NCBI GenBank assembly: GCA_017458225.1
Contig: JAFTFX010000019.1
Location: 1-64,000, forward strand
DNA from: Prevotella sp.
GTDB lineage: Bacteria > Bacteroidota > Bacteroidia > Bacteroidales > Bacteroidaceae
DNA: 64,000 nucleotides
Direction of reading: 5' to 3'
In this document: positions 1 to 64,000 of the stretch, in pieces
Layout of the letters: the number at the start of each line of letters is the position of its first letter
Numbering within the stretch: position 1 is the first letter of the stretch
Notes under the pieces: model-generated
Seen by the model: only the letters and a program-made list of their open reading frames with translations
What the model was told of the DNA's origin: nothing
The model's database searches: none
Translations under genes and position numbers: made by a program

Positions 1-1531
1 CCTTCATGCGGTTGATCTCGTCCTGCGAGAGGCCCGAGCTGGCCTCGATGCGGATGGCCTGCTCCTTGCCAGTGGCCTTGTCCTTGGCGCTGACCTTCAA
101 GATGCCGTTGGCGTCGATGTCGAACGTCACCTCAATCTGAGGCACACCGCGACGGGCGGGGGCAATGCCGGTGAGGTTGAACTGGCCGATGCTCTTGTTC
201 TGTGCGGCCATGGGGCGTTCGCCCTGCAGCACATGGATGGTCACCTCGGTCTGGTTGTCGGCTGCGGTCGAGAAAGTCTCGCTCTTCTTGCAGGGGATGG
301 TCGAGTTGGCCTCGATAAGTTTAGTCATCACGCCGCCGAGGGTCTCGATGCCCAGCGTCAGCGGAGTAACGTCGAGCAGCACGATGTCCTGACCAGTCTC
401 CTGGTTGAGAATGGCACCCTGAATGGCTGCGCCTACAGCTACCACCTCGTCGGGGTTCACGCCCTTTGAAGGCTCCTTGCCGAAGTAGTTCTTCACCAGT
501 GTCTGCACTGCAGGAATACGGCTCGAACCACCTACGAGGATAACTTCGTCGATATCGTTGACAGAAATGCCTGCGTCGCGAACGGCGTTCTGGCAGGGAA
601 CGAGACAAGCCTGAATCAGGTTGTGAGCCAGCTGCTCGAACTTAGCACGGGTCAAAGTCTTGATCAAGTGCTTAGGACCTGCGGCCGTAGCGGTGATATA
701 AGGCAGGTTGATCTCGGTAGAGGTCGAAGACGAAAGCTCGATCTTGGCCTTCTCGGCAGCCTCCTTCAGACGCTGCATGGCCATGGGGTCGCTCTTCAGG
801 TCGGCACCCTCGTCGTGACGGAACTCGTCGACGAGCCAGTCGATGATGACCTGGTCGAAGTCGTCGCCGCCCAGGTGGGTGTCACCGTTGGTGCTGAGCA
901 CTTCGAACACACCGCCGCCGAAGTCGAGGATAGAGATATCGAACGTACCGCCACCGAGGTCGAAGACGGCAATCTTCATGTCCTTGTTGGTCTTGTCGAT
1001 ACCGTAGGCCAGGGCAGCAGCCGTAGGCTCGTTGACGATACGACGCACGTTCAGACCTGCAATCTGACCAGCCTCCTTGGTGGCCTGACGCTGCGAGTCG
1101 CTGAAGTAGGCAGGCACGGTGATGACGGCCTCGGTCACTTCCTGTCCCAGATAGTCCTCGGCGGTCTTCTTCATCTTCTGCAGCACCATGGCCGAGATTT
1201 CCTGCGGCGTGTACTTGCGACCGTCGATGTCTACACGGGGATAGCCGCCCTCATTAACTACCTTAAAAGGTACGCGCGAGATTTCTTTCTCCGTCTGCTG
1301 CCAGGTCTCGCCCATGAAGCGCTTGATGGAGTAGATGGTCTTCTGCGGGTTGGTGATGGCCTGACGCTTGGCAGGATCGCCAATCTTGCGCTCGCCATTC
1401 TCAACAAAGCCTACTACTGAAGGCGTGGTGCGCTTGCCCTCGCTGTTGGCGATGACGACAGGCTCGTTGCCTTCGAAAACAGATACACACGAGTTGGTTG
1501 TACCTAAGTCAATTCCAATAATCTTTCCCAT
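1..1531 (-). CDS. dnaK: DnaK (Hsp70) chaperone, 3' end outside window
   Basis: ATP-dependent cytosolic chaperone of the heat-shock network, working with DnaJ and GrpE. The visible 510 residues begin [20 protein letters not shown], the Hsp70 phosphate-1 signature. The second signature ([16 protein letters not shown], near residue 190) and the third ([17 protein letters not shown], near residue 335) follow, giving a complete nucleotide-binding domain. Much of the beta-sandwich substrate domain is present (ITPLTLGIE-type segment, then [10 protein letters not shown]-like region). The alpha-helical lid and C-terminal tail lie beyond base 1. The start is the ATG at 1529-1531, where the conserved N-terminus begins. 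It is divergent from the next gene and preceded by a TACTTTTG -7 element at 1603-1610. No oddities were seen. Identification is essentially certain. Confidence 0.98.
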
Positions 1532-1602
1532 AATTGTATTTTTTTATTGTTAATATTCATTTTTGCGGCATTTAGCCGTTAATTAATTAGCAAAGCGTAT
1601 GC

Positions 1603-1610
1603 CAAAAGTA
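1603..1610 (-). promoter_or_regulatory. -7 element of dnaK promoter
   Basis: Reads TACTTTTG on the minus strand, matching the Bacteroidota consensus TAnnTTTG, about 70 nt upstream of the dnaK start. No clean TTTG -33 element was seen at the usual 19-20 nt spacing, so only the -7 half is claimed. Confidence 0.55.
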
Positions 1611-1673
1611 TAAATTTTCACAAGAAACTGCCATTTGTCACGCCATTTTGTCATAAGAATGAAAACTTTTTCC

Positions 1674-1681
1674 TATCTTTG
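1674..1681 (+). promoter_or_regulatory. -7 element for the secreted protein gene at 1716
   Basis: TATCTTTG fits TAnnTTTG. A TTTG at 1647-1650 is a possible -33 element with a long 23-nt gap. Because this element lies downstream of the longer in-frame ATG at 1635, it supports the ATG at 1716 as the true start. Confidence 0.55.
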
Positions 1682-1715
1682 CATCGCTTTATTCACTCAG
1701 AAAAGTAGTATCAGC

Positions 1716-3074
1716 ATGGTTAGAAAACTATTTTTTGTGTTGGCCATGACCCTCATGGCACATTCTCTTGAAGCCCAAGTGAAAAGAAACGAACCTGTTC
1801 GTGACCCTAATAATAAGTATCTGGTATGGACTGGTAATGTGAGGAAGGCCGACATCAACAGTTCTCAAAAAGTAGACTCTGTAGGCCTGGCCACGACCGA
1901 GGTGCAGAAAGCACAGTCGTTCATGGAGCGCTACTTCCCCTTCCGGAGCATGTGCGATTGGAAGCCGGGCATGCGCTTCATGGTGTTGCCCGACAAAAAG
2001 GACATGGTGGTGAGAACCTTTACCGACAGTCTTACGCAAGAGCTGGTGAGCAGCATATCGCTGCGCTACAAGGTGATGGTCTATACCGGCATTGCACGCG
2101 ACGTGCTGCACGATCGCGTGCTGTTCAGGGAAGAGAAGACCAACAAGAGCTACTATTACGAACTGCCCACCAAGTCGTTTGAGGACTATTGCTACACCAA
2201 ACGCGGCGTGCCCACGCTGGCCTATCTCGACGAGGTAGACACGGCAATGGTCTATCTGGTAGGCAAGCAGCTGGAGACCTCGTTCGCGCAGTATAACATC
2301 GACGTGAGCACAACGAGCTATGGCTACGACAAAGTGCCGGTGAACAAAGGCACCGCTGTGGTGGTGAAGGCCGTTGGCGTGGGTAACCGCAGTTTCCCCG
2401 TGAAGCTGATTGTGGAAGACAAGGACGGTAACCAGTTCTATCAGAACGTGGCCATCAGCCGTACCAATAGCGGACTGAGCGATGAGGAGTTCGAGGACTT
2501 GGACAACAAGAAACACCTCTTCTCTGAGTCGTTCCGCATGCTGGGCGACGATGTTGCCGTTACTTCCGACGAGTATAATCACTACATAGGCAAGGCCGTC
2601 GTGACGCTCTATTCCACCATCATGCTCAACAAGTATGGCATGGAAGAAGACGTTCCACGCCTGTCGGAGTTCACAATCAAGTCGATTGTGGCAATGGGTG
2701 GCAGCGACTACGTCACTTTGACACTTGAGAAAGGCGACAAGACCTTTACGAAGGCTGTGACGTTTGTTCGCCACTCGTCGTTGACCGACGGCTTGGCAAT
2801 AGACCGCCGTGAAGACTATTTCGGCTCGCTGTTCCGCATGGGCTCGCTCGATATGGAGGGCGTGCGTGCCACGAACATGTCGTACATTCGTCAGGGCATT
2901 GTGAAGCCCGGCTTTACTGAGGAAGAGGTGCTGCTGGCTTTGGGCGAGCCTGATGATCACGGCACGTCTTCGCGCGGCACGGCTTACACGTGGATCTACA
3001 AGTCGATGATCAACCGCACGCAGTGCACCGTGTTCTTCAACAACACCACTCGCCGAGTGACGAGCGTGAAGTAG
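1716..3074 (+). CDS. secreted protein of unknown function with BamE-like C-terminus
   Basis: A 452-residue protein that I cannot assign to a named family. It starts MVRKLFFVLAMTLMAHSLEA, a good signal peptide cleaved before Q, so it is exported and probably periplasmic or outer-membrane associated. The last ~60 residues contain GFTEEEVLLALGEPDDHG followed by a Y-x-W-x-Y stretch. This resembles the SmpA/OmlA (BamE) pattern G-T-x-x-E-V-x-x-x-L-G-x-P. The central part has no motif I recognise. A longer in-frame start at 1635 was not used because it precedes the promoter and would hide the signal peptide. The gene is convergent with recA across a shared terminator. A role in envelope assembly is inference only. 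Confidence 0.85.
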   Translation: MVRKLFFVLAMTLMAHSLEAQVKRNEPVRDPNNKYLVWTGNVRKADINSSQKVDSVGLATTEVQKAQSFMERYFPFRSMCDWKPGMRFMVLPDKKDMVVRTFTDSLTQELVSSISLRYKVMVYTGIARDVLHDRVLFREEKTNKSYYYELPTKSFEDYCYTKRGVPTLAYLDEVDTAMVYLVGKQLETSFAQYNIDVSTTSYGYDKVPVNKGTAVVVKAVGVGNRSFPVKLIVEDKDGNQFYQNVAISRTNSGLSDEEFEDLDNKKHLFSESFRMLGDDVAVTSDEYNHYIGKAVVTLYSTIMLNKYGMEEDVPRLSEFTIKSIVAMGGSDYVTLTLEKGDKTFTKAVTFVRHSSLTDGLAIDRREDYFGSLFRMGSLDMEGVRATNMSYIRQGIVKPGFTEEEVLLALGEPDDHGTSSRGTAYTWIYKSMINRTQCTVFFNNTTRRVTSVK

Positions 3075-3083
3075 AAAAAAAAG

Positions 3084-3129
3084 GAGGAGGGAACTGTGAC
3101 AGATTGTCAGTTCCCTCCTCTTTTTTTTT
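3084..3129. terminator. bidirectional intrinsic terminator between convergent genes
   Basis: 13-bp stem GAGGAGGGAACTG (3084-3096) / CAGTTCCCTCCTC (3108-3120), followed by nine T on the plus strand and preceded by an A-run that serves as a T-run for recA on the minus strand. Confidence 0.85.
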
Positions 3130-3182
3130 ATGCCAGCGCTTCTTGCGCTTTGTGCCAGCGTTTCTCTCGTCGCCGACTCCTT

Positions 3183-4217
3183 TTACTTGTTCACGTCCTT
3201 CAGGGCTTCCATGATCTGTGCCTCCAGTTCCTCGCACAGTTCGGGGTTGTCCTTCAGCAGTTCCTTGGTGGCATCGCGGCCCTGTGCCAGCTTCGATTCG
3301 CCGTAGCTGAACCACGAGCCGCTCTTCTTGATGATGCCGTACTCAACGCCCAGGTCTACAATCTCGCCAATCTTCGAGATGCCTTCGCCGAACGTAATCT
3401 CGAACTCAGCCTTGCGGAAGGGAGGGGCCACCTTGTTCTTCACCACCTTTACGCGCACCTGGTTGCCAATGACGTTGTCGCCGTCCTTGATGCTGGTGAC
3501 GCGACGGATGTCCAGACGCACCGATGCGTAGAATTTCAGGGCATTGCCGCCCGTAGTGGTCTCGGGGTTGCCGAACATCACGCCGATCTTCTCGCGCAGC
3601 TGGTTGATGAAGATGCAGGTGGTGTTGGTCTTGGCGATGGTCGAGGTCACCTTGCGCAGTGCCTGGCTCATCAGTCGGGCATGCAGGCCTACGGCCGAAT
3701 CGCCCATGTCGCCCTCAATCTCCTTCTTCGGAGTGAGCGCAGCCACTGAGTCGATGACGATGATGTCGATGGCAGCCGAACGAATGAGCTGGTCGGCAAT
3801 CTCAAGTGCCTGCTCGCCGTTGTCGGGCTGCGAAATGTACAGGTTGTCGATGTCTACACCCAGCTTCTGTGCGTAGAAGCGGTCGAAAGCATGCTCGGCA
3901 TCGATGAAAGCGGCAATGCCACCGGCTTTCTGGCACTCTGCGATGGCATGGATGGCCAGTGTGGTCTTGCCCGACGACTCGGGACCGTAGATCTCGATGA
4001 TGCGGCCTTTGGGGTAGCCGCCCACGCCCAGTGCGGCATTCAGGCCGATGGACCCCGTGGAGATTACCTCTACATTCTCTATTTTCTCTTCGCCCATGCG
4101 CATGATGCTGCCCTTGCCGAAGTCCTTCTCAATCTTCGACATGGCAGCCTGCAGGGCTTTCAGCTTCTCCTGCTGAGGGGTGAGGGCCTCCGTGCCCTCA
4201 GTTTCTTTCTTTGCCAT
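3183..4217 (-). CDS. recA: RecA recombinase
   Basis: ATP-dependent strand-exchange protein for homologous recombination and the trigger of SOS autocleavage reactions. The 344-residue product shows Walker A GPESSGKT at residues 78-85, the DAEHAFD segment, Walker B-like [12 protein letters not shown], and the L2-loop region ([20 protein letters not shown]). The start is MAKKETEG at 4217. An upstream in-frame ATG at 4271 adds 18 residues not typical of RecA and runs into the previous gene, so it was rejected. It lies just downstream of the Cys-rich lipoprotein gene on the same strand. Length and motifs are normal. Confidence 0.98.
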
Positions 4218-4252
4218 AGTGATATTTATGCTAAATGAATTGTTGTCGCAAA

Positions 4253-4504
4253 CTATTCTTGTATGTGGCAAGTCTCACAAGCGTAACCAGAAGAACGGCA
4301 TCCGTCCATTGTCTCCCAGCATGTGCCATGGCCGTCGTGGTAGCGATAACCACAGCAGACCTTTGCTGACGAACAGTAGTAGGGAGCATCGTCTTTCTTA
4401 CACTTCTTCTTGTCATCATCGTCATCGCTGCAGGCGATGAAAGCTGTTGTGCAGGCTACCGTCATGATGCCGAGCAGCACAGTCGTCAAAAATTCTTTCT
4501 TCAT
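4253..4504 (-). CDS. small Cys-rich surface lipoprotein
   Basis: An 83-residue product with a lipoprotein signal peptide ([20 protein letters not shown], then AFIAC as lipobox) and an acidic run SDDDDDKKK right after the lipid-bearing Cys. That run is typical of lipoproteins sent to the cell surface in Bacteroidota. The mature part carries eight further cysteines, including a CC pair and a final CETC. It is rich in Gly, Tyr and His, so several disulfides or a bound metal are plausible. Its ATG overlaps the stop of the upstream MauE/thioredoxin gene by 4 nt, indicating translational coupling and a linked role. I do not recognise the family. A redox substrate of its neighbour is inference. Confidence 0.8.
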
Positions 4505-5478
4505 AGTTCTTTTGTTTGTTTGGTTAATAATATCTCGTCGTTACTCATCTCCAAGTATACTGACTTGAAGGTGTACACATTTGGAACGGTCTGCTCTATG
4601 ACATACTTTATTTTCCCATCTTCGATGTAGATAAGCGTAGGCAGGTAGCGCACGAAGCCAGCCAGGCCGTCGCCTATCTCGATGGGCGTGAAGTCGATGT
4701 CTACAAGTTTGCGTGCCCGCCCGCTCTTGTCGGGTGTCACCGTCAGTGCCACAAAATGGTCGGCCACCCCCGTCCTGTACTGCTTCACATTCTCAATGCT
4801 GTTGATGCACCCGTTGCAGGTGTAAGAGAATACCCATACGACATAGGTGGAACTGGGGTCTACGTGTATGTATTCTCCAAGTGGTGTCTTGTTGACTTCC
4901 AGCCCTATCAGCTTGTGGGGCCTTGACATCTTGTTCATGTAGAACGTTGATGGAGCCCATGTGTTGCCCGACCAGAATGTTCCAGCCAGAACCATCACAG
5001 CCACAAGGGCAATTTTCAAACGGCTCAGGTTACTGTCTTTCTTGTGTGTGCATCGCCGCTCGTATGCGAAGACTGCCACAGCCAGCAACAGCAGGAACAC
5101 ATTGCGCAGATAGGTGGCCCATGCCGGCATCTTCATCCCCATCTCTCCGTAGCATCCGCAGTCTACCACTCCGTTCACTATGTTGGCATAAGCATAGGCC
5201 GCCGTAAACACCAGCAGCATCACAATGCTTGCAAAGGCATTGACACTCGGGGCCAAACGAAACACCAGGCAGGCACCTACTATCATTTCGGCCACGATGA
5301 TCACAGGCGCAAGAATGGAGAACCACTCCAGGCCATAGCTGGAAATCAGCTCTCCGAAGCCTGCAGCATTCATCATCTTTCCTACCGAAGACAGTATGAA
5401 GAACGACCCCAATATGATTCGCATCATGTGAACGATGATTGCGGGTTGTCTTGCCGTCCCGTGTAGCCATCTTTTCAT
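4501..5478 (-). CDS. MauE/DoxX-type membrane protein fused to a thioredoxin-like domain
   Basis: A 325-residue predicted inner-membrane redox protein. Residues ~15-140 hold four hydrophobic segments with the MauE-type motif DCGCYGE near residue 107. MauE-family proteins support disulfide formation in periplasmic proteins. A further hydrophobic segment near residues 155-175 leads into a C-terminal thioredoxin-like domain with VWVFSYTCNGCINSIE, a C-x-x-C motif, and a cis-Pro-like YLPTLIYIEDGK stretch. The fusion suggests electron transfer between the membrane domain and the attached thioredoxin fold. It is coupled by a 4-nt overlap to the Cys-rich lipoprotein. A TATCTTTG -7 element lies at 5512-5519. 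The direction of the redox reaction is not known. Confidence 0.85.
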   Translation of the reverse strand: MKRWLHGTARQPAIIVHMMRIILGSFFILSSVGKMMNAAGFGELISSYGLEWFSILAPVIIVAEMIVGACLVFRLAPSVNAFASIVMLLVFTAAYAYANIVNGVVDCGCYGEMGMKMPAWATYLRNVFLLLLAVAVFAYERRCTHKKDSNLSRLKIALVAVMVLAGTFWSGNTWAPSTFYMNKMSRPHKLIGLEVNKTPLGEYIHVDPSSTYVVWVFSYTCNGCINSIENVKQYRTGVADHFVALTVTPDKSGRARKLVDIDFTPIEIGDGLAGFVRYLPTLIYIEDGKIKYVIEQTVPNVYTFKSVYLEMSNDEILLTKQTKEL

Positions 5479-5511
5479 AGCGAGTGTACAAACAGTGATT
5501 AAATACGCTTA

Positions 5512-5519
5512 CAAAGATA
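5512..5519 (-). promoter_or_regulatory. -7 element upstream of the MauE/thioredoxin gene
   Basis: TATCTTTG on the minus strand, 34 nt before the start codon. No convincing -33 element was seen. Confidence 0.5.
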
Positions 5520-5581
5520 TGTTCTTTTCCTTAAATAAAAAAATAACAGGCAAAAAAAATGAAAAAAAGTGTTGAAATGGC

Positions 5582-6184
5582 CTACGAGCGGGATGACGGC
5601 AGGCTGCAGCTGGCCGTGAAGTAGTCGTAGGCATAGTCGAAGTTCTTGATGGCCTTGGCAATGTCGTCGTGGTTATAGTCGGGCTGGTCGGTGTATAGTT
5701 CCTGACGGAAAATCTCTACGATGCGGAACAGGTTCTTCAAGAGCAACTCCTTGTCCTGCAACACCTTTCGGCCATTCTCGGCAGGGCACTGGGAATACAT
5801 CTGCACAATGCTCGATACGCACTCGCTGACCTCGCGGACATGCTGGCTACTGGTGTGCATGGCGATATACGATGTCTGGAACTGCAGCCGCAGGGCCTCG
5901 TCGGGGGTTACGGCTTCTTCCTTCAGCACGTCGTAGAGGGCTTGCAGGAACTCCTGATAGATGCGCAGCTTCTCGCGGAACACCTCCGAGCTGCGCTCGC
6001 GCTCAATGTCGCTGTTGGTCTGACTGTTCAGCAGCAGGTTGGTGATGATTATGGTGATGATAACCCCCAGGATGGCCGAGAACATCTGGAACCACAGGTC
6101 GGCCTCGGAGAACAGCTGGAACACCACAGCAATGACCACTGCTATGATTCCCAGCACAATAGAAATGATTGTGTTCTTGTTCAT
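5582..6184 (-). CDS. two-helix membrane protein with helical cytoplasmic domain
   Basis: A 200-residue product that I cannot name. Two N-terminal transmembrane segments (residues ~4-22 and ~32-52: TIISIVLGIIAVVIAVVFQ and MFSAILGVIITIIITNLLL) are followed by a charged, mostly alpha-helical region beginning SDIERERSSEVFREKLRIYQ. That region contains two spaced cysteines and ends in a short Ser-rich tail. The start is the ATG at 6184; the frame is open further upstream but overlaps the phosphatase gene in an unlikely composition. It lies 43 nt downstream of the phosphatase on the same strand, so the two may be co-transcribed. No functional motif is visible. Confidence 0.75.
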   Translation of the reverse strand: MNKNTIISIVLGIIAVVIAVVFQLFSEADLWFQMFSAILGVIITIIITNLLLNSQTNSDIERERSSEVFREKLRIYQEFLQALYDVLKEEAVTPDEALRLQFQTSYIAMHTSSQHVREVSECVSSIVQMYSQCPAENGRKVLQDKELLLKNLFRIVEIFRQELYTDQPDYNHDDIAKAIKNFDYAYDYFTASCSLPSSRS

Positions 6185-6227
6185 GTTTTTATTTGGTTTT
6201 GATTTTAATCTCACGGCATCCCTGTCG

Positions 6228-6680
6228 TCACAGTTTGGCGAGCAGGCCTTCGCAGCCCTCAAGCACATCGCGCCAGGTGGCCTCGAAATTGCCTGTATAC
6301 CAAGGGTCGGCCACTTCGCCGGGACGCCGGGTGAAGTCCATGAGCAGGTGTACTTTCCCGTCGGGGTCGCCGCCGGCAATGCGGTTGATGTTGCGAATAT
6401 TCCACTGATCCATGCCGATGATGAGGTCGAAGCGGTCGTAGTCGGCGCGCGTCATCTGGCGGGCCGTCTTTCCCTTGCACGAGATGCCGTGCTCGGCCAG
6501 CTCCAAGCGTGTAGGGGGATACACCGCGTTGCCGATTTCCTCGGTCGACGTGGCTGCCGACTCAATATAGAACTCCTGCTCGCGACTGGCCTTCCTGACC
6601 AGGTCCTTCATCACAAACTCCGCCATCGGACTGCGGCAGATATTACCATGACAGACAAAAAGTATCTTTTTTAAAGCCAT
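6228..6680 (-). CDS. low-molecular-weight protein-tyrosine phosphatase
   Basis: A cytosolic phosphatase of 150 residues, normal for the family. The P-loop CHGNICRS at residues 10-17 supplies the nucleophile Cys10 and phosphate-binding Arg16. The general-acid loop DPWYTG begins at Asp125. Family members dephosphorylate phosphotyrosine on proteins, in bacteria often tyrosine kinases that control capsule or exopolysaccharide export, but no capsule genes are visible here and the substrate is unknown. The start MALKKILFVC is the only one that leaves the P-loop at its usual distance from the N-terminus. Confidence 0.93.
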   Translation of the reverse strand: MALKKILFVCHGNICRSPMAEFVMKDLVRKASREQEFYIESAATSTEEIGNAVYPPTRLELAEHGISCKGKTARQMTRADYDRFDLIIGMDQWNIRNINRIAGGDPDGKVHLLMDFTRRPGEVADPWYTGNFEATWRDVLEGCEGLLAKL

Positions 6681-6744
6681 TATAAATGATTGTTGTTGAC
6701 ATGCTCAGACTAAGTGTTTGTGCGCTTAGCACTTTGAACTATAA

Positions 6745-8283
6745 TTACAGGAAAACCAGCAAATATAGTATACCCAGGACTATCACCAGAGCAATCAGCC
6801 ATAATATCTGCAACAAAAGGTGGGAAGTGGCTCTGTTCGTATAATCAAGACGCAGTATGAGGGTGTGATAGTCTATGTGGCAGCCATACCAAAATGAGAA
6901 TTTCTTACTGTCCAGATTGCTGTTCCGGAGCATCCAATTGTGCTTTCGCCACTTCAGCTTGAAACGCCGTCTGAGAATCCTAGAGCGTGGTATGATGTAA
7001 AGCACATAGCCAAGAAGACCCAAAGCACCTATAATTCCCATATCGTAGAGAATCATGGTGTTATCGAGGTGGTCAGGATCTAATCGAGGTATGTCCACAA
7101 AAATAGTGATGAGCTTCAAACAGGTGAAGACAAACGTAAGCAGCCACATGAACAGCACTGATATGTTGTGCTGTGACAGCAGCGTAGTGACAATTGTCTT
7201 CCATCGGGATGTCATGAAGCGCACTTCCTCTTCTAGAATGCCGCAGAAGGCCAGTGCCTTGGAGGTTGTATCCTTGTCCACCAGTCCGTTGGCTTCAAAC
7301 ACATGGATAAAGGCCTTGGCATAGAGAATGACACCTTCGGCTTCAACCGTGTAGCTAGAAAAACCACTGCGCTTCAACTTGATGACAGGCACGAGGAAGG
7401 CATCTAACTGATGCCTAAACACCCGATGCAAGTCTAGCGTGTCTCCTGCCTTGGCTGGATGCAGGTTGGATGCAGGCAAATAGGTGTCATGGTCGTCGTT
7501 ATGATGATAATTGGAGTGGAACAGATATTTCACATAGTTCATTGCAACCTTGAACAGCCGATGTATCGGTATGTGCGTGGTGTAGTCGCTGTCAGTGCCA
7601 GGAGTGGCATAGACAGACCTATAGATAGGCAGGGAATCGTCTTTCAGCAGCAGAATGCCATCGCGTGTCAGCGCTACGTCAAAGCAAAAAGTTGGCCGTG
7701 GGTTCTTGTCGTCGGTCTCTATCTGTTTGGACAATGCACAGAGTCGTTGCCAACTGGTAAACATACCTGAACGCTGGGCCTCTAACACTTCCATCGAGTC
7801 GGCCAACACGTTGAACGAATCATCGAAATTTTTCTTCGCATGTGTCAATTCCTTCAACTGCGTCAGAAAGGAAACCTCTAAATCAGTCAGCGTGCGAGAC
7901 TCTTCAATCAGAATAATCATCCTGCCTAACAGCAAGCCTTTGTCCTGCATGTATGTAGACAGATCGTTATCATCTGCCAAATGATATTTGTCCAGAAACG
8001 TCTGCTCTACATCGGGATTATTAATAGACCCAAGAAAGATATATCGAAAGGTGCGGACATAGTTGCTGCCTGCCTTGCTGTCGTTGGTCGTCAGCAGCGA
8101 ACTGGCAACCACATAATGCTCAGAATGGAAATCGCGGTTTTTCTTGAACTTAACGGAATACTTATCAACATCACCTAGAATGCTTCGGGCATCGTTGATC
8201 ACCTCAAGCGACAACGTACCCCTGATGGTTGGAACCCAACCAATGCAATCAAACCGGCTTATCAGATTCTGAAGAACAGGCAT
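6745..8283 (-). CDS. membrane protein of unknown function (about 512 aa)
   Basis: I do not recognise this family. A large N-terminal soluble part (residues ~1-365) is rich in charged and aromatic residues. It is followed by three strongly hydrophobic segments: near FMWLLTFVFTCLKLITIFV, MGIIGALGLLGYVLYIIP, and the C-terminal LLLQILWLIALVIVLGILY. A basic stretch RILRRRFKLKWRKH lies between the second and third. An in-frame GTG at 8298 adds five residues; ATG at 8283 was preferred. It follows a 67-residue membrane protein by about 20 nt on the same strand, so the two are probably one transcript. Base use is visibly more AT-rich than in neighbouring housekeeping genes, which suggests an accessory origin. 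Confidence 0.7.
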   Translation of the reverse strand: MPVLQNLISRFDCIGWVPTIRGTLSLEVINDARSILGDVDKYSVKFKKNRDFHSEHYVVASSLLTTNDSKAGSNYVRTFRYIFLGSINNPDVEQTFLDKYHLADDNDLSTYMQDKGLLLGRMIILIEESRTLTDLEVSFLTQLKELTHAKKNFDDSFNVLADSMEVLEAQRSGMFTSWQRLCALSKQIETDDKNPRPTFCFDVALTRDGILLLKDDSLPIYRSVYATPGTDSDYTTHIPIHRLFKVAMNYVKYLFHSNYHHNDDHDTYLPASNLHPAKAGDTLDLHRVFRHQLDAFLVPVIKLKRSGFSSYTVEAEGVILYAKAFIHVFEANGLVDKDTTSKALAFCGILEEEVRFMTSRWKTIVTTLLSQHNISVLFMWLLTFVFTCLKLITIFVDIPRLDPDHLDNTMILYDMGIIGALGLLGYVLYIIPRSRILRRRFKLKWRKHNWMLRNSNLDSKKFSFWYGCHIDYHTLILRLDYTNRATSHLLLQILWLIALVIVLGILYLLVFL

Positions 8284-8303
8284 ACGGCATCTTTGCACTA
8301 CAA

Positions 8304-8507
8304 TTAGAAAGGAAGAATGAGCGACTGGTCGGCCTCAAGTTTCTTGTCCTTCTTGTTGTAGACAATGCCATGACGCTGCTTCGACACGTCATACTTACCC
8401 TTACCATCCCACAATGCCATCAGATTGAAAGTGCCTTCAACAAATTTCTTTATAAGGAACATTGCAACGACGATAAGTGCTGTTATAAGCAAAATTCGTA
8501 TAACCAT
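8304..8507 (-). CDS. small single-span membrane protein
   Basis: A 67-residue product with one N-terminal hydrophobic helix (MVIRILLITALIVVAMFLI) and a short polar tail rich in Lys and Asp. I do not recognise it. It lies immediately upstream of the 512-residue membrane protein gene on the same strand, separated by about 20 nt, so a joint complex or operon is likely. The start is the only ATG that places the helix at the N-terminus. Confidence 0.6.
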   Translation of the reverse strand: MVIRILLITALIVVAMFLIKKFVEGTFNLMALWDGKGKYDVSKQRHGIVYNKKDKKLEADQSLILPF

Positions 8508-8690
8508 AAGGCAGGCTACAATATAGGTTGATAATTAGGGTTTTCTTATTAATTCGAAAGCAAAATTAGTGATACTGAGCGAATTAGCATCATCATTTGC
8601 CATTTTTTTCTTCTATTTGTGTCAAAATTTATACTTTTTTCACGTTTTGGCAAGAATATTTTCTGGGAAAAGGACGTTTTTGTTCATTTT
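8508..8690. other. AT-rich intergenic stretch, no gene seen
   Basis: An AT-rich spacer between the small membrane protein and the decayed gene. A 70-codon open frame on the plus strand crosses it but has no family resemblance and a low-complexity Phe/Leu-rich composition, so it was not called. No clear promoter was recognised. Confidence 0.4.
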
Positions 8691-9170
8691 TCATGCATTA
8701 ACGTCTCCTTCGAGAAAAGGTGGCGTGTCACCAAAGCCGGAGATATTAATCTTGTCGGTCTTGTTCTTCAATAAGATATAGTAGACATGTCGAGTTCCCC
8801 ACTCGCCACTAGGCATGTCGCTCTCGCGCTTTACCAAAGACATCACCTAAATCTTTCTTTGCCACATATTCACGATTATAGAGTGCCAGCAACTCCTGAT
8901 TGCGCTGTTCATCGGGAGTAGGCTGTTGAAGTGGTAATGTTGTATTTGATGCTGTTGGTGGTGCTTGTTCGGTAACAAATGTGTCTTTGTCGCCATTCTC
9001 ATAGTTGATGGCCAGAATTTCTGCCTTACTGATGGTATAGACAGGGCCGTCGGGGTTGGAGAACTTTTTATACTTGATATTGTCGCTGTTAACCTCGGTC
9101 ACCTTCGATTGGATGATGCTGCCATCTTTTTTCACTATTTTTGCCTACACTGCTGTCACTCCTGCCATAA
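8691..9170 (-). pseudogene. decayed secreted-protein gene (nonsense plus probable frameshift)
   Basis: The readable part, KKDGSIIQSKVTEVNSDNIK then GPVYTISKAEILAINYENGD, is a pattern I know from exported Bacteroidota proteins that follows directly after a signal peptide. Upstream and in frame are MAGVTAV, a TAG stop, then AKIVKKDGS, as if a CAG at the signal-peptidase site had become TAG. No full hydrophobic leader remains further upstream. At the 3' side this frame stops at 8809, while another frame continues with protein-like sequence (GEWGTRHVYYILLKNKTDKI) to a stop at 8691. That suggests a frameshift between about 8812 and 8843. Alternatively the two halves are separate short genes. Function of the parent family is unknown. 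Confidence 0.5.
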
Positions 9171-9190
9171 CAGCCTGACTGCTGTATGGC

Positions 9191-9359
9191 AACGAGCGTC
9201 AGTTCTCGCTGCAATGAACGTCAAATCTCACTGTAATTAATACTGAATCTCGCTGCAATTAATATTGAATCTCACTGTAATCTGCGTCAGTTCTCACCGT
9301 AACGAACGTCAAATTACAGCGAGAAGCAGTATTAACTGCAGCGGAATGTGATATTAGCT
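9191..9359. repeat. 22-nt tandem repeat array with inverted continuation
   Basis: Five successive units of exactly 22 nt begin at 9191, 9213, 9235, 9257 and 9279, then a partial unit at 9301-9315. Their core is roughly CGTCAAATCTCACTGT preceded by AATGAA or AATTAA. From 9316 two more 22-nt units (9316-9337, 9338-9359) read as the reverse complement, so the array folds back on itself. The same 22-nt period and a related core recur at 33316-33441. No open reading frame uses it. Confidence 0.85.
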
Positions 9360-9412
9360 GTTTTGAAATTTCAGAGAACCGTCCCCTGGTCATTTGTGGA
9401 GACTATGGGAAA

Positions 9413-9829
9413 CTACACTGCAATAAGGCGCTGCCCAACCGTGTGAAGTACAGATCTTATTTGTTGCATGCGTTCTTTGCTGGGTGTCTGCATGCCATAG
9501 ATAAACCTGTCAAGCAGGCTTTTATGTATGCCAATGTCTTTTGCGACAGCCGATATGTCCAATTGAGGAAATTGTATGAAGATACGAGCAACCTCATTGT
9601 CTAGATTAGGCTCGGTGGTGTCGTAGAAACTGCTAATGTGAAGGTCTTCATCAAGTGAATCCCAATGGATGTCGTCGCCAAAACGGCCTATACGCATGTC
9701 ACTCCGTTCCTTATCGCTTGCATCCTTTAGCGTAGGGAAAGCTTCAAGAGGGCGACTAAGTGTCCTTTGCTGATTTGTGTTAATAAAGATACGGCCGTTT
9801 TCAAACCAAACTTTTTCTATCTTCTCCAT
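9413..9829 (-). CDS. DUF2442-domain protein with HTH-like C-terminus
   Basis: A 138-residue cytosolic protein. The N-terminal ~75 residues fit DUF2442 (VWFENGRIFINTNQ, PLEAFPTLKDAS, then IHWDSLDEDLHISSFY). The C-terminal part DISAVAKDIGIHKSLLDRFI followed by YGMQTPSKERMQQI looks like a small helix-turn-helix of the kind used for DNA binding by antitoxins. It lies 5 nt downstream of the DUF4160 gene on the same strand. DUF4160 and DUF2442 genes are commonly found side by side, and a toxin-antitoxin role has been suspected for such pairs, which is not shown here. Confidence 0.8.
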   Translation of the reverse strand: MEKIEKVWFENGRIFINTNQQRTLSRPLEAFPTLKDASDKERSDMRIGRFGDDIHWDSLDEDLHISSFYDTTEPNLDNEVARIFIQFPQLDISAVAKDIGIHKSLLDRFIYGMQTPSKERMQQIRSVLHTVGQRLIAV

Positions 9830-9834
9830 ACTCT

Positions 9835-10152
9835 TCAGTCTTTTTGGTCAATATGTTCATGCCATTTCTCAATGAAGTCTTCTCTAAAGGCTTCACACAG
9901 AGTCAGGGCTTTCTTTATGTCTTTTGCTTTCATTCCTTCGTTCTTAAAGAGCTCAACAACAGGGTCTAATAATATCTTTGCTCTGCCGTCTCCATTCTCT
10001 ACATGAACATGTATGGGGGAGTGATCGTCGAATAAAACCAGAAGCGAAGTCCAAATATTGTCAGCAGCGTAGGCATAGTATCCTTTTTCTGGCAAAGATA
10101 AAGATAATTTCTGTCTCTTCCAAATATTTAGAAGAAAATGTTGTTTGTCCAT
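9835..10152 (-). CDS. DUF4160-domain protein
   Basis: A 105-residue protein. The segment LLVLFDDHSPIHVHVENGDG followed by RAKILLDP matches the DUF4160 hallmark, a His-Val-His signature near the middle of the small domain. The C-terminal KALTLCEAFREDFIEKWHEH is helical. It forms a tight two-gene unit with the DUF2442 gene downstream (5-nt gap). The function of the family is unknown to me. The invariant His residues could bind metal or act in catalysis, which is inference. Confidence 0.8.
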   Translation of the reverse strand: MDKQHFLLNIWKRQKLSLSLPEKGYYAYAADNIWTSLLVLFDDHSPIHVHVENGDGRAKILLDPVVELFKNEGMKAKDIKKALTLCEAFREDFIEKWHEHIDQKD

Positions 10153-10203
10153 TATCCCAAACAGTCACTTCCGTCCCTCAATGGCTATTGTGTCCACACC
10201 ATA

Positions 10204-10236
10204 AATGGCCTGCTCTCGCAGTGAGGGCAGGCCATT
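10204..10236. terminator. hairpin downstream of the lipoprotein gene
   Basis: 10-bp stem AATGGCCTGC (10204-10213) / GCAGGCCATT (10227-10236) with a 13-nt loop, sited just after the stop of the minus-strand lipoprotein gene. The T-run on the minus strand is weak, so termination efficiency is uncertain. Confidence 0.5.
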
Positions 10237-10259
10237 GGGGGGTAATGTCATCTTATCTT

Positions 10260-10802
10260 TTACATCCCGGCTTGATAGAGTCCTTTGACGTACCAGTTGA
10301 TTTCACGTTGCTTAATATCATAAGATTCTTCCTCTTGCACAAGTTTCATGGTTGTGCCTTCGAAGGAATAGTTCCACTGATCGGCACCAATCATTGAAAT
10401 GTAGGTAAGGACACCGTTCTGAGCCGTGAATGAACCAGTGATACCACTCTCTTCGTCGTTACTGCCCATGAAGCTTCCGTCTGCATTGAAAGTCACGGTT
10501 GTCCACTCTGGCTCGTCACGGGTGTAAACAGTATATTCTCCTGTTTCTACACCATTGACAATGATGTAGTTGCGGGTTCTTGTTGCCGATTCGTCCTTCC
10601 AGTGGTCTGTGAGCACACCATGGTCCCATGTCCATCCTTCTCCGATAGTACTTGTCCAGGTGCCCAGCACTCTTGAGTCTACAAGTGAGTTGGTCTTGCC
10701 GTCGTCATCATCGTCATCGTCGCTGCCGCATGAAGCGAAGCCAGCACATACCACGGCCATGATCATCATGGCAAACATGCTAAAATAAAATTTTTTCATC
10801 AT
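10260..10802 (-). CDS. surface lipoprotein, lipocalin-like
   Basis: A 180-residue lipoprotein with signal MMKKFYFSMFAMMIMAVVCA, a lipobox ending at the Cys of GFASC, and the acidic run GSDDDDDDDG expected for surface-exposed lipoproteins in this phylum. The mature part begins VLGTWTSTIGEGWTW and alternates beta-strand-like stretches (TVTFNADGSFMG, ITGSFTAQNGVLTY, WNYSFEGTTMKLV). This is the usual look of the small lipocalin-like domains abundant in Bacteroidota. No ligand can be proposed. It follows the SH3/beta-barrel gene by 43 nt on the same strand and is probably co-transcribed with it. Confidence 0.8.
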   Translation of the reverse strand: MMKKFYFSMFAMMIMAVVCAGFASCGSDDDDDDDGKTNSLVDSRVLGTWTSTIGEGWTWDHGVLTDHWKDESATRTRNYIIVNGVETGEYTVYTRDEPEWTTVTFNADGSFMGSNDEESGITGSFTAQNGVLTYISMIGADQWNYSFEGTTMKLVQEEESYDIKQREINWYVKGLYQAGM

Positions 10803-10845
10803 GGTTTGTAATTAATTGTTTGTAATAAAATAAAGTATATATTTC

Positions 10846-12171
10846 CTATTTTATGGTTCTTGTAAAGTTGATGCGGAAGCAAGGGCCTGACATGTTAATC
10901 TTGTCCAGATAGATATTGTCAATAATGGTCTCTTTGGCCTTTGATGCGAATTCGTAGCCCAGTCTGAAATCTACGTAGCTGTTGGCTGAAGAGCGGAGAG
11001 ACATACCGATAGTGGGAGTGACGAAAAGGCCTGAAGTTTTCTTTCGCTTTGACTGAAAACCTGTGGTGTAGTCGTTATCGTAAAATCCTAAGTCGCAAGC
11101 GAAGAAAGGTGACCATAGATTGTCGTTACTTCTATATTGACCACGGGCGAAGAACCTGTGCTGAGTATATTCATTATCTCTCATGTTCCCACCAAATCCG
11201 TAGCCGGCACCAACGCTGAGCAGCTGCGTGATTTTATATGAACCGATAAGGGAACCATTGATAAATGTGATGTCAGAAGAATACGAGGCACCTGTTTCTA
11301 TGCCAACCTGAAAACAATGCTCGTGTGAAGGGGGTAGTTCTCTTTTTATAACATCTTTGTGGAAGCTCAGCCCTATTTTAACACCAAGTTGGTCATAGCC
11401 ATTGCCTCCTTTGGTCATGATGCCCCTTGTGTAGCCAGCCATCAGCATTAGATCAGTACGCTTTGATAAGGGAAATTGTAGTCCTGGCATGAGTTGCAGT
11501 ATCACAGAAGATAGGTCGGAATTGCCAGTGTTCAGTGAGAAACCTGCCCTGAACATGAACAGCGGTACAACACTTGATGGCGTGGAAGACGGGAAAAAGG
11601 CTTTTATATTTGTTGTTATGGGAATATGTGTGTCGCCGTTGCTGCTCATCGGTATGCTTATACCTGCGCCGCCGCCCCAATACAGGTTTTTATTAAATCG
11701 CTTTCCTATTTCCACTTCTATTGGTAAAGCACCTGTCGAACCTTTCTCTAACGGGAAATCATAGCCAGTATAAAAGCCAAATACCAAGCCGCGATAAGAT
11801 TTCTCGGAATAGCTGTTTTCTTGGTCTTGTCGGTAGGTGTTTTCTTGATATTGCTTCCTTTGCTTGCCAGATTCAATATTGTTTGAAGTGGTCTGAGAGC
11901 GCTTCTTTTTGTCCTCTTGGTCACTTTTTACTTTTTCCAAATACGAAGCACTGACATAACATGTTCTTCTTTTGTAGTTGATGGCGGCCCATCCGTCTTT
12001 TATTCCTGATACGGTGACGGTTGCTCCTTCGCTTATTTTACCAATGATGGCACCTTGTGTAGAGGGCGATGTTCGCACATTTAGATTTTTCGCTTTTACC
12101 TTAAATTCTTCCTGAGCCATCGCTGCTATTGCAATCAGGAAGGATATGAAACATAATAGGAGTCTTTTCAT
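10846..12171 (-). CDS. SH3-domain outer-membrane beta-barrel protein
   Basis: A 441-residue exported protein. Signal peptide MKRLLLCFISFLIAIAAMAQ starts at the ATG at 12171; an in-frame upstream start would bury it. Residues ~22-85 form a bacterial SH3 domain (VKAKNLNVRTSPSTQGAIIG, then GWAAINYKRRTCYVSASYLE). A Lys/Gln-rich linker follows. From ~residue 130 to the end there are alternating beta-strands with Gly/aromatic residues (LVFGFYTGYDFPLE, LYWGGGAGISIPM) closing on RINFTRTIK, as in porin-like barrels. It may anchor to peptidoglycan or sense cell-wall fragments through SH3, which is inference. The start codon lies only 8 nt after a terminator-type hairpin, so expression is probably controlled by attenuation. 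Confidence 0.85.
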   Translation of the reverse strand: MKRLLLCFISFLIAIAAMAQEEFKVKAKNLNVRTSPSTQGAIIGKISEGATVTVSGIKDGWAAINYKRRTCYVSASYLEKVKSDQEDKKKRSQTTSNNIESGKQRKQYQENTYRQDQENSYSEKSYRGLVFGFYTGYDFPLEKGSTGALPIEVEIGKRFNKNLYWGGGAGISIPMSSNGDTHIPITTNIKAFFPSSTPSSVVPLFMFRAGFSLNTGNSDLSSVILQLMPGLQFPLSKRTDLMLMAGYTRGIMTKGGNGYDQLGVKIGLSFHKDVIKRELPPSHEHCFQVGIETGASYSSDITFINGSLIGSYKITQLLSVGAGYGFGGNMRDNEYTQHRFFARGQYRSNDNLWSPFFACDLGFYDNDYTTGFQSKRKKTSGLFVTPTIGMSLRSSANSYVDFRLGYEFASKAKETIIDNIYLDKINMSGPCFRINFTRTIK

Positions 12172-12178
12172 AGATAAT

Positions 12179-12319
12179 AAAAAAGGCGGAACCATTCGAT
12201 GCTTATCTGAACTCAGGTTACCGCCAAGTGACCATTTACCAAAACAAGCAAGAATAGCTCACGCCTCTGCGACGTGAGCCTTCTGTCTGCTTGTTCTCTT
12301 GGTAGAAATATTGGCGGTA
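12179..12319 (-). promoter_or_regulatory. attenuator-like leader with two exclusive helices
   Basis: Read on the minus strand, GGCGGTAACC (12225-12216) pairs with GGTTCCGCC (12193-12185) and is followed by six T (12184-12179), a standard intrinsic terminator ending 8 nt before the start codon. The same strand also pairs upstream: TTGGCGGTA (12227-12219) with TACCGCCAA (12319-12311). That second pairing encloses nested helices 12237-12242/12299-12304, 12244-12250/12288-12294 and 12257-12263/12273-12279. The two folds exclude each other, as in riboswitch or attenuator expression platforms. No known class was recognised. A stand-alone small RNA ending at this terminator is the alternative. Confidence 0.6.
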
Positions 12320-12447
12320 TTCGAGTCCAAAGAACAAGAGCTAAAAGCTCAATATCTATGTTTCAAAGTATTCGAACAGAAACGCTATTCTGTATATATT
12401 AATAATGTGTATCCTACCATCATTAAGGCGATGGAGATAAGGGAAAT
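12320..12447. other. intergenic stretch, nothing certain
   Basis: An AT-rich spacer between the leader and the hairpin after frdB. A small hairpin AGAGCTAAAAGCTC-like sequence and a near match to a -7 element (ATACTTTG, minus strand, about 12365) might start the leader transcript, but neither is convincing. No gene seen. Confidence 0.3.
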
Positions 12448-12489
12448 GCCCCACCCCTCCTCTCTTTGATTGGGAGTAAGGGATGGGGC
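12448..12489. terminator. GC-rich hairpin after frdB
   Basis: GCCCCACCC (12448-12456) pairs with GGGATGGGGC (12480-12489) with one bulge, 8 nt downstream of the frdB stop codon. There is no strong U-run. It may be a terminator or a degenerate copy of a palindromic repeat. Confidence 0.5.
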
Positions 12490-12497
12490 TAAAACTA

Positions 12498-13256
12498 TTA
12501 GTCAGCCATCTTTGCCTTGATCATCTCGCGGTTCAGACGGGCGATGTTGGCGATGGTCTCGTTCTTCGGGCAGACAGCCTCGCAGGCGCGGGTGTTGGTA
12601 CAGTTACCGAAGCCGAGCTCGTCCATCTTGGCAATCATGTTCTTCACGCGGCGGGCAGCCTCTACGCGGCCCTGGGGAAGCAGGGCGAGCTGAGAGACCT
12701 TCGACGACACGAAGAGCATGGCGGAGCCGTTCTTACAAGCAGCGACGCAAGCACCACAGCCGATGCAGCTGGCGCAGTCCATAGCCTCGTCGGCATCCTC
12801 TTTGGGAATGAGGATGGCATTGGCATCCTGGGCCTGACCGGTGCGGATGGTGGTGTAGCCGCCGGCCTGGATGATTTTGTCGAAGGCGTTGCGGTCTACC
12901 ATACAGTCCTTAATCACAGGGAAAGCGGCAGAGCGCCAGGGCTCCACGGTGATCACGTCGCCATCGTTGAAACGGCGCATGTAGAGCTGACAGGTGGTGG
13001 CACCGCGCTCGGTCTTGCCGTGAGGAGTACCGTTGATGTAAAGCGAGCACATGCCGCAGATGCCCTCGCGGCAGTCGTGGTCGAACACGAAGGGTTCCTT
13101 GCCCTCGTTGATGAGGTTCTCGTTCAGGATGTCGAGCATCTCGAGGAACGAGGTGTCATCGGGGATGTCCTTCATTTCGTAGCTGTCAAAGTGACCCGCA
13201 TCTTTCGGACCATTCTGACGCCAGAATTTAATCGTAAAACTGATATTTTTTGCCAT
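12498..13256 (-). CDS. frdB: succinate dehydrogenase/fumarate reductase iron-sulfur subunit
   Basis: The electron-transfer subunit linking the flavoprotein to the quinone-binding membrane subunit, at the cytoplasmic face. The 252-residue product has the 2Fe-2S ligands Cys62, Cys67, Cys70 (CREGICGMC) and Cys89. The 4Fe-4S/3Fe-4S motifs are [14 protein letters not shown] from residue 161 and Cys219, Cys225, Cys229. Length and ligand set are normal. Third gene of a C-A-B operon; in anaerobic Bacteroidota this complex mainly reduces fumarate. The gap to the flavoprotein gene is filled by a palindromic doublet repeat rather than the usual short spacer. Confidence 0.96.
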
Positions 13257-13263
13257 AATTGGA

Positions 13264-13356
13264 ACCCCCCTCTTATCCCCCCGAAGGGGGGAGGCCGTAA
13301 CAGGGGTTTGGGCCTTGGTTTCCTTTCATCCCCCCCTCGGGGGGACGGAGGGGGGT
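13264..13356. repeat. inverted doublet of GC-rich palindromes between frdA and frdB
   Basis: Left arm 13264-13292 starts ACCCCCCTC, then a short spacer, CCCCCC, GA(A) and GGGGGG. The right arm 13329-13356 is the same design in reverse orientation. The two enclose a 36-nt spacer. The element ends 1 nt from the frdA stop codon and starts 7 nt from the frdB start. Each arm is itself a hairpin, giving REPIN-like geometry. It differs in sequence from the family at 30.3, 30.7 and 32 kb. Confidence 0.8.
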
Positions 13357-13357
13357 C

Positions 13358-15337
13358 TTAGTTCTTGTAATTTCTTGTCTGTACCTTGATAGCCTCATAT
13401 TCCAGCGGCTCCTTGATGAGAGTAGGCTCGTTGCCCTTGCCCTGATACTCCCAGCAGCCTACGTAGAAGTAGTTCTCGTCGTCGCGCTTGGCCTCGCCTT
13501 CCTCGGTCTGGTACTCCTCGCGGAAGTGACCGCCGCAGCTCTCGTTACGTGAAAGGGCATCGAAGGCAACCAGCTGACCCATGGTGAAGAAGTCGCGCAG
13601 GTGGATAGCCTTGTCGAGCTCTACGTTCAGCCCCTCCTTCGTGCCGGGCACGAACAGGTTGGTGTCGAACTCCTTCTCCAGGTCGTGCATCTTCTTCAGA
13701 CCGGTCTTCAGACCCTCGGCGGTGCGACCCATACCAACATACTCCCACATGATGTGGCCGAGCTCCTTGTGGATAGAGTCGACAGAGCGCTTGCCCTTGA
13801 TGTTCAGCAGGCGGTCGAGCTCAGCGTCGACCTTCTTCTCGGCCTCGGCAAACTCAGGCAGCTCGGTCGATACCTTCGGCCATACAGCCTGGTCGGCCAG
13901 ATAGTTCTGGATGGTATAAGGCAGCACGAAGTAACCGTCGGCCAAGCCCTGCATCAGAGCGCTGGCACCCAGACGGTTGGCACCGTGGTCAGAGAAGTTG
14001 CACTCGCCGATGGCGAACAGACCAGGGATAGAGGTCTGCAGTTCGTAGTCTACCCAGATGCCGCCCATGGTGTAGTGGATGGCGGGATAGATCATCATCG
14101 GCTTGTAGTACTTCACACCGTTGATCTCGTTGGCAACATCGCCAGGGAACACGTCGGTGATCTCCTCGTACATCTCGAACAGGTTGCCGTAGCGCTGCAT
14201 GATGATGTCGAGACCCAGACGGTTGATAGACTCAGAGAAGTCGAGGAACACAGCCAGACCCGTGTTGTTCACGCCGAAGCCCTTGTCGCAGCGCTCCTTA
14301 GCGGCACGGCTGGCCACGTCGCGAGGCACCAGGTTGCCGAAGGCGGGATAGCGGCGCTCCAGATAGTAGTCACGATCCTCTTCGGGAATCTCCCAGCCCT
14401 GCTTCGTACCCTGCTGCAGAGCCTTGGCATCCTCAATCTTCTTGGGCACCCAGATGCGGCCGTCGTTACGTAGCGACTCTGACATCAGCGTCAGCTTAGA
14501 CTGCTTGTCGCCATGAACGGGGATACAGGTGGGGTGAATCTGAACGTAAGAGGGGTTTGCAAAGTAGGCACCCTTGCGATAGCACTGAACAGCAGCGGTG
14601 CAGTTGCAACCCATGGCGTTGGTGGAGAGGAAGTAGGTGTTGCCATAACCGCCAGTAGCGATAACAACAGCATTAGCCGAGAAGCGCTCCAGCTTACCAG
14701 TAGTCAGGTTCTTGGCAATGATGCCACGGGCGCGGTCGTCAACGATGACCACATCCTCCATCTCATAACGGGTGTAGAGCTTCACCTTGCCGGCCTGTAC
14801 CTGAGCAGAGAGTGAGCTGTAAGCACCGAGCAGCAACTGCTGACCGGTCTGACCCTTGGCATAGAACGTACGGCTCACCTGAGCACCACCGAACGAACGG
14901 TTGGCCAGCATGCCGCCATACTCACGGGCAAAGGGAACACCCTGAGCCACGCACTGGTCGATGATGTTGTTCGACACCTCAGCCAGACGATACACATTAG
15001 CTTCGCGAGCGCGGTAGTCGCCACCCTTCACGGTGTCGTAGAACAGACGATAGACCGAGTCACCATCGTTCTGATAGCACTTGGCGGCGTTGATACCACC
15101 CTGGGCAGCGATAGAGTGAGCGCGACGGGGCGAGTCCTGAATGCACAGGTTGATGACGTTGAAGCCCATCTCGCCGAGTGAGGCGGCTGCCGATGCACCG
15201 GCCAGACCAGTACCCACGACAATCACGTCGAGCTTCAGCTTGTTCTTCGGGTTCACCAGGCGCTGGTGTGCCTTATATTCCTTCCATTTCTCAGGTACTG
15301 GACCTGCGGGAATCTTTGAATCAATTACTTTTGCCAT
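13358..15337 (-). CDS. frdA: succinate dehydrogenase/fumarate reductase flavoprotein subunit
   Basis: The catalytic subunit interconverting fumarate and succinate with covalently bound FAD. The 659-residue product shows the dinucleotide-binding [10 protein letters not shown] at residues 41-50 and the flavinylation segment [11 protein letters not shown] with His74. It also has the substrate-domain [12 protein letters not shown] and the [16 protein letters not shown] motif near the FAD. Length fits the Bacteroidota type, which is longer than the E. coli FrdA. It is second in the operon, 43 nt after the cytochrome gene. The spacer carries a short ATTTTACG direct repeat. Confidence 0.97.
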
Positions 15338-15340
15338 AGT

Positions 15341-15380
15341 TGTATTTGACTATTTTACGATTTTACGATTTCACAATTAA
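15341..15380. repeat. short 8-nt direct repeats between frdC and frdA
   Basis: The 43-nt gap holds ATTTTACG, ATTTTACG and ATTTCACA in tandem, 8-nt units. It is another case of a simple repeat occupying an intra-operon gap in this window. Confidence 0.6.
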
Positions 15381-16118
15381 TTACTGACAGCAGGCGGCAG
15401 CCTCTTTGCAGCAGTCGGCTGCTCCGCAGCAAGCTTCGTTCAGCGAGGGGGCACAACCGAAGGCGAAAGCCAGCACAACCACGGTGAAGCACAGCATGAG
15501 CAGGCTGACGTAGATCAGACCAATGCAGTGCCAGCGCTTCTGCCAGATCTTACCACTGATGCCCAGTGTCTGCATGGCGCTCCAGAAGCCGTGAGCCAGG
15601 TGGAACCAGATGGCACCGAACCAAACGAGATAGACCAATACCCATCCCCAGCAGCTGAACGTCTCCTGAATCCAGCCAAAGCCGTCGCTCGGGCTCAACA
15701 GACGGGGAGCGCCGACGATCTCGGCCCACATCATGTTGTACCAGAAGTTGAACAGGTGAATGCCCAAGCCAATCAGGATGATCAAGCCCAGCACCAGCAT
15801 GTTCTTGGAGTACCACTCTACCTTGCCGGCATTGACCGTGGTAGCCACTTCGTAGCGATTCTCGCCACGGGCCTTGAGGTTCTGAGCCGTCAGGATGAAG
15901 GCAAAGACAATGTGAATCACAGCCAGGGCTGCCAGACCGAGTGTTGCCACGATGGCATACCAGTTGGCACCCAGCATTTCGCAAATCATGTTGTAACCCT
16001 CAGCCGAGAACAGCGCCACAACGTTCATTGCACAGTGGAATGTCAAGAACAGAATGAGCGCAATACCCGTTACGGACATTACAACTTTTCTACCAATTGA
16101 TGAATTGATTAACCACAT
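15381..16118 (-). CDS. frdC: succinate dehydrogenase/fumarate reductase cytochrome b subunit
   Basis: The membrane anchor that carries heme b and the quinone site. The 245-residue product starts MWLINSSIGRKVVMSVTGIA and has five hydrophobic segments with histidines suited to heme ligation (FHCAMN, HIVFAF, HLFNFWY, HLAHGFWS), as in the single-anchor type of Bacteroidota. It opens the C-A-B operon. Odd feature: the last 17 residues, ACCGAADCCKEAAACCQ, hold six cysteines as three CC pairs that family members do not need for catalysis. Product identity is firm; the tail's role is unknown. Confidence 0.94.
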   Translation of the reverse strand: MWLINSSIGRKVVMSVTGIALILFLTFHCAMNVVALFSAEGYNMICEMLGANWYAIVATLGLAALAVIHIVFAFILTAQNLKARGENRYEVATTVNAGKVEWYSKNMLVLGLIILIGLGIHLFNFWYNMMWAEIVGAPRLLSPSDGFGWIQETFSCWGWVLVYLVWFGAIWFHLAHGFWSAMQTLGISGKIWQKRWHCIGLIYVSLLMLCFTVVVLAFAFGCAPSLNEACCGAADCCKEAAACCQ

Positions 16119-16352
16119 AAGATATTGAAATTAAAAATAAAAAATACTTAGTATTAAGTACGCATGTGCGCAATTTAGGCTACAAAATTAATTAAAAAAC
16201 ATGAAACCGCAAACGTTTGCGCCAAGAAAAGTGATATTTATTGCATTATTTTTACGTTTTCCAGATATCAAGACGCTGTTTTTCGGAAATGGGCGGAAGT
16301 GTTATTAACATTTAATGATGACCATTTTCTTGCCGATTTGGTAAAAAATGCC
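16119..16352. other. divergent intergenic region upstream of frdC and the M6 protease
   Basis: An AT-rich spacer of about 280 nt between two divergent genes. It must hold the frd operon promoter, but I found only an imperfect -7 candidate (TAAATTGC, minus strand, near 16170). No gene or repeat was seen. Confidence 0.4.
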
Positions 16353-16360
16353 TACCTTTG
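16330..16360 (+). promoter_or_regulatory. promoter of the M6 protease gene
   Basis: -7 element TACCTTTG at 16353-16360, with a TTG at 16330-16332 at 20-nt spacing as likely -33 element. The start codon follows 43 nt downstream. Confidence 0.6.
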
Positions 16361-16402
16361 CAGGCTTGCAATTGAGAAAAACGTATAAAAACTGAATATT
16401 AT

Positions 16403-18514
16403 ATGAAGAAATTATTTGTAATGTTGTCACTTCTGGTCTTGGCATTGGCCGTTGAGGCTGTTCCTGCCAAGCGCGGCATGTGGACCACCATCCGACTGGC
16501 TGACGGCACCGAAGTGCGTGTAGAGAAAATGGGCGACGAGCACCAGCACTGGCTGCAAGCAGCCGATGGCACCTGCTACGTGGCCAGTGGCGATGCCTAT
16601 GTTCAACAAGACAGCGAAGCCTTGCAGGCTCGTCGCGAGGCCCGCATGGCCCAGCGCAATGCCAAGCGCAAGGCTATCTATGCCTCGACCACCGATGGTC
16701 TGGGGCAGAAGGGCATGATGAGTATGGGCGCAGTACCCAGCATCGGTGCCTATACCATCCCTGTGGTGATGGTGCAGTTCAGCGACCTGAAGTTCAAGAG
16801 CACCACCACGGTGAGCAAGATGACGCGCTACTACAACGAGGCAGGCTATCACGACGAGGCCGGCTGCGTAGGTTCGGTGCGCGACTTCTTTGCAGCCCAG
16901 AGCGGCGGCCAGTTTGTGCCTACGTTCGACGTGGTGGGCATTGTCACGCTCTCCAATTCGTATAAGTACTATGGCGGCAACGACAAAGACGGTAACGACG
17001 AGAATCTCGACAAGTTGCCGGGCGATGTGGTCGAGGCTGCCGTCAGTCAGCTGGGTGTCGACTTCTCGAAGTTCGTAGTGCCTGCTGGCGATAAGAACCA
17101 CAAGGCCGGTGTGCCCCTGATGGCGATGTTCTATGCAGGAAAAGGCGAGGCTACTGAGTATTCGGGTGCCGACGACTATATCTGGCCTTGCGAGTGGGAT
17201 GCCGAGGAAGATCCCGTGGGTGGGGGCACCTATCAGGGCGTGCACTTCAACTCCTTCTTCGTGGGCAACGAGCTCAACACTGGCGGCTCCAAGCTCATGG
17301 GCATGGGCGTGTTCTGCCATGAGTTCGGCCATGCGCTTGGTCTGCCCGACTTCTATGTTACCGACTATAATTATGAGAGCGATGATCCCTTCAGCGACTG
17401 GTCGATTATGGACACCGGTTCTTATGTCAACGATACCTATGCACCTATTGGCTACACGGCCTATGAGAAGAGCTACATGGGCTGGCTGGAACTGAAGGAG
17501 ATAGGCTCGGCTAAGCAGGTGACGCTGCAGTCGCCACTGGATTTGGCCGAGAACTCTGCCTATATCGTTCGCAACAGCAGCACCGAGACGTTCATCTTTG
17601 AGAACCGCCAGTCTGGCATATGGTATCCATCGAGCTTCGGTTCGGGCGTGCTTGTTACGCGCATTGCCTATAATGAGAGGCAGTGGAACTGGAACACGCT
17701 GAACAACATGCAGTCGAAGAAGCGTGCCTGCGTGCTGACAGCCAATGGAGCCAAACTGAGTTATTCGGCCAGTTCGGCCCACCTGTATGGCAACTCGCGC
17801 ACCGCCATCAGCAGTTTGCAGACGCTGAGCGGCACTACCAAGACCATCGGCATCACCGATGTCACCAAGAACAGCGACGGAACCATCACGCTGACGCTGA
17901 ACGGCGGCGATGATCCCGACCCACAGCCAGAGCCTGGCAAGGTGTTGTTCTACGAGTCGTTCAACCAGTGCAATGGTAAGGGTGGCAACGACGGAGAGTG
18001 GAACGGGTCGATAGCCAGTGCTACTTTCAGTCCTGATAACGACGGATGGGAGGCCCCCAAGGGATCGGGAGCCTATCAGTGTGCCAAGTTTGGCACTGGC
18101 TCGATTGACGGCTCTGCCCAGACACCCAGTATCGAAATTGACGGCGAGGCCACGCTGACCTTCCGCGCCGGTGCATGGAATGCCAGTAAGGACGGCACCT
18201 CTCTGCAACTGGGAGCAGACGGTGGCACCGTCACGCCGAGTATGGTTACGCTCACCAAGGGCGACTTCGATGATTTCACGGCTAAGGTGACGGCTTCGGG
18301 TACTGTGAACATCACGTTCCTGGCCTCGAAGGGCCGCTTCTTCCTTGACGAGGTGAAGCTGACGGGCAAGGCTTCTACCGATATCAGCGAGGTGCGCGCC
18401 GGCAACGTCAAGACGGGTCGCATCTATACGCTCGACGGCCGCTATGTGGGTACCGATCTGAACGTGTTGGGTCGTGGTCTCTATATTGTTGACGGCAAGA
18501 AGGTCATCAGATAA
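16403..18514 (+). CDS. secreted M6-family zinc metalloprotease
   Basis: A 703-residue exported protease related to immune inhibitor A. Signal peptide MKKLFVMLSLLVLALAVEA is followed by a propeptide region. The catalytic domain has the zinc motif HEFGHALGLPD (His306, Glu307, His310) and the later SDWSIMDTGSYVND segment with the Met-turn. After ~residue 510 come a beta-sandwich domain (KVLFYESFNQCNGKGGNDG onward) and a C-terminal GRIYTLDGRYVGTDLN, GRGLYIVDGKKVIR tail. That tail resembles type IX secretion sorting domains, so the enzyme is probably delivered to the cell surface or medium. It is monocistronic with its own promoter and terminator. The substrate is unknown. Confidence 0.9.
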   Translation: MKKLFVMLSLLVLALAVEAVPAKRGMWTTIRLADGTEVRVEKMGDEHQHWLQAADGTCYVASGDAYVQQDSEALQARREARMAQRNAKRKAIYASTTDGLGQKGMMSMGAVPSIGAYTIPVVMVQFSDLKFKSTTTVSKMTRYYNEAGYHDEAGCVGSVRDFFAAQSGGQFVPTFDVVGIVTLSNSYKYYGGNDKDGNDENLDKLPGDVVEAAVSQLGVDFSKFVVPAGDKNHKAGVPLMAMFYAGKGEATEYSGADDYIWPCEWDAEEDPVGGGTYQGVHFNSFFVGNELNTGGSKLMGMGVFCHEFGHALGLPDFYVTDYNYESDDPFSDWSIMDTGSYVNDTYAPIGYTAYEKSYMGWLELKEIGSAKQVTLQSPLDLAENSAYIVRNSSTETFIFENRQSGIWYPSSFGSGVLVTRIAYNERQWNWNTLNNMQSKKRACVLTANGAKLSYSASSAHLYGNSRTAISSLQTLSGTTKTIGITDVTKNSDGTITLTLNGGDDPDPQPEPGKVLFYESFNQCNGKGGNDGEWNGSIASATFSPDNDGWEAPKGSGAYQCAKFGTGSIDGSAQTPSIEIDGEATLTFRAGAWNASKDGTSLQLGADGGTVTPSMVTLTKGDFDDFTAKVTASGTVNITFLASKGRFFLDEVKLTGKASTDISEVRAGNVKTGRIYTLDGRYVGTDLNVLGRGLYIVDGKKVIR

Positions 18515-18522
18515 AACAGTCT

Positions 18523-18560
18523 GTTGCCCTGCCTTTCCTGATGTGAAGGGCAGGGCAACT
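18523..18560 (+). terminator. hairpin after the M6 protease gene
   Basis: GTTGCCCTGCC (18523-18533) pairs with GGGCAGGGCAAC (18548-18559) just after the stop codon. It is followed by a second, stronger terminator. Confidence 0.6.
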
Positions 18561-18571
18561 GAAGAAACATA

Positions 18572-18606
18572 AAAAACGGTTCCTGAATGCATCGGGAACC
18601 GTTTTT
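18572..18606. terminator. bidirectional intrinsic terminator
   Basis: AAAAACGGTTCC (18572-18583) pairs with GGAACCGTTTTT (18595-18606). The A and T runs provide U-tracts in both directions, which suits the convergent arrangement of the M6 protease gene and the sigma-factor operon. Confidence 0.85.
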
Positions 18607-18653
18607 CGGTTTAGGCATACGAGGCTTCTCAGCGGCGCTCCTAAGTGATTGTT

Positions 18654-19148
18654 TTAATTCTTAAATGATTTATTATTATAGAGAAAGCATAGAAATTCCT
18701 CGTCAATATCGCCCGTCAAGCTAATGATGATGCACTTGTCGTACTGCGGCTCTTCGCGAATCATGATGAACTCTACGGTGTTGCCTTTCTTGTCCTTCCG
18801 GGTGTAGAAGGCTCCGTGTTGTTCTTCTGAGCGATAGGTCTGCTCGGCCTTGAAGCGGCTGCTGTTCTTCTGGAGCAGTTCTTCGGCCCGCTGGTAGTAG
18901 TCGGCATTGCCGGTCACGATGCGAGCGCTCTTCAGCTTGCCTATGGCCTGCATGATGTTCTCGGGCCGCCCTTCACCGTGGCTCTTCACGAGTTGTTCCA
19001 TCATCTTGGGACTCACGGTGATGCATTTCAGCGTTGTGTCAGCCTGATGCAGTGTCATGAACTTCTCAGCGAAGTCGGGCGAGTGCTGTGCGTAGGACGC
19101 TACCTGCATGAGCACAGTTGTGAATAGCAGTAGGGCTCGTCGTTTCAT
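18654..19148 (-). CDS. DUF4252-family exported protein
   Basis: A 164-residue protein with signal peptide MKRRALLLFTTVLMQVASYA. The body fits DUF4252: a conserved start around ITVSPKMMEQLV, a central SARIVTGNADYYQRAEELL, then YRSEEQHGAFYTRKDKKGNT and a hydrophobic IIISLTGDIDEEFLCFLY. It is the last gene of a sigma, anti-sigma, DUF4252 set, and its ATG overlaps the anti-sigma-like gene's stop by 4 nt. Such DUF4252 proteins are typically found next to ECF sigma genes in Bacteroidota, so a sensing role in the same circuit is likely, but this is inference. Confidence 0.85.
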   Translation of the reverse strand: MKRRALLLFTTVLMQVASYAQHSPDFAEKFMTLHQADTTLKCITVSPKMMEQLVKSHGEGRPENIMQAIGKLKSARIVTGNADYYQRAEELLQKNSSRFKAEQTYRSEEQHGAFYTRKDKKGNTVEFIMIREEPQYDKCIIISLTGDIDEEFLCFLYNNKSFKN

Positions 19149-19654
19149 CTCAGTTCGGTGTAGAGCGAGTCGCGCTGCATGGAGTCGGCCCTTTGCACCT
19201 GACTGAATCCTTCAGAGATAAGCTGCAGGGCATCTTCCATTTTGTCGTAGGCCAACGACGGGTCGTCGTAGGTATCCTTGTAGGCGGCATAGTTGATGTC
19301 GTCGCCTTGGGGTTGTTCTTGTTTCAGCGAGAGGTTCATGGCATTGCCCAGCGTGAGCACGATGGCCACCACGGCAGCGGCGCGGAACAGGGGGCGCAGC
19401 CGTTCGTTGAGGCTGATGATGCGTGCCTTGACGACCTTGGCTTCTTTGGTCTGGGCCAGGATGCGCTCGTCGAAGTCATCGCCGAGGGTCTCGGTGGGCT
19501 GCAGGGCCATGAAGAGTGACTGGTACTGACGCAACTGCTGGGGCAGTTCTTCCTCGGTCTGAGTGAAGAATGCTCTCAGAATCTGCTCTTCCTGCAGTGT
19601 TGTCTCGCACTGGAAGTAGCGTTCAATCAGTTGTTCGATGTATTTGTAGTCCAT
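19145..19654 (-). CDS. anti-sigma-factor-like membrane protein
   Basis: A 169-residue single-span protein. The N-terminal ~95 residues are cytoplasmic and helical (MDYKYIEQLIERYFQCETTL). A hydrophobic segment LFRAAAVVAIVLTLGNAMNL lies at residues ~88-107, and the acidic rest is periplasmic. This layout matches anti-sigma factors that hold ECF sigma factors at the membrane. It starts 31 nt before the sigma gene stops, in another frame, so the two are coupled. The zinc-binding HxxxCxxC motif of classical anti-sigma domains is absent. Confidence 0.75.
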   Translation of the reverse strand: MDYKYIEQLIERYFQCETTLQEEQILRAFFTQTEEELPQQLRQYQSLFMALQPTETLGDDFDERILAQTKEAKVVKARIISLNERLRPLFRAAAVVAIVLTLGNAMNLSLKQEQPQGDDINYAAYKDTYDDPSLAYDKMEDALQLISEGFSQVQRADSMQRDSLYTELR

Positions 19655-20159
19655 ATCTCTCTGTTTCTAAATACTTTTGTCGGATGGTTTGCCGGGCCCG
19701 GAAGATGTTCACCTTCACCTGTTGCTCGTTGATACCCATCACCTCGGCTATCTCCTTGTATGCCTTTCCCTCAATGTCGCGCAGCCAGACGCAGCTTCGT
19801 TGTTTCTCGGGCAGTTGCTCAATGAGCTGTCTGACCAGTTGGATACGGTCGCGCTGCACGGTCTGCTCTTCAGGGTCCGAGGCGTATGAGCGGTCGGGTG
19901 GGTCGTGACTGTCGTCGAGTTGTGCTGTCTGGTTGTCGGCTTTTTTGTTCCGGTCGAGTGCCAAGTTGCGGCAGATGGTCAGGCAGAAAGCTTCTATCGA
20001 CTCTATTTCGTCCCATTGTTCCCGTCGGTTCCACACCTTGATCATCGTGTCTTGCACAATGTCTTCGGCCTCCGCAGGGTTGAGAGTGATGCGGAGTGCC
20101 AGTCTGTAAAGCTCGTTTTTGAGCGGCAATACGTCTGTGCGGAAATCGATTTTCTTCAT
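19623..20159 (-). CDS. ECF-type RNA polymerase sigma factor
   Basis: A 178-residue sigma-70 family factor of the extracytoplasmic-function type. Region 2 includes ALRITLNPAEAEDIVQDTMI and KVWNRREQWDEI, which mediate -10 recognition and core binding. Region 4 ends in a helix-turn-helix: QLPEKQRSCVWLRDIEGKAY, then KEIAEVMGINEQQVKVNIFR. A hydrophilic linker rich in Asp separates them. It leads a coupled sigma, anti-sigma, DUF4252 unit that lies downstream of a TonB-type receptor gene on the same strand, so it may control that receptor or respond through it. Confidence 0.92.
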   Translation of the reverse strand: MKKIDFRTDVLPLKNELYRLALRITLNPAEAEDIVQDTMIKVWNRREQWDEIESIEAFCLTICRNLALDRNKKADNQTAQLDDSHDPPDRSYASDPEEQTVQRDRIQLVRQLIEQLPEKQRSCVWLRDIEGKAYKEIAEVMGINEQQVKVNIFRARQTIRQKYLETERYGLQIHRTTD

Positions 20160-20218
20160 CCTCTCTTTATGAAAGACGACTGTGGAAGGGAAAAGTTACA
20201 GTTGCTGGTGATTTTTTT

Positions 20219-20299
20219 CTGATTACTCTGATTATTCTGAGTATTCGGATTACTCGGAGTATTCGGATTACTCGGAGTATTCTGATTGCTCTGAATTAC
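20219..20299. repeat. 9-nt tandem repeat, about nine units
   Basis: Units CTGATTACT, CTGATTATT, CTGAGTATT, CGGATTACT, CGGAGTATT, CGGATTACT, CGGAGTATT, CTGATTGCT follow each other without gaps from 20219, then a final CTGAATTACTG. The last unit contains the stop codon of the TonB-type receptor gene (20296-20298). The same consensus recurs at 42050-42130. Confidence 0.85.
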
Positions 20300-22833
20300 T
20301 GCTCATAGCCTCCGAAGCTGTTGTCTTCGTCTGAGCTGCCTTGCTGGTCGTCGCGCTGAGGTTTCTTCTTCTGGTTCATATTGCCGAAGTTCCATGTCAG
20401 CTGGATGTTGATGCGTGGGTCGCGCCAGTTACGCTGGTGTCGCCAGAAGGTGGGACCTTCGGTGTAGTTCTCAAACTTGCGTGTTTTGAACACGTCGCGC
20501 CAGTTCAGGGCCAGCGAGAACATCTTGTTGAAGAAGGTCTTGCGCAGACCCAGGTCGAGTGAGCCATTGGCCTTGCGGTAGCCTTGGGTGATGACTGAGC
20601 GCGAACGGTAGTTGCCCGTGGCCTGCAGCGAGATGTCATAGGGCAGGATGAGCGATGCCAGCAAGCGGGCATCCCAGGCGAAGTTCTCATCGCTCTGGCC
20701 GGTGACAAGCTGGTTCTCGACAATGGCTTCAAAGCCGTCCAGACGGTAGTAGTAACCGTTGAGCGTGGTGGTCAGGTCCAGAATCTTCCAGAGTTTGTCC
20801 TTGCCGATGATCTCGATGCCGGCACTCTGACTCTTGGCCACGTTCAGGTTGGTCATGTACATCACGTCCTGTCCTGTCGTGGGGTCAGCGCCTTGATAGC
20901 GTATGCGCTGAATGACATCGGTGGTAGGCCGGTAGTAGGTGCCCACGCTGAGGGTGTGGCCCTCCCAGCTCTTCAGGAAGTTCAGGGCAAAGGCATTGGT
21001 GTATTCAGGGGTCAGCTCGGGATTGCCGAACTCTATCATCGAGGCATCGCGCGTGTTCTTGAACGAGTTGAGCTGTCCGCCCCAGGGCCGGCGCAGTCGG
21101 CGTGTGTAGTTCAGCTGTATCTGTGCTGTCTCGCTCAGGGCATAGTTCAGGAAGAGCGAGGGGAATAGTTGGAAGAAATCTTTCTTGAAGGGAGTCTCCG
21201 TCTGGTAGTAGTCGATGCTCTTCGTGTCTACGCGCCAGTATTCGCCGCGGAGGCCAGCCATCACGCCCAGTTTGCCGAACTTCATGTTGGCGGTGGCATA
21301 GAGGGCATGCACGTTCATGTCGTAGATGAAGCGGTTGTAGAAGAAGGGGTCTTCCTGCAGCAGTCCTGACTGGGGCGACAGGCGTTGGGCCGTTCCTGTT
21401 GCACTGTATTCAAAGCTGCTCTGTGGGGTGTTCTCGTGCGAGAAGTTACCGTTATAGCCGGTTTCTATCTTGAAATTCTCGCTGATTTGGTTCTCATAGT
21501 CCGCCTTTGCCTCCCACGAGCGGTTGTTGATGTTCATGGGGCGATACTGGTAGGAATAAGTGGAAAGGGGCGAGGGGAGAGTGGTTGCGAGATGGGTGGT
21601 GTCGTTCAGGTACTCGTTGGAACTGTCGCTGTTCCAGTTGTTGTATGCCAGAGAGAGGTCCAGCTTGTGCGTGCCCTGCTCGTTGAACTTATGGGTGTAG
21701 CCCAGTTCGGCATGATACATGTGATTGTCGCCGTCGCCCCAGGTCTGACGGTGCAGAATGCGGTTGTCGGCCTGTGTGCCGTCGGCCAGATAGGTACCAT
21801 AGCGGTAGGTGGTCAGGTTGTCGCTCTCACGGTTACCCTGCATGGTCATGCCCGAGAGGGTCAGGTCGTCGTTGGCCGATAGGTGGAAGGTCAGTCCGGC
21901 ACGTGCAAAGAGTCCGCCGCCGTTATTGTTGTTGTCGCCTTCGCTCTGCTGATAGGAAGTGAAGGGCGAACCTGTAGCGGCGCGATAGCGCTGGTCGCTC
22001 AGGTTGCCGCCGCTGCCGCGACGCTTGCGATAGCCCAAGTTGACGTAAGCATCCATCCATTTGCTGGAGTAGTTGATGTTGCCGCCTACGTTCCATCCGT
22101 TGTGGTTGTTGGCACCGGCCTGCAACGAGCCGTAGTAGCCAGCCTTGCGGTCGCGTTTCAGGATGATGTTGATGATGCCGGCAGTTCCCTCTGGCGAGAA
22201 TTTGGCCGATGGGTTGTCGATAACCTCGATGCGCTCAATGCTCTCGGCTGGTATCTGTTGCAGAATCTCGGCGCGGTTGTCGCTGGTCAGTCCGCTTTGC
22301 TTGCCGTTGATCCACACCTCGACGCTCGAATTTCCGCGCAGCGAGATTTCGCCGTCGGTGGTCACCTCGACCGAAGGGATGTTCTCCAGCAGGTCGGTCA
22401 CCGAACCGCCGGCTGCCGCCAGCACCTCGTCAACCGAGAAGGTCTTGCGGTCCACTTCGAGTTTCATCTGCGAACGCTGTCCCACCACCTGCACCTCCTT
22501 CAGGGTCTGTGAGTCTTCGCTGATGTAGATGGCGTTATAGTGCACGCGCGGCTGTTGCTTGCTGATTTGGAAGCGGCGGGTGACGGTCTTGTAGCCCACG
22601 AAGGACACCTGCAGGGTGTAGCTGCCCTCTTTGAGGCCTCCCACCTGGAAGCTTCCTTTGATGTCGGTCATGCCGCCACCGGCTATTTTTCCGTTGGAAT
22701 CGGTGATTTTGATGTTGACGAACTGCATGACCTCGTCGGTCTGCTTGTCAAGAATACGGCCCTTGACGGTGCCCTGTGCCTGTGCCGAGATGGCTGCAAG
22801 CACGAATGACAGAAATAGAAGAAAACGATGCAT
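20296..22833 (-). CDS. TonB-dependent-receptor-like outer-membrane protein
   Basis: An 845-residue outer-membrane protein. Signal peptide MHRFLLFLSFVLAAISAQAQ is followed by a carboxypeptidase-regulatory-like beta domain (residues ~20-110: GTVKGRILDKQTDEVMQFVN). A plug-like region comes next (VTDLLENIPSVEVTTDGEIS, NSSVEVWINGKQSGL, IERIEVIDNPSAKFSPEGTA). The remainder is a long beta-barrel with repeated aromatic-flanked strands. The plug lacks the long SusC-type insertion and there is no SusD partner, so it belongs to the outer-membrane beta-barrel family of TonB-like proteins rather than SusC. It ends in a Gln/Asp-rich tail (RDDQQGSSDEDNSFGGYEQ). The ECF sigma gene follows on the same strand. 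The ligand is unknown. Confidence 0.9.
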   Translation of the reverse strand: MHRFLLFLSFVLAAISAQAQGTVKGRILDKQTDEVMQFVNIKITDSNGKIAGGGMTDIKGSFQVGGLKEGSYTLQVSFVGYKTVTRRFQISKQQPRVHYNAIYISEDSQTLKEVQVVGQRSQMKLEVDRKTFSVDEVLAAAGGSVTDLLENIPSVEVTTDGEISLRGNSSVEVWINGKQSGLTSDNRAEILQQIPAESIERIEVIDNPSAKFSPEGTAGIINIILKRDRKAGYYGSLQAGANNHNGWNVGGNINYSSKWMDAYVNLGYRKRRGSGGNLSDQRYRAATGSPFTSYQQSEGDNNNNGGGLFARAGLTFHLSANDDLTLSGMTMQGNRESDNLTTYRYGTYLADGTQADNRILHRQTWGDGDNHMYHAELGYTHKFNEQGTHKLDLSLAYNNWNSDSSNEYLNDTTHLATTLPSPLSTYSYQYRPMNINNRSWEAKADYENQISENFKIETGYNGNFSHENTPQSSFEYSATGTAQRLSPQSGLLQEDPFFYNRFIYDMNVHALYATANMKFGKLGVMAGLRGEYWRVDTKSIDYYQTETPFKKDFFQLFPSLFLNYALSETAQIQLNYTRRLRRPWGGQLNSFKNTRDASMIEFGNPELTPEYTNAFALNFLKSWEGHTLSVGTYYRPTTDVIQRIRYQGADPTTGQDVMYMTNLNVAKSQSAGIEIIGKDKLWKILDLTTTLNGYYYRLDGFEAIVENQLVTGQSDENFAWDARLLASLILPYDISLQATGNYRSRSVITQGYRKANGSLDLGLRKTFFNKMFSLALNWRDVFKTRKFENYTEGPTFWRHQRNWRDPRINIQLTWNFGNMNQKKKPQRDDQQGSSDEDNSFGGYEQ

Positions 22834-22880
22834 AACTTATATGTGTTGGCATTGAACCCTCGGTAAGGGCTCGCGCTAGT

Positions 22881-23183
22881 TTAGCGTAACATGTAGTAGA
22901 AGATGGCGGCGAGAACCAGAATCAGGTAGGTGCAGCCTTTCCATATTTTTCCAAATATGTAGCAGGCTACCAGTACCAGGATGATTGTCAGGATGTCGGA
23001 AAAAGTAAGGCGGAAGACGTTCTGGTCAATCAAGTCTTCCATGTTGCTCATGTCGTCGGGATCTAACCGGCCTCCACCGGAAAATCCGAAATCATCATCA
23101 TCGTCGTCGTTTTGCGCAAACGTCTGCAGCCACATCATGACGGTGCAGAGTAGAATATAAAGGCGCAAAGCGATATTGTTCAT
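22881..23183 (-). CDS. small exported/membrane protein with poly-Asp stretch
   Basis: A 100-residue product. The N-terminal hydrophobic segment (NIALRLYILLCTVMMWLQTF) may be a cleaved signal peptide ending before AQ. A short acidic run NDDDDDDFGFSGGG follows, then a long hydrophobic region at the C-terminus (ILTIILVLVACYIFGKIW, TYLILVLAAIFYYMLR) that suggests two more membrane helices. I do not recognise it. It precedes the TonB-type receptor gene by about 47 nt on the same strand and may be transcribed with it. Confidence 0.6.
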   Translation of the reverse strand: MNNIALRLYILLCTVMMWLQTFAQNDDDDDDFGFSGGGRLDPDDMSNMEDLIDQNVFRLTFSDILTIILVLVACYIFGKIWKGCTYLILVLAAIFYYMLR

Positions 23184-23240
23184 TTCTTTTGTTTGATTTC
23201 TGTTGTTTGGCAGAGACTGTTCTTAGGCACTGCTTTGGGG

Positions 23241-23312
23241 TACTCCAACCGAGAATCGAACTCGGATCTACTCTTTAGGAGAGAGTTGTTCTATCCATTG
23301 AACTATTAGAGC
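23241..23312 (-). tRNA. tRNA-Arg (anticodon CCU)
   Basis: Folds as a cloverleaf on the minus strand. The acceptor stem is GCTCTAA (from 23312) with TTGGAGT and discriminator A at 23241. The D arm contains TAGTTCAATGGATAGAAC. The anticodon stem-loop is CTCTCTCCTAAAGAG with CCT in position 34-36, reading AGG codons. The T arm is CCGAGTTCGATTCTCGG. CCA is not encoded. Confidence 0.93.
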
Positions 23313-23410
23313 TCCCGGCGCTTTTTCCCGCAAATCGCGTGCAAAATTACGAATAAATAGGGAGAAACGTGAGATATTGTTGTTAAAGGGAGTTAAAGAC
23401 GGCAATCTAA

Positions 23411-24691
23411 CTAATTCAGTGTCGGGTCTGTCTGGCTTTGAGCGTCAGGACCGGTGTCACCGTCGCCGGGGGTCACAACAATGGTCACGCCATATTGCCG
23501 ACCAGGTTCCCAGCCGTTCGTGGGCGGGTTCAATGTTGCATGCAGGTTGCTGGTAGTGCCGTCTCCTTTTCTCAGTTGCAGGCCGATGTTCAGTTTCATG
23601 AGGTTTTCGAGGGTACTCTCGTCGGTTACCTCCATGTCATTGCCTGTATAGATGGTGCCTCTGCACAGCGGCGGTATGATGATGGCATTGCCAATTTGCT
23701 TGGCACTGGTGCCGAGTTTCCATGTGTCGTCGGTGGTCTCGCTGAGCTGGTGTCCCTGTTGGTCGCGCAGGGTGTAGGTGCTGGTCGAACCTGTGTACAC
23801 GTGCAGGCTTTCAGGACGTGACACAGTGGCTGTAGTGCCAGATTTCTGAAGGGTGATGACGGGCAGGTGTATGGAGTCTGGAAGATTGGTGATCCATGCA
23901 TCGTTCACCCAAAACTCGTCGGAACCACTATAACTGTCGGACAGTCGCATCTTCACAATGAGGCGGGTCATGCGGTGCCGGAAAGTAAACTTCGGCTTCT
24001 TGCTGCCGCCGTTTTCGTAGTAGGAGGCACTGAAGGCTTTCAGGGCAAGGTCGTTGTCTTCATCGGGAATACCGTTGCCGTCCTCGTCGTTATCAATTGT
24101 CGACATGGCCGTCACGACATCGGTGCTGCCATCCAGGCCGCTATAGATGATGTCTACACTGTTGGCAGTCGTCTTCACACGGTCGGAATAGGGGTAGTAG
24201 GCGGCAAATGAATAGGCGAAGTTGTAGCTGCTGCTGGACTTTGGGTAGTAGTAGCCTGAACTGCCGTCGAGCCATTCCAGGGTGCCCTCTCCGTTATTGT
24301 CGACCGATGTGCTAATCCGGGCTTTGACGTTCACCATCCATAGGTTCAGCGTGTTGAGGGTGGCACTGGCCGATCCGTCCCAGACGATGTTGCTGTTCGG
24401 TGTGCCGTCGATGCCTTGCGAGGCTATGCAGAACACGCCTACATGGTCGTTGCTGACTTGTTTTGCAAGATAGGGCGAACGGGTGCTGAAGCCCTCGGCC
24501 TTACCGAAAAGAATGGGTATGTCGCTGTTCTCCGGCGTTGCCTCTATGAGGGTGGTGTTGTCTGTAGGTCTTTTGTCCTTCAGTGTTGGCGCAATATCGT
24601 CATCATTGGTGGTACAAGCCGACAGCATCGTCACGACAACGGCAAGGAGGGCTATTTGTTTTTTTGCGATGTATGTCATGATGGTAGTCAT
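23411..24691 (-). CDS. fimbrillin-like (Mfa1/FimA superfamily) lipoprotein
   Basis: A 426-residue lipoprotein. Signal ALLAVVVTMLSAC provides the lipobox, followed by TTNDDD. The body carries the fimbrillin-family pattern: an N-terminal ILFGKAEGFSTRSPYLAKQV, a central SYNFAYSFAAYYPYSDRVKT and FTFRHRMTRLIVKMRLSDSY, and a closing TNGWEPGRQYGVTIVVTPGD. In related systems such proteins are exported to the surface and polymerise into type V pili after Rgp-type protease cleavage. A major or minor pilin or an unrelated surface role are both possible. Its ATG overlaps the stop of the upstream C10 protease gene by 4 nt, so translation is coupled. No other pilus genes are visible nearby. Confidence 0.82.
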   Translation of the reverse strand: MTTIMTYIAKKQIALLAVVVTMLSACTTNDDDIAPTLKDKRPTDNTTLIEATPENSDIPILFGKAEGFSTRSPYLAKQVSNDHVGVFCIASQGIDGTPNSNIVWDGSASATLNTLNLWMVNVKARISTSVDNNGEGTLEWLDGSSGYYYPKSSSSYNFAYSFAAYYPYSDRVKTTANSVDIIYSGLDGSTDVVTAMSTIDNDEDGNGIPDEDNDLALKAFSASYYENGGSKKPKFTFRHRMTRLIVKMRLSDSYSGSDEFWVNDAWITNLPDSIHLPVITLQKSGTTATVSRPESLHVYTGSTSTYTLRDQQGHQLSETTDDTWKLGTSAKQIGNAIIIPPLCRGTIYTGNDMEVTDESTLENLMKLNIGLQLRKGDGTTSNLHATLNPPTNGWEPGRQYGVTIVVTPGDGDTGPDAQSQTDPTLN

Positions 24692-27600
24692 TTGTCAATG
24701 ATGATTTTCTTGCTGTCAAGGATATAGATGCCTTTCCTGGTGGGGCGATTGACGGCACGGCCCTGCAGGTCGCGCATGGTGCTGCTTGTGCTTTGGGGCA
24801 TCAAGTTCTCACGGATGCTGCTGATTACGGGGTCTTGCTCAACGCCCATTGTCAGCTGCTCAGACAGTCTGCCTGAGGTGGTTGTAGGAGTGAACCATGC
24901 CCTGAACGGCTCTATGCTGCCTGTGGTCAGGTTGAAGGCGTTGCCCTCCGCATTCAGCACATAGCTGTTGGTGACAGCAGTGGTGCGGGTGCTGCCGTTG
25001 AAGGTGTAGAAGTTGCCGTTCACAGCGACATGGGCATTTGAATGTATCACGACGCGATCACCGCAGAAACTGATGTCGCGGTTGGTGAGGTTCCAGTTCT
25101 CTCCCCATCTGCTTCCTGGCACTGCGATGATGTAGGGAGTGTTGTACGTCATTTCGTTGGTGTAGTCGAAATACACCGTTCCGCTCTCGTCTCTTGCAAA
25201 TGCTTTCACCCAGAAATTCTTGCCGGTGTCATCGTTGCTGTGGAACCAGTCAATGACATCATTGCCGGCTCTCACCTCGGTCACTTCGAAAGGCAGCACG
25301 ATGGTGCTCCAGCCATTATGGCCATCGGCTCCTGTGGTGAACTGGCGTGTGTAGATGGCTTGCTGAGCAATGATGTCGTAGGGTACGAAGAAGCCGTAGC
25401 CGTCGGTCAAGGTGAGCAGTTCGGCTGTATCGTTCTGCACCACGTTGTGGCCGTCGAGACCGTTGGGAATGGTCTCGCCCACAATGTAGACGGTGTTGGG
25501 GTTGCTGTTGGGCACCACGGTGCTTACTTCGGTGCTGGCAGACAGGTCGACAGCCAGAATGTTGTCGCTGACGGTGAACGTTGTGGCAGCAACCCCCATG
25601 GTCTGTGTGCCGTTCTCATCGTAAAGGGCGATGGTGGGAATGTTCACGGTATAGTTGTAGAGTGGGTCATAGCGTCGGGCGTCGTTGACGCTGATGATAG
25701 CTCCCTCGGTCTTATAGACGATGATGAACCAGTATCTGCCACTGATGGTCAGTGGGGCGTCTATATTAATGACTTTCGACTCGCCGCTGGCCAGTTCTAC
25801 CGGTGTGTCGACGGTGCTGACGGATCTCCAGTAGTTGCCCTCGCTTGGCATGAAGCAATAGGTGCGAATGACATCGTCATAGCTGTAGGAGTCGTTGTTC
25901 GTCACCGTTACCTGGATTTTCGCCGTGTTGTCATTGATGGTGGTGCCCTCGGCGTTGACGATGCTGCCGTTGCTGAAGCTGAGATTGTGGCTCATGGCTC
26001 CTGTGATAGTAACTGTTGTTGAGGCGACTGTATGGAAAATCTCATTCCATTGTTCAGCCGTTTGGTCGTATTCCCATGTGGTGTAGCCCAGTGCCAGACT
26101 GGTGCTGCCTGCAGCAGTGGGTGTGAAACTCATTTCGAGAATGTCGGTGTCATCTGTATCCACTTCAAAATAGCGTCCGCCAACCACGTCGTCGTTCACT
26201 CTCAGGTACAGCACGTCGTTGTAGGCCGTACCGTTGTTCTGGATGGTGGTCATCACCGTCTGCAGACTGCCTGTCTCCAGATTGCCAATCACCTCCATGT
26301 TACCGACAAGATTGATGGTCGGGTTTCTTAGCGTCATGGTATTACCGCTGATGGTAGCCGTCAGGAACTGCTGGTTGCCGCCTATGTTCTTGTACCATAG
26401 GTCGGTGCCGGTCTCCCTGCTTGTTGCCGTTATCTGATAGACACCGTCGGGCAGGGTGGGGATCTTGGCCGTCAAACCTATTTGAGAGAATCCCCAGCCG
26501 GATGCCAGCTCTACGTTGCCGTTGTTCTCTGCATACAGCAAGGTTCCGTCAGTACTGAAGACTCCTAAGCCGATGTCGAAGGTGTGCGTGCCTTCAGCCA
26601 TGCTGTAGATGCTTTTGACAATGGCCGTCAGGCTGAACACGTTGTTGTTCTTCGTAATACTGGTCTGCTCGGTCTGAATGCCACCGATGCTCATTTTAAC
26701 CTCTTCCTGATAGGGTTGTCCCGTATCTGGTTGTGCTCCAATCATAGCATCTTGATAGTAACTGTAGCCGTCGGTGCTCGAACTGGCTCCTATACCGCTG
26801 TTGTTGCCTGGGTCGAGAATGGAGAGCAGGAAATAGCCGTTGCTGCTGCCGCCCCAGCCCCAGTTCACGTGGTAGAGACCGTTCTTGTCGTAGCCGTCAA
26901 TGACAAAAGCATGACCTCCGCCAGTCGACTGTCCGCTGTAGTAGACGGGTCGGCGGTTGGCCAGCTCGTTGTAGATAAGTTCGTCCCATTCGCGTGCCAT
27001 ATAGTCACCGCGATCAATAAGCCGGGTGGCGGCGTCATATCCGAAATAGTTCTTGAAGGCAAGGGGAACGAACGATGAGGCAGCACCGCTCGAACCAGCG
27101 GTGTAGTCCATCTCCACCGATGCGCCGCACAGCTGCATCAGCTTTGCCACGGCCTCCTTCTGGGCGGCGGTCTCACTGCCCGTATAGTTGTCCTTCATGT
27201 TGCTCCAGTCAAGGGTGGTGATGCCGATGCTGGCTACTTCAATTTCTTTTTTGTAGGTGGTGTAGGCAGGGATGGCCGCAGTGGTCTGTGCCGGATATTT
27301 GTGGTAGTAGAGCACCTGGGCCATGGCTGTGGCCACACAGCCGGTCACCGAGCGGCTGCTGCCGTCCAGGGGGCATAGGTTGTTGTAGGGCGAGCCTTGG
27401 TTCCATGTGCTGGTGAGCAGCGGACTGACTGCACTGTGCTCGTTCAGGACAGGTGCTTTCACGGCCTGTCCTGCGTGCTGCTTCAGCCAGTCTAACTGGT
27501 CGGCATAGCCCTGCAGCCAGCTTTCCATGTTCTCGGGCAGGTTGTCTTCGTCGAATGTTCCTTCGTCGGCATAGCCGAGGATGGCCGGGACTGCATCATC

Positions 27601-27855
27601 GCCGCTGACTACGACGAAGCCGCTGTTGTTGCCCATGTTGAATACATAGTAGTAGGCCTCGTCGCTGGTTGCCTGGCGTGCTTTCTTGCTGACCGACTGG
27701 AAGTCACTCGTCATGATGATTCCCTTTTGAGCCAGGAAGCCGGAAGCCTGTTGTCGGGCTTTCTGTCTGCTGATGGGGGCTGCTGTCAGTATGGTTGCAC
27801 AGCAGAGAAGCAGTGCTGTCAGCAGCATTGCTCTCTTGAGAATTGTAGCATTCAT
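24688..27855 (-). CDS. C10-family (streptopain-type) secreted cysteine protease
   Basis: A 1055-residue exported protease. Signal peptide MNATILKRAMLLTALLLCCA starts at 27855; upstream in-frame starts at 27867 or further would only lengthen it. A propeptide (PISRQKARQQASGFLAQKGI, then NNSGFVVVSGDDAVPAILGY) precedes the catalytic domain with Cys173 in SVTGCVATAMAQVLYYHKYP and His315 in GGGHAFVIDGYDKNG, plus the LYHVNWGWGGSSNGYF tail of the family. More than 600 residues of beta-rich modules follow. A C-terminal MRDLQGRAVNRPTRKGIYIL tail resembles a type IX secretion sorting domain. Family members degrade host or dietary proteins; the target is unknown. It sits 31 nt after speA and is coupled to the fimbrillin-like gene. 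Confidence 0.92.
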   Translation of the reverse strand: MNATILKRAMLLTALLLCCATILTAAPISRQKARQQASGFLAQKGIIMTSDFQSVSKKARQATSDEAYYYVFNMGNNSGFVVVSGDDAVPAILGYADEGTFDEDNLPENMESWLQGYADQLDWLKQHAGQAVKAPVLNEHSAVSPLLTSTWNQGSPYNNLCPLDGSSRSVTGCVATAMAQVLYYHKYPAQTTAAIPAYTTYKKEIEVASIGITTLDWSNMKDNYTGSETAAQKEAVAKLMQLCGASVEMDYTAGSSGAASSFVPLAFKNYFGYDAATRLIDRGDYMAREWDELIYNELANRRPVYYSGQSTGGGHAFVIDGYDKNGLYHVNWGWGGSSNGYFLLSILDPGNNSGIGASSSTDGYSYYQDAMIGAQPDTGQPYQEEVKMSIGGIQTEQTSITKNNNVFSLTAIVKSIYSMAEGTHTFDIGLGVFSTDGTLLYAENNGNVELASGWGFSQIGLTAKIPTLPDGVYQITATSRETGTDLWYKNIGGNQQFLTATISGNTMTLRNPTINLVGNMEVIGNLETGSLQTVMTTIQNNGTAYNDVLYLRVNDDVVGGRYFEVDTDDTDILEMSFTPTAAGSTSLALGYTTWEYDQTAEQWNEIFHTVASTTVTITGAMSHNLSFSNGSIVNAEGTTINDNTAKIQVTVTNNDSYSYDDVIRTYCFMPSEGNYWRSVSTVDTPVELASGESKVINIDAPLTISGRYWFIIVYKTEGAIISVNDARRYDPLYNYTVNIPTIALYDENGTQTMGVAATTFTVSDNILAVDLSASTEVSTVVPNSNPNTVYIVGETIPNGLDGHNVVQNDTAELLTLTDGYGFFVPYDIIAQQAIYTRQFTTGADGHNGWSTIVLPFEVTEVRAGNDVIDWFHSNDDTGKNFWVKAFARDESGTVYFDYTNEMTYNTPYIIAVPGSRWGENWNLTNRDISFCGDRVVIHSNAHVAVNGNFYTFNGSTRTTAVTNSYVLNAEGNAFNLTTGSIEPFRAWFTPTTTSGRLSEQLTMGVEQDPVISSIRENLMPQSTSSTMRDLQGRAVNRPTRKGIYILDSKKIIIDK

Positions 27856-27886
27856 CTGTTTTATCATTTCCTGTATAGTTGTTTTT

Positions 27887-29779
<1,893 letters not shown>

Positions 29780-29783
29780 GTTG

Positions 29784-30377
29784 TTATAAGTTAAGCATTT
29801 CCCGCAGCTTGGCCACGGTGATGGCAATTTTCTCGTAGTTGTCCATCAGGCTCACGTCGAGCGTGTGTTGGGCTTTCGAGTAGAAAGGTTCGCGTTTCTC
29901 CAGTTGCTCCTTGATGAAGGCAGTCAGCTCCTCGGGGCTCTTGCCTTTCAGCAGGGGGCGTTCGGTCTTGCCCATCATCAGGTGCTTGTGCAGCACCTCG
30001 GGTTCGCAGCGCAGGTATACCACCTGTCCCTGCTGGTTCATGTAGTCGATATTGTCGAAGAAGCAGGGCGTGCCGCCGCCGCAGCTGATGATGACATCTT
30101 CAAATTCTGCCACCTCGTGCAGCATGTTGTGTTCTATCTTGCGGAACCCCTCCTCGCCCAGTTCGGCAAAGAGTTGCGGCACGGTCTTGCGTCGCCGGCT
30201 CTCGATGTACCAGTCCAGGTCGTAGAACGGGATGCCCAGTTCTTTCGAGAGTGCCCTTCCCACCGTGGTCTTGCCGGCACCCATGTAGCCTATCAGGATA
30301 ATTCGTAGACTCTCCCCCAGCCCCTCCCTGTGAGGGAGGGGAGTGGTTAGATTCTTCTTCTGCAAGTTATCATTCAT
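29784..30377 (-). CDS. aroK: shikimate kinase with repeat-derived N-terminus
   Basis: Phosphorylates shikimate with ATP in aromatic amino-acid synthesis. The enzyme core starts RIILIGYMGAGKTTVGRALS (Walker A GAGKTT), with DLDWYIESRRRKTV and IISCGGGTPCF as shikimate-binding motifs. In other kinases the initiator Met lies directly before this core. Here the codon before RIIL is CTA, and the nearest upstream starts lie beyond a palindromic repeat. Residues before the core (NLTTPLPHREGLGESL) are therefore encoded by the repeat at 30307-30345. I placed the start at 30377 (MNDNLQKK), which overlaps the stop of the DUF559 gene. An in-frame ATG at 30395 is also possible. Activity of the core should be intact. 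Confidence 0.9.
   Translation of the reverse strand: MNDNLQKKNLTTPLPHREGLGESLRIILIGYMGAGKTTVGRALSKELGIPFYDLDWYIESRRRKTVPQLFAELGEEGFRKIEHNMLHEVAEFEDVIISCGGGTPCFFDNIDYMNQQGQVVYLRCEPEVLHKHLMMGKTERPLLKGKSPEELTAFIKEQLEKREPFYSKAQHTLDVSLMDNYEKIAITVAKLREMLNL
30307..30345. repeat. 39-nt palindromic repeat, left end of DUF559 element
   Basis: Begins AGACTCTCCCCC, has the self-complementary core CCCCTCCCTGTGAGGGAGGGG and ends AGTG. It matches the reverse complement of 30749-30787 at all 39 positions. It lies inside the aroK reading frame and encodes the peptide TPLPHREGLGES. Confidence 0.92.
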
Positions 30378-30741
30378 TGTTGAAATAGTGCTCAATTTTG
30401 TTGATGACTTCTTTGGGTTCGTTCAATACTTCTTCATTGGTGAATCTGAGGATATGAAAGCCCATGCGTTCCAAGTCTTGTTCGCGAAGGGCATCGTCTT
30501 CCTGTTGTCGTGGTTCTGAGTGGTATCCTCCATCTACTTCGATGATAACTCCACCGTGGCGCGACACGAAATCCACGATATAATCGCCTATGATGTGCTG
30601 TCTAAGGAATTTCTCTCCTGCTATTCCTTTTCTCAGAATCTCCCACAGCATGTTTTCTGCGAGAGTTGCATTTTTACGGTTCTCCCTTGCAAAGGCTTTC
30701 AGTAGCCCATATCTGTCTGGTGAAGCCGTCCTGTATCCCAT
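30370..30741 (-). CDS. DUF559 (Vsr-like PD-(D/E)XK) endonuclease-domain protein
   Basis: A 123-residue protein matching the DUF559 family, which shares the fold of very-short-patch repair endonucleases. Visible hallmarks are NATLAENMLWEILRKGIAGE, the strand FLRQHIIGDYIVDFVSRHGG with the acidic residue of the nuclease core, VIIEVDGGYH as the second acidic motif, and GFHILRFTNEEVL near the C-terminus. It probably cuts or nicks DNA; the target is unknown. The gene is boxed in by identical inverted palindromes and overlaps the aroK start by 8 nt. It is transcribed with topA and aroK. Stand-alone repair, selfish mobilisation and host-defence roles are all possible; the repeats favour mobilisation. 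Confidence 0.88.
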   Translation of the reverse strand: MGYRTASPDRYGLLKAFARENRKNATLAENMLWEILRKGIAGEKFLRQHIIGDYIVDFVSRHGGVIIEVDGGYHSEPRQQEDDALREQDLERMGFHILRFTNEEVLNEPKEVINKIEHYFNNE

Positions 30742-30748
30742 TTCTATA

Positions 30749-30787
30749 CACTCCCCTCCCTCACAGGGAGGGGCTGGGGGAGAGTCT
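30749..30787. repeat. 39-nt palindromic repeat, right end of DUF559 element
   Basis: Exact reverse complement of the repeat at 30307-30345. It starts 8 nt upstream of the DUF559 start codon and ends 2 nt short of the topA stop codon. Confidence 0.92.
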
Positions 30788-30789
30788 TC

Positions 30790-33183
30790 TTATTTGTTGA
30801 TCACTTTCATGCACTCCTCGTACGTCAGTTGCTTGGCGCGGTCGTGCATCGACTTCGGCATGCGGTAGTTCTTGCCGTCGTAGGCCAGGTAGGGACCGTA
30901 GCGGCCGTTCATCACCTCCAACTTCGGGTCTTCCTCGAAGGTCTTGATGTGCTTCTGCGTGTCCTGCTTGCGCTTCTCGTCGATCAGGCGCACAGCATCG
31001 GCGATGGTGACAGCCAGGGGGTCTGCACCCTTGGGCAGCGAGGTGTACTTGCCGGCATGCAGGATATAGGCACCATAGCGGCCAGTGCCCACCGTGACGG
31101 GCTCGTCCTCATATTCGCCCAGCATGCGGGGCAACTTGAAGAGCTCCAGAGCCTGCTCCAGCGTGATGGTCTCCATGCTCAGTTCCTTGGGCATGTGGGC
31201 AAACTGCGGCTTATCCTTGTCCTCGGCGGTGCCGATCTGGATGACGGGACCGAAACGGCCTATCTTCACGAAGACGGGCTTCTTGGTGCGTGGGTCTATG
31301 CCCAGCTGGCGCTCGCCGGCCTTGCGCTCCGAACGGGCGTTCAAGGTCTTCTCCACCACAGGCTCGAAGTCGCTGTAGAAGTCCTTCATCATCTTGCCCC
31401 ACGACTCTTTGCCCTCGGCTATCTGGTCGAAGTCCTGCTCCACCTTGGCAGTGAAGTTATAGTCCATGATGGAGGGGAAATGCTCCATCAGGAAGTCGTT
31501 GACCACGATGCCGATGTCGGTGGGCAGCAGCTTGCCTTTGTCGGAACCGGTGATCTCCACGCGCGATTTCTCGGTGACAATCTTGCCCTTCAGCGTCAGC
31601 ACGCTGTAGTGGCGCTCCTCGCCTTTCTTGTCGCCTTTCACCACATATTCGCGCTGCTGAATAGTCGAGATGGTGGGGGCGTAGGTCGACGGGCGGCCGA
31701 TGCCCAGCTCCTCCAGCTTGTGCACCAGCGAGGCTTCGGTGTAGCGCTGCGGTCCTTGGCTGAAGCGCTCGGTGGCGCTGATCTCGCGGCGTGTCAGCTC
31801 CTGTCCCTCGGTCAAGGGGGGTAGGATGGAGATCTGTTCTTGCAGGCTGTCGTCTTCATCGGTCGACTCATGGTAGACCTTGATGAAACCGTCGAACTTC
31901 ACCATCTCACCGTTGGCGATGAAAAGAAGACTCTCCCCCGACCCCTCCCTGTGAGGGAGGGGAGTAGATAGTCCTGTAGCCGCATCTTTGCCCTGAGTGT
32001 AACCACTCCCCTCCCTCACAGGGAGGGGTTGGGGGAGAGTCTGTTTTATTGTCACCGTGGTCTTCTCTATTTCGGCATCGGCCATCTGGCTGGCGATGGT
32101 GCGCTTCCAGATCAGCTCGTAGAGGCGGCGCTCCTGCAGCGTGCCTTCTATGGTCTTTGCGTTCATGTAGGTGGGGCGGATGGCCTCGTGGGCCTCCTGG
32201 GCACCCTTCGACGAGGTGTGATACTGGCGCACCTTGCTGTATTCGGCACCGTACAGGCTGCTGATCTCCTCTTTCGAGGCGTTGATGCACAGGCTTGACA
32301 GGTTCACCGAGTCGGTACGCATGTAGGTGATGCGTCCGTTCTCATACAGGTGCTGTGCCACCATCATGGTCTGGCTGACGGTGAAGCCCAGCTTGCGGGC
32401 GGCTTCCTGCTGCAGTGTAGAGGTGGTGAAGGGTGGTGCCGGTGTGCGCTTCATGGGCTTCTTGGCGATGCTTTCCACGGTGAACGTGGCATCCTTGCAC
32501 TGCTCCAGGAAGGCGTAGGCCTCTTTCTCGGTCTTGAAGCGCTGGGCCAGCGTGGCTTTCACCTCTGATGCCGAGCCGTCGGGGTTCATGATGGCGAAGG
32601 TGCCGTTGATGTTATAGAAGGTCTCGCTCTTGAAGGCCTGCACCTCGCGCTCGCGTTCCACTATCAGTCGCACGGCCACGCTCTGCACGCGACCTGCCGA
32701 CAGGGCCGGCTTCACCTTGCGCCACAACACGGGTGACAGCTTGAAGCCTACCAAGCGGTCCAGCACGCGACGGGCCTGCTGCGCGTTCACCAGGTTCATG
32801 TCCAGGTGGCGCGGATGCTCAATGGCCTCCAGAATGGCGGGCTTGGTGATTTCGTGGAACACAATACGGCTGGTCTTCTGCTCGTCCAGTCCCAGCACCT
32901 CGCACAGGTGCCACGAGATGGCCTCTCCCTCGCGGTCCTCATCACTTGCCAGCCACACCTTTTCGGCTTTCTTGGCTTGTGCCTTCAGGTCGCTCACCAG
33001 TTTCTTCTTCTCGTCGGGAATCTCGTATTCGGGTTCCAGCGTATCGTCGTCGATGCTCAGTTCTTTTTTCTTCAAGTCGCGGATGTGTCCGTAACTCGAC
33101 ATCACTTTAAAGTCCTTGCCAAGAAACTTCTCAATCGTCTTTGCCTTGGCAGGCGACTCCACAATGACCAGATTTTTTTCCAT
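30790..33183 (-). CDS. topA: DNA topoisomerase I with an in-frame repeat insertion
   Basis: Relaxes negative supercoils by transient single-strand breakage. The 797-residue product starts MEKNLVIVESPAKAKTIEKF (Toprim domain, with DEDREGEAIS as its acidic motif). The active-site Tyr287 lies in GRITYMRTDSVNLS. The C-terminal topoisomerase repeats (RYGAYILHAGKYTSLPKGAD, NGRYGPYLAYDGKNYRMPKS) replace zinc fingers. Between EIEKTTVTIKQ and LFIANGEMVKFDGF there are 38 extra residues (about 381-419) encoded by a doublet palindrome at 31928-32042. Start 33183 is the only one giving the family N-terminus. A TACTTTTG promoter element lies just upstream. The gene leads the run topA, DUF559, aroK, speA. 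Confidence 0.96.
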   Translation of the reverse strand: MEKNLVIVESPAKAKTIEKFLGKDFKVMSSYGHIRDLKKKELSIDDDTLEPEYEIPDEKKKLVSDLKAQAKKAEKVWLASDEDREGEAISWHLCEVLGLDEQKTSRIVFHEITKPAILEAIEHPRHLDMNLVNAQQARRVLDRLVGFKLSPVLWRKVKPALSAGRVQSVAVRLIVEREREVQAFKSETFYNINGTFAIMNPDGSASEVKATLAQRFKTEKEAYAFLEQCKDATFTVESIAKKPMKRTPAPPFTTSTLQQEAARKLGFTVSQTMMVAQHLYENGRITYMRTDSVNLSSLCINASKEEISSLYGAEYSKVRQYHTSSKGAQEAHEAIRPTYMNAKTIEGTLQERRLYELIWKRTIASQMADAEIEKTTVTIKQTLPQPLPVREGSGYTQGKDAATGLSTPLPHREGSGESLLFIANGEMVKFDGFIKVYHESTDEDDSLQEQISILPPLTEGQELTRREISATERFSQGPQRYTEASLVHKLEELGIGRPSTYAPTISTIQQREYVVKGDKKGEERHYSVLTLKGKIVTEKSRVEITGSDKGKLLPTDIGIVVNDFLMEHFPSIMDYNFTAKVEQDFDQIAEGKESWGKMMKDFYSDFEPVVEKTLNARSERKAGERQLGIDPRTKKPVFVKIGRFGPVIQIGTAEDKDKPQFAHMPKELSMETITLEQALELFKLPRMLGEYEDEPVTVGTGRYGAYILHAGKYTSLPKGADPLAVTIADAVRLIDEKRKQDTQKHIKTFEEDPKLEVMNGRYGPYLAYDGKNYRMPKSMHDRAKQLTYEECMKVINK
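31928..32042. repeat. inverted doublet palindrome inserted inside topA
   Basis: Left arm 31928-31965 differs from the DUF559-element repeat at two bases. Right arm 32004-32042 differs at one base and is in opposite orientation. A 38-nt spacer separates them. The insertion keeps the topA frame and encodes PLPVREGSG and TPLPHREGSGESL on the two arms. It appears to be a nuclease-free version of the 481-bp element. Confidence 0.88.
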
Positions 33184-33213
33184 GTTTTGTATACGTTTTG
33201 AGTCTTTGGGCTG

Positions 33214-33221
33214 CAAAAGTA
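33214..33221 (-). promoter_or_regulatory. -7 element of the topA operon
   Basis: TACTTTTG on the minus strand, 31 nt upstream of the topA start. The -33 element was not clearly seen. Confidence 0.55.
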
Positions 33222-33315
33222 GGCAAAAGTTTTGGTTACACCTTATATATATACTGTTAATTTAGTTTTCTTAACGATTGGGGGCAAAATCGCCGGTTTT
33301 TGCGAAGATTTTGCA

Positions 33316-33441
33316 ATAAGCGTCAAATTCCGCTCTGTTTAACGTCAAGTTTCGCTCTAATTAGCGTCAAATCACATTCTAATTTGACGCTAATTAGAGC
33401 GAAACTTGACGTTAATTAGAGCATGATTTGATATTAATTGT
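33316..33441. repeat. 22-nt repeat array forming a near-perfect 130-bp palindrome
   Basis: Three 22-nt units (33316-33337, 33338-33359, 33360-33381; core CGTCAAATTnCGCTCTA) are followed by the same units in reverse orientation. 33339-33370 and 33384-33415 are exact reverse complements over 32 nt. The reverse half runs into the 3' end of the Nudix gene and encodes its last residues and stop codon. It is related to the array at 9191-9359 by period and core. Confidence 0.88.
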
Positions 33442-33975
33442 TGAGGAGGGCGATAATAGCCGTTTTTCGAGGGCTTTTTTTACCCCCTGGCTGATGCTGT
33501 GCAGACCGAATTTCCGATAGTCCACATCCTCCAGCGCCATCCATCTCAGTTCCGCCACGTCGTCGTCGGCTTTGGGCTGAACATTGTCGGGCACGCGCAC
33601 CAGGAAGAACATGTCGAGTGTATGGATGGTCATGCCCGAATATTCGTACAGGTTCGGTATGGAGAACAGATACTGGTAGTTGTCGACGCTCATACCGGTC
33701 TCTTCCTGAATTTCGCGCAGCAGTCCTTCTTCCGCCGTCTCGCCCATGTCTACGAAGCCGCCCACCAGGTCGAGTGTGCCCTTGGCCGGCTCCTTGGCGC
33801 GTGTGGCCACCAGCAGCTGGCCGCGCTCGTTCATGATGAAGGCCACCGTGGCCGAGCAGGGGTTGGCATAGTAGGTGAAGCCGCAGTCGCGGCATTTCTT
33901 GCTCTTGAAGTTGTTTTCTTCAAAATGGCGGCTGCCGCACACGGGGCAGTAGCCGAACTTGTCTAATGGATGCAA
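33412..33975 (-). CDS. Nudix hydrolase with zinc ribbon
   Basis: A 187-residue hydrolase of nucleoside-diphosphate-linked compounds. The N-terminal zinc ribbon uses Cys10, Cys13, Cys28, Cys31 (YCPVCGSRHF and CRDCG), as in NADH-pyrophosphatase-type proteins. The Nudix box GGFVDMGETAEEGLLREIQE plus ETG spans residues ~72-94 with all key Glu present. The substrate cannot be read from sequence. The last ~12 residues (SSTINIKSCSN) are encoded by a 22-nt repeat unit rather than by family sequence, and the stop codon lies in the repeat. It follows the thioredoxin-fold lipoprotein by 4 nt on the same strand. Confidence 0.9.
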   Translation of the reverse strand: MHPLDKFGYCPVCGSRHFEENNFKSKKCRDCGFTYYANPCSATVAFIMNERGQLLVATRAKEPAKGTLDLVGGFVDMGETAEEGLLREIQEETGMSVDNYQYLFSIPNLYEYSGMTIHTLDMFFLVRVPDNVQPKADDDVAELRWMALEDVDYRKFGLHSISQGVKKALEKRLLSPSSTINIKSCSN

Positions 33976-33979
33976 GGCT

Positions 33980-35122
33980 TTATAAGAGTTTTTTGATTTC
34001 TTCCTCCAGGTCGCTCATCTGCGAGGAGCGTTTGTAGAGCGTGTTGCTGCGGTCTATGAGGAAATACTCGGGCAGCTGGCCCACCCGATAGCTGGCAGCA
34101 CTCTCGCCGCTGGCATCGCGCACACTGATCCACGGCAGTTGCAGCGTCATCTGTCGCCAGAAATGCTCGTCGGGGTCGAGCGACACCTGGTAGATCTCCA
34201 GTCCCTGCTCGTGATATTTGTTGTAGAGTCCGCGCAGCATCAGGATGCGCTGTGGCGAGTCTTGCAGGGTGAAGGTGTGGAAGTCCAGCAGCACCACGCG
34301 GCCTTTCAGTTCCGTCAGCGTGCGCTGCCGCCCCTTGTTGTCGGTCAGGTTGAGGTCTATCACACCCGATTCCACGATGATCGACTCGCCATTGGCGCGC
34401 TGCTCGTTACGGGCGTTGATGATGTGCTGGTCCTTCATGCTCTTGATCACGATGTCGTGCAGGTTCTTCGTGCGCTCGGCCTCGGGGTAGAAGGTGTCCC
34501 ACGACGTTGCCACAGCGGCAAACACGCGTAGGTCGCCGTGGTTGGCTTCGGGGTCGAAGATGAGCCACGGGCCCAGGGTCTGGAACAGGGCGAAGTAGGC
34601 GTAGGTCATGTTCGGCCCCTGGAAGATATACTCCTCGCGCACCTTCTCCTTGTAGGCATCGAGCAGGCGCGACAGCGAGTCTTGCGCTTCCTTGCGCGAG
34701 AACAGCCGACTGTCGTCCAGGGCTACGGTCTTGCGGTGCAGCTCCTGCTGCAGCAGGGCCAGCTCGCGAATCTTCGCGCAGTTCTCCGACCCCTCCACCT
34801 CGTAGCGGGCGGCCATGTTGGGCCATTGTGCCTTCACGCTGACGGTCTCGGTAGAGTCGATAGACAGGTTGATGATCTGGTCGGCAATGCGCAGCACGTA
34901 GAATTCGGGTGCCTCGGTGGCTGGTGCCTTGAAGCAAAAATTGCCCGTTTCATCGAGTTTCACGCTGTCCAGGGTCTTGAAATCTTTCAGTCCCACGTTC
35001 TCAAAATAGAGCATCGAGTCTGGTGCGCCCTCAATGCTTCCCTCCACAGTGAACTTCTCCCTGTTGTCGCAGGCCGTCAGTATCAGTGCAATGCCTAATG
35101 TCAGAAGTGCAGTTTTCTTCAT
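33980..35122 (-). CDS. thioredoxin-fold lipoprotein lacking the CxxC motif
   Basis: A 380-residue lipoprotein: signal MKKTALLTLGIALILTAC, then DNREKFTVEGSIEGAPDSML, the start of a DUF4369-type N-terminal domain common in Bacteroidota TlpA-like proteins. The C-terminal ~140 residues form an AhpC/TlpA-type thioredoxin fold (GRVVLLDFHTFTLQDSPQRI, MLRGLYNKYHEQGLEIYQVS, then QLPEYFLIDRSNTLYKRSSQ with cis-Pro). Where active relatives carry W-C-x-x-C this protein reads HTFTLQDS, so both catalytic cysteines are absent. It should not be an oxidoreductase; a binding or structural role is likely. It lies upstream of the Nudix gene with a 4-nt gap. Confidence 0.85.
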   Translation of the reverse strand: MKKTALLTLGIALILTACDNREKFTVEGSIEGAPDSMLYFENVGLKDFKTLDSVKLDETGNFCFKAPATEAPEFYVLRIADQIINLSIDSTETVSVKAQWPNMAARYEVEGSENCAKIRELALLQQELHRKTVALDDSRLFSRKEAQDSLSRLLDAYKEKVREEYIFQGPNMTYAYFALFQTLGPWLIFDPEANHGDLRVFAAVATSWDTFYPEAERTKNLHDIVIKSMKDQHIINARNEQRANGESIIVESGVIDLNLTDNKGRQRTLTELKGRVVLLDFHTFTLQDSPQRILMLRGLYNKYHEQGLEIYQVSLDPDEHFWRQMTLQLPWISVRDASGESAASYRVGQLPEYFLIDRSNTLYKRSSQMSDLEEEIKKLL

Positions 35123-35204
35123 TTTTTTTTGTTTAATTTTAAATGAAATATCCCATTCTTTCTATCATGGTTATTTCAGCCAATCCAATATTGTTGTATT
35201 GCCT

Positions 35205-35320
35205 ACGGCGTAACACGAATGACCACAAATGACCACGAATGAATCATAAATTATTTATGAGTAATTTGTGGATATTCATGGTAATTTATGTAGCGTCGCA
35301 GACATATAAAATTCTCATGA
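35205..35320. repeat. 10-nt direct repeats with inverted partner upstream of pnp
   Basis: ACGAATGACC, ACAAATGACC and ACGAATGAAT follow each other at about 35214-35245. Within 50 nt comes ATTTGTGGATATTCATGG, which is largely their reverse complement. It lies in the ~410-nt gap between the divergent thioredoxin-fold lipoprotein and pnp genes. No gene is visible in the rest of this gap. Confidence 0.6.
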
Positions 35321-35467
35321 ATAATATAGGCTAAATTCATACATTCGTTGTTCTGTTCTTTGCCATTGTTGTGTTCTCTTTTGTTGATTACTGCCTGCAA
35401 AGGTACGCAAAAATCATAAAAAACACAAATTGTGGGCATTTTATTCTTTATTTTATATATAAATGAG

Positions 35468-35475
35468 TACCTTTG
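35468..35475 (+). promoter_or_regulatory. -7 element of pnp
   Basis: TACCTTTG, a full match to TAnnTTTG, about 58 nt upstream of the pnp start. No clear -33 element was seen. It argues against in-frame starts at or before 35473. Confidence 0.6.
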
Positions 35476-35532
35476 CACCACTTTTTGCGCGAGTGCGCAC
35501 TTATTATTTATTTTAGATGTTTTATTAACAAG

Positions 35533-37935
35533 ATGAACGTAATTACAAAAACCCTTCAACTGGCTGATGGACGCACCATCACCATTGAAACCGGGAAAGT
35601 GGCAAAGCAGACCGACGGCAGCGTCATGCTGAAGATGAACAACACCGTACTTCTGGCCACTGTTTGTGCCGCAAAAGATGCAGTTCCCGGAACCGATTTC
35701 ATGCCTTTGCAGGTAGACTATCGTGAGCAGTACAGCGCTGCAGGCCGTTTCCCCGGCGGATTCACCAAGCGCGAAGGCAAAGCCTCTGACAATGAAATCC
35801 TGACATCGCGACTGGTGGACCGCGTTCTCCGTCCACTCTTCCCCAGTAATTATCACGCTGAAGTTTTCGTCAATGTCATGCTGCTCTCAGCCGACGGTGT
35901 CGATCAGCCCGATGCGCTGGCCGGCTTTGCCGCCTCGGCAGCACTGGCATGTTCCGATATCCCCTTCGAGTGCCCCATCAGTGAGGTGCGCGTGGCCCGT
36001 GTGAACGGCGAGTATGTCATCGACCCCACCTTCGAGCAGATGAAGCAGGCCGACATGGACATCATGGTGGGTGCCTCTGCCGAGAACATCATGATGGTGG
36101 AAGGCGAGATGAAGGAAGTCAGTGAGCAAGACCTGCTCGGAGCCCTGAAGGCTGCCATGGGGGCCATCAAGCCCATGTGCGAGCTGCAGACCGCTCTCAG
36201 CAAGGAGCTGGGCAAGGACGTGAAGCGCGAGTACAACCACGAGGTGAACGACGAGGCCCTGCGCGCCCGCATGAATAAAGAGCTGTACCAGCCCGCCTAC
36301 GATATCACCAAGCAGGCCCTGCCCAAGCAGGACCGTGCCGATGCCTTCGAGAAACTGCTGGCCGACTTCAAGGAGAAGTTCTTCGCCGAGCGCAGTCAGG
36401 TGCTCAGCGACAGTGTCGCTGAGAACCAAACCGAGGGGGCCGAGATCAGTGACGACGAGTACTCGGCCATGATGGACCGCTACTACCACGACGTGGAGCG
36501 CGATGCCATGCGCCGCTGTATCCTTGACGAGGGCATCCGTCTCGATGGCCGCAAGACCACCGATATCCGCCCCATCTGGTGCGAGGTGAGCCCCCTGCCC
36601 ATGCCTCACGGAAGTGCCATCTTCACCCGTGGCGAGACGCAGTCGCTCAGCACCTGCACCCTGGGCACCAAGCTCGACGAGAAGATGGTCGACGACGTGC
36701 TCGACAAGAGCTACATGCGCTTCCTGCTGCACTACAACTTCCCCCCGTTCTGCACGGGCGAGGCCAAGGCACAGCGCGGCGTGGGCCGTCGTGAGATTGG
36801 TCACGGCCACCTGGCATGGCGCGGCCTGAAGGGCCAGATTCCCGAGGACTTCCCCTACACGGTGCGTCTGGTCAGCCAGATCCTGGAGTCCAACGGTTCC
36901 AGCTCGATGGCTACCGTCTGCGCCGGCACGCTGGCCCTGATGGATGCCGGTGTTCCCATGAAGAAGCCCGTCAGCGGTATCGCCATGGGTCTGATCAAGA
37001 ACCCCGGTGAGGACAAGTATGCTGTGCTCAGCGATATCCTTGGCGACGAGGACCACTTGGGCGATATGGACTTCAAGACCACCGGTACACGCGACGGTCT
37101 GACAGCCACCCAGATGGATATCAAGTGCGACGGACTGTCGTTCGAGATTCTGGAGAAGGCCCTCATGCAGGCCAAGGCCGGTCGTGAGCACATCCTGAAC
37201 TGCCTGACCGACACTATCGCCGAGCCACGTGCCGAGCTGAAGCCTCAGGTGCCCCGCATCGTACAGATCGAGATACCCAAGGAGTTCATCGGTGCCGTCA
37301 TCGGCCCTGGCGGCAAGATCATCCAGCAGATGCAGGAAGACACCCGCACCACCATCACCATCGACGAAGAGGATGGCGTGGGCAAGGTGCAGGTCAGCGG
37401 TCCCGACAAGGAGTCTATCGATGCTGCCCTGCAGAAGATCCGTGCCATTGTGGCCATCCCCGAGGTGGGCGAGGTCTACGAGGGTACCGTGCGCAGCATC
37501 ATGCCTTACGGCTGCTTCGTTGAGATCATGCCTGGCAAGGATGGTCTGCTCCATATCTCGGAGATTGACTGGAAGCGCCTGGAGACCGTCGAGGAGGCTG
37601 GCATCAAGGAGGGCGACAAGATCAATGTCAAGCTGCTTGAGATAGACCCGAAGACCGGCAAGTACAAGCTCTCGCACCGTGTGCTCATCCCGAAGCCCGA
37701 GGGCTACGTGGAGCGCGAGCGCCCCGCCCGTCGTGAGCGTGGCGAGCGTCAGGATCGCGGTGAGCGCGGCGAGCGTCGTCCCCGTCCTGAGCGTGGCGAG
37801 CGTCAGGACCGCCAGGAGCGTCGTCCTCGTCCTGAGCATCAGGAGCGTCGCCCCCGTCCTGAGCAGGAGGAGTATCATGAGCCCGTCAGCGAGCCCAAGG
37901 ACTTCAACGACAGTCTCGACCACATGGACTTCTAA
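35533..37935 (+). CDS. pnp: polyribonucleotide nucleotidyltransferase with Arg-rich tail
   Basis: A phosphorolytic 3'-5' exoribonuclease acting in mRNA decay. The 800-residue product starts [20 protein letters not shown]; an upstream ATG at 35473 adds a non-family stretch and was rejected. Two RNase PH domains are present, the second with [18 protein letters not shown]. The KH domain holds [17 protein letters not shown] near residue 585 and the S1 domain holds [20 protein letters not shown] near 650. Beyond ~residue 725 a low-complexity tail of repeated RGER, RQDR, RRPRPE motifs ends in an acidic SLDHMDF. Such tails may bind RNA or partners. It has its own promoter and terminator. Confidence 0.97.
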
Positions 37936-37964
37936 CCGAATCATTTTCTTTGACTTTATAGCAG

Positions 37965-38000
37965 GCCGGGTGTTCCCTTTAGCGGAGCGCCCGGCTTTTT
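37965..38000 (+). terminator. intrinsic terminator of pnp
   Basis: GCCGGGTG (37965-37972) pairs with CGCCCGGC (37988-37995), followed by TTTTTC. Located 30 nt after the pnp stop codon. Confidence 0.85.
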
Positions 38001-38115
38001 CTTGCGCAGAGGTGCAGGGGCCCCAAAACTACACCTTATTATATATAACGCGCGCGAGAATTGTGTTAAAATTACACCTTTTTTGAAGGTTCATGAAAAA
38101 AAACGTGAAAAATGA
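38001..38115. other. spacer between pnp and the large secreted protein gene
   Basis: AT-rich with no open frame of note; it contains ATATATAACGCGCGCGAGAA-type sequence but no clear repeat. The promoter of the next gene begins at its end. Confidence 0.4.
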
Positions 38116-38145
38116 TTGGAGTTATTAAATTTTTGCTTATATTTG
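38116..38145 (+). promoter_or_regulatory. promoter of the 1231-residue secreted protein gene
   Basis: -33 element TTGG (38116-38119), 18-nt gap, -7 element TATATTTG (38138-38145). The start codon is 95 nt downstream, leaving an untranslated leader. Confidence 0.65.
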
Positions 38146-38239
38146 CAACCGATATGGCGGCTAACTGTGAAAGAAGCTGCCAGAACCTAAGAGAAAAACG
38201 TTTTTTTTATTACTAACTTTACTAATTTTTTTTAAGCTT

Positions 38240-41200
38240 ATGAAGTTTTCAAAACTACTCGTTTTGAGTGCACTGTGGCTCATTGGCCTTGGTGCAAACG
38301 CACAGGTCGAGCTTATTGATCGTGTAGCCCCCGTGGCTCCTGATTGGAATCCTAGATTCGATGATCAGGGAACGCTGACCGTTGACGACAATGTGGTGCA
38401 GACCCCCGCCACTTTTGAGGTGGGTAAGTTCTATGTTCTTTTTAATAAAGACAGAGAACTCTATTTCTCTCAGGGATGCAGCTGGTCAACACAGGCTGCT
38501 GCTGATGTTACACCTATTGTGGTGCGCTTCACCCTGCCTGACGGCAAGACTCTTGCTGATGGAGCACTGCTGTTGAACGATTTCAACCTCTACACAGGTA
38601 AGTGGAATCTTGCATTCTTCGATTCTGCAACAGGTATCTTTACTGATCGTAATACTCAGTCCAATTTCTATTGGAATGTAATTGATCAAGGTAATAATAC
38701 CTATCGTCTGCAGGCATCTGAAGCTAATCCCGACTTCACACCCACCAAGAACCCTGGCTTCGTGGGTCTGGATGACGCAACACAACAGGGTGGTGACACC
38801 CACGGGCGTGGTATAGGTGCTGATGCCTATGCGCTGTCTCCGTTCCTTTCAGAAGGTGACGGTCACAGCATTGACTGGTACTTCTATGCACTGACAGGTA
38901 TGGAAGAGTGGGATGAGTATCATGCTGGTCTCGAGATTTACAACCAGTCGGTTAACCTGAAGAAGGCCATCGAGACTGCTGAGGCTGACACTGAAGTTGA
39001 TATTGCCACTGCTATTGCCGCTGCTGTTGACGTGTACAACAATGAGGGTGCTACAGCAGCCGAACTTGCTGCTGCCACCGAGGCTCTGAACAATGCTCGC
39101 AATGCTGCTCACGAGAACATCCTGAATGGCGCTTCTGCCAGCAATCCTAAGGATGCTTCTTACTTCATCGTGAACCCCGATTTTGACAACGTGAGCTCTG
39201 AAGGTTGGAGTGGCACAGCTCCCGGCTTGTCTGGTGATGGCAATCATGGAGCTGCCGGTGTTGCTGAGCACTACAATAAGACATTCAACACCTATCAGGA
39301 GTTGGAAGGCATGCCTGCAGGTATCTACCGTCTGTCGGCTAAGACCGGCTTCCGTGGCTCTTACGACGACTTCAAGAACAATACGAACAACGTGGCCAAG
39401 CTCTATGCTGTTGCCGACGGTGACACCCTAACTACTGACATGAACAACCTGTGGTCTATTCTGAACACGGTTTCATTTGTAGAGAAGTACGGCTCGACCA
39501 CTTATTTTGAGACACCTAATGCAGAGGGCTCAACCACTGACGGCGTGACCTACTACATTCCCAACAACCCCTCTACTTTCCGTCTCTATTATGAGGAAGA
39601 AGACAAGAACTACTATGACACCAACGTATTCTTTGCCGTTGAGGAAGGCAAGGCCGTTGTCGGCGTGAGAAAAGACAGTAAGGTGACCGACACCGACTGG
39701 GCTATGTTCGACAAGTTCGCTCTGACCTACTACGGAGCTGAGAGTGCCGAAGGATTCCAGGTTTGGCTGCAGAGCGCCAAGAAGAGTTTTGAGGGTCTGA
39801 CCTATACCACTTCTTACTTTGAGGCTTATGCTGAGAAGTTCGACGTGACGGTTACGTCGAAGGCTGATGTACTGGCTGCCATCGCTTCGGCTGAAGAACC
39901 CCTTGACTCGCTGAAGAAGAACATCAACCTGTGGAGCCAGTATGTTGCCAAGGTAGCTGAGGCCGAGACTTTGGTGGCCGACCTAAATGATGTTGTTTCC
40001 GAAATAGTTGATGATTTAAGTGACTATGTTGAATGGGACTATGAGGAAATTATTGAGGCTCTTGAGTTGACCAATGAGGAAATTTTGGAAGAGATTGCAA
40101 AGGTTGAGGCAATGATTAAGGCTACCAATAACCTCTACAAGGCTGGTGACGACCTCACCGCTCGCTTCCTGAAGAATGCCGACTTCTCGAATGGCAACAC
40201 AGGCTGGAACAAGGCGAAAGACTCTCGTCCCGGACTGGCTTTCCGTGAGACCATTGCTGAGGCCTACGATACCGACTTCGATCTCTATCAGGAAGTGACC
40301 AACGTGCAGAAGGGTGTGTACGAGGTAAGCCTGCAGGGCTTCTTCCGCATGGCTCGTTCATCTGAAGCTTGGACAAAGTATCAGAATAATGAGCAGGTAA
40401 CTGATGCCGGCGTTTACATCAACGACAACAAGACTTCTTTGAAGTGTATCTTCGACGAGGGCCTAGAAATCGGTTCTGATGAAGAGGCTGCCAAGAAGGG
40501 CGGTTGGATGAATAACGAAGATGCTGCTTTCTCGTCGGGCAAGAATTATCCCGACGACATGGCCAGTGCTTCTTATGCATTCGGCCTGGTAAACGGCGAT
40601 AACGAGCGCTACATGTATCAGAACAAGGCCTACGGTCTGGTATCTGAAGAAGGTCAGACCATCCGCGTGGGTATCAAGGGCGACGTGAGAGGTGCCAACT
40701 GGATTTGCTTCGACAACCTGCACCTGAAGTTCCTCGGTATGGATGCCAACACCATCGCTCCTATCCTGCAAGCAGCTTTGGATAATCTGCCCCGCACCGA
40801 CGAGATGATGACCAAGACAACCTACGAGAAGTTTGCTGCTGTTAAGGCAGATGCCAACGCAGCCATTCAGGCTAATGATGGTAGTGCCATGTTCGAAGCA
40901 CTGACAAAGATCTATGCTCTGTCTGACGAGGTGGCCAATTCTGTTGCTATCTGCAAAGCACTGAACGAAAAGGCTGAAGATCTGGCCGCTGAGGCAGATA
41001 ATCCCGTCAACTCGGCATTTAAAACCGATGCTTTACTGCTGGTGGAGGAAATCCAGAACAAGCTGACTGGCAAGCAAATGGAGGATGCTGAGATTGCTAC
41101 CTATGAGGTGAAACTCATGGAGATGCGCACCAACCTGATGCTGAATCCTGAATATGCTGGCGCTACAGTCGACGATCCCGTTGACCAGACCGCTGTCATC

Positions 41201-41935
41201 GTGACCCCGAGCTACGAGATAGGGGGTGCCAACTCTATCAAGGGCTGGAATGCCGATGGCTACAACTTCGGTAACGACGACACTCAGAAGAGTGCACTCC
41301 TGCTGGAGTTCTACAACAAGACATTCGACCTCAACCAGACCATCTACGGCCTGCCCGCAGGCTACTATCTGCTGGGTGTGAACGCGTTCTGCCGCGTGGG
41401 TGGCAATGCCGAGGACTTCGCAGCATACGCTGCTAAACCCGACAGCACCGAGGCTTACGTATATGCACAGCATGGCGAAACAATCGACTCTATAGGTGTG
41501 GCTTGCATGGCTAAGTTCGCACTGACCGAGGATCTTGGTATTGACGGTCAAGGTACCTACGAGAAAGACGGCGTAACCTACTATGTTCCTGGCTCTATGG
41601 TGTCATCCAATGCTTTCTTCGAGATGGGCTACTATCAGAACGACCTGCTCGTGAAGATCAATGCTGGTGAGGCTCTGCGCTTCGGCATCATGAAGAAGAA
41701 GAATACCAATACCGGTTGGGTGATCATGGACAACTGGACACTGAAGTATGTGGGCACCAACGACGATGTTGCTACCGCTATCGAAGTGGCCAAGGCCCAG
41801 ACTGGTGCCGAGAACCTGAAGGTTGAATTCTTCTCAGTTGACGGTCGCCGCGTGAACGCTGCCTTCAAGGGCATCGCTATCCAGAAGATCACCAAGGCCG
41901 ACGGCACAGTGGTCGTGAAGAAAGTGCGCAAGTAA
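38240..41935 (+). CDS. large secreted protein with three repeated beta modules and sorting-like tail
   Basis: A 1231-residue exported protein, family not named. Signal peptide MKFSKLLVLSALWLIGLGAN precedes AQ. Residues ~30-230 are a unique beta-rich region. A helical Ala/Glu-rich stretch around 245-300 (ATEALNNARNAAHENI) follows. Three related modules lie at ~306-502, ~641-835 and ~986-1175. Each opens with a [VL]xNxDF-type strand and GW. Each continues with YNKTFDxYQ-like and LPAGxYxLxxxxFxR-like motifs and closes with DxxxLxYxG. They resemble galactose-binding-like jelly rolls. Helical linkers join them. The C-terminal VEFFSVDGRRVNAAFKGIAI and VVVKKVRK fit a type IX secretion sorting tail. 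It is probably surface-attached or released and may bind glycans. Confidence 0.82.
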   Translation: MKFSKLLVLSALWLIGLGANAQVELIDRVAPVAPDWNPRFDDQGTLTVDDNVVQTPATFEVGKFYVLFNKDRELYFSQGCSWSTQAAADVTPIVVRFTLPDGKTLADGALLLNDFNLYTGKWNLAFFDSATGIFTDRNTQSNFYWNVIDQGNNTYRLQASEANPDFTPTKNPGFVGLDDATQQGGDTHGRGIGADAYALSPFLSEGDGHSIDWYFYALTGMEEWDEYHAGLEIYNQSVNLKKAIETAEADTEVDIATAIAAAVDVYNNEGATAAELAAATEALNNARNAAHENILNGASASNPKDASYFIVNPDFDNVSSEGWSGTAPGLSGDGNHGAAGVAEHYNKTFNTYQELEGMPAGIYRLSAKTGFRGSYDDFKNNTNNVAKLYAVADGDTLTTDMNNLWSILNTVSFVEKYGSTTYFETPNAEGSTTDGVTYYIPNNPSTFRLYYEEEDKNYYDTNVFFAVEEGKAVVGVRKDSKVTDTDWAMFDKFALTYYGAESAEGFQVWLQSAKKSFEGLTYTTSYFEAYAEKFDVTVTSKADVLAAIASAEEPLDSLKKNINLWSQYVAKVAEAETLVADLNDVVSEIVDDLSDYVEWDYEEIIEALELTNEEILEEIAKVEAMIKATNNLYKAGDDLTARFLKNADFSNGNTGWNKAKDSRPGLAFRETIAEAYDTDFDLYQEVTNVQKGVYEVSLQGFFRMARSSEAWTKYQNNEQVTDAGVYINDNKTSLKCIFDEGLEIGSDEEAAKKGGWMNNEDAAFSSGKNYPDDMASASYAFGLVNGDNERYMYQNKAYGLVSEEGQTIRVGIKGDVRGANWICFDNLHLKFLGMDANTIAPILQAALDNLPRTDEMMTKTTYEKFAAVKADANAAIQANDGSAMFEALTKIYALSDEVANSVAICKALNEKAEDLAAEADNPVNSAFKTDALLLVEEIQNKLTGKQMEDAEIATYEVKLMEMRTNLMLNPEYAGATVDDPVDQTAVIVTPSYEIGGANSIKGWNADGYNFGNDDTQKSALLLEFYNKTFDLNQTIYGLPAGYYLLGVNAFCRVGGNAEDFAAYAAKPDSTEAYVYAQHGETIDSIGVACMAKFALTEDLGIDGQGTYEKDGVTYYVPGSMVSSNAFFEMGYYQNDLLVKINAGEALRFGIMKKKNTNTGWVIMDNWTLKYVGTNDDVATAIEVAKAQTGAENLKVEFFSVDGRRVNAAFKGIAIQKITKADGTVVVKKVRK

Positions 41936-41990
41936 GCAAGAACATAAAAATGATCAGACATAAAAAACTGACCAATCTCTAAAAAAACAG

Positions 41991-42024
41991 GGACTGGGGA
42001 CGGGCAAAACCCGTCTCCAGCTCC
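41991..42024 (+). terminator. hairpin after the large secreted protein gene
   Basis: GGACTGGGGACGGG (41991-42004) pairs imperfectly with CCCGTCTCCAGCTCC (42010-42024). The following T-run is weak, so some read-through into the FAS1/SusCD locus is possible. Confidence 0.5.
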
Positions 42025-42041
42025 TTGGTTTAAAAAACTTT

Positions 42042-42135
42042 CAGATTATCTGACTACTCTGATTACTCTGAATATTCTGAATACTCTGAATACTCCGATT
42101 ATTCTGATTATTCCGACTACTCTGATCACTCAGAA
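42042..42135. repeat. 9-nt tandem repeat, nine exact units
   Basis: From 42050 to 42130 nine units of 9 nt run without a break: CTGACTACT, CTGATTACT, CTGAATATT, CTGAATACT, CTGAATACT, CCGATTATT, CTGATTATT, CCGACTACT, CTGATCACT. Consensus CTGAnTAnT is shared with 20219-20299. It sits in the leader region before the FAS1/SusCD locus. Confidence 0.88.
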
Positions 42136-42289
42136 CCCCCTGCCGCCCAACGGGCAGCCACCAAAAGCGAAACAACCCGGCCTGCTGCAAAAAGGCCGCC
42201 ACTATAGAAAAACAACGGGCAGCACCCCTGCCCACCCAGAGAAGACTAAAGAACAATAACTATAAAAATATTAACAAAAAATCAAAACT
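42136..42289. other. leader region of the FAS1/SusCD locus
   Basis: About 150 nt without a gene. Two GC hairpins are suggested (GGCCTGCTGCAAAAAGGCC near 42178; CGGGCAGC/GCTGCCCA-like pairing across the region). No TAnnTTTG element was found, so the locus promoter was not located. The start-proximal 40 nt are A-rich. Confidence 0.35.
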
Positions 42290-45019
42290 ATGAAGCGAAA
42301 AACTATCTTGAAGCAAGGACGATGTGTGGCCATGGCCGCCTGCGCACTGCTGATAGGGACCGCCGTGATGCAGTCATGCGCCGACCGCGAAGATAATATT
42401 CTGACCGGACAACCTGACTGGCTGGGCAACTCTATCTACGAGCGACTGGAGCAGGAGGGCAACTACACCACCATGTTGCGCCTCATTGACGACTTGAACA
42501 TGAAAGAAGTGCTGGGGCACACAGGTTCGAGGACGCTCTTTCCGGCTAACGACCAAGCTTTCAATGAGTGGTACCGTACCAACCAGTGGGGCATACGCTC
42601 CTATGCACAGCTGTCTACCCCCAGGAAAAAGCTGATGCTCAACAATGCCATGATTAGCAATGCCTACCTCATTGAGCTGCTGTCGAACGTGTCGGGCAAT
42701 CCCCCCAAGGAAGGTCTGGCCATGCGCCGTAACAGCTCTGGCTCAGTGCTCGACTCAGTGCTGCTGATGAAGCCAGAGGACATGCCCACCTCGAACGCAT
42801 GGTGGAACACCCTGCGTAGCCGCGGAAAGAAGGTGCCGTTCATTGAAAACGGACGCGCCCCGATGATCCACTTCCTCAGACCGTTCATGAAGTATTACAA
42901 CATTACGGACAACGACCTGTCCATCATGACCAACCATAAGTCGAACTCGGTGGCCGACAGCTGGATTAACGGAAGAAAGGTCGTGGAAGCCGACATCACC
43001 TGCAAGAACGGATATATTCACCGCGTGGACGGCGTGGTTGAGGCTTCGCCCAACATGGCTGAGGCTTTGCGCCAGCACAAGCAGCTGTCAACCTGGTCGC
43101 GACTGGTAGACCGCTTCTCGGCACCCTATCTGGCCAGTTCTGAAATGCGTGAGAACTATAATCGTATGTATAATAATGAGGACTCACTCTTTGTGCGCCG
43201 CTATTTCAGCAAGCAGGCAGGGCACGAACTGAATTACGCACCCGACGGCATCACACCGGTGCCCGCACAGCTGTCGTTCGACCCGGGATGGAACGAATAT
43301 ATGTACACCAACACGCTGGGCTACGACCTGCACTATGATGCCGGCGCTATGATTGTTCCCACCAACGAGGCTGTAGAGAATTGGTGGAACAATGACGGCC
43401 GCGACCTGCAGGATGAGTATGGAGAGCTGGACTCTATTCCATACGAGACACTGGCCAAGCTGATCAACGTGAACATGCTCGACAACTTCACGGAGAAAGT
43501 GCCCTCGAAGTTCGACCATGTGCTTGACGATGCCAAGGAGGTGCTGGGCATTAAGCCTACCGATATTGACTCTTGCTTTATGTGCTGCAACGGCGTGGTC
43601 TATGTGGTGAACAAGGTGTTCTCACCGCGTGAGTATGCCTCAGTGGCCTATCCCGCACTGGCCCATAAGTCAACCATGGACGTGTTCTACTGGGCCGTCG
43701 ACGTGTCGGATACCGACAACGGCAAGGGAACCTTCCTGCCCTACCTGCTCTCTATGGATGCCAAGTATGTGCTGCTGATGCCCACCAACAATGCCATGAC
43801 GCAGTTCATCGACCCCGCCACCTATGGTGACGTGCAGACAGGTACCACAACAGAGTCGCCCAAGCTGATTGAATTCTGGCTGGATCCCACAAAAAAGAGA
43901 TCTAACCAGATGCAGGCTTCGCGCTATATCTGCACCGTTGATGAGAACGGCAATATCACGCGCGGCACCCGTACACAGCTGAACGTTGACACGAAAGTGG
44001 TCTACAACATGCTGGACAACATGCTTAACCAGCAAATCATCGTGCTGCCTCCCAACGGTCCCGACCTGGAGACCTATCTGCAGCAGGGCTACCACTACTT
44101 CAAGACCAAGGGCGGCACCCTTATCTATGCTGAAATAGGCGGCGACGGCAAGCCCGTCTTCGCCGGCGGCTGGCAGCTGGAGCACAACAAGCGTCTGTCC
44201 ATCAAGGGCAGTGTTTTCAAGAAGCAGAATGGTGATTCATACATGCTCGACGAGCAGATGCCCCTCGGCGCTCAGAAGTCGTTGTTCATGACCCTGAAGG
44301 AGCATGAGGAGTATTCGGCATTCCTGAACCTGATTTCCTGCGACTACAGCGAAATGCTGAAGGAGAAGATGTCTGACAAATATCCTGCTGGCAACACTAA
44401 GCAGGGCAACAAGAACTTCAGCCTGTTTGACAACTACAACTATACCGTCTTTGTTCCCACCAACCAGTCAATCATCGACCTGCAGACAGCCGGTGTGCTG
44501 CCCACTGCACGCGAGCTGACGATTGAAGAAAAGACAGACTATGACATTATCGACAGTCTGATTGTGGCTGAAAACTGGGCTCCTTCGACTGATAAAATCA
44601 CTGACAATCTGCGCGATTCGGTGACTACTGCCATCCGCAAGGTGATTACCGACTTCGTGCGCTACCACGTGCAAGACCACTCGGTGGCCATCGGTATGGT
44701 GCCCGAGCCCGGACAGACCAGCAGTGCATACGAGAGTATGCTGCGCAACCCCGATACCGGCCGTTTCTATCAGCTGACGACAAACTTCGATGTCAATCAG
44801 CTCACCGTGAAAGACCTGGCTGGCAATACGCGCACTGTGCAGAAGACTGACGGACTATATAATAATATGTGTCGCGAATACTACTTCACAGCTACCGGCA
44901 ATACTGCCCAGCTGTTCATGGGCAGCGATGCTATGGTTCATCAGATTGATAAGCCCCTCTTCATTTCAAACGATCTGAAAAAGTGGCGCGATGTGGTGTC
45001 TGATTATCTAAAAAAATAA
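42290..45019 (+). CDS. fasciclin (FAS1)-domain surface lipoprotein A
   Basis: A 909-residue lipoprotein. The signal ends at AVMQSC, followed by ADREDN, an acidic surface-export signal. Several FAS1-like blocks can be read: YTTMLRLIDDLNMKEVL with TLFPANDQAFNEWY near the N-terminus, later YVLLMPTNNAMTQFIDP, and YTVFVPTNQSIIDLQTAGVL near residue 720 followed by VITDFVRYHVQDHSVAIG. FAS1 domains mediate adhesion or ligand binding in other proteins. It is the first gene of a seven-gene locus with two SusC/SusD pairs, 15 nt before the first SusC. I infer a substrate-capture or scaffold role at the receptor complex. The ligand is unknown. Confidence 0.85.
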   Translation: MKRKTILKQGRCVAMAACALLIGTAVMQSCADREDNILTGQPDWLGNSIYERLEQEGNYTTMLRLIDDLNMKEVLGHTGSRTLFPANDQAFNEWYRTNQWGIRSYAQLSTPRKKLMLNNAMISNAYLIELLSNVSGNPPKEGLAMRRNSSGSVLDSVLLMKPEDMPTSNAWWNTLRSRGKKVPFIENGRAPMIHFLRPFMKYYNITDNDLSIMTNHKSNSVADSWINGRKVVEADITCKNGYIHRVDGVVEASPNMAEALRQHKQLSTWSRLVDRFSAPYLASSEMRENYNRMYNNEDSLFVRRYFSKQAGHELNYAPDGITPVPAQLSFDPGWNEYMYTNTLGYDLHYDAGAMIVPTNEAVENWWNNDGRDLQDEYGELDSIPYETLAKLINVNMLDNFTEKVPSKFDHVLDDAKEVLGIKPTDIDSCFMCCNGVVYVVNKVFSPREYASVAYPALAHKSTMDVFYWAVDVSDTDNGKGTFLPYLLSMDAKYVLLMPTNNAMTQFIDPATYGDVQTGTTTESPKLIEFWLDPTKKRSNQMQASRYICTVDENGNITRGTRTQLNVDTKVVYNMLDNMLNQQIIVLPPNGPDLETYLQQGYHYFKTKGGTLIYAEIGGDGKPVFAGGWQLEHNKRLSIKGSVFKKQNGDSYMLDEQMPLGAQKSLFMTLKEHEEYSAFLNLISCDYSEMLKEKMSDKYPAGNTKQGNKNFSLFDNYNYTVFVPTNQSIIDLQTAGVLPTARELTIEEKTDYDIIDSLIVAENWAPSTDKITDNLRDSVTTAIRKVITDFVRYHVQDHSVAIGMVPEPGQTSSAYESMLRNPDTGRFYQLTTNFDVNQLTVKDLAGNTRTVQKTDGLYNNMCREYYFTATGNTAQLFMGSDAMVHQIDKPLFISNDLKKWRDVVSDYLKK

Positions 45020-45024
45020 GGAGG
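45018..45024 (+). promoter_or_regulatory. ribosome-binding-like AAGGAGG before susC
   Basis: AAGGAGG lies 10 nt before the ATG at 45035. Shine-Dalgarno sequences are uncommon in this phylum, so this one supports the chosen start over later in-frame ATGs. Confidence 0.5.
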
Positions 45025-45034
45025 AACCTAATAT

Positions 45035-48000
45035 ATGAGTAATCGATTCAATTGCTTCGCTATGCGAGGAATGATAAAATCTGTCATCATGACAATGGCG
45101 TTGCTGTTGGCTACGACTGCCAGCGCGCAGACCATTACGACAGTTCACGGTACGCTGAGCGACGACATGGGCCCGCTGATGGGTGCCACCGTCGTGGAAA
45201 TAGACAACACGGGACGTATCATCGAATCGGCCCTGACCGACCTGAATGGTAACTTCACCATGAGGGTACGCAACCAGAAGGATAAGATCCGCTTCAGCTA
45301 TGTAGGCTTGAAGACGGTGACCCTGCCTATCAACAAGACCACCTACAACCTGAAACTGGTGTCGGCCACTGAGCTGAAAGAGGTGGTGGTGAAATCGAAG
45401 AAGCGCGCATCGGGTAACGGCCTGCCCATCCCTGAGCGAGAAATATCCTACGCTTCGCAGACCCTGTCGATGAAAGAGTTCGAAGGTCTGGGCATTACCT
45501 CAGTCGACGAAGCCCTGCAAGGACGTATCGCCGGTCTGGATATCGTGGCTAACTCAGGTAACCTGGGTTCCGGCTCTACCATGCGTCTGCGTGGTGCCGG
45601 TTCGCTCTCAACACTGACTGACTCGAACCCCCTGATCGTGGTCGACGGCAACATCCGTGAGGTGAACCTCGACAACTTCGATATGGCTGGTGCCAACGAT
45701 GAGAAGTTCGCTGAACTGCTGAACATCAACCCTGAGGATATCGCTTCGATCACGGTGAAGAAGGATGCCGCCGCTACGGCCGTCTACGGTTCGCAGGGTG
45801 GTAACGGTGTCATTGAGATCACCACCAAGCGTGGTGTTCGTGGTAAGCCGAAACTTACCTACTCACTGAAACTGACCGGTACCTATCAGCCCGATGGCTA
45901 TAAGCTGCTGAACGGTGACGACTACACCATGCTGCTGAAAGAGGCCTACTTCAACCCCACACAGAACGATGAAGCTGCCAACGAGTCCAACATCCCTGAG
46001 ATTAACTACTTGGGCGAAGAGTTCCCCGAATGGCGACAGTATCGTGACAACACCGACTGGGTGGATGCCGTGAAGCAGTGGGGCCTGCGCCAGAACCACT
46101 ACGTGACTATCTCAGGTGGTGGTGAAAAGGCTACCTTCCGTATCTCAGGCGGTTTCGACCATGAGACCGGTACGATGATCGAGTCGAAGCTGAAGCGCTT
46201 CTCTACTCGTCTGAACCTGGACTACAACGTTTCTGAGCGTATTCGCGTCAGCACCAACTTCGCACTGACGTACACGAAGAACAACAAACAGTCGAACGAC
46301 CTTCTGGGTATTGCCATGAAGAAGATGCCGAACATGAGCATCTACGAGAAAGACCCCATCACAGGTGAGGATACCGACAGATACTACAACATGCTGCAGA
46401 GCGGCAGATATATTGGTTCGGAATTCTTCAAGAACGACCAGCGCACCTACGTGAACCCCGTGGCTAAGGCTCATCTGGCAAAGGACGACCGTCGCACATA
46501 CGATATGGCTCCTGAGCTGATCCTGAACTACAAGCTGCTGGGCATGGACGAAGACCACTGGCAGTTGAACTGGCGCGGATCGGTCTACATGAGCATTTTC
46601 AACCAGTATGACGACTCGTTCTATCCGCAGGAACTCTCAACAGTGAACTGGGAGTCGGGCGTGAACACTTCGTATGCAGGTTCTTCAAAGAGCGTTTCTA
46701 TCAACACGAAGCAGACGCTGACGCTGATCCCGGCCTTCAAGAACAAGAACCACTCAGCCATGGTCATGGGACGCTTCGAACTCACATCGGGTTCTTCAAG
46801 CAGCCAGGGCACAAGCGGTACGGGTCTTCCCTCTACTAACGGTGCCATCGTGACACCTTCTGCCGGCGGTACCATCAGTAATGTGAACTCCGGTTACAAC
46901 CAGTGGCGCTCTATGTACTACACGTTCTCTGGCCACTATGCCTTCAAGGAGCGCTACATCATTGACCTGACACTGCGTGCCGACGGTACTACAAAGTTCG
47001 GCCCGAACAGCCGTTGGGGCTACTTCCCCTCAGTGTCTCTGCGCTGGAATGCCATTGACGAGCCCTTCCTGAAGTGGGCTAAGCCTACGCTCTCAATGCT
47101 CTCCGTGCGCCCCAGCTGGGGACGTGTGGGCCGCCAGCCTGGACAGAACTATCTGTACACCTCTAAGTACGGATCGTCTGACCGCTATCTGGACATGTCG
47201 TCAATGGTGCCTCTGAACATTCGTCTGACCGACCTGCAGTGGGAAATCAACACCAGCTATAACGTGGGTGTCGACCTGGGCTTCTTTGATGATCGCCTGA
47301 ACATCACCTTGGAAGGCTATCACTCTACAACCTCGAACATGCTGTTGTCGAACTATCGCATTCCTTCGAACGCTGGTTTCCCGACAGTTCCCTATCGCAA
47401 CAGCGGTAAGATGCGCAACATCGGTTGGGAGTTCCACATCAACACCAACAAGCTGGTGAAGGTCGGCAAGTTCACCTTCGACCTGAATGCCAACTTCGGT
47501 AACAACCGCAACGAGATTCTGGAGATGGATGAATATGTGCTGGATGGCTTGAACTCGAAGTTCGGCTATGGCAACGCCGAGTGGCTGCGCCGTGTGCAGC
47601 TGCACAACCCGCTGGGTGCTATCTACGGTTTCAAGTTCAAGGGCGTTTACCAGTATAACTATAACACCTTCGCCAACATGACGGACGCTGAGCGTCAGCA
47701 GTTCCTGGCTTCGGGTAAGACCGCTCCTGTGGCCACCAATGCCAACGGACAACTGATTCTCGATGCAACGGGTGCTCCCCTGCGCATGGTGTACAACTAT
47801 ACTACCGACAATACGGGTAAGAACTATCGCTTCAGCGGTGGTGATGCCATCTACGAGGACTTGAACCACGACGGTCAGATTAACGCTCTGGATATCACCT
47901 ACCTGGGCTCTTCACTGCCTAAGCTGACCGGTGGTTTCGGCTTCACCTTCAACTATGGCGACTGGCGCCTGAACACGCAGTTCACCTACCGTATCGGCAA

Positions 48001-48436
48001 CAAGATCCTGAATATGGCCCGTCTGCATTCAGAGGCCATGACAGGCAACGACAACCAGAGCCAGGCCGTGAACTATCGCTGGCGCAAGGAAGGCGACGTA
48101 ACTGATATTCCACGTGCCATGCACACCTTTGCCACCAGTGAGGATCCCAATGCATTTATTGCCTACAACTCGCTGGTCAGCGACCGCTTCGTGGAAGACG
48201 GCTCATATCTGCGTATGAGCTACGCACAGCTGTCGTATGCCATCAAGAAGAAACACCTGAAGTGGATAGGCCTGAACCGCATATCAATCTATGCAAGTAT
48301 CAACAACCCGTTTGTCATCACGAAATACACGGGTGTTGACCCCGATATCGTGAACACGGGCTATGATCCTGCTATTGACAACGCACAGACACCACGTGCA
48401 CGTTCGTACACGCTGGGCCTGACGGTGGATTTCTAA
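45035..48436 (+). CDS. SusC/RagA-type TonB-dependent outer-membrane transporter A
   Basis: A 1133-residue transporter that imports oligomers across the outer membrane with its SusD lid, energised by TonB. A signal peptide ends at TTASAQ. A carboxypeptidase-regulatory-like domain follows (HGTLSDDMGPLMGATVVEID, FSYVGLKTVTL). The plug carries the SusC signature (TSVDEALQGRIAGLDIVANS, LRGAGSLSTLTDSNPLIVVD). The barrel fills the rest, with typical late motifs (IGNKILNMARLH, EDGSYLRMSYAQLSYAI) and closure on YTLGLTVDF. Length is normal. It pairs with the SusD gene 71 nt downstream across a 24-nt repeat. The imported substrate cannot be read from sequence. Confidence 0.95.
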   Translation: MSNRFNCFAMRGMIKSVIMTMALLLATTASAQTITTVHGTLSDDMGPLMGATVVEIDNTGRIIESALTDLNGNFTMRVRNQKDKIRFSYVGLKTVTLPINKTTYNLKLVSATELKEVVVKSKKRASGNGLPIPEREISYASQTLSMKEFEGLGITSVDEALQGRIAGLDIVANSGNLGSGSTMRLRGAGSLSTLTDSNPLIVVDGNIREVNLDNFDMAGANDEKFAELLNINPEDIASITVKKDAAATAVYGSQGGNGVIEITTKRGVRGKPKLTYSLKLTGTYQPDGYKLLNGDDYTMLLKEAYFNPTQNDEAANESNIPEINYLGEEFPEWRQYRDNTDWVDAVKQWGLRQNHYVTISGGGEKATFRISGGFDHETGTMIESKLKRFSTRLNLDYNVSERIRVSTNFALTYTKNNKQSNDLLGIAMKKMPNMSIYEKDPITGEDTDRYYNMLQSGRYIGSEFFKNDQRTYVNPVAKAHLAKDDRRTYDMAPELILNYKLLGMDEDHWQLNWRGSVYMSIFNQYDDSFYPQELSTVNWESGVNTSYAGSSKSVSINTKQTLTLIPAFKNKNHSAMVMGRFELTSGSSSSQGTSGTGLPSTNGAIVTPSAGGTISNVNSGYNQWRSMYYTFSGHYAFKERYIIDLTLRADGTTKFGPNSRWGYFPSVSLRWNAIDEPFLKWAKPTLSMLSVRPSWGRVGRQPGQNYLYTSKYGSSDRYLDMSSMVPLNIRLTDLQWEINTSYNVGVDLGFFDDRLNITLEGYHSTTSNMLLSNYRIPSNAGFPTVPYRNSGKMRNIGWEFHINTNKLVKVGKFTFDLNANFGNNRNEILEMDEYVLDGLNSKFGYGNAEWLRRVQLHNPLGAIYGFKFKGVYQYNYNTFANMTDAERQQFLASGKTAPVATNANGQLILDATGAPLRMVYNYTTDNTGKNYRFSGGDAIYEDLNHDGQINALDITYLGSSLPKLTGGFGFTFNYGDWRLNTQFTYRIGNKILNMARLHSEAMTGNDNQSQAVNYRWRKEGDVTDIPRAMHTFATSEDPNAFIAYNSLVSDRFVEDGSYLRMSYAQLSYAIKKKHLKWIGLNRISIYASINNPFVITKYTGVDPDIVNTGYDPAIDNAQTPRARSYTLGLTVDF

Positions 48437-48442
48437 TCACGG

Positions 48443-48510
48443 CGTAATCACGAGATAACGATATGACGTAATAACGAAACAACGATATAACGTAATAACG
48501 AGACAATATG
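48443..48510. repeat. 24-nt tandem repeat between susC and susD
   Basis: Two full units start at 48443 and 48467 (CGTAATCACGAGATAACG..., CGTAATAACGAAACAACG...) and a shortened third (48491-48510) ends in the ATG of the SusD gene. The repeat occupies the whole gap between the two genes. Confidence 0.75.
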
Positions 48511-50265
48511 AAGAAGACAATTTATAATATGATATGCGCCGTCTGCCTGGCAGGTACAATGGCCGGCTGCGCCGACTTCCTCGAAATCAAGCCTCAGAGC
48601 GAGATTATCGCTGAAGACTTCTGGAATGAGAAAGCCGACGTGGATGCCGTCATCGCAGGATGCTATGCAGGACTGGAGTCGGATGCTGCCATTCGCCGCA
48701 TGATGATGTGGGGCGAGTTCCGCAGTGAGAATGTGATGGCAGGCTCGGGTAGTGGTGACGACTTGGATCTTACCAATGTTTTCAAAGAGAATATCACTGC
48801 CAAGAATGCTTATACGTCTTGGGACATCTTCTACAGGGTGATCAACCGTTGTAATACGGTCATCAAGTACGCTCCTGAAGTGGCAGCCGTTGACCCCGGC
48901 TATACCAACAGCGAGCTGAAGGCTACCATTGCCGAAGCAACCGCCCTAAGAGCATTGTGCTATTTCTATCTGATCAGGACATTCCGCAATGTGCCTTACG
49001 TTACGGATGCCATCACGGATGATGACCAGGAAGTGGAAATCGCCGCAACCGATTTCTATACTGTTCTGAACCGTTTGATCACAGACCTGGAGAGCATCAA
49101 GGGTGATGCCATTGCCCGCTATCCTGAGAACAAAACAAACTATCAGACTGGTCGCATCACACGCGATGCCATCAACGCCATGCTGTGTGAGATGTATCTC
49201 TGGAACAAGGACTATACGAATTGCATCAACCGTGCTGAGGATGTGATTGCATCGAAGAAAGCATACGACGAAGAGAACAACAAGAAGACGGGTACGATAT
49301 CGACCTCGTCTGACCGTCTGAACGGATATCCTCTGGAGGACAATGCCATCAGTACAGGCTATTTCGGCAGTGCTTTCAACAACATCTTTGTCGCTGGTGG
49401 AAGCAAAGAGACCATCTTTGAGCTGGTGTTCGACAACACTGAAGCTGGTTACTCCATGTTGAGCAACTCAGCTGCAGGTCTGTGGTATGGTAACTCTAAC
49501 GTGGTTCAGGGACGTGTGGCTCCTTCTAACTATGTTCTTGAGGACAAAGCCAAAGAGACCTCGCGCGGTGTATTTGCTGACGAGAACAAGAAGATGGATG
49601 CCCGCATGTACTATAATTTCTCAAGCTCTTATGAGTGTATCTACAAGATGGTATATCGCGGTTGCATGATTAATGCGACTGGTACTACTCCCAGCGTAGC
49701 ATCTTCAGCAAAATATAACTATGCAAAGATCAATAACGTGGAGCATTGGTATACCAGCAGCAACTGGATTATCTATCGTCTGAGCGACATCATGCTGCTG
49801 GAGGCTGAGGCTATCTGCCAGCAGATGCAGGAAGGCAGCACGGCTGAAATCGTGGCTTACAACCAGCCGCTGATCAGAAAAATTTTCAATCTGGTCAATG
49901 CCGTCAACAAGCGCTCTGTATGCCAGACGAATCTGACGGACACGCTGGTGCTGAACTTGAATGCCACCAAATCGCAGATGGAGACCTTGACGCTGAGAGA
50001 GCGCCAGCGCGAGCTGATGTTCGAAGGAAAGCGCTGGTATGACCTGGTGCGCCGTTCGCTCCGCGATGGCAACACGCAGGAACTGATTTCTGCCGTGGGT
50101 CATCGTGACGGTCCTAATGCCCAGCTGATGCAGAACTTCTTCGGAAATGCATCGAAGTGGGAATGGGCTATCTTCTGGCCTTACAACTATGATGAAACCG
50201 TCGTGAACAAGAAACTGGTGCAGAACCCAGCCTTTGGCGATGGTATGAGTAGCAGTATTAAGTAA
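48508..50265 (+). CDS. SusD/RagB-type surface lipoprotein A
   Basis: A 585-residue lipoprotein that forms the lid of the SusC channel and binds its substrate. Signal MKKTIYNMICAVCLAGTMAG ends at Cys, followed by ADFLEIKPQSEIIAEDFWNE, the classic SusD opening. TPR-like helices include AEATALRALCYFYLIRTFRN, a hallmark stretch, and LRERQRELMFEGKRWYDLVR near the C-terminus. Length is normal. Its start codon lies in the last copy of a short repeat. Partner of the SusC gene directly upstream. Confidence 0.94.
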   Translation: MKKTIYNMICAVCLAGTMAGCADFLEIKPQSEIIAEDFWNEKADVDAVIAGCYAGLESDAAIRRMMMWGEFRSENVMAGSGSGDDLDLTNVFKENITAKNAYTSWDIFYRVINRCNTVIKYAPEVAAVDPGYTNSELKATIAEATALRALCYFYLIRTFRNVPYVTDAITDDDQEVEIAATDFYTVLNRLITDLESIKGDAIARYPENKTNYQTGRITRDAINAMLCEMYLWNKDYTNCINRAEDVIASKKAYDEENNKKTGTISTSSDRLNGYPLEDNAISTGYFGSAFNNIFVAGGSKETIFELVFDNTEAGYSMLSNSAAGLWYGNSNVVQGRVAPSNYVLEDKAKETSRGVFADENKKMDARMYYNFSSSYECIYKMVYRGCMINATGTTPSVASSAKYNYAKINNVEHWYTSSNWIIYRLSDIMLLEAEAICQQMQEGSTAEIVAYNQPLIRKIFNLVNAVNKRSVCQTNLTDTLVLNLNATKSQMETLTLRERQRELMFEGKRWYDLVRRSLRDGNTQELISAVGHRDGPNAQLMQNFFGNASKWEWAIFWPYNYDETVVNKKLVQNPAFGDGMSSSIK

Positions 50266-50295
50266 CGTCAATCATTTTTAAAAAGGATGAGAACA

Positions 50296-52404
50296 ATGAA
50301 AAGTATAAGATATTATTTGACCGCCATGCTGGCACTGCTGGCCTTTGGCGGACTGTCACTGACAAGTTGCTCTGACGAACCGGATGAAGAGTACTTCTAC
50401 TCATTTGAAGGCGAGATGATGAGCGACTATATGAAGAACAGGCCTGAGTATAGCGAATTTGCAGCTATCGTTGAGCGCGCTCATTTGATGGACCTGCTCT
50501 CTGCCTATGGTCAGTACACATGCTTCATTCCGTCGAATACTGCTGTTACCGCCTACCTGCACACAAAAGGAGTGGGCAGCGTCAGTGAGTTGAGCGATGC
50601 CGATTGTGACACAATCGCACGCACACACCTGGTAGCCAATATGTACAGCACCATTGAGATGTCGGAAGACCGACTGGCAACGGCCAACATGCTGGGACGC
50701 TATCTGTCAACCGAGATTGACAGTCTGACGGCTGAGGTGGTTATCGAGGGCGTGGCCCACGTGTCATACACGCTGAAGGATGACTCCGTGGAGAACGGTA
50801 TCATGCAGCCCATCGACCGTGTGATTGAGAAGTCGAACAGCTACATCGCCGATATTCTGCGCGACAATCCTACCATCAGCATATTCTATGAGGCTCTGGC
50901 AGCAACAGGCGTCAATGGAGAAATCACTTTGGTGGAGGATGCCACCTATAACAGGAAGGACTATCCGAAGTATTATTACAAGTCGCACACCTGGAACGAG
51001 GTGGCTTGGGTTCCAGATACAAAGAAATATGGCTATACCGTGTTTGTGGAACCGAACTCAGTCTACAACAGTGCCTTTGCCAATGAGGGCATCTCTACCG
51101 CCAACGGCAATCTGCGTGCACTCTATGACTTGGCATGTAAACTTTATGATCCGGTGTATCCTGAAGACGTGGCCAGTGAAGGCCATAAGTTTGAGAATCT
51201 GACCAGCGATGTGAATCCTCTGAAGAGATTCGTGCGCTACCATATTCTGAACCGCTATGTGCCTGGAGCTTCCGACCTCACCCCGTTGGTGATGCACGTC
51301 GGTTCTGTCAACGAGGCCTTTGGCGTACGCACAACCTTGATTAATCCTGTTGACTGGTATGTTACCTTGTTGCCTCACACCATGATGAGAGTGGACCAGC
51401 TTACGAGGGAGACCGATGCTGATGGCAATGACTGCCTGGGTCATGACTATGACAAGGTGGGTGAGCGCTTTGTGAACCGCCGCTACGAGGGCCAATATCA
51501 GCATCGCGGTGCTTTGATTGACGCTGAGAAAGACAAAGACTATGAGCACGATGCCTTGAATGGACACTATTTCTATGTTGACGAAATCGTGGCTTTCACG
51601 AAAAAGGTTCAAGACGAGGTGCAGAACGTTCGTATGCGTATGGACTTCTCGGCTATCTTCCCCGAGGTTATGACCAATGATATGCGTCTGAAAGGCAGGC
51701 CTACTGCTGACGATAGCGCCGATACACCTGATGATGCATCAACACCTAAGAACGGACGTAACTTCTACTTCCCACTGGGCTATCTTGACGGTGTTACCTT
51801 TAGCAACTGTAACGTGGTAATGCGCCGTCCGCACATCAACTTCTGGTCTTGGCAGGGTGATGAGTGGAACATCTTCGGCGACTATGACTTCACCTTCCGT
51901 ATTCCACCGGTGCCCTACACAGGTATGTATCAGCTGCGCTTAGGATTCTGCGCCCTTGAGACCCGTGGTGTGATGCAGGTCTACTTCGACGGCATTCCAC
52001 AGGGTATTCCTCTTGACATGACAAAATTCTTGGATTCAGAGCTCTATATCGGCGACCGTTATACGACTGACGAATCGCTGGCAGACTACAACAAGAAGAC
52101 TGATGAAGAGAAAGCCGAGGAACAGAAGCTGCTGAGAAATCTGGGCGCTTACCGCGCAGGAACTTCCACCTATCACTTTAACGGTGATGGTACGAAGTAT
52201 TTCTTCGCAGGCAATCCGCGTACCTATCGACGCATTCTTTGCCAGACCATGATTACGGCCAACCAAGATCACTATCTTAGATTCCGTGTGGCCAGTGACG
52301 GTAAGCAGGGAAACAACAATGAGTTCATGCTCGACTATTTTGAAATCGTTCCAAGTTCAGTCTATGCTGTTGATGGCGATGGCGCAATGGAAGACGATTT
52401 GTAA
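50296..52404 (+). CDS. fasciclin (FAS1)-domain surface lipoprotein B
   Basis: A 702-residue lipoprotein. Signal MKSIRYYLTAMLALLAFGGL leads to SLTSC, then SDEPDEEYFY. The FAS1-type region near the N-terminus reads EFAAIVERAHLMDLLSAYGQ, YTCFIPSNTAVTAYLHTKGV, DTIARTHLVANMYSTIEM. A later block has YGYTVFVEPNSVYNSAFANE. The C-terminal ~200 residues are beta-rich (FTFRIPPVPYTGMYQLRLGF) and may be a separate binding domain. An in-frame ATG at 50287 overlaps the AAAAGGA motif, so 50296 was preferred. It lies 30 nt after SusD A in the same operon. The ligand is unknown. Confidence 0.85.
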   Translation: MKSIRYYLTAMLALLAFGGLSLTSCSDEPDEEYFYSFEGEMMSDYMKNRPEYSEFAAIVERAHLMDLLSAYGQYTCFIPSNTAVTAYLHTKGVGSVSELSDADCDTIARTHLVANMYSTIEMSEDRLATANMLGRYLSTEIDSLTAEVVIEGVAHVSYTLKDDSVENGIMQPIDRVIEKSNSYIADILRDNPTISIFYEALAATGVNGEITLVEDATYNRKDYPKYYYKSHTWNEVAWVPDTKKYGYTVFVEPNSVYNSAFANEGISTANGNLRALYDLACKLYDPVYPEDVASEGHKFENLTSDVNPLKRFVRYHILNRYVPGASDLTPLVMHVGSVNEAFGVRTTLINPVDWYVTLLPHTMMRVDQLTRETDADGNDCLGHDYDKVGERFVNRRYEGQYQHRGALIDAEKDKDYEHDALNGHYFYVDEIVAFTKKVQDEVQNVRMRMDFSAIFPEVMTNDMRLKGRPTADDSADTPDDASTPKNGRNFYFPLGYLDGVTFSNCNVVMRRPHINFWSWQGDEWNIFGDYDFTFRIPPVPYTGMYQLRLGFCALETRGVMQVYFDGIPQGIPLDMTKFLDSELYIGDRYTTDESLADYNKKTDEEKAEEQKLLRNLGAYRAGTSTYHFNGDGTKYFFAGNPRTYRRILCQTMITANQDHYLRFRVASDGKQGNNNEFMLDYFEIVPSSVYAVDGDGAMEDDL

Positions 52405-52447
52405 GATTTATCGGCAGTATAACGTTAAACACTAATATTTCTGAATC

Positions 52448-54355
52448 ATGAGAAAGAAATCTATGATAAGAATCCTTACCAAAGGAATAACGGCAATGAG
52501 TTGTTGTCTGTTGGTCTGGGGATTTACCGCTTGTGCCGACAAATGGGACGAGCACTATGAAGAAATGCCGGCAGGCTTGAGCAATGAGAGCCTGTGGGAG
52601 GCCATTTCAAGCAATCCGGATCTGACAAATTTCAAGACGCTTATTGCTGGTGTTGGCTACGACAAACAGTTGGCCAGCAGCCAGATGTTTACCGTCTTTG
52701 CCCCGACAAACGATTGCTTGTCGGCGGCAGAGGTGGCCAACATGATTGCGCTTTACAAATCGGAAAAGGGCAAGGTCAGTGAAGACGAGAACCAAGTGCT
52801 CAAGGAGTTTGTGAAGAACCACATTGCTCTGTATAACCATTCCGTATCGTCAGTCAGCAACGACTCTATCAAGCTGATGAACGGCAAATATGGTGTGCTG
52901 ACTCCCAACACGATAGCAGGCGTGGACATGCTGAGCAAGAACCAGAACTACAAGAACGGTGTGCTCTATACAGTAGGCTCCCAGCTCAGCTACAAGCCCA
53001 ATCTGTTTGAGCTTATCCGTAAAGATGCCGACCTGACGAAGTTGTCAGAGTTTATGTACAATCCCAGCTTCTATTACAAGGTGTTCATACCAGAGGAGAG
53101 TGTGGAAGGCGGACTTGATGACTATGGTCGCACGACCTATCTTGACTCTGTGTTCTCACAGCGTAATGAGTTGTTCAGCTATCTTGACAACATCAACCAT
53201 GAGGACAGCTCGTTCTGGATGGTGGCACCTACCGATGCACTCTGGGATCAGCTGATGACTGAGTATAGCGAATACTTCAAGTATCCTGCCGACTGCAAAA
53301 TCAAAGACTCACTGGAGTATATCCTGCCTCGTCTGTTCATCGTAATGGGAACGGTGTTTAACCGTACTTTCAATACGGGTGTGTTCAATCAGGAGAAGGC
53401 AAACGAAAAGGGTGCCGGCGATATCACGATTGATGACTCGCTGATGTCGGTAAACTGCTTTCGCGACTTCGTTACACGCAAACGTGCATGGGCTGGTCAG
53501 GCCTTCAACTATTATGAATATTATAATGCATGGCAGTCAGACGGCGTGCTGGCGAATACACTTGACATAGACAGTTGCAGTAATGGCCTGATGAGAAAGG
53601 CTACAGCCAAATGGCCTATTGACAAGCTTCAGTCTTTTGCACAGTATGTGGTTGTTGAGGCTGATGCCAATATTTGGGAACTGAGTAAAACGGTGAATTC
53701 TGCCGGTGACTCTATCGCCACCATCTCGGCTGTTCAGCGCAATGCCTCAAGAGATACCCTTGATGAGTATAATTTCTACGACAGGGTGTGGAGTAATGGA
53801 TTTGTTGAATTTGACCCTGTTCAGAACCGACAGAACCATACCGCTACTTTCCGTATTGACAATGTGCTCTCGAATTTTGGCTACGACATCTATCTCGTAA
53901 CGGCTCCGGCCATCGCCTATGACCGCAATGCTCCCGAAGCCCAGCGCGTTCCTACCAAACTGCGCATCACACTGAACTACAAGCAAGAAAACGGCTCTAT
54001 GAAGACGGAACGACTTGTCAGCGAAGTTACGACAGATGCCAATTCGATGGGCTATATCCAACTGGCAAGCGATTTCAAGTTCCCCGTAACGAACTATGGC
54101 CTGTATAATTATGACACGAAGCCTTCTGTGACGCTGGATGTGGAGACACGTGTGAGCAACAGTGAGTTGAACAGAGGAACGTTTACCCGTAATATGCGCA
54201 TTGACTGCATTCTGCTGGTGCCACATGGCACGATGGAAGAAGGTGTTGTACCGGCCGGCAGCAAAATACCCACTGTTGACCAAGGTAAACCCGCTATGTT
54301 GATGAAGCCTCATGGCGACACGCCTCAGGCTACAACTTTCTATATGCGTCGCTAA
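52448..54355 (+). CDS. fasciclin (FAS1)-domain surface lipoprotein C
   Basis: A 635-residue lipoprotein. The signal ends at WGFTAC, followed by ADKWDEHYEEM, an acidic surface signal. The first FAS1 domain is clear: NLTNFKTLIAGVGYDKQL-type segment, SSQMFTVFAPTNDCLSAAEV, LKEFVKNHIALYNHSVSSVS, KLMNGKYGVLTPNTIAGVD. A second related block contains SSFWMVAPTDALWDQLMTEY. The C-terminal part is beta-rich (LSNFGYDIYLVTAPAIAYDR). It lies 43 nt after lipoprotein B and 15 nt before the second SusC gene, so it belongs to the same transcription unit. Confidence 0.87.
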   Translation: MRKKSMIRILTKGITAMSCCLLVWGFTACADKWDEHYEEMPAGLSNESLWEAISSNPDLTNFKTLIAGVGYDKQLASSQMFTVFAPTNDCLSAAEVANMIALYKSEKGKVSEDENQVLKEFVKNHIALYNHSVSSVSNDSIKLMNGKYGVLTPNTIAGVDMLSKNQNYKNGVLYTVGSQLSYKPNLFELIRKDADLTKLSEFMYNPSFYYKVFIPEESVEGGLDDYGRTTYLDSVFSQRNELFSYLDNINHEDSSFWMVAPTDALWDQLMTEYSEYFKYPADCKIKDSLEYILPRLFIVMGTVFNRTFNTGVFNQEKANEKGAGDITIDDSLMSVNCFRDFVTRKRAWAGQAFNYYEYYNAWQSDGVLANTLDIDSCSNGLMRKATAKWPIDKLQSFAQYVVVEADANIWELSKTVNSAGDSIATISAVQRNASRDTLDEYNFYDRVWSNGFVEFDPVQNRQNHTATFRIDNVLSNFGYDIYLVTAPAIAYDRNAPEAQRVPTKLRITLNYKQENGSMKTERLVSEVTTDANSMGYIQLASDFKFPVTNYGLYNYDTKPSVTLDVETRVSNSELNRGTFTRNMRIDCILLVPHGTMEEGVVPAGSKIPTVDQGKPAMLMKPHGDTPQATTFYMRR

Positions 54356-54370
54356 TATTCACCTAATAAT

Positions 54371-57300
54371 ATGAAGGAAAATATGTATATGAAACGATAT
54401 ATCTTATTTGGACTATCACTGTTGATGGCTTTTCCTCTGACCGTCAGTGCTCAAGATGATGATTCAGAAGAAGAGGGTTCGCAGACTGCCATCCGCGGCT
54501 TTGCAGTGAAACAGAAAAACTATGAGACACGAGTCGTCAAGGGAGTTGTGCGCGATGCAACCACCCAGCAACCTCTGGCAGGTGCTATGGTTCGTGCTGG
54601 TCAGATAGAAGGATACAGTGTGCTGACCGAGGACGACGGATCGTACGAACTGAAGTTGCCCGTCTTCGCAACGAGTATCTTTGTGTCATCGCCTGACTAC
54701 AACCCCATCCAGATTGGTCTTATGAAGGGGGAGAAGCAGAAGGTGGCCTACCTTTATCCGACAACATTCTCATCTGAATATGCGCCCAAGACCAATGTGC
54801 GCGGTGATGCTGTTGCCAGCAATTTCAATTATTCTGGTGCCATCAATATCAAAGATGAAATCCAGAAACAGTTGGGTGCTCAGGTGCATACAATCAGCAG
54901 AAGCGGCACTCCCGGTGTGGGAAGTGTGATGTTTATGCAGGGCTTGAACTCGCTGAACGTCAATGCACAGCCGTTGGTTGTGGTTGATGACGTGATTATC
55001 GACCAGCAGTATAATCGTGACCTGCTGCACGACGGATTCTTCAATGATATCCTGACAGGTATAAATCCTGCCGACATCGAGAAGGTGACCGTGATGCGCA
55101 ATGGTACGGCTCTCTATGGTGCCAAGGGTGCCAATGGCGTGATTCTGATTCAGACTCGCCGCAACAAGTCGATGGCTACCCGTATTACTGCCACTGCTTC
55201 GGCCGGTGTAACACTGAAGCCTAAGTTCCTTCCTGTGATGAATGCTGATGAGTATCGTGGCTATGCATCAGAAATGCTGAAGACTACGAACACCAAGCTT
55301 CAGTCGTTCAAGTTCCTGGACGAGCGTCAGGTTCTGGACAACGGACAGCAGAACTACTACTATCCGCTCTATCACCAGAGCACCGACTGGAAAGATCTGG
55401 TCTATCATACTGCCATTACGCAGAACTACGGTATTAACGTAGAAGGTGGTGACGCTGTGGCCAACTACAACCTGTCGGTAGGCTATTCATCGGCACAGAG
55501 CACGCTGAAATACAACGACATGGATCGTTTGAGCGTTCGCTTCAATACCGATATCTCGCTGACCAAGAACCTTGACGTGCGTTTCGATGCTTCGTTCTCT
55601 AACCAGACTCGCAACATCCGTAACGACGGCGCACCTGAAAACTACGACAGCGGCACTCCCACTTCGCCTGCTTTCTTGGCATACGTGAAGAGCCCCTTCC
55701 TGAGCCCCTACAGCTATGGTCGTGGTATGTTCTCAGAGAGCCACTATAATATTGATGCCGAGGACTACCTGAACGAGGCACTGGCCAACTACAGCGGCTA
55801 TAACTGGCGTTTGGGTAACCCTGCTGCCATTAATGAATATGGTGATGCTGAAAACAAGAACCGCTTTGAGAACTCTATGCTGAATCTTACGGTAACACCG
55901 AAGTACCAGTTTACCCGTAACCTCTTCTTGCAGGAACACTTCAGCTATAACCTGGTGAATACCAATGAGATGTTCTACATCCCTGTCAACGGAACTCCGT
56001 CATACTATGTGGAGAGCATTGGTGCCAACCGTGACAACGAGGTGCGCTCGCTGGCTTCAAGACAGAATTCGGTGATGAGCGACACCCGACTTGACTGGCA
56101 GAATCGCTACGGTGCACACTTCGTGCATCTGTTTGGTGGCGCTCGTATCAACTGGGAAAGCTATAGTTCTAATTCGCAGTTGGGCTACAACACAGGTAAC
56201 GATAAGACCCCGTTCATGCGTAAGGACCTGAAAGATGTTTCAGTGACTGGTATCAATGAGAGTTGGAACTCGTTGGCATGGTATGCTCAGGCAGAGTATG
56301 ACTATCTGAGCCGCTATTATCTGCAGGCTAACTTGACCGTTGAAGGCTCTTCACGTTTTGGCAAGAATGCCGACGGACTGAAGATGGCCGGTGTGCCCTG
56401 GGCCGTATTCCCCAGTGTACAGGCAGCTTGGGTCATCAGCAACGAGCCCTGGATGGCCAAGGTCGACGGCATTGACTATCTGCGTCTGAACGTGGGCTAT
56501 GATGTCAGTGGTAACGACGATATTGATTTCTATGCTGCGCGCAGCTATTTCAAGGCAGGTCTGTTCCTGCATGCCATTTCCGGTCTTACCTTTGGTGGCA
56601 TCGGTAATACCGAGATACAGTGGGAGACCACTCGCCGACTGAATGCCGGACTGGAGGGTAGTTTCATGAACAATCGTCTGAGCGTAGGACTGAACTACTT
56701 CCGTTCAACGACCGACAATCTGCTTACTCTTCAGTCAGTAAGCTTCCTTTCTGGTAAGGACAAGGCTTGGTCAAACGACGGTAAACTGCAGAATGAAGGC
56801 TTCGACGTGAATTTCACGGCTAAGGTGTTGGCCCTGAAAGACTGGCAGTGGCAGATTGGCGCCAGCGCAGGTCACTATAAGAATAAGATTACGGCGCTGC
56901 CTGACGGTGCAGAGTATATCGACAATACAGTCTATGGTGCCACCATTCGTACACAGGTGGGACAGGCTGCCAACTTGTTCTACGGCTACAGGACGCTGGG
57001 CGTGTTCTCTACTACCGAGGAAGCCATGGCTGCTGGTACAGCCGATCCCAAGGGCCTGTATTTCTTGGCAGAAAATGGTGTCGACAGGAACTACTTCGGT
57101 GCCGGCGACGTGCACTTTGATGATCTGAATGGTGATGGTCAGATCACTGATGATGACCGAACTGTTATTGGCGATCCGAACCCAGACATCTTTGGTAATA
57201 TTTACACCTCTATTGCTTGGAAGCACCTGAAGCTCGACGTTCGTTTCAATTACTCGCTGGGCAATGATGTTTACAACTACATGCGCTCACAGATGGAGTC

Positions 57301-57670
57301 GGGCAGCCGCTTCATGAACCAGTCTACAGCCTTGAATGCCCGTTGGCAGGCAGAAGGCCAGACGGCCAGTATCCCCCGAGTCAGTTTCCAGGATCCGATG
57401 GGCAATGCCCGTTTCAGTGACCGTTGGATTGAGGACGGCAGCTATCTGCGTCTGAAGACCGTTACGCTGAGCTATGACTTGCCTTTGAAGTCGCAGTACA
57501 TTCAGGGACTGCAGTTCTGGATTCAGGGTAACAATCTGCTCACCTTCTCGAAGTATCTGGGTACCGATCCTGAGTTCACCATGACTTCAAGCGTCATTGG
57601 CCAGGGCATCGATCTCGGACTGCTGGGACAAAGCCGTTCGGTGGTTGCTGGTGTGAAGATAAATCTGTAA
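54371..57670 (+). CDS. SusC/RagA-type TonB-dependent outer-membrane transporter B
   Basis: A 1099-residue transporter. The signal peptide reads MKRYILFGLSLLMAFPLTVS from an internal ATG at 54389, with AAGGAA 10 nt before it; the first ATG at 54371 is listed but 54383 or 54389 may be used. The regulatory-like domain (VVKGVVRDATTQQPLAGAMV) is preceded by an acidic DDDSEEEGS stretch. The plug reads LGAQVHTISRSGTPGVGSVM, FMQGLNSLNVNAQPLVVVDD, GINPADIEKVTVMRNGTALY. Barrel motifs near the end include EDGSYLRLKTVTLSYDLPL. It is divergent from SusC A in sequence and pairs with the SusD gene 30 nt downstream. Confidence 0.94.
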   Translation: MKENMYMKRYILFGLSLLMAFPLTVSAQDDDSEEEGSQTAIRGFAVKQKNYETRVVKGVVRDATTQQPLAGAMVRAGQIEGYSVLTEDDGSYELKLPVFATSIFVSSPDYNPIQIGLMKGEKQKVAYLYPTTFSSEYAPKTNVRGDAVASNFNYSGAINIKDEIQKQLGAQVHTISRSGTPGVGSVMFMQGLNSLNVNAQPLVVVDDVIIDQQYNRDLLHDGFFNDILTGINPADIEKVTVMRNGTALYGAKGANGVILIQTRRNKSMATRITATASAGVTLKPKFLPVMNADEYRGYASEMLKTTNTKLQSFKFLDERQVLDNGQQNYYYPLYHQSTDWKDLVYHTAITQNYGINVEGGDAVANYNLSVGYSSAQSTLKYNDMDRLSVRFNTDISLTKNLDVRFDASFSNQTRNIRNDGAPENYDSGTPTSPAFLAYVKSPFLSPYSYGRGMFSESHYNIDAEDYLNEALANYSGYNWRLGNPAAINEYGDAENKNRFENSMLNLTVTPKYQFTRNLFLQEHFSYNLVNTNEMFYIPVNGTPSYYVESIGANRDNEVRSLASRQNSVMSDTRLDWQNRYGAHFVHLFGGARINWESYSSNSQLGYNTGNDKTPFMRKDLKDVSVTGINESWNSLAWYAQAEYDYLSRYYLQANLTVEGSSRFGKNADGLKMAGVPWAVFPSVQAAWVISNEPWMAKVDGIDYLRLNVGYDVSGNDDIDFYAARSYFKAGLFLHAISGLTFGGIGNTEIQWETTRRLNAGLEGSFMNNRLSVGLNYFRSTTDNLLTLQSVSFLSGKDKAWSNDGKLQNEGFDVNFTAKVLALKDWQWQIGASAGHYKNKITALPDGAEYIDNTVYGATIRTQVGQAANLFYGYRTLGVFSTTEEAMAAGTADPKGLYFLAENGVDRNYFGAGDVHFDDLNGDGQITDDDRTVIGDPNPDIFGNIYTSIAWKHLKLDVRFNYSLGNDVYNYMRSQMESGSRFMNQSTALNARWQAEGQTASIPRVSFQDPMGNARFSDRWIEDGSYLRLKTVTLSYDLPLKSQYIQGLQFWIQGNNLLTFSKYLGTDPEFTMTSSVIGQGIDLGLLGQSRSVVAGVKINL

Positions 57671-57700
57671 TTGAAAATTGATCATTGAAATATAATAATT

Positions 57701-59629
57701 ATGATTACAAAGATAAATAACAAGGTGGTTGCAGGAGTCTTCTCTCTCCTCCTTCCATTTTCCGCTTTCCTCTTTGCAGGTTGTGAGGACTTCTTCGAGC
57801 AAGAGTCAGAGGATGTGGTCTATGCCGACAAGGCCCACTTGAACAATGCTGTAGATACGATCTATTCTGTGACTGGTATCATGAATAAGATGCAGGTGAT
57901 TGCCGACCGCACCATTCTGTTTGGCGAGGTGAGAGGCGACTTGGTGACTTTGACCAAAGATGCCAGCAATGACCTGCGCGAGTTGGCTGAGTTCAACGTT
58001 AGCGACGACAATAAGTATAATAGCCCTCGCGATTACTATGAGATTATTAACAACTGCAACTACTTCCTTGCTAATGTCAATCCCGACATGAAGAATAACC
58101 GCAATGAGAACATCTTCATGAAGGAGTATGCTGCCGTCAAGGCTTTCCGTGCATGGACTTATTTGCAGCTGGCCCTGGTCTACGGACGGGTGCCATTTGT
58201 CACTGATCCTATCCTGACGAAGGACGATGCTGAGCGTGACTACCCGTTCTATTCTGTGGAAGATGTCTGCCGTTATTTCCTGAACGATCTCAGTGGAATT
58301 CCTGAAGAGTACAACTGTAAGTTCCCTGGCTATCGTACCATTCGCGGCACAGCTTCAAGCCTGTTCTACTTCCCACTGAGTATTCTCCGTGGTGAACTCT
58401 ACCTCTGGCTGGCTTCTTACACGCAGAACAAGGAGTACTACCGCCAGGCCGCATTGAACTACTATAAGTATATCTCGGAGCGCAATGGCACGGGTGGTTT
58501 CTATTCAACAGGCTTGAGCACCGTTATGTGGAATCCCGGTTCATCTACGTGGTCGAGCTATTTCTCGATTAACTATACCACCTCCTTGACATCAAGGTAT
58601 CCTGATATCTTCGATTCGTCAGTAGAAACACCAACATCTCAGGGTGAGTTGATAACGATGATTCCTGGTGACTCTATCCCTGCTGAAGGATACTATAGCG
58701 AACTGCGTAATCTTTTCAACTCTACCAGCTTGAACGACAACAAGTACAGCATCACCCCGTCGACGAATATGATTGAAATTTCTGAGGCGCAGAAGAACTG
58801 CTGTTTGAGCAAGATTCGTACTGACGGAACTTATTCAGTCTCTTATGCTCCTACCGGTCTCAATCAGCGCCGTACGGGTGACCTCCGCTTGAAGTATATA
58901 TGGCAGGAAGGTACCACACGCGACTACTATACCGGTGACCGCATTGAAACGCAGAACATCGTCAAGTATCAGACGCGCAATGTGCATATCTATCGCAAGC
59001 AGATGCTCTATTTGCGCATGGCCGAAGCACTCAACATGGCCGGTTATCCGCGTATGGCTTTCCAGATTTTGTCGAACGGTATCAACGATAAGGTGATGAA
59101 CGACTCTATCTATCCCTTCTATAGCAAGACCGACTCTATCGACTTCCTGTCGAAGTTCAAGTTCTCTACAGGATCATACAAACTGTTGCTGCCTGAGCAA
59201 TTCGCCGGTACTACCGTGTCGATTACGGGCAACACAATGGGTATGCATAGCCGTGGTTCAGGCTGGACTCCCGACAACGAGTACTATTCATTTACCGACT
59301 CAGTGCCCGAGACCAGAACGATTACACTGGACGATGGAACCACGAAGGATACTATCGTGATGAATCGTGTGCCTGTGGCCGATCAGCAAGCCTACGTCGA
59401 CAGTCTGATTCTGAATGAGAGCGCACTGGAGTTTGCTTTCGAGGGTACTCGTTACTACGATGTGATGCGCTATGCATTGCGACAGCCCAACCCGGGAGCT
59501 GCCATGGCCAAGATCATCTATGGTCGTCGTGGTAAAGACAATGCTGCCCAGGTGCAGGGCGAAATCAAGAAAGACCTGAACAATCAGCAGAACTGGTATC
59601 TGAACTGGAAAGGAAAGATTGGATTTTAA
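57701..59629 (+). CDS. SusD/RagB-type surface lipoprotein B
   Basis: A 642-residue lipoprotein. The signal ends at FLFAGC, followed by EDFFEQESEDVVYADKAHL, the SusD opening. Helical repeats include YAAVKAFRAWTYLQLALVYG and the later LRMAEALNMAGYPRMAFQIL. A C-terminal ESALEFAFEGTRYYDVMRYA matches the conserved end. It is longer than SusD A because of extra loops in the middle. It is the last gene of the FAS1/SusCD locus and lid of SusC B. Confidence 0.93.
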   Translation: MITKINNKVVAGVFSLLLPFSAFLFAGCEDFFEQESEDVVYADKAHLNNAVDTIYSVTGIMNKMQVIADRTILFGEVRGDLVTLTKDASNDLRELAEFNVSDDNKYNSPRDYYEIINNCNYFLANVNPDMKNNRNENIFMKEYAAVKAFRAWTYLQLALVYGRVPFVTDPILTKDDAERDYPFYSVEDVCRYFLNDLSGIPEEYNCKFPGYRTIRGTASSLFYFPLSILRGELYLWLASYTQNKEYYRQAALNYYKYISERNGTGGFYSTGLSTVMWNPGSSTWSSYFSINYTTSLTSRYPDIFDSSVETPTSQGELITMIPGDSIPAEGYYSELRNLFNSTSLNDNKYSITPSTNMIEISEAQKNCCLSKIRTDGTYSVSYAPTGLNQRRTGDLRLKYIWQEGTTRDYYTGDRIETQNIVKYQTRNVHIYRKQMLYLRMAEALNMAGYPRMAFQILSNGINDKVMNDSIYPFYSKTDSIDFLSKFKFSTGSYKLLLPEQFAGTTVSITGNTMGMHSRGSGWTPDNEYYSFTDSVPETRTITLDDGTTKDTIVMNRVPVADQQAYVDSLILNESALEFAFEGTRYYDVMRYALRQPNPGAAMAKIIYGRRGKDNAAQVQGEIKKDLNNQQNWYLNWKGKIGF

Positions 59630-59655
59630 ACAGAACTAAAACTACTTTTTCATAG

Positions 59656-59714
59656 AATTATGGCCATAATTTTCGCAATTATGGCCATAATTCATTCAAT
59701 TTTCGCCAAAATTG
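59656..59714. repeat. 21-nt palindromic units upstream of rimP
   Basis: AATTATGGCCATAATT occurs at 59656-59671 and again at 59677-59692, each perfectly self-complementary. A third related palindrome AATTTTCGCCAAAATT lies at 59698-59713, with unit spacing of 21 nt. They sit between the FAS1/SusCD locus and the rimP promoter, where they could act as a boundary or terminator. Confidence 0.75.
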
Positions 59715-59745
59715 TTTGTAGTATGCAAAAAATGTAGTACCTTTG
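59715..59745 (+). promoter_or_regulatory. promoter of rimP-nusA-infB
   Basis: TTTG (59715-59718), 19-nt gap, TACCTTTG (59738-59745): a complete Bacteroidota-type promoter. The rimP start follows 63 nt later. Confidence 0.8.
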
Positions 59746-59808
59746 CAGCGTTCAGTGGAATGAGGGGCTTGACAAAAGCTCCTCATTTCTGTTATAAATC
59801 AATCACGA

Positions 59809-60273
59809 ATGATCAACAAGGACACAATTAAGACGTTGGTGGAAGAGTGGCTCAAGAAGGGCAACTACTTCCTGGTAGACATTATGATGGACGGCGACCG
59901 CATCGCCGTGGAGATTGACCATGCCGAAGGCGTGTGGATCGAAGACTGTGCCGAACTGAGCCGCTACTTACAGGAGCAGTTGGGCGAAGAAATGGACGAC
60001 TATGAGCTGGAGGTAGGCTCGGCTGGCATCGGACAGCCCTTCAAGGTGGAACAACAGTATCAGAACCATGTGGGCGACGAAGTGGAGGTGCTTATGGCCG
60101 ACGGCAAAAAGCTGACAGGCATTCTGAAGAGCGTCGAAGGACGGCAGTTCGTTGTCACCACAAAGGAGAAACAGGTTCCTGAGGGCAAGAAACGCCCCGT
60201 GCTGGTCGAGGTGGACAAGCCATTCTCGATGGACGAGGTGAAATCGACGAAATATGTGCTGAATTTCAAATAG
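59809..60273 (+). CDS. rimP: ribosome maturation factor RimP
   Basis: Supports late assembly of the 30S subunit. The 154-residue product has the normal two-domain layout: VEEWLKKGNYFLVDIMMDGD with the second strand VEIDHAEGVWIEDCAELSRY, then LEVGSAGIGQPFKVEQQYQN, a motif conserved in the family, and an SH3-like C-terminal domain (ILKSVEGRQFVVTTKEKQV). It opens the rimP-nusA-infB operon behind a clear promoter. The start at 59809 gives a standard length. Confidence 0.94.
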   Translation: MINKDTIKTLVEEWLKKGNYFLVDIMMDGDRIAVEIDHAEGVWIEDCAELSRYLQEQLGEEMDDYELEVGSAGIGQPFKVEQQYQNHVGDEVEVLMADGKKLTGILKSVEGRQFVVTTKEKQVPEGKKRPVLVEVDKPFSMDEVKSTKYVLNFK

Positions 60274-60310
60274 TCAAATAGCAAAAAAGTAAAATAGAAA
60301 AAATATAGAA

Positions 60311-61573
60311 ATGGCAACAAGAAAAGATGCGAAAGGTCCCAGCATGTTTGAGACCTTTCAAGAGTTTAAGGAGACCAAGAACATTGACCGTACCACATTG
60401 GTGAGCGTGCTCGAAGAGAGCTTTCGCAATGTGCTGGCCAAGATGTTCGGCAGCGACGAGAACTTCGACGTGATTGTGAACCCCGATAAGGGCGACTTCG
60501 AGATTCATCGTAACCGCGTGGTGGTAGAAGACGGCGAGGTGCGCGACGAGAACAAGGAGATAGCCCTCTCAGAGGCTCAGAAGATTGAGCCCGACTACGA
60601 GGTGGGCGAGGAAGTGTCTGAGGAGGTGGACTTCCAGAAGTTTGGCCGCCGTGCCATCTTGAACCTGCGCCAAACACTGGCTTCGAAGATTTTGGAACTG
60701 GACCACGATGCCCTCTATCAGAAATACAAGGACAAGGTGGGAACCGTCGTATCAGGCGAGGTCTATCAGATGTGGAAGCGCGAGGTGCTGCTCATGGACG
60801 ATGAGGGCAACGAACTCCATTTGCCGAAGTCGGAGCAGATTCCTGCCGACAACTACCGCAAGGGCGAGACCATCCGTGCCCTCGTCAAGGAGGTGCAGAA
60901 CGAGAACAACAACCCACGCATCATCCTGTCGCGCACCAGCCCTGACTTCCTGAAGCGCCTGCTGGAGGCTGAGGTGCCCGAGATTAATGATGGTCTGATT
61001 GCCATCCGTCGCGTGGCCCGTATGCCGGGCGAGCGTGCCAAGGTGGCCGTGGAAAGCTTCGATGACCGCATAGATCCTGTAGGAGCCTGCGTGGGTGTGA
61101 AGGGTAGCCGTGTGCACGGCATCGTTCGCGAGCTGCAGAACGAGAATATCGATGTCATCAACTTCTCGAGCAACATCCAACTCTTCATTCAGCGTGCCCT
61201 CTCGCCTGCCAAGGTGACCAGCATCAAGCTCGACGAAGAGAACCATAAGGCCGAAGTCTATCTGCAGCCCGAGGAGGTGAGCTTGGCCATTGGTAAGGGC
61301 GGCATCAACATCAAGCTGGCCTCTATGCTTACCGAGCATACCATCGACGTATTCCGTGTGGTGCCCGAAGGTGCCGATGACGACGAGGATATCTACCTCG
61401 ACGAGTTCAGCGACGAAATCGACCAGTGGGTTATCGACAGCATCAAAGCCATCGGTCTCGATACGGCTAAGGCTGTGCTCAACGCTCCGCGCGAGATGCT
61501 CATTGAAAAGGCCGACCTTGAGGAAGAAACCGTCGACCATCTGATAGAGGTGCTGAAAGCAGAATTTGAATAA
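60311..61573 (+). CDS. nusA: transcription elongation/termination factor NusA
   Basis: Binds RNA polymerase and nascent RNA to modulate pausing, termination and antitermination. The 420-residue product has the N-terminal polymerase-binding domain (KNIDRTTLVSVLEESFRNVL), an S1 domain (GTVVSGEVYQMWKREVLLMD), and KH domains (GACVGVKGSRVHGIVRELQN; VSLAIGKGGINIKLASMLTE). The C-terminus is helical and ends soon after, so the acidic repeats of the E. coli protein are missing, as expected in this phylum. It lies 37 nt after rimP and 15 nt before infB. Confidence 0.96.
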   Translation: MATRKDAKGPSMFETFQEFKETKNIDRTTLVSVLEESFRNVLAKMFGSDENFDVIVNPDKGDFEIHRNRVVVEDGEVRDENKEIALSEAQKIEPDYEVGEEVSEEVDFQKFGRRAILNLRQTLASKILELDHDALYQKYKDKVGTVVSGEVYQMWKREVLLMDDEGNELHLPKSEQIPADNYRKGETIRALVKEVQNENNNPRIILSRTSPDFLKRLLEAEVPEINDGLIAIRRVARMPGERAKVAVESFDDRIDPVGACVGVKGSRVHGIVRELQNENIDVINFSSNIQLFIQRALSPAKVTSIKLDEENHKAEVYLQPEEVSLAIGKGGINIKLASMLTEHTIDVFRVVPEGADDDEDIYLDEFSDEIDQWVIDSIKAIGLDTAKAVLNAPREMLIEKADLEEETVDHLIEVLKAEFE

Positions 61574-61588
61574 AACACAAAAGTATTT

Positions 61589-64000
61589 ATGGGAATTAGA
61601 CTAAATAAAGTATTAACAGAACTGAACATAGGACTTCAAACGGCAGTTGATTTCCTGAGAAACAAGAAGAGCCTGGGCGAAATTCGCGACGATGCCACCT
61701 CGAACACCAAGATCTCAGACGAGCAGTACGAGGCGCTGGTCAGTGAGTTCAGCGGCGACAAAGCCGTGAAGACACAGGCCGCCAACCTCTTCCCAAAGAA
61801 GAGGGAAAAGAAGGTGGAGCCCGTGAAGCCCCAGATTGAGGAGACTCCGCTGCGCCAAACCTATACTCCTTTAGGAAAGATTGACCTGGACAGCATTGGG
61901 AAACCGAAGCCCGTGGCTAAGACAGCTCAGGTTCAGAAGCCTGAGCCTGAAATAAAACCGGAAACGACTGCCGAAACTCCGGTTGTAGAGGTGGAAGAAC
62001 CGAAGGTGGAACAGGTCGAAGAACCTGTGGTAGAACAGAAGGCTGAGCCTGTAGTAAAGCAGGAGCCTGAACCCGTGGCCGATGACGAGCCGGAACAAGT
62101 TGAGGACGAAGTTGACGACGAGGAACTTCAGGACGAAGAAGACGCTCTGGCAGAAGAGAATGCTCCCGAGGAGCCTGCAACCCCTGCTGCTGTCGGTCAG
62201 GGGCCTGCCATCTACACCTTGAAGAGCGAGGCTAAACTGGCTCCGAAGGTGAACGTGCTGGGCAAGATTGACCTGTCGACCTTGAATCAGAGCACTCGTC
62301 CGAAGAAAAAGTCGAAGGAGGAGAAGCGCAAACAGCGCGAGGAGAAAGCTGCCCAGCAGCGCGGTGGTGCTACTGGGAACAACGGTGAGAAGCGCAAGCG
62401 CGAGCGTATCCGCAACGATAAGGTGGACATCGAGGCAGCTGCCAAGCAGCAGAACCCGTCAAGCGGTGCCAAGAAAAAGAATAAGGGCGGCAACCAGAAC
62501 TTCTCTGAACAGCCCCAACAGCAGGGTGGCAAGAACAAGAAGAAGGCTGCTAAGCCCGTCATGAAGCCCTTGGAGGTGAACGAAGAAGATGTGGCCCGTC
62601 AGGTGAAAGAAACATTGGCCCGTCTGACCTCGAAGACCGCCCTGAACAAGAAGGGTGCCAAATATCGTAAGGAGAAGCGCGATGCTGTGGCTGAGCGCAT
62701 GCATGAGGAGATGGAGTCGCAGGCAGCAGAGAGCAAGGTGCTGAAGTTGACCGAGTTCGTCACCGTCAGCGAGTTGGCCACGATGATGGACGTTCCCGTG
62801 GTGAAGGTCATCGGCACCTGTATGTCGGTAGGCATCATGGTGTCTATCAACCAGCGTCTGAATGCCGAGACTATCAATTTGGTGGCCGAGGAGTTCGGCT
62901 TCACTACCGAATATGTCTCTGCCGAGGTGCAAGAGGCTATCACCGAGGAGGTCGATGACGAGAACGATCTGATGAGTCGTGCCCCGATTGTGACCGTGAT
63001 GGGTCATGTCGACCACGGTAAGACCTCGCTGCTCGACTTCATCCGCAACACCAATGTGATTGCCGGCGAGGCCGGTGGCATCACGCAGCACATCGGTGCC
63101 TACAACGTGAAGCTGAAGGACGGTCGACAGATCACCTTCCTCGATACCCCTGGTCATGAGGCGTTCACTGCCATGCGTGCCCGTGGTGCACAGGTCACCG
63201 ATATCGCCATTATCATCATTGCAGCCGACGACTCGGTGATGCCTACTACCAAGGAGGCCATAGCCCATGCACAGGCTGCCAATGTGCCCATGGTGTTTGC
63301 CATCAATAAGATAGACAAGCCCGGTGCTAACCCCGACAAGATTCGTGAGGACTTGGCCAACATGAACCTGCTCGTCGAAGAGTGGGGCGGCAAGTACCAG
63401 TGTCAGGAAATCAGTGCCAAGAAGGGCATTGGTGTCGACGAACTGCTGGAGAAGGTGCTCCTTGAGGCCGAAATGCTCGACCTGAAGGCTAATCCCAACC
63501 GCAAGGCTACAGGCTCCATCATCGAGAGTTCGCTCGACAAGGGTCGTGGTTATGTCAGCACGGTGCTTGTCAGCAACGGTACGCTTCGTGTGGGCGACGT
63601 GGTCATTGCTGGTACGGCTTGGGGTAAGATCAAGGCCATGTTCAACGAGCGCAACCAGCGTATCGAGACGGCAGGGCCTGCCGAGCCTGCTATCATCCTG
63701 GGTCTGAACGGTGCTCCTACCGCCGGCGACTCCTTCCATGTGATGGAGACCGAGCAGGAGGCACGCGACATTGCTAACAAGCGTGTGCAGCTGCAACGCG
63801 AACAGTCGTTGCGCACCACCACCAAACTGGGTCTCGACGAGCTGTCGCATCGCATCGCACTGGGTGAGTTCCATGAGCTGAATATCATCGTCAAGGGCGA
63901 TACCGACGGTTCTATCGAGGCACTTAGCGACTCGTTCATCAAGCTCTCTACCGAGAAGGTGCAGGTGAATGTGATTGCGAAGGCTGTGGGCCAGATTTCC
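61589..64000 (+). CDS. infB: translation initiation factor IF-2, 3' end outside window
   Basis: A GTPase that brings initiator tRNA to the small ribosomal subunit. 804 codons are visible. They begin [20 protein letters not shown] and continue with a long charged linker rich in Glu, Pro, Val and Lys. The IF2 N-domain is [20 protein letters not shown]. The GTPase domain has GHVDHGKT (residues 472-479), DTPGHEAF and [10 protein letters not shown]. Domain II follows ([20 protein letters not shown]). The C-terminal domains lie past base 64000. Translation probably follows nusA within the same operon. Nothing unusual beyond the length of the linker. Confidence 0.97.

Follow-up and report, generated by a model that had tools for sequence, protein, structure and literature searches.

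The window analysed here is a stretch of 64,000 nucleotides of Prevotella sp. DNA, in which a DUF559 (PF04480) endonuclease-like gene (30370..30741, minus strand; 123 amino acids; Pfam E = 4.4e-31) lies between topA (30790..33216, minus strand), identified by Pfam and by comparison with relatives, and aroK (29784..30377, minus strand; Pfam SKI E = 3.5e-43 for the longer open reading frame 29784-30395). The DUF559 gene is enclosed by two palindromic arms. The left arm (30307..30345) is composed of an outward tag AGAC, a C-rich leader and a G+C-rich hairpin stem, and the right arm (30749..30787) is its inverted copy, the two being exact 39-nt reverse complements that leave 24 nt and 7 nt on the two sides of the DUF559 open reading frame, just as an earlier note on this DNA had described. 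The same note had placed the start of the unit 2 nt after the topA stop codon and the left arm in sequence coding for the N-terminal part of AroK, and both placements hold: 2 nt lie between the end of the right arm and the topA stop codon, and the left arm, in its minus-strand reading, falls in the part encoding TTPLPHREGLGESL, near the aroK N-terminus. The homology of aroK in most relatives starts at about residue 31 of the window open reading frame. The aroK start is probably the ATG at 30377, which overlaps the DUF559 stop codon, so the first aroK codons would be supplied by the unit. Folded as single-stranded DNA, 30305-30350 has a z of -2.6, with 3 of 200 shuffled sequences folding equally well.

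The topA gene, the neighbour of the DUF559 unit, itself hosts a gene-less inverted pair of the same palindrome, which was absent from the earlier note. Tag to tag, this head-to-head doublet extends from about 31928 to 32042, in frame within topA, and as single-stranded DNA it folds (31926-32044) into a single extended hairpin (-48.9 kcal/mol, z = -10.4). An unrelated G+C-rich inverted repeat at 13329-13353 of the window is perhaps a terminator.

The window protein matches DUF559 with 107.4 bits (gathering score 20.6), and residues E29, D57, E68, D70, H74, D83 and N102 are invariant in two alignments. The earlier note gave the Vsr/PD-(D/E)XK nuclease fold as that of DUF559 proteins. The profile matches include 3hrl, an endonuclease-like protein (E = 6.3e-33 and 1.8e-27), and 3r3p, a 'Mobile intron protein' (E = 2.4e-6 and 8.4e-8) which we take to be the EDxHD homing nuclease I-Bth0305I, together with a weak match to PvuRts1I. 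Judged by this homology and by the conserved acidic and histidine residues, DUF559 is a relative of the Vsr/EDxHD nucleases. An identity as a defence system was considered and rejected, the PADLOC matches being weak and partial. In NCBIfam the window protein matches PRK09767 only, far under the cut-off, and a Sinorhizobium DUF559 protein also has weak partial matches to two anti-phage proteins and to Vsr. DUF559 matches are present in 11 phage records, at less than 60% identity.

The assembly of the organism's own genome comprises 2.24 Mb in 46 contigs and is about 75% complete. The strict palindrome pattern, CCCTCCCT-N2-8-AGGGAGGG, has 50 copies in these 2.24 Mb, compared with none for the pattern read backwards, and at the 50 sites read the layout of the arm is outward tag, C-rich leader and hairpin. 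Counting the strict pattern only, with degenerate copies left out, all 15 pairs that are no more than 200 nt apart are head to head with their tags outward, and the neighbours more than 500 nt apart consist of six tail-to-tail pairs and one same-direction pair. The DUF559 unit is the sole head-to-head strict pair with a spacing of 200-3000 nt. Since composite transposons also have a gene between inverted repeats, DUF559 might be a passenger caught between palindromes that are moved by something else; this is very improbable, as the genome contains no other head-to-head strict pair of such spacing, the sequences of nuclease and arms co-vary, and the palindrome load of genomes tracks DUF559 (see below).

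The 16 head-to-head pairs (the 15 gene-less doublets and the DUF559 unit) have the termini AGAC...GTCT, with an A before GAC at 16 of 16 left ends and a T after GTC at 14 of 16 right ends. A search for direct repeats of 1-6 nt at the GAC/GTC ends revealed no target-site duplication in any of the 16. When the ends were offset by 0-5 nt, 2-nt repeats were present in fewer than four of the pairs and 3-nt repeats in fewer than two at every offset, so no transposition footprint is readable in these doublets. A left/right asymmetry of bases outside the tags was marginal and was dropped. At three places in the own genome, C10:142339 (L065), C31:16366 (L054) and C43:82502 (L063), a second, nearly identical copy of the tag region comes after the right tag, as though through tag duplication or the entry of one doublet into an older one.

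Long open reading frames enclose 11 of the 15 gene-less doublets of the own genome, and the frame continues uninterrupted through each of these; as a bacterial genome is mostly coding, this indicates tolerance of genes and not a preference for them. The palindromes are G+C-rich stem-loops, as would be expected of transcription terminators or RNA-stability hairpins around an ordinary gene, but the doublets within reading frames are read through in frame, the head-to-head order is fixed, and the tag and leader are conserved outside the hairpin, which leaves such a role with next to no probability. The own genome has four DUF559 matches, and the copies other than that of the window carry other palindromes: CCCCTCCCGAGGGGAGGGG-type arms lie on both sides of L001 (score 35), the arms of L002 are weaker (score 16), and L004, at a contig end, has a further palindrome variant on its one readable side.

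DUF559 genes are partnered with palindromes in other genomes as well. In the same genus, inverted arms (inverted repeat score of at least 12 within 250 nt on the two sides) were found at 24 of 30 DUF559 loci and in 1 of 120 control windows of the same loci, full flanks being required, which left out L024 and L043 at contig ends. A scan of the Bacteroidota (within 300 nt; L107 and L109 left out) found inverted arms at 68 of 78 DUF559 loci vs 8 of 502 controls, or 63 of 78 vs 3 of 502 at a score of 14; the genus and scan sets overlap in part (L036 = L090, L028 = L123), so these counts are not additive. The earlier note had proposed a test of whether DUF559 genes are flanked by the repeat more often than by chance, and in both sets they are regularly flanked by such repeats. 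The association of palindrome and DUF559 is far above chance, given the 50 copies in the own genome against none of the reversed pattern and the greater frequency of arms at DUF559 loci than in control windows.

Outside the Bacteroidota, palindromes lie across or beside 18 of 23 DUF559 loci and in 0 of 138 control windows at a score of at least 18 (20 of 23 and 1 of 138 at a score of 14), each locus having three chances and each control window one. These loci are from a plasmid collection that includes some chromosome-sized records; 25 of its 37 DUF559 records were taken for variety and 23 were counted. Divided by group, the loci with palindromes are 12 of 12 in the Alphaproteobacteria, 4 of 4 in Deinococcus, 2 of 5 in the Cyanobacteria and 0 of 2 in the Gammaproteobacteria. 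No such arms were found at the DUF559 genes of E. coli and Aliivibrio (the Aliivibrio locus, L223, has a score of 9), and L222 of Neisseria gonorrhoeae has C-rich palindromes on both sides by eye, with no arm match across the gene (score 10). C-rich palindromes near DUF559 were seen by eye, and were not counted, in Photobacterium, Picosynechococcus, Synechocystis and Neisseria. The loci below threshold amount to 6 of 30 in the genus, 10 of 78 in the scan, where seven of the ten are copies embedded in genes, and 5 of 23 outside the Bacteroidota. A further 20 DUF559 stretches, from nine genomes chosen for their many palindromes and some of them already in the earlier sets, have arms (score at least 15) at 17, the exceptions being L235, L239 and L243.

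Some further repeats were recorded at these loci. The doublet adjoining the Sinorhizobium DUF559 gene (L153, 2380-2560) matches at least 1243 places in 179 plasmid records, most of them rhizobial, and resembles the RIME repeats. On Synechocystis plasmids, two DUF559 genes (L149 and L161) adjoin or lie within genes of methylase type, annotated as DUF1156 and PglX, and by eye the palindromes there are C-rich but degenerate. A CGTC-type motif (ATTCCC-N4-12-GGGAAT) was tried and rejected: it has two matches over all loci, in the ABCF relatives L206 and L215, and none near DUF559.

The nuclease and its palindrome co-vary in sequence. Among 3106 pairs without homologous flanks, from 81 loci, arm similarity rises with DUF559 identity (r = 0.33, p = 0.0005; the null has a standard deviation of 0.047 and none of 2000 permutations exceeded 0.156), the mean arm similarity being 0.37 at 40-50% DUF559 identity and 0.79 at 70% or more. 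The set comprised 81 of 108 loci, with an arm score of at least 16, and a repeat on 76 of the 81, from which near-duplicates and three copies with stops had been removed, gave r = 0.34 (2743 pairs, p = 0.0005). A perfect stem of at least 6 bp is present in 75 of the 81 arms vs 5.8% of shuffled arms and, as there are 25 different stems, pairing has been kept as the stem sequence changes. In the complete genome G016 the arm core of one DUF559 gene is shared by 11 of the 32 palindromes, both arms of the gene counted.

Related nucleases with the same palindrome core are found at unrelated sites in L003, L069, L070 and L071, and L072 has a similar palindrome. Of the loci with a nuclease close to that of the window, L069 is beside a gene for an AMP-binding enzyme, L070 is between two AMP-binding genes, L072 is beside a peptidase M24 gene, and L071 is between the genes for argininosuccinate synthase and a semialdehyde dehydrogenase, which are probably argG and argC. 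This last gap, with its genes identified by Pfam in L071, is shared with L027, L028, L033, L039, L045, L048, L097, L106, L113, L114, L121, L123 and L138. The group holds DUF559 units of several subfamilies with differing palindromes, and the gap is a possible insertion hot spot.

The number of palindromes in a genome follows DUF559. Among 100 genomes of the same genus, the median is 12 palindromes (mean 30) for the 54 with a strong DUF559 (a match of at least 70 bits) and 0 (mean 1.3) for the 46 without it (p = 2e-9), the genomes being related, so that this and the other p-values for load overstate independence. The load pattern was CCCCTCCC-N0-10-GGGAGGGG, and seven genomes with only a weak partial DUF559 (G007, G017, G020, G061, G069, G081 and G082) were counted as without; at least five palindromes are present in 5 of the 46. 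By comparison, the Y1_Tnp transposase (RAYT family, PF01797) has no clear effect on load, either for the 43 genomes with a match of E below 1e-8 (medians 1 and 2, p = 0.63) or for the 63 with any match (medians 2 and 0, p = 0.10). DUF559 separates load both among the genomes with a strong Y1_Tnp (13 vs 0) and among those without (12 vs 0, p = 8e-6), and it still does so at the looser Y1_Tnp cut (medians 13 vs 0 and 9 vs 0). The own genome, at 75% completeness, has one weak partial Y1_Tnp match (E = 2.8e-5). In G056, which has 37 palindromes including the window type, the one intact DUF559 read is unflanked.

DUF559 insertions occupy sites that are empty in relatives. The topA gene was found in 140 of 150 genomes of the genus, and in the 29 best-matching relatives it is followed by aroK. 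The earlier note had suggested a comparison of strains for an empty topA-aroK site, and the DUF559 unit is absent from between the two genes in 29 of 29 of these best-matching relatives. A gene-less doublet of another family lies at the topA-aroK junction of one relative (L166). The doublet within topA is absent in the 26 relatives that were aligned, of the 29, and sits in a loop that is freely variable among relatives and sometimes holds other repeats. The ABCF ATPase gene of G028 has a DUF559 insert (L031; residues 346-498), in frame between two ATPase domains and with degenerate arms (score 8), and in G044 the two halves of the ATPase, which are 91 and 86% identical to the G028 halves, abut uninterrupted. 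Among the matches listed, seven further genomes were read at this site and all lack DUF559 there; one of these, G071, carries a different repeat, about 100 nt long, and in G022 there is a shorter insertion. There is no in-frame ATG ahead of the DUF559 domain within the G028 insert, two TTG codons being present, so DUF559 may be made there only as part of the host protein. By flank homology, 112 DUF559 loci from the two overlapping sets fall into 57 site groups.

Repeats of another kind, with short units such as TTTCTCA or CACTCAA, are present in the topA-aroK gap of L168, L174, L178, L180 and L193 and in the ABCF loop of G071 (L244). They have an inverted partner nearby in places, and they occupy the same gaps and protein loops as the palindromes.

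A different reading of the occupied sites is that DUF559 is a homing-type nuclease which invades doublets spread by another enzyme, the palindromes being its target and not its cargo. It would fit the homology of DUF559 to an intron-encoded nuclease, the excess of gene-less doublets over DUF559 units and the doublet of another family at the topA-aroK junction of L166, but no doublet-only allele of the G028 kind was found in the eight other genomes read at the ABCF site, Y1_Tnp, the sole other mover compared, does not follow the palindrome load, and genomes without a strong DUF559 mostly have few or no palindromes (median 0, n = 46). We consider homing unlikely, and it is the one serious rival; the simplest account of the sequence comparisons is that DUF559 moves the palindromes.

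Some DUF559 copies are embedded in frame in host proteins. At least 120 open codons are present on both sides of the DUF559 domain at 18 of 75 scan loci, compared with 0 of 156 in the other two frames (75 of 80 loci were used, two with short flanks and three with stops being left out). Pfam scans of 10 of the 18 identified the hosts as methylmalonyl-CoA mutase, GH31 (two), Ham1, MazG, DegT, RecG and tRNA synthetases of the Ile/Val type (L084 and L126) and the Leu type (L128, the LeuRS of Daejeonella sp. H1SJ63). Hosts in the genus set are the ABCF ATPase, a helicase and an epimerase, and fusions in that set are to a SpoU methylase, guanylate kinase, AA kinase, YgbB/IspF and RNase H. No intein or splicing domain was found by Pfam in 18 long DUF559 frames (8 at E 1e-3 and 10 at 1e-8), nor in 7 of the latter 10 when rescanned at E 0.01.

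At the score threshold of 12, arms are present at 11 of the 18 embedded loci vs 54 of the 57 others (p = 0.001), and since embedded copies are more often without arms, this class supports the element model less directly. The clearest armless group, in Flavobacteriia-like genomes, shares one site (L125, L137, L142 and L143, with scores of 12, 9, 8 and 9; RecG by Pfam in L125 only), and may consist of fixed copies with decayed arms which are perhaps domesticated. That embedded armless copies could be domesticated for a host role would suit the proposal that DUF559 serves the host in very-short-patch or hairpin repair, as a nuclease retained close to palindromes so as to keep them in check, as would VsrA of Caulobacter, a DUF559 protein for which the available text of PMC12907096 describes a tie to DNA damage signalling when the cells have no cytosine methylase. 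A repair role would, however, leave unexplained the inverted flanking arms, the sites empty in relatives and the presence of in-frame DUF559 in unrelated enzymes, and we regard it as quite improbable.

Sequence tests of several different kinds give good support to the partnership of DUF559 and palindrome, and the comparisons also show the doublet architecture, the insertion at sites that are empty in relatives, the in-frame embedding and the co-variation, whereas DNA cutting and its site, movement by the protein and the loss of arms after embedding are inferred. We propose that the unit is probably an autonomous palindrome element with DUF559 as its dedicated nuclease, acting in trans on the gene-less doublets. 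In the proposed element, two inverted palindromes (outward tag (A)G[A/C]C, C-rich leader and hairpin) would enclose one small EDxHD/Vsr-like DUF559 nuclease gene. The nuclease would recognise its own palindrome, cut at or near the tag and mobilise the whole unit in cis, and the gene-less doublets would be mobilised in trans as its non-autonomous partners, the role that REPINs are thought to have with RAYTs. Insertions would survive between genes or, in frame, in tolerant protein loops, where the palindromes would be read as linker and the nuclease could become an embedded domain of the host enzyme; some embedded copies would later have lost recognisable arms. The suggestion of the earlier note, that a DUF559 nuclease may mobilise or maintain a palindrome family, gains support from the flanking arms, the empty gap, the palindrome load and the co-variation, and has to be widened, as the pairing extends beyond the Bacteroidota and many copies lie in frame inside genes. 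A broader reading, which we hold only tentatively, is that DUF559 elements could form a bacteria-wide class of mobile DNA and be the mobiliser of many orphan palindromic repeats (in Bacteroidota, rhizobia, cyanobacteria and Deinococcus), with some copies living like inteins that do not splice, as parasites that are perhaps produced only as an additional domain of essential host enzymes such as the aminoacyl-tRNA synthetases.

Among the known systems, inteins and MITEs each share some features with the unit. Inteins are in-frame insertions in conserved enzymes and carry a nuclease domain; the embedded DUF559 copies differ from them in that no splicing domain was found and that, to judge by the sequence, DUF559 remains in place as a domain of the host. 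MITEs are small non-autonomous inverted-repeat elements, and the doublets are unlike these and the DDE elements in that no target-site duplication (0 of 16) and no transposase were found.

The closest likeness in form is to the REPIN/REPtron system with its RAYT, a Y1 HUH transposase, as modelled in the available parts of PMC3116915 and PMC3733652 (see also PMC2817692). In both, the palindromes are short and tagged, doublets are head to head and can fold into one hairpin, gene-less copies are numerous, and a dedicated enzyme gene has the same palindrome on its flanks. In contrast, the enzyme here is a DUF559 nuclease and not a Y1 tyrosine transposase, the tag is (A)G[A/C]C and not GTAG, and most gene-less doublets (11 of 15) lie in reading frames whereas REPINs are mostly extragenic. 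As it fails these features of tag, enzyme and location, the system is not assigned to REPIN/RAYT, nor is it assigned to the inteins or MITEs. The CGTC-tagged REPs and the Rickettsia palindromic elements are similar in being in frame in proteins and in forming head-to-head dimers, but have a CGTC tag with AT at the start of the stem, both absent here; the available text of PMC3733652, a survey of 2013, says that CGTC REPs are without a dedicated transposase, asks about specific partner proteins for untagged palindromes, and makes no link to DUF559. The EDxHD homing endonuclease I-Bth0305I (described in PMC3943268) has a homologous nuclease domain and, like some DUF559 copies, its gene is inside host genes, and DUF559 differs in its many sites, its palindromic ends and the absence of any intron or intein found around it.

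A search of titles and the openings of abstracts, with most subscription journals outside its coverage, found no published link between DUF559 and palindromic elements. The words DUF559, palindromic and repeat occur together in works on CRISPR/type VI secretion and on NAD metabolism, which make no such link in the text available, and a term search of the available text of PMC1913061 found no mention of DUF559.

The pairing of DUF559 and palindromes across phyla suggests a little-noticed kind of mobile DNA. It names a partner protein for a large group of C-rich palindromes and makes the partnership testable with a protein of 120 residues. If true, the proposed mechanism would add a class of mobile element with an enzyme unlike the known transposases, would explain the 'DUF559' fusions in conserved enzymes, and would show that an additional domain of such proteins can be a mobile nuclease.
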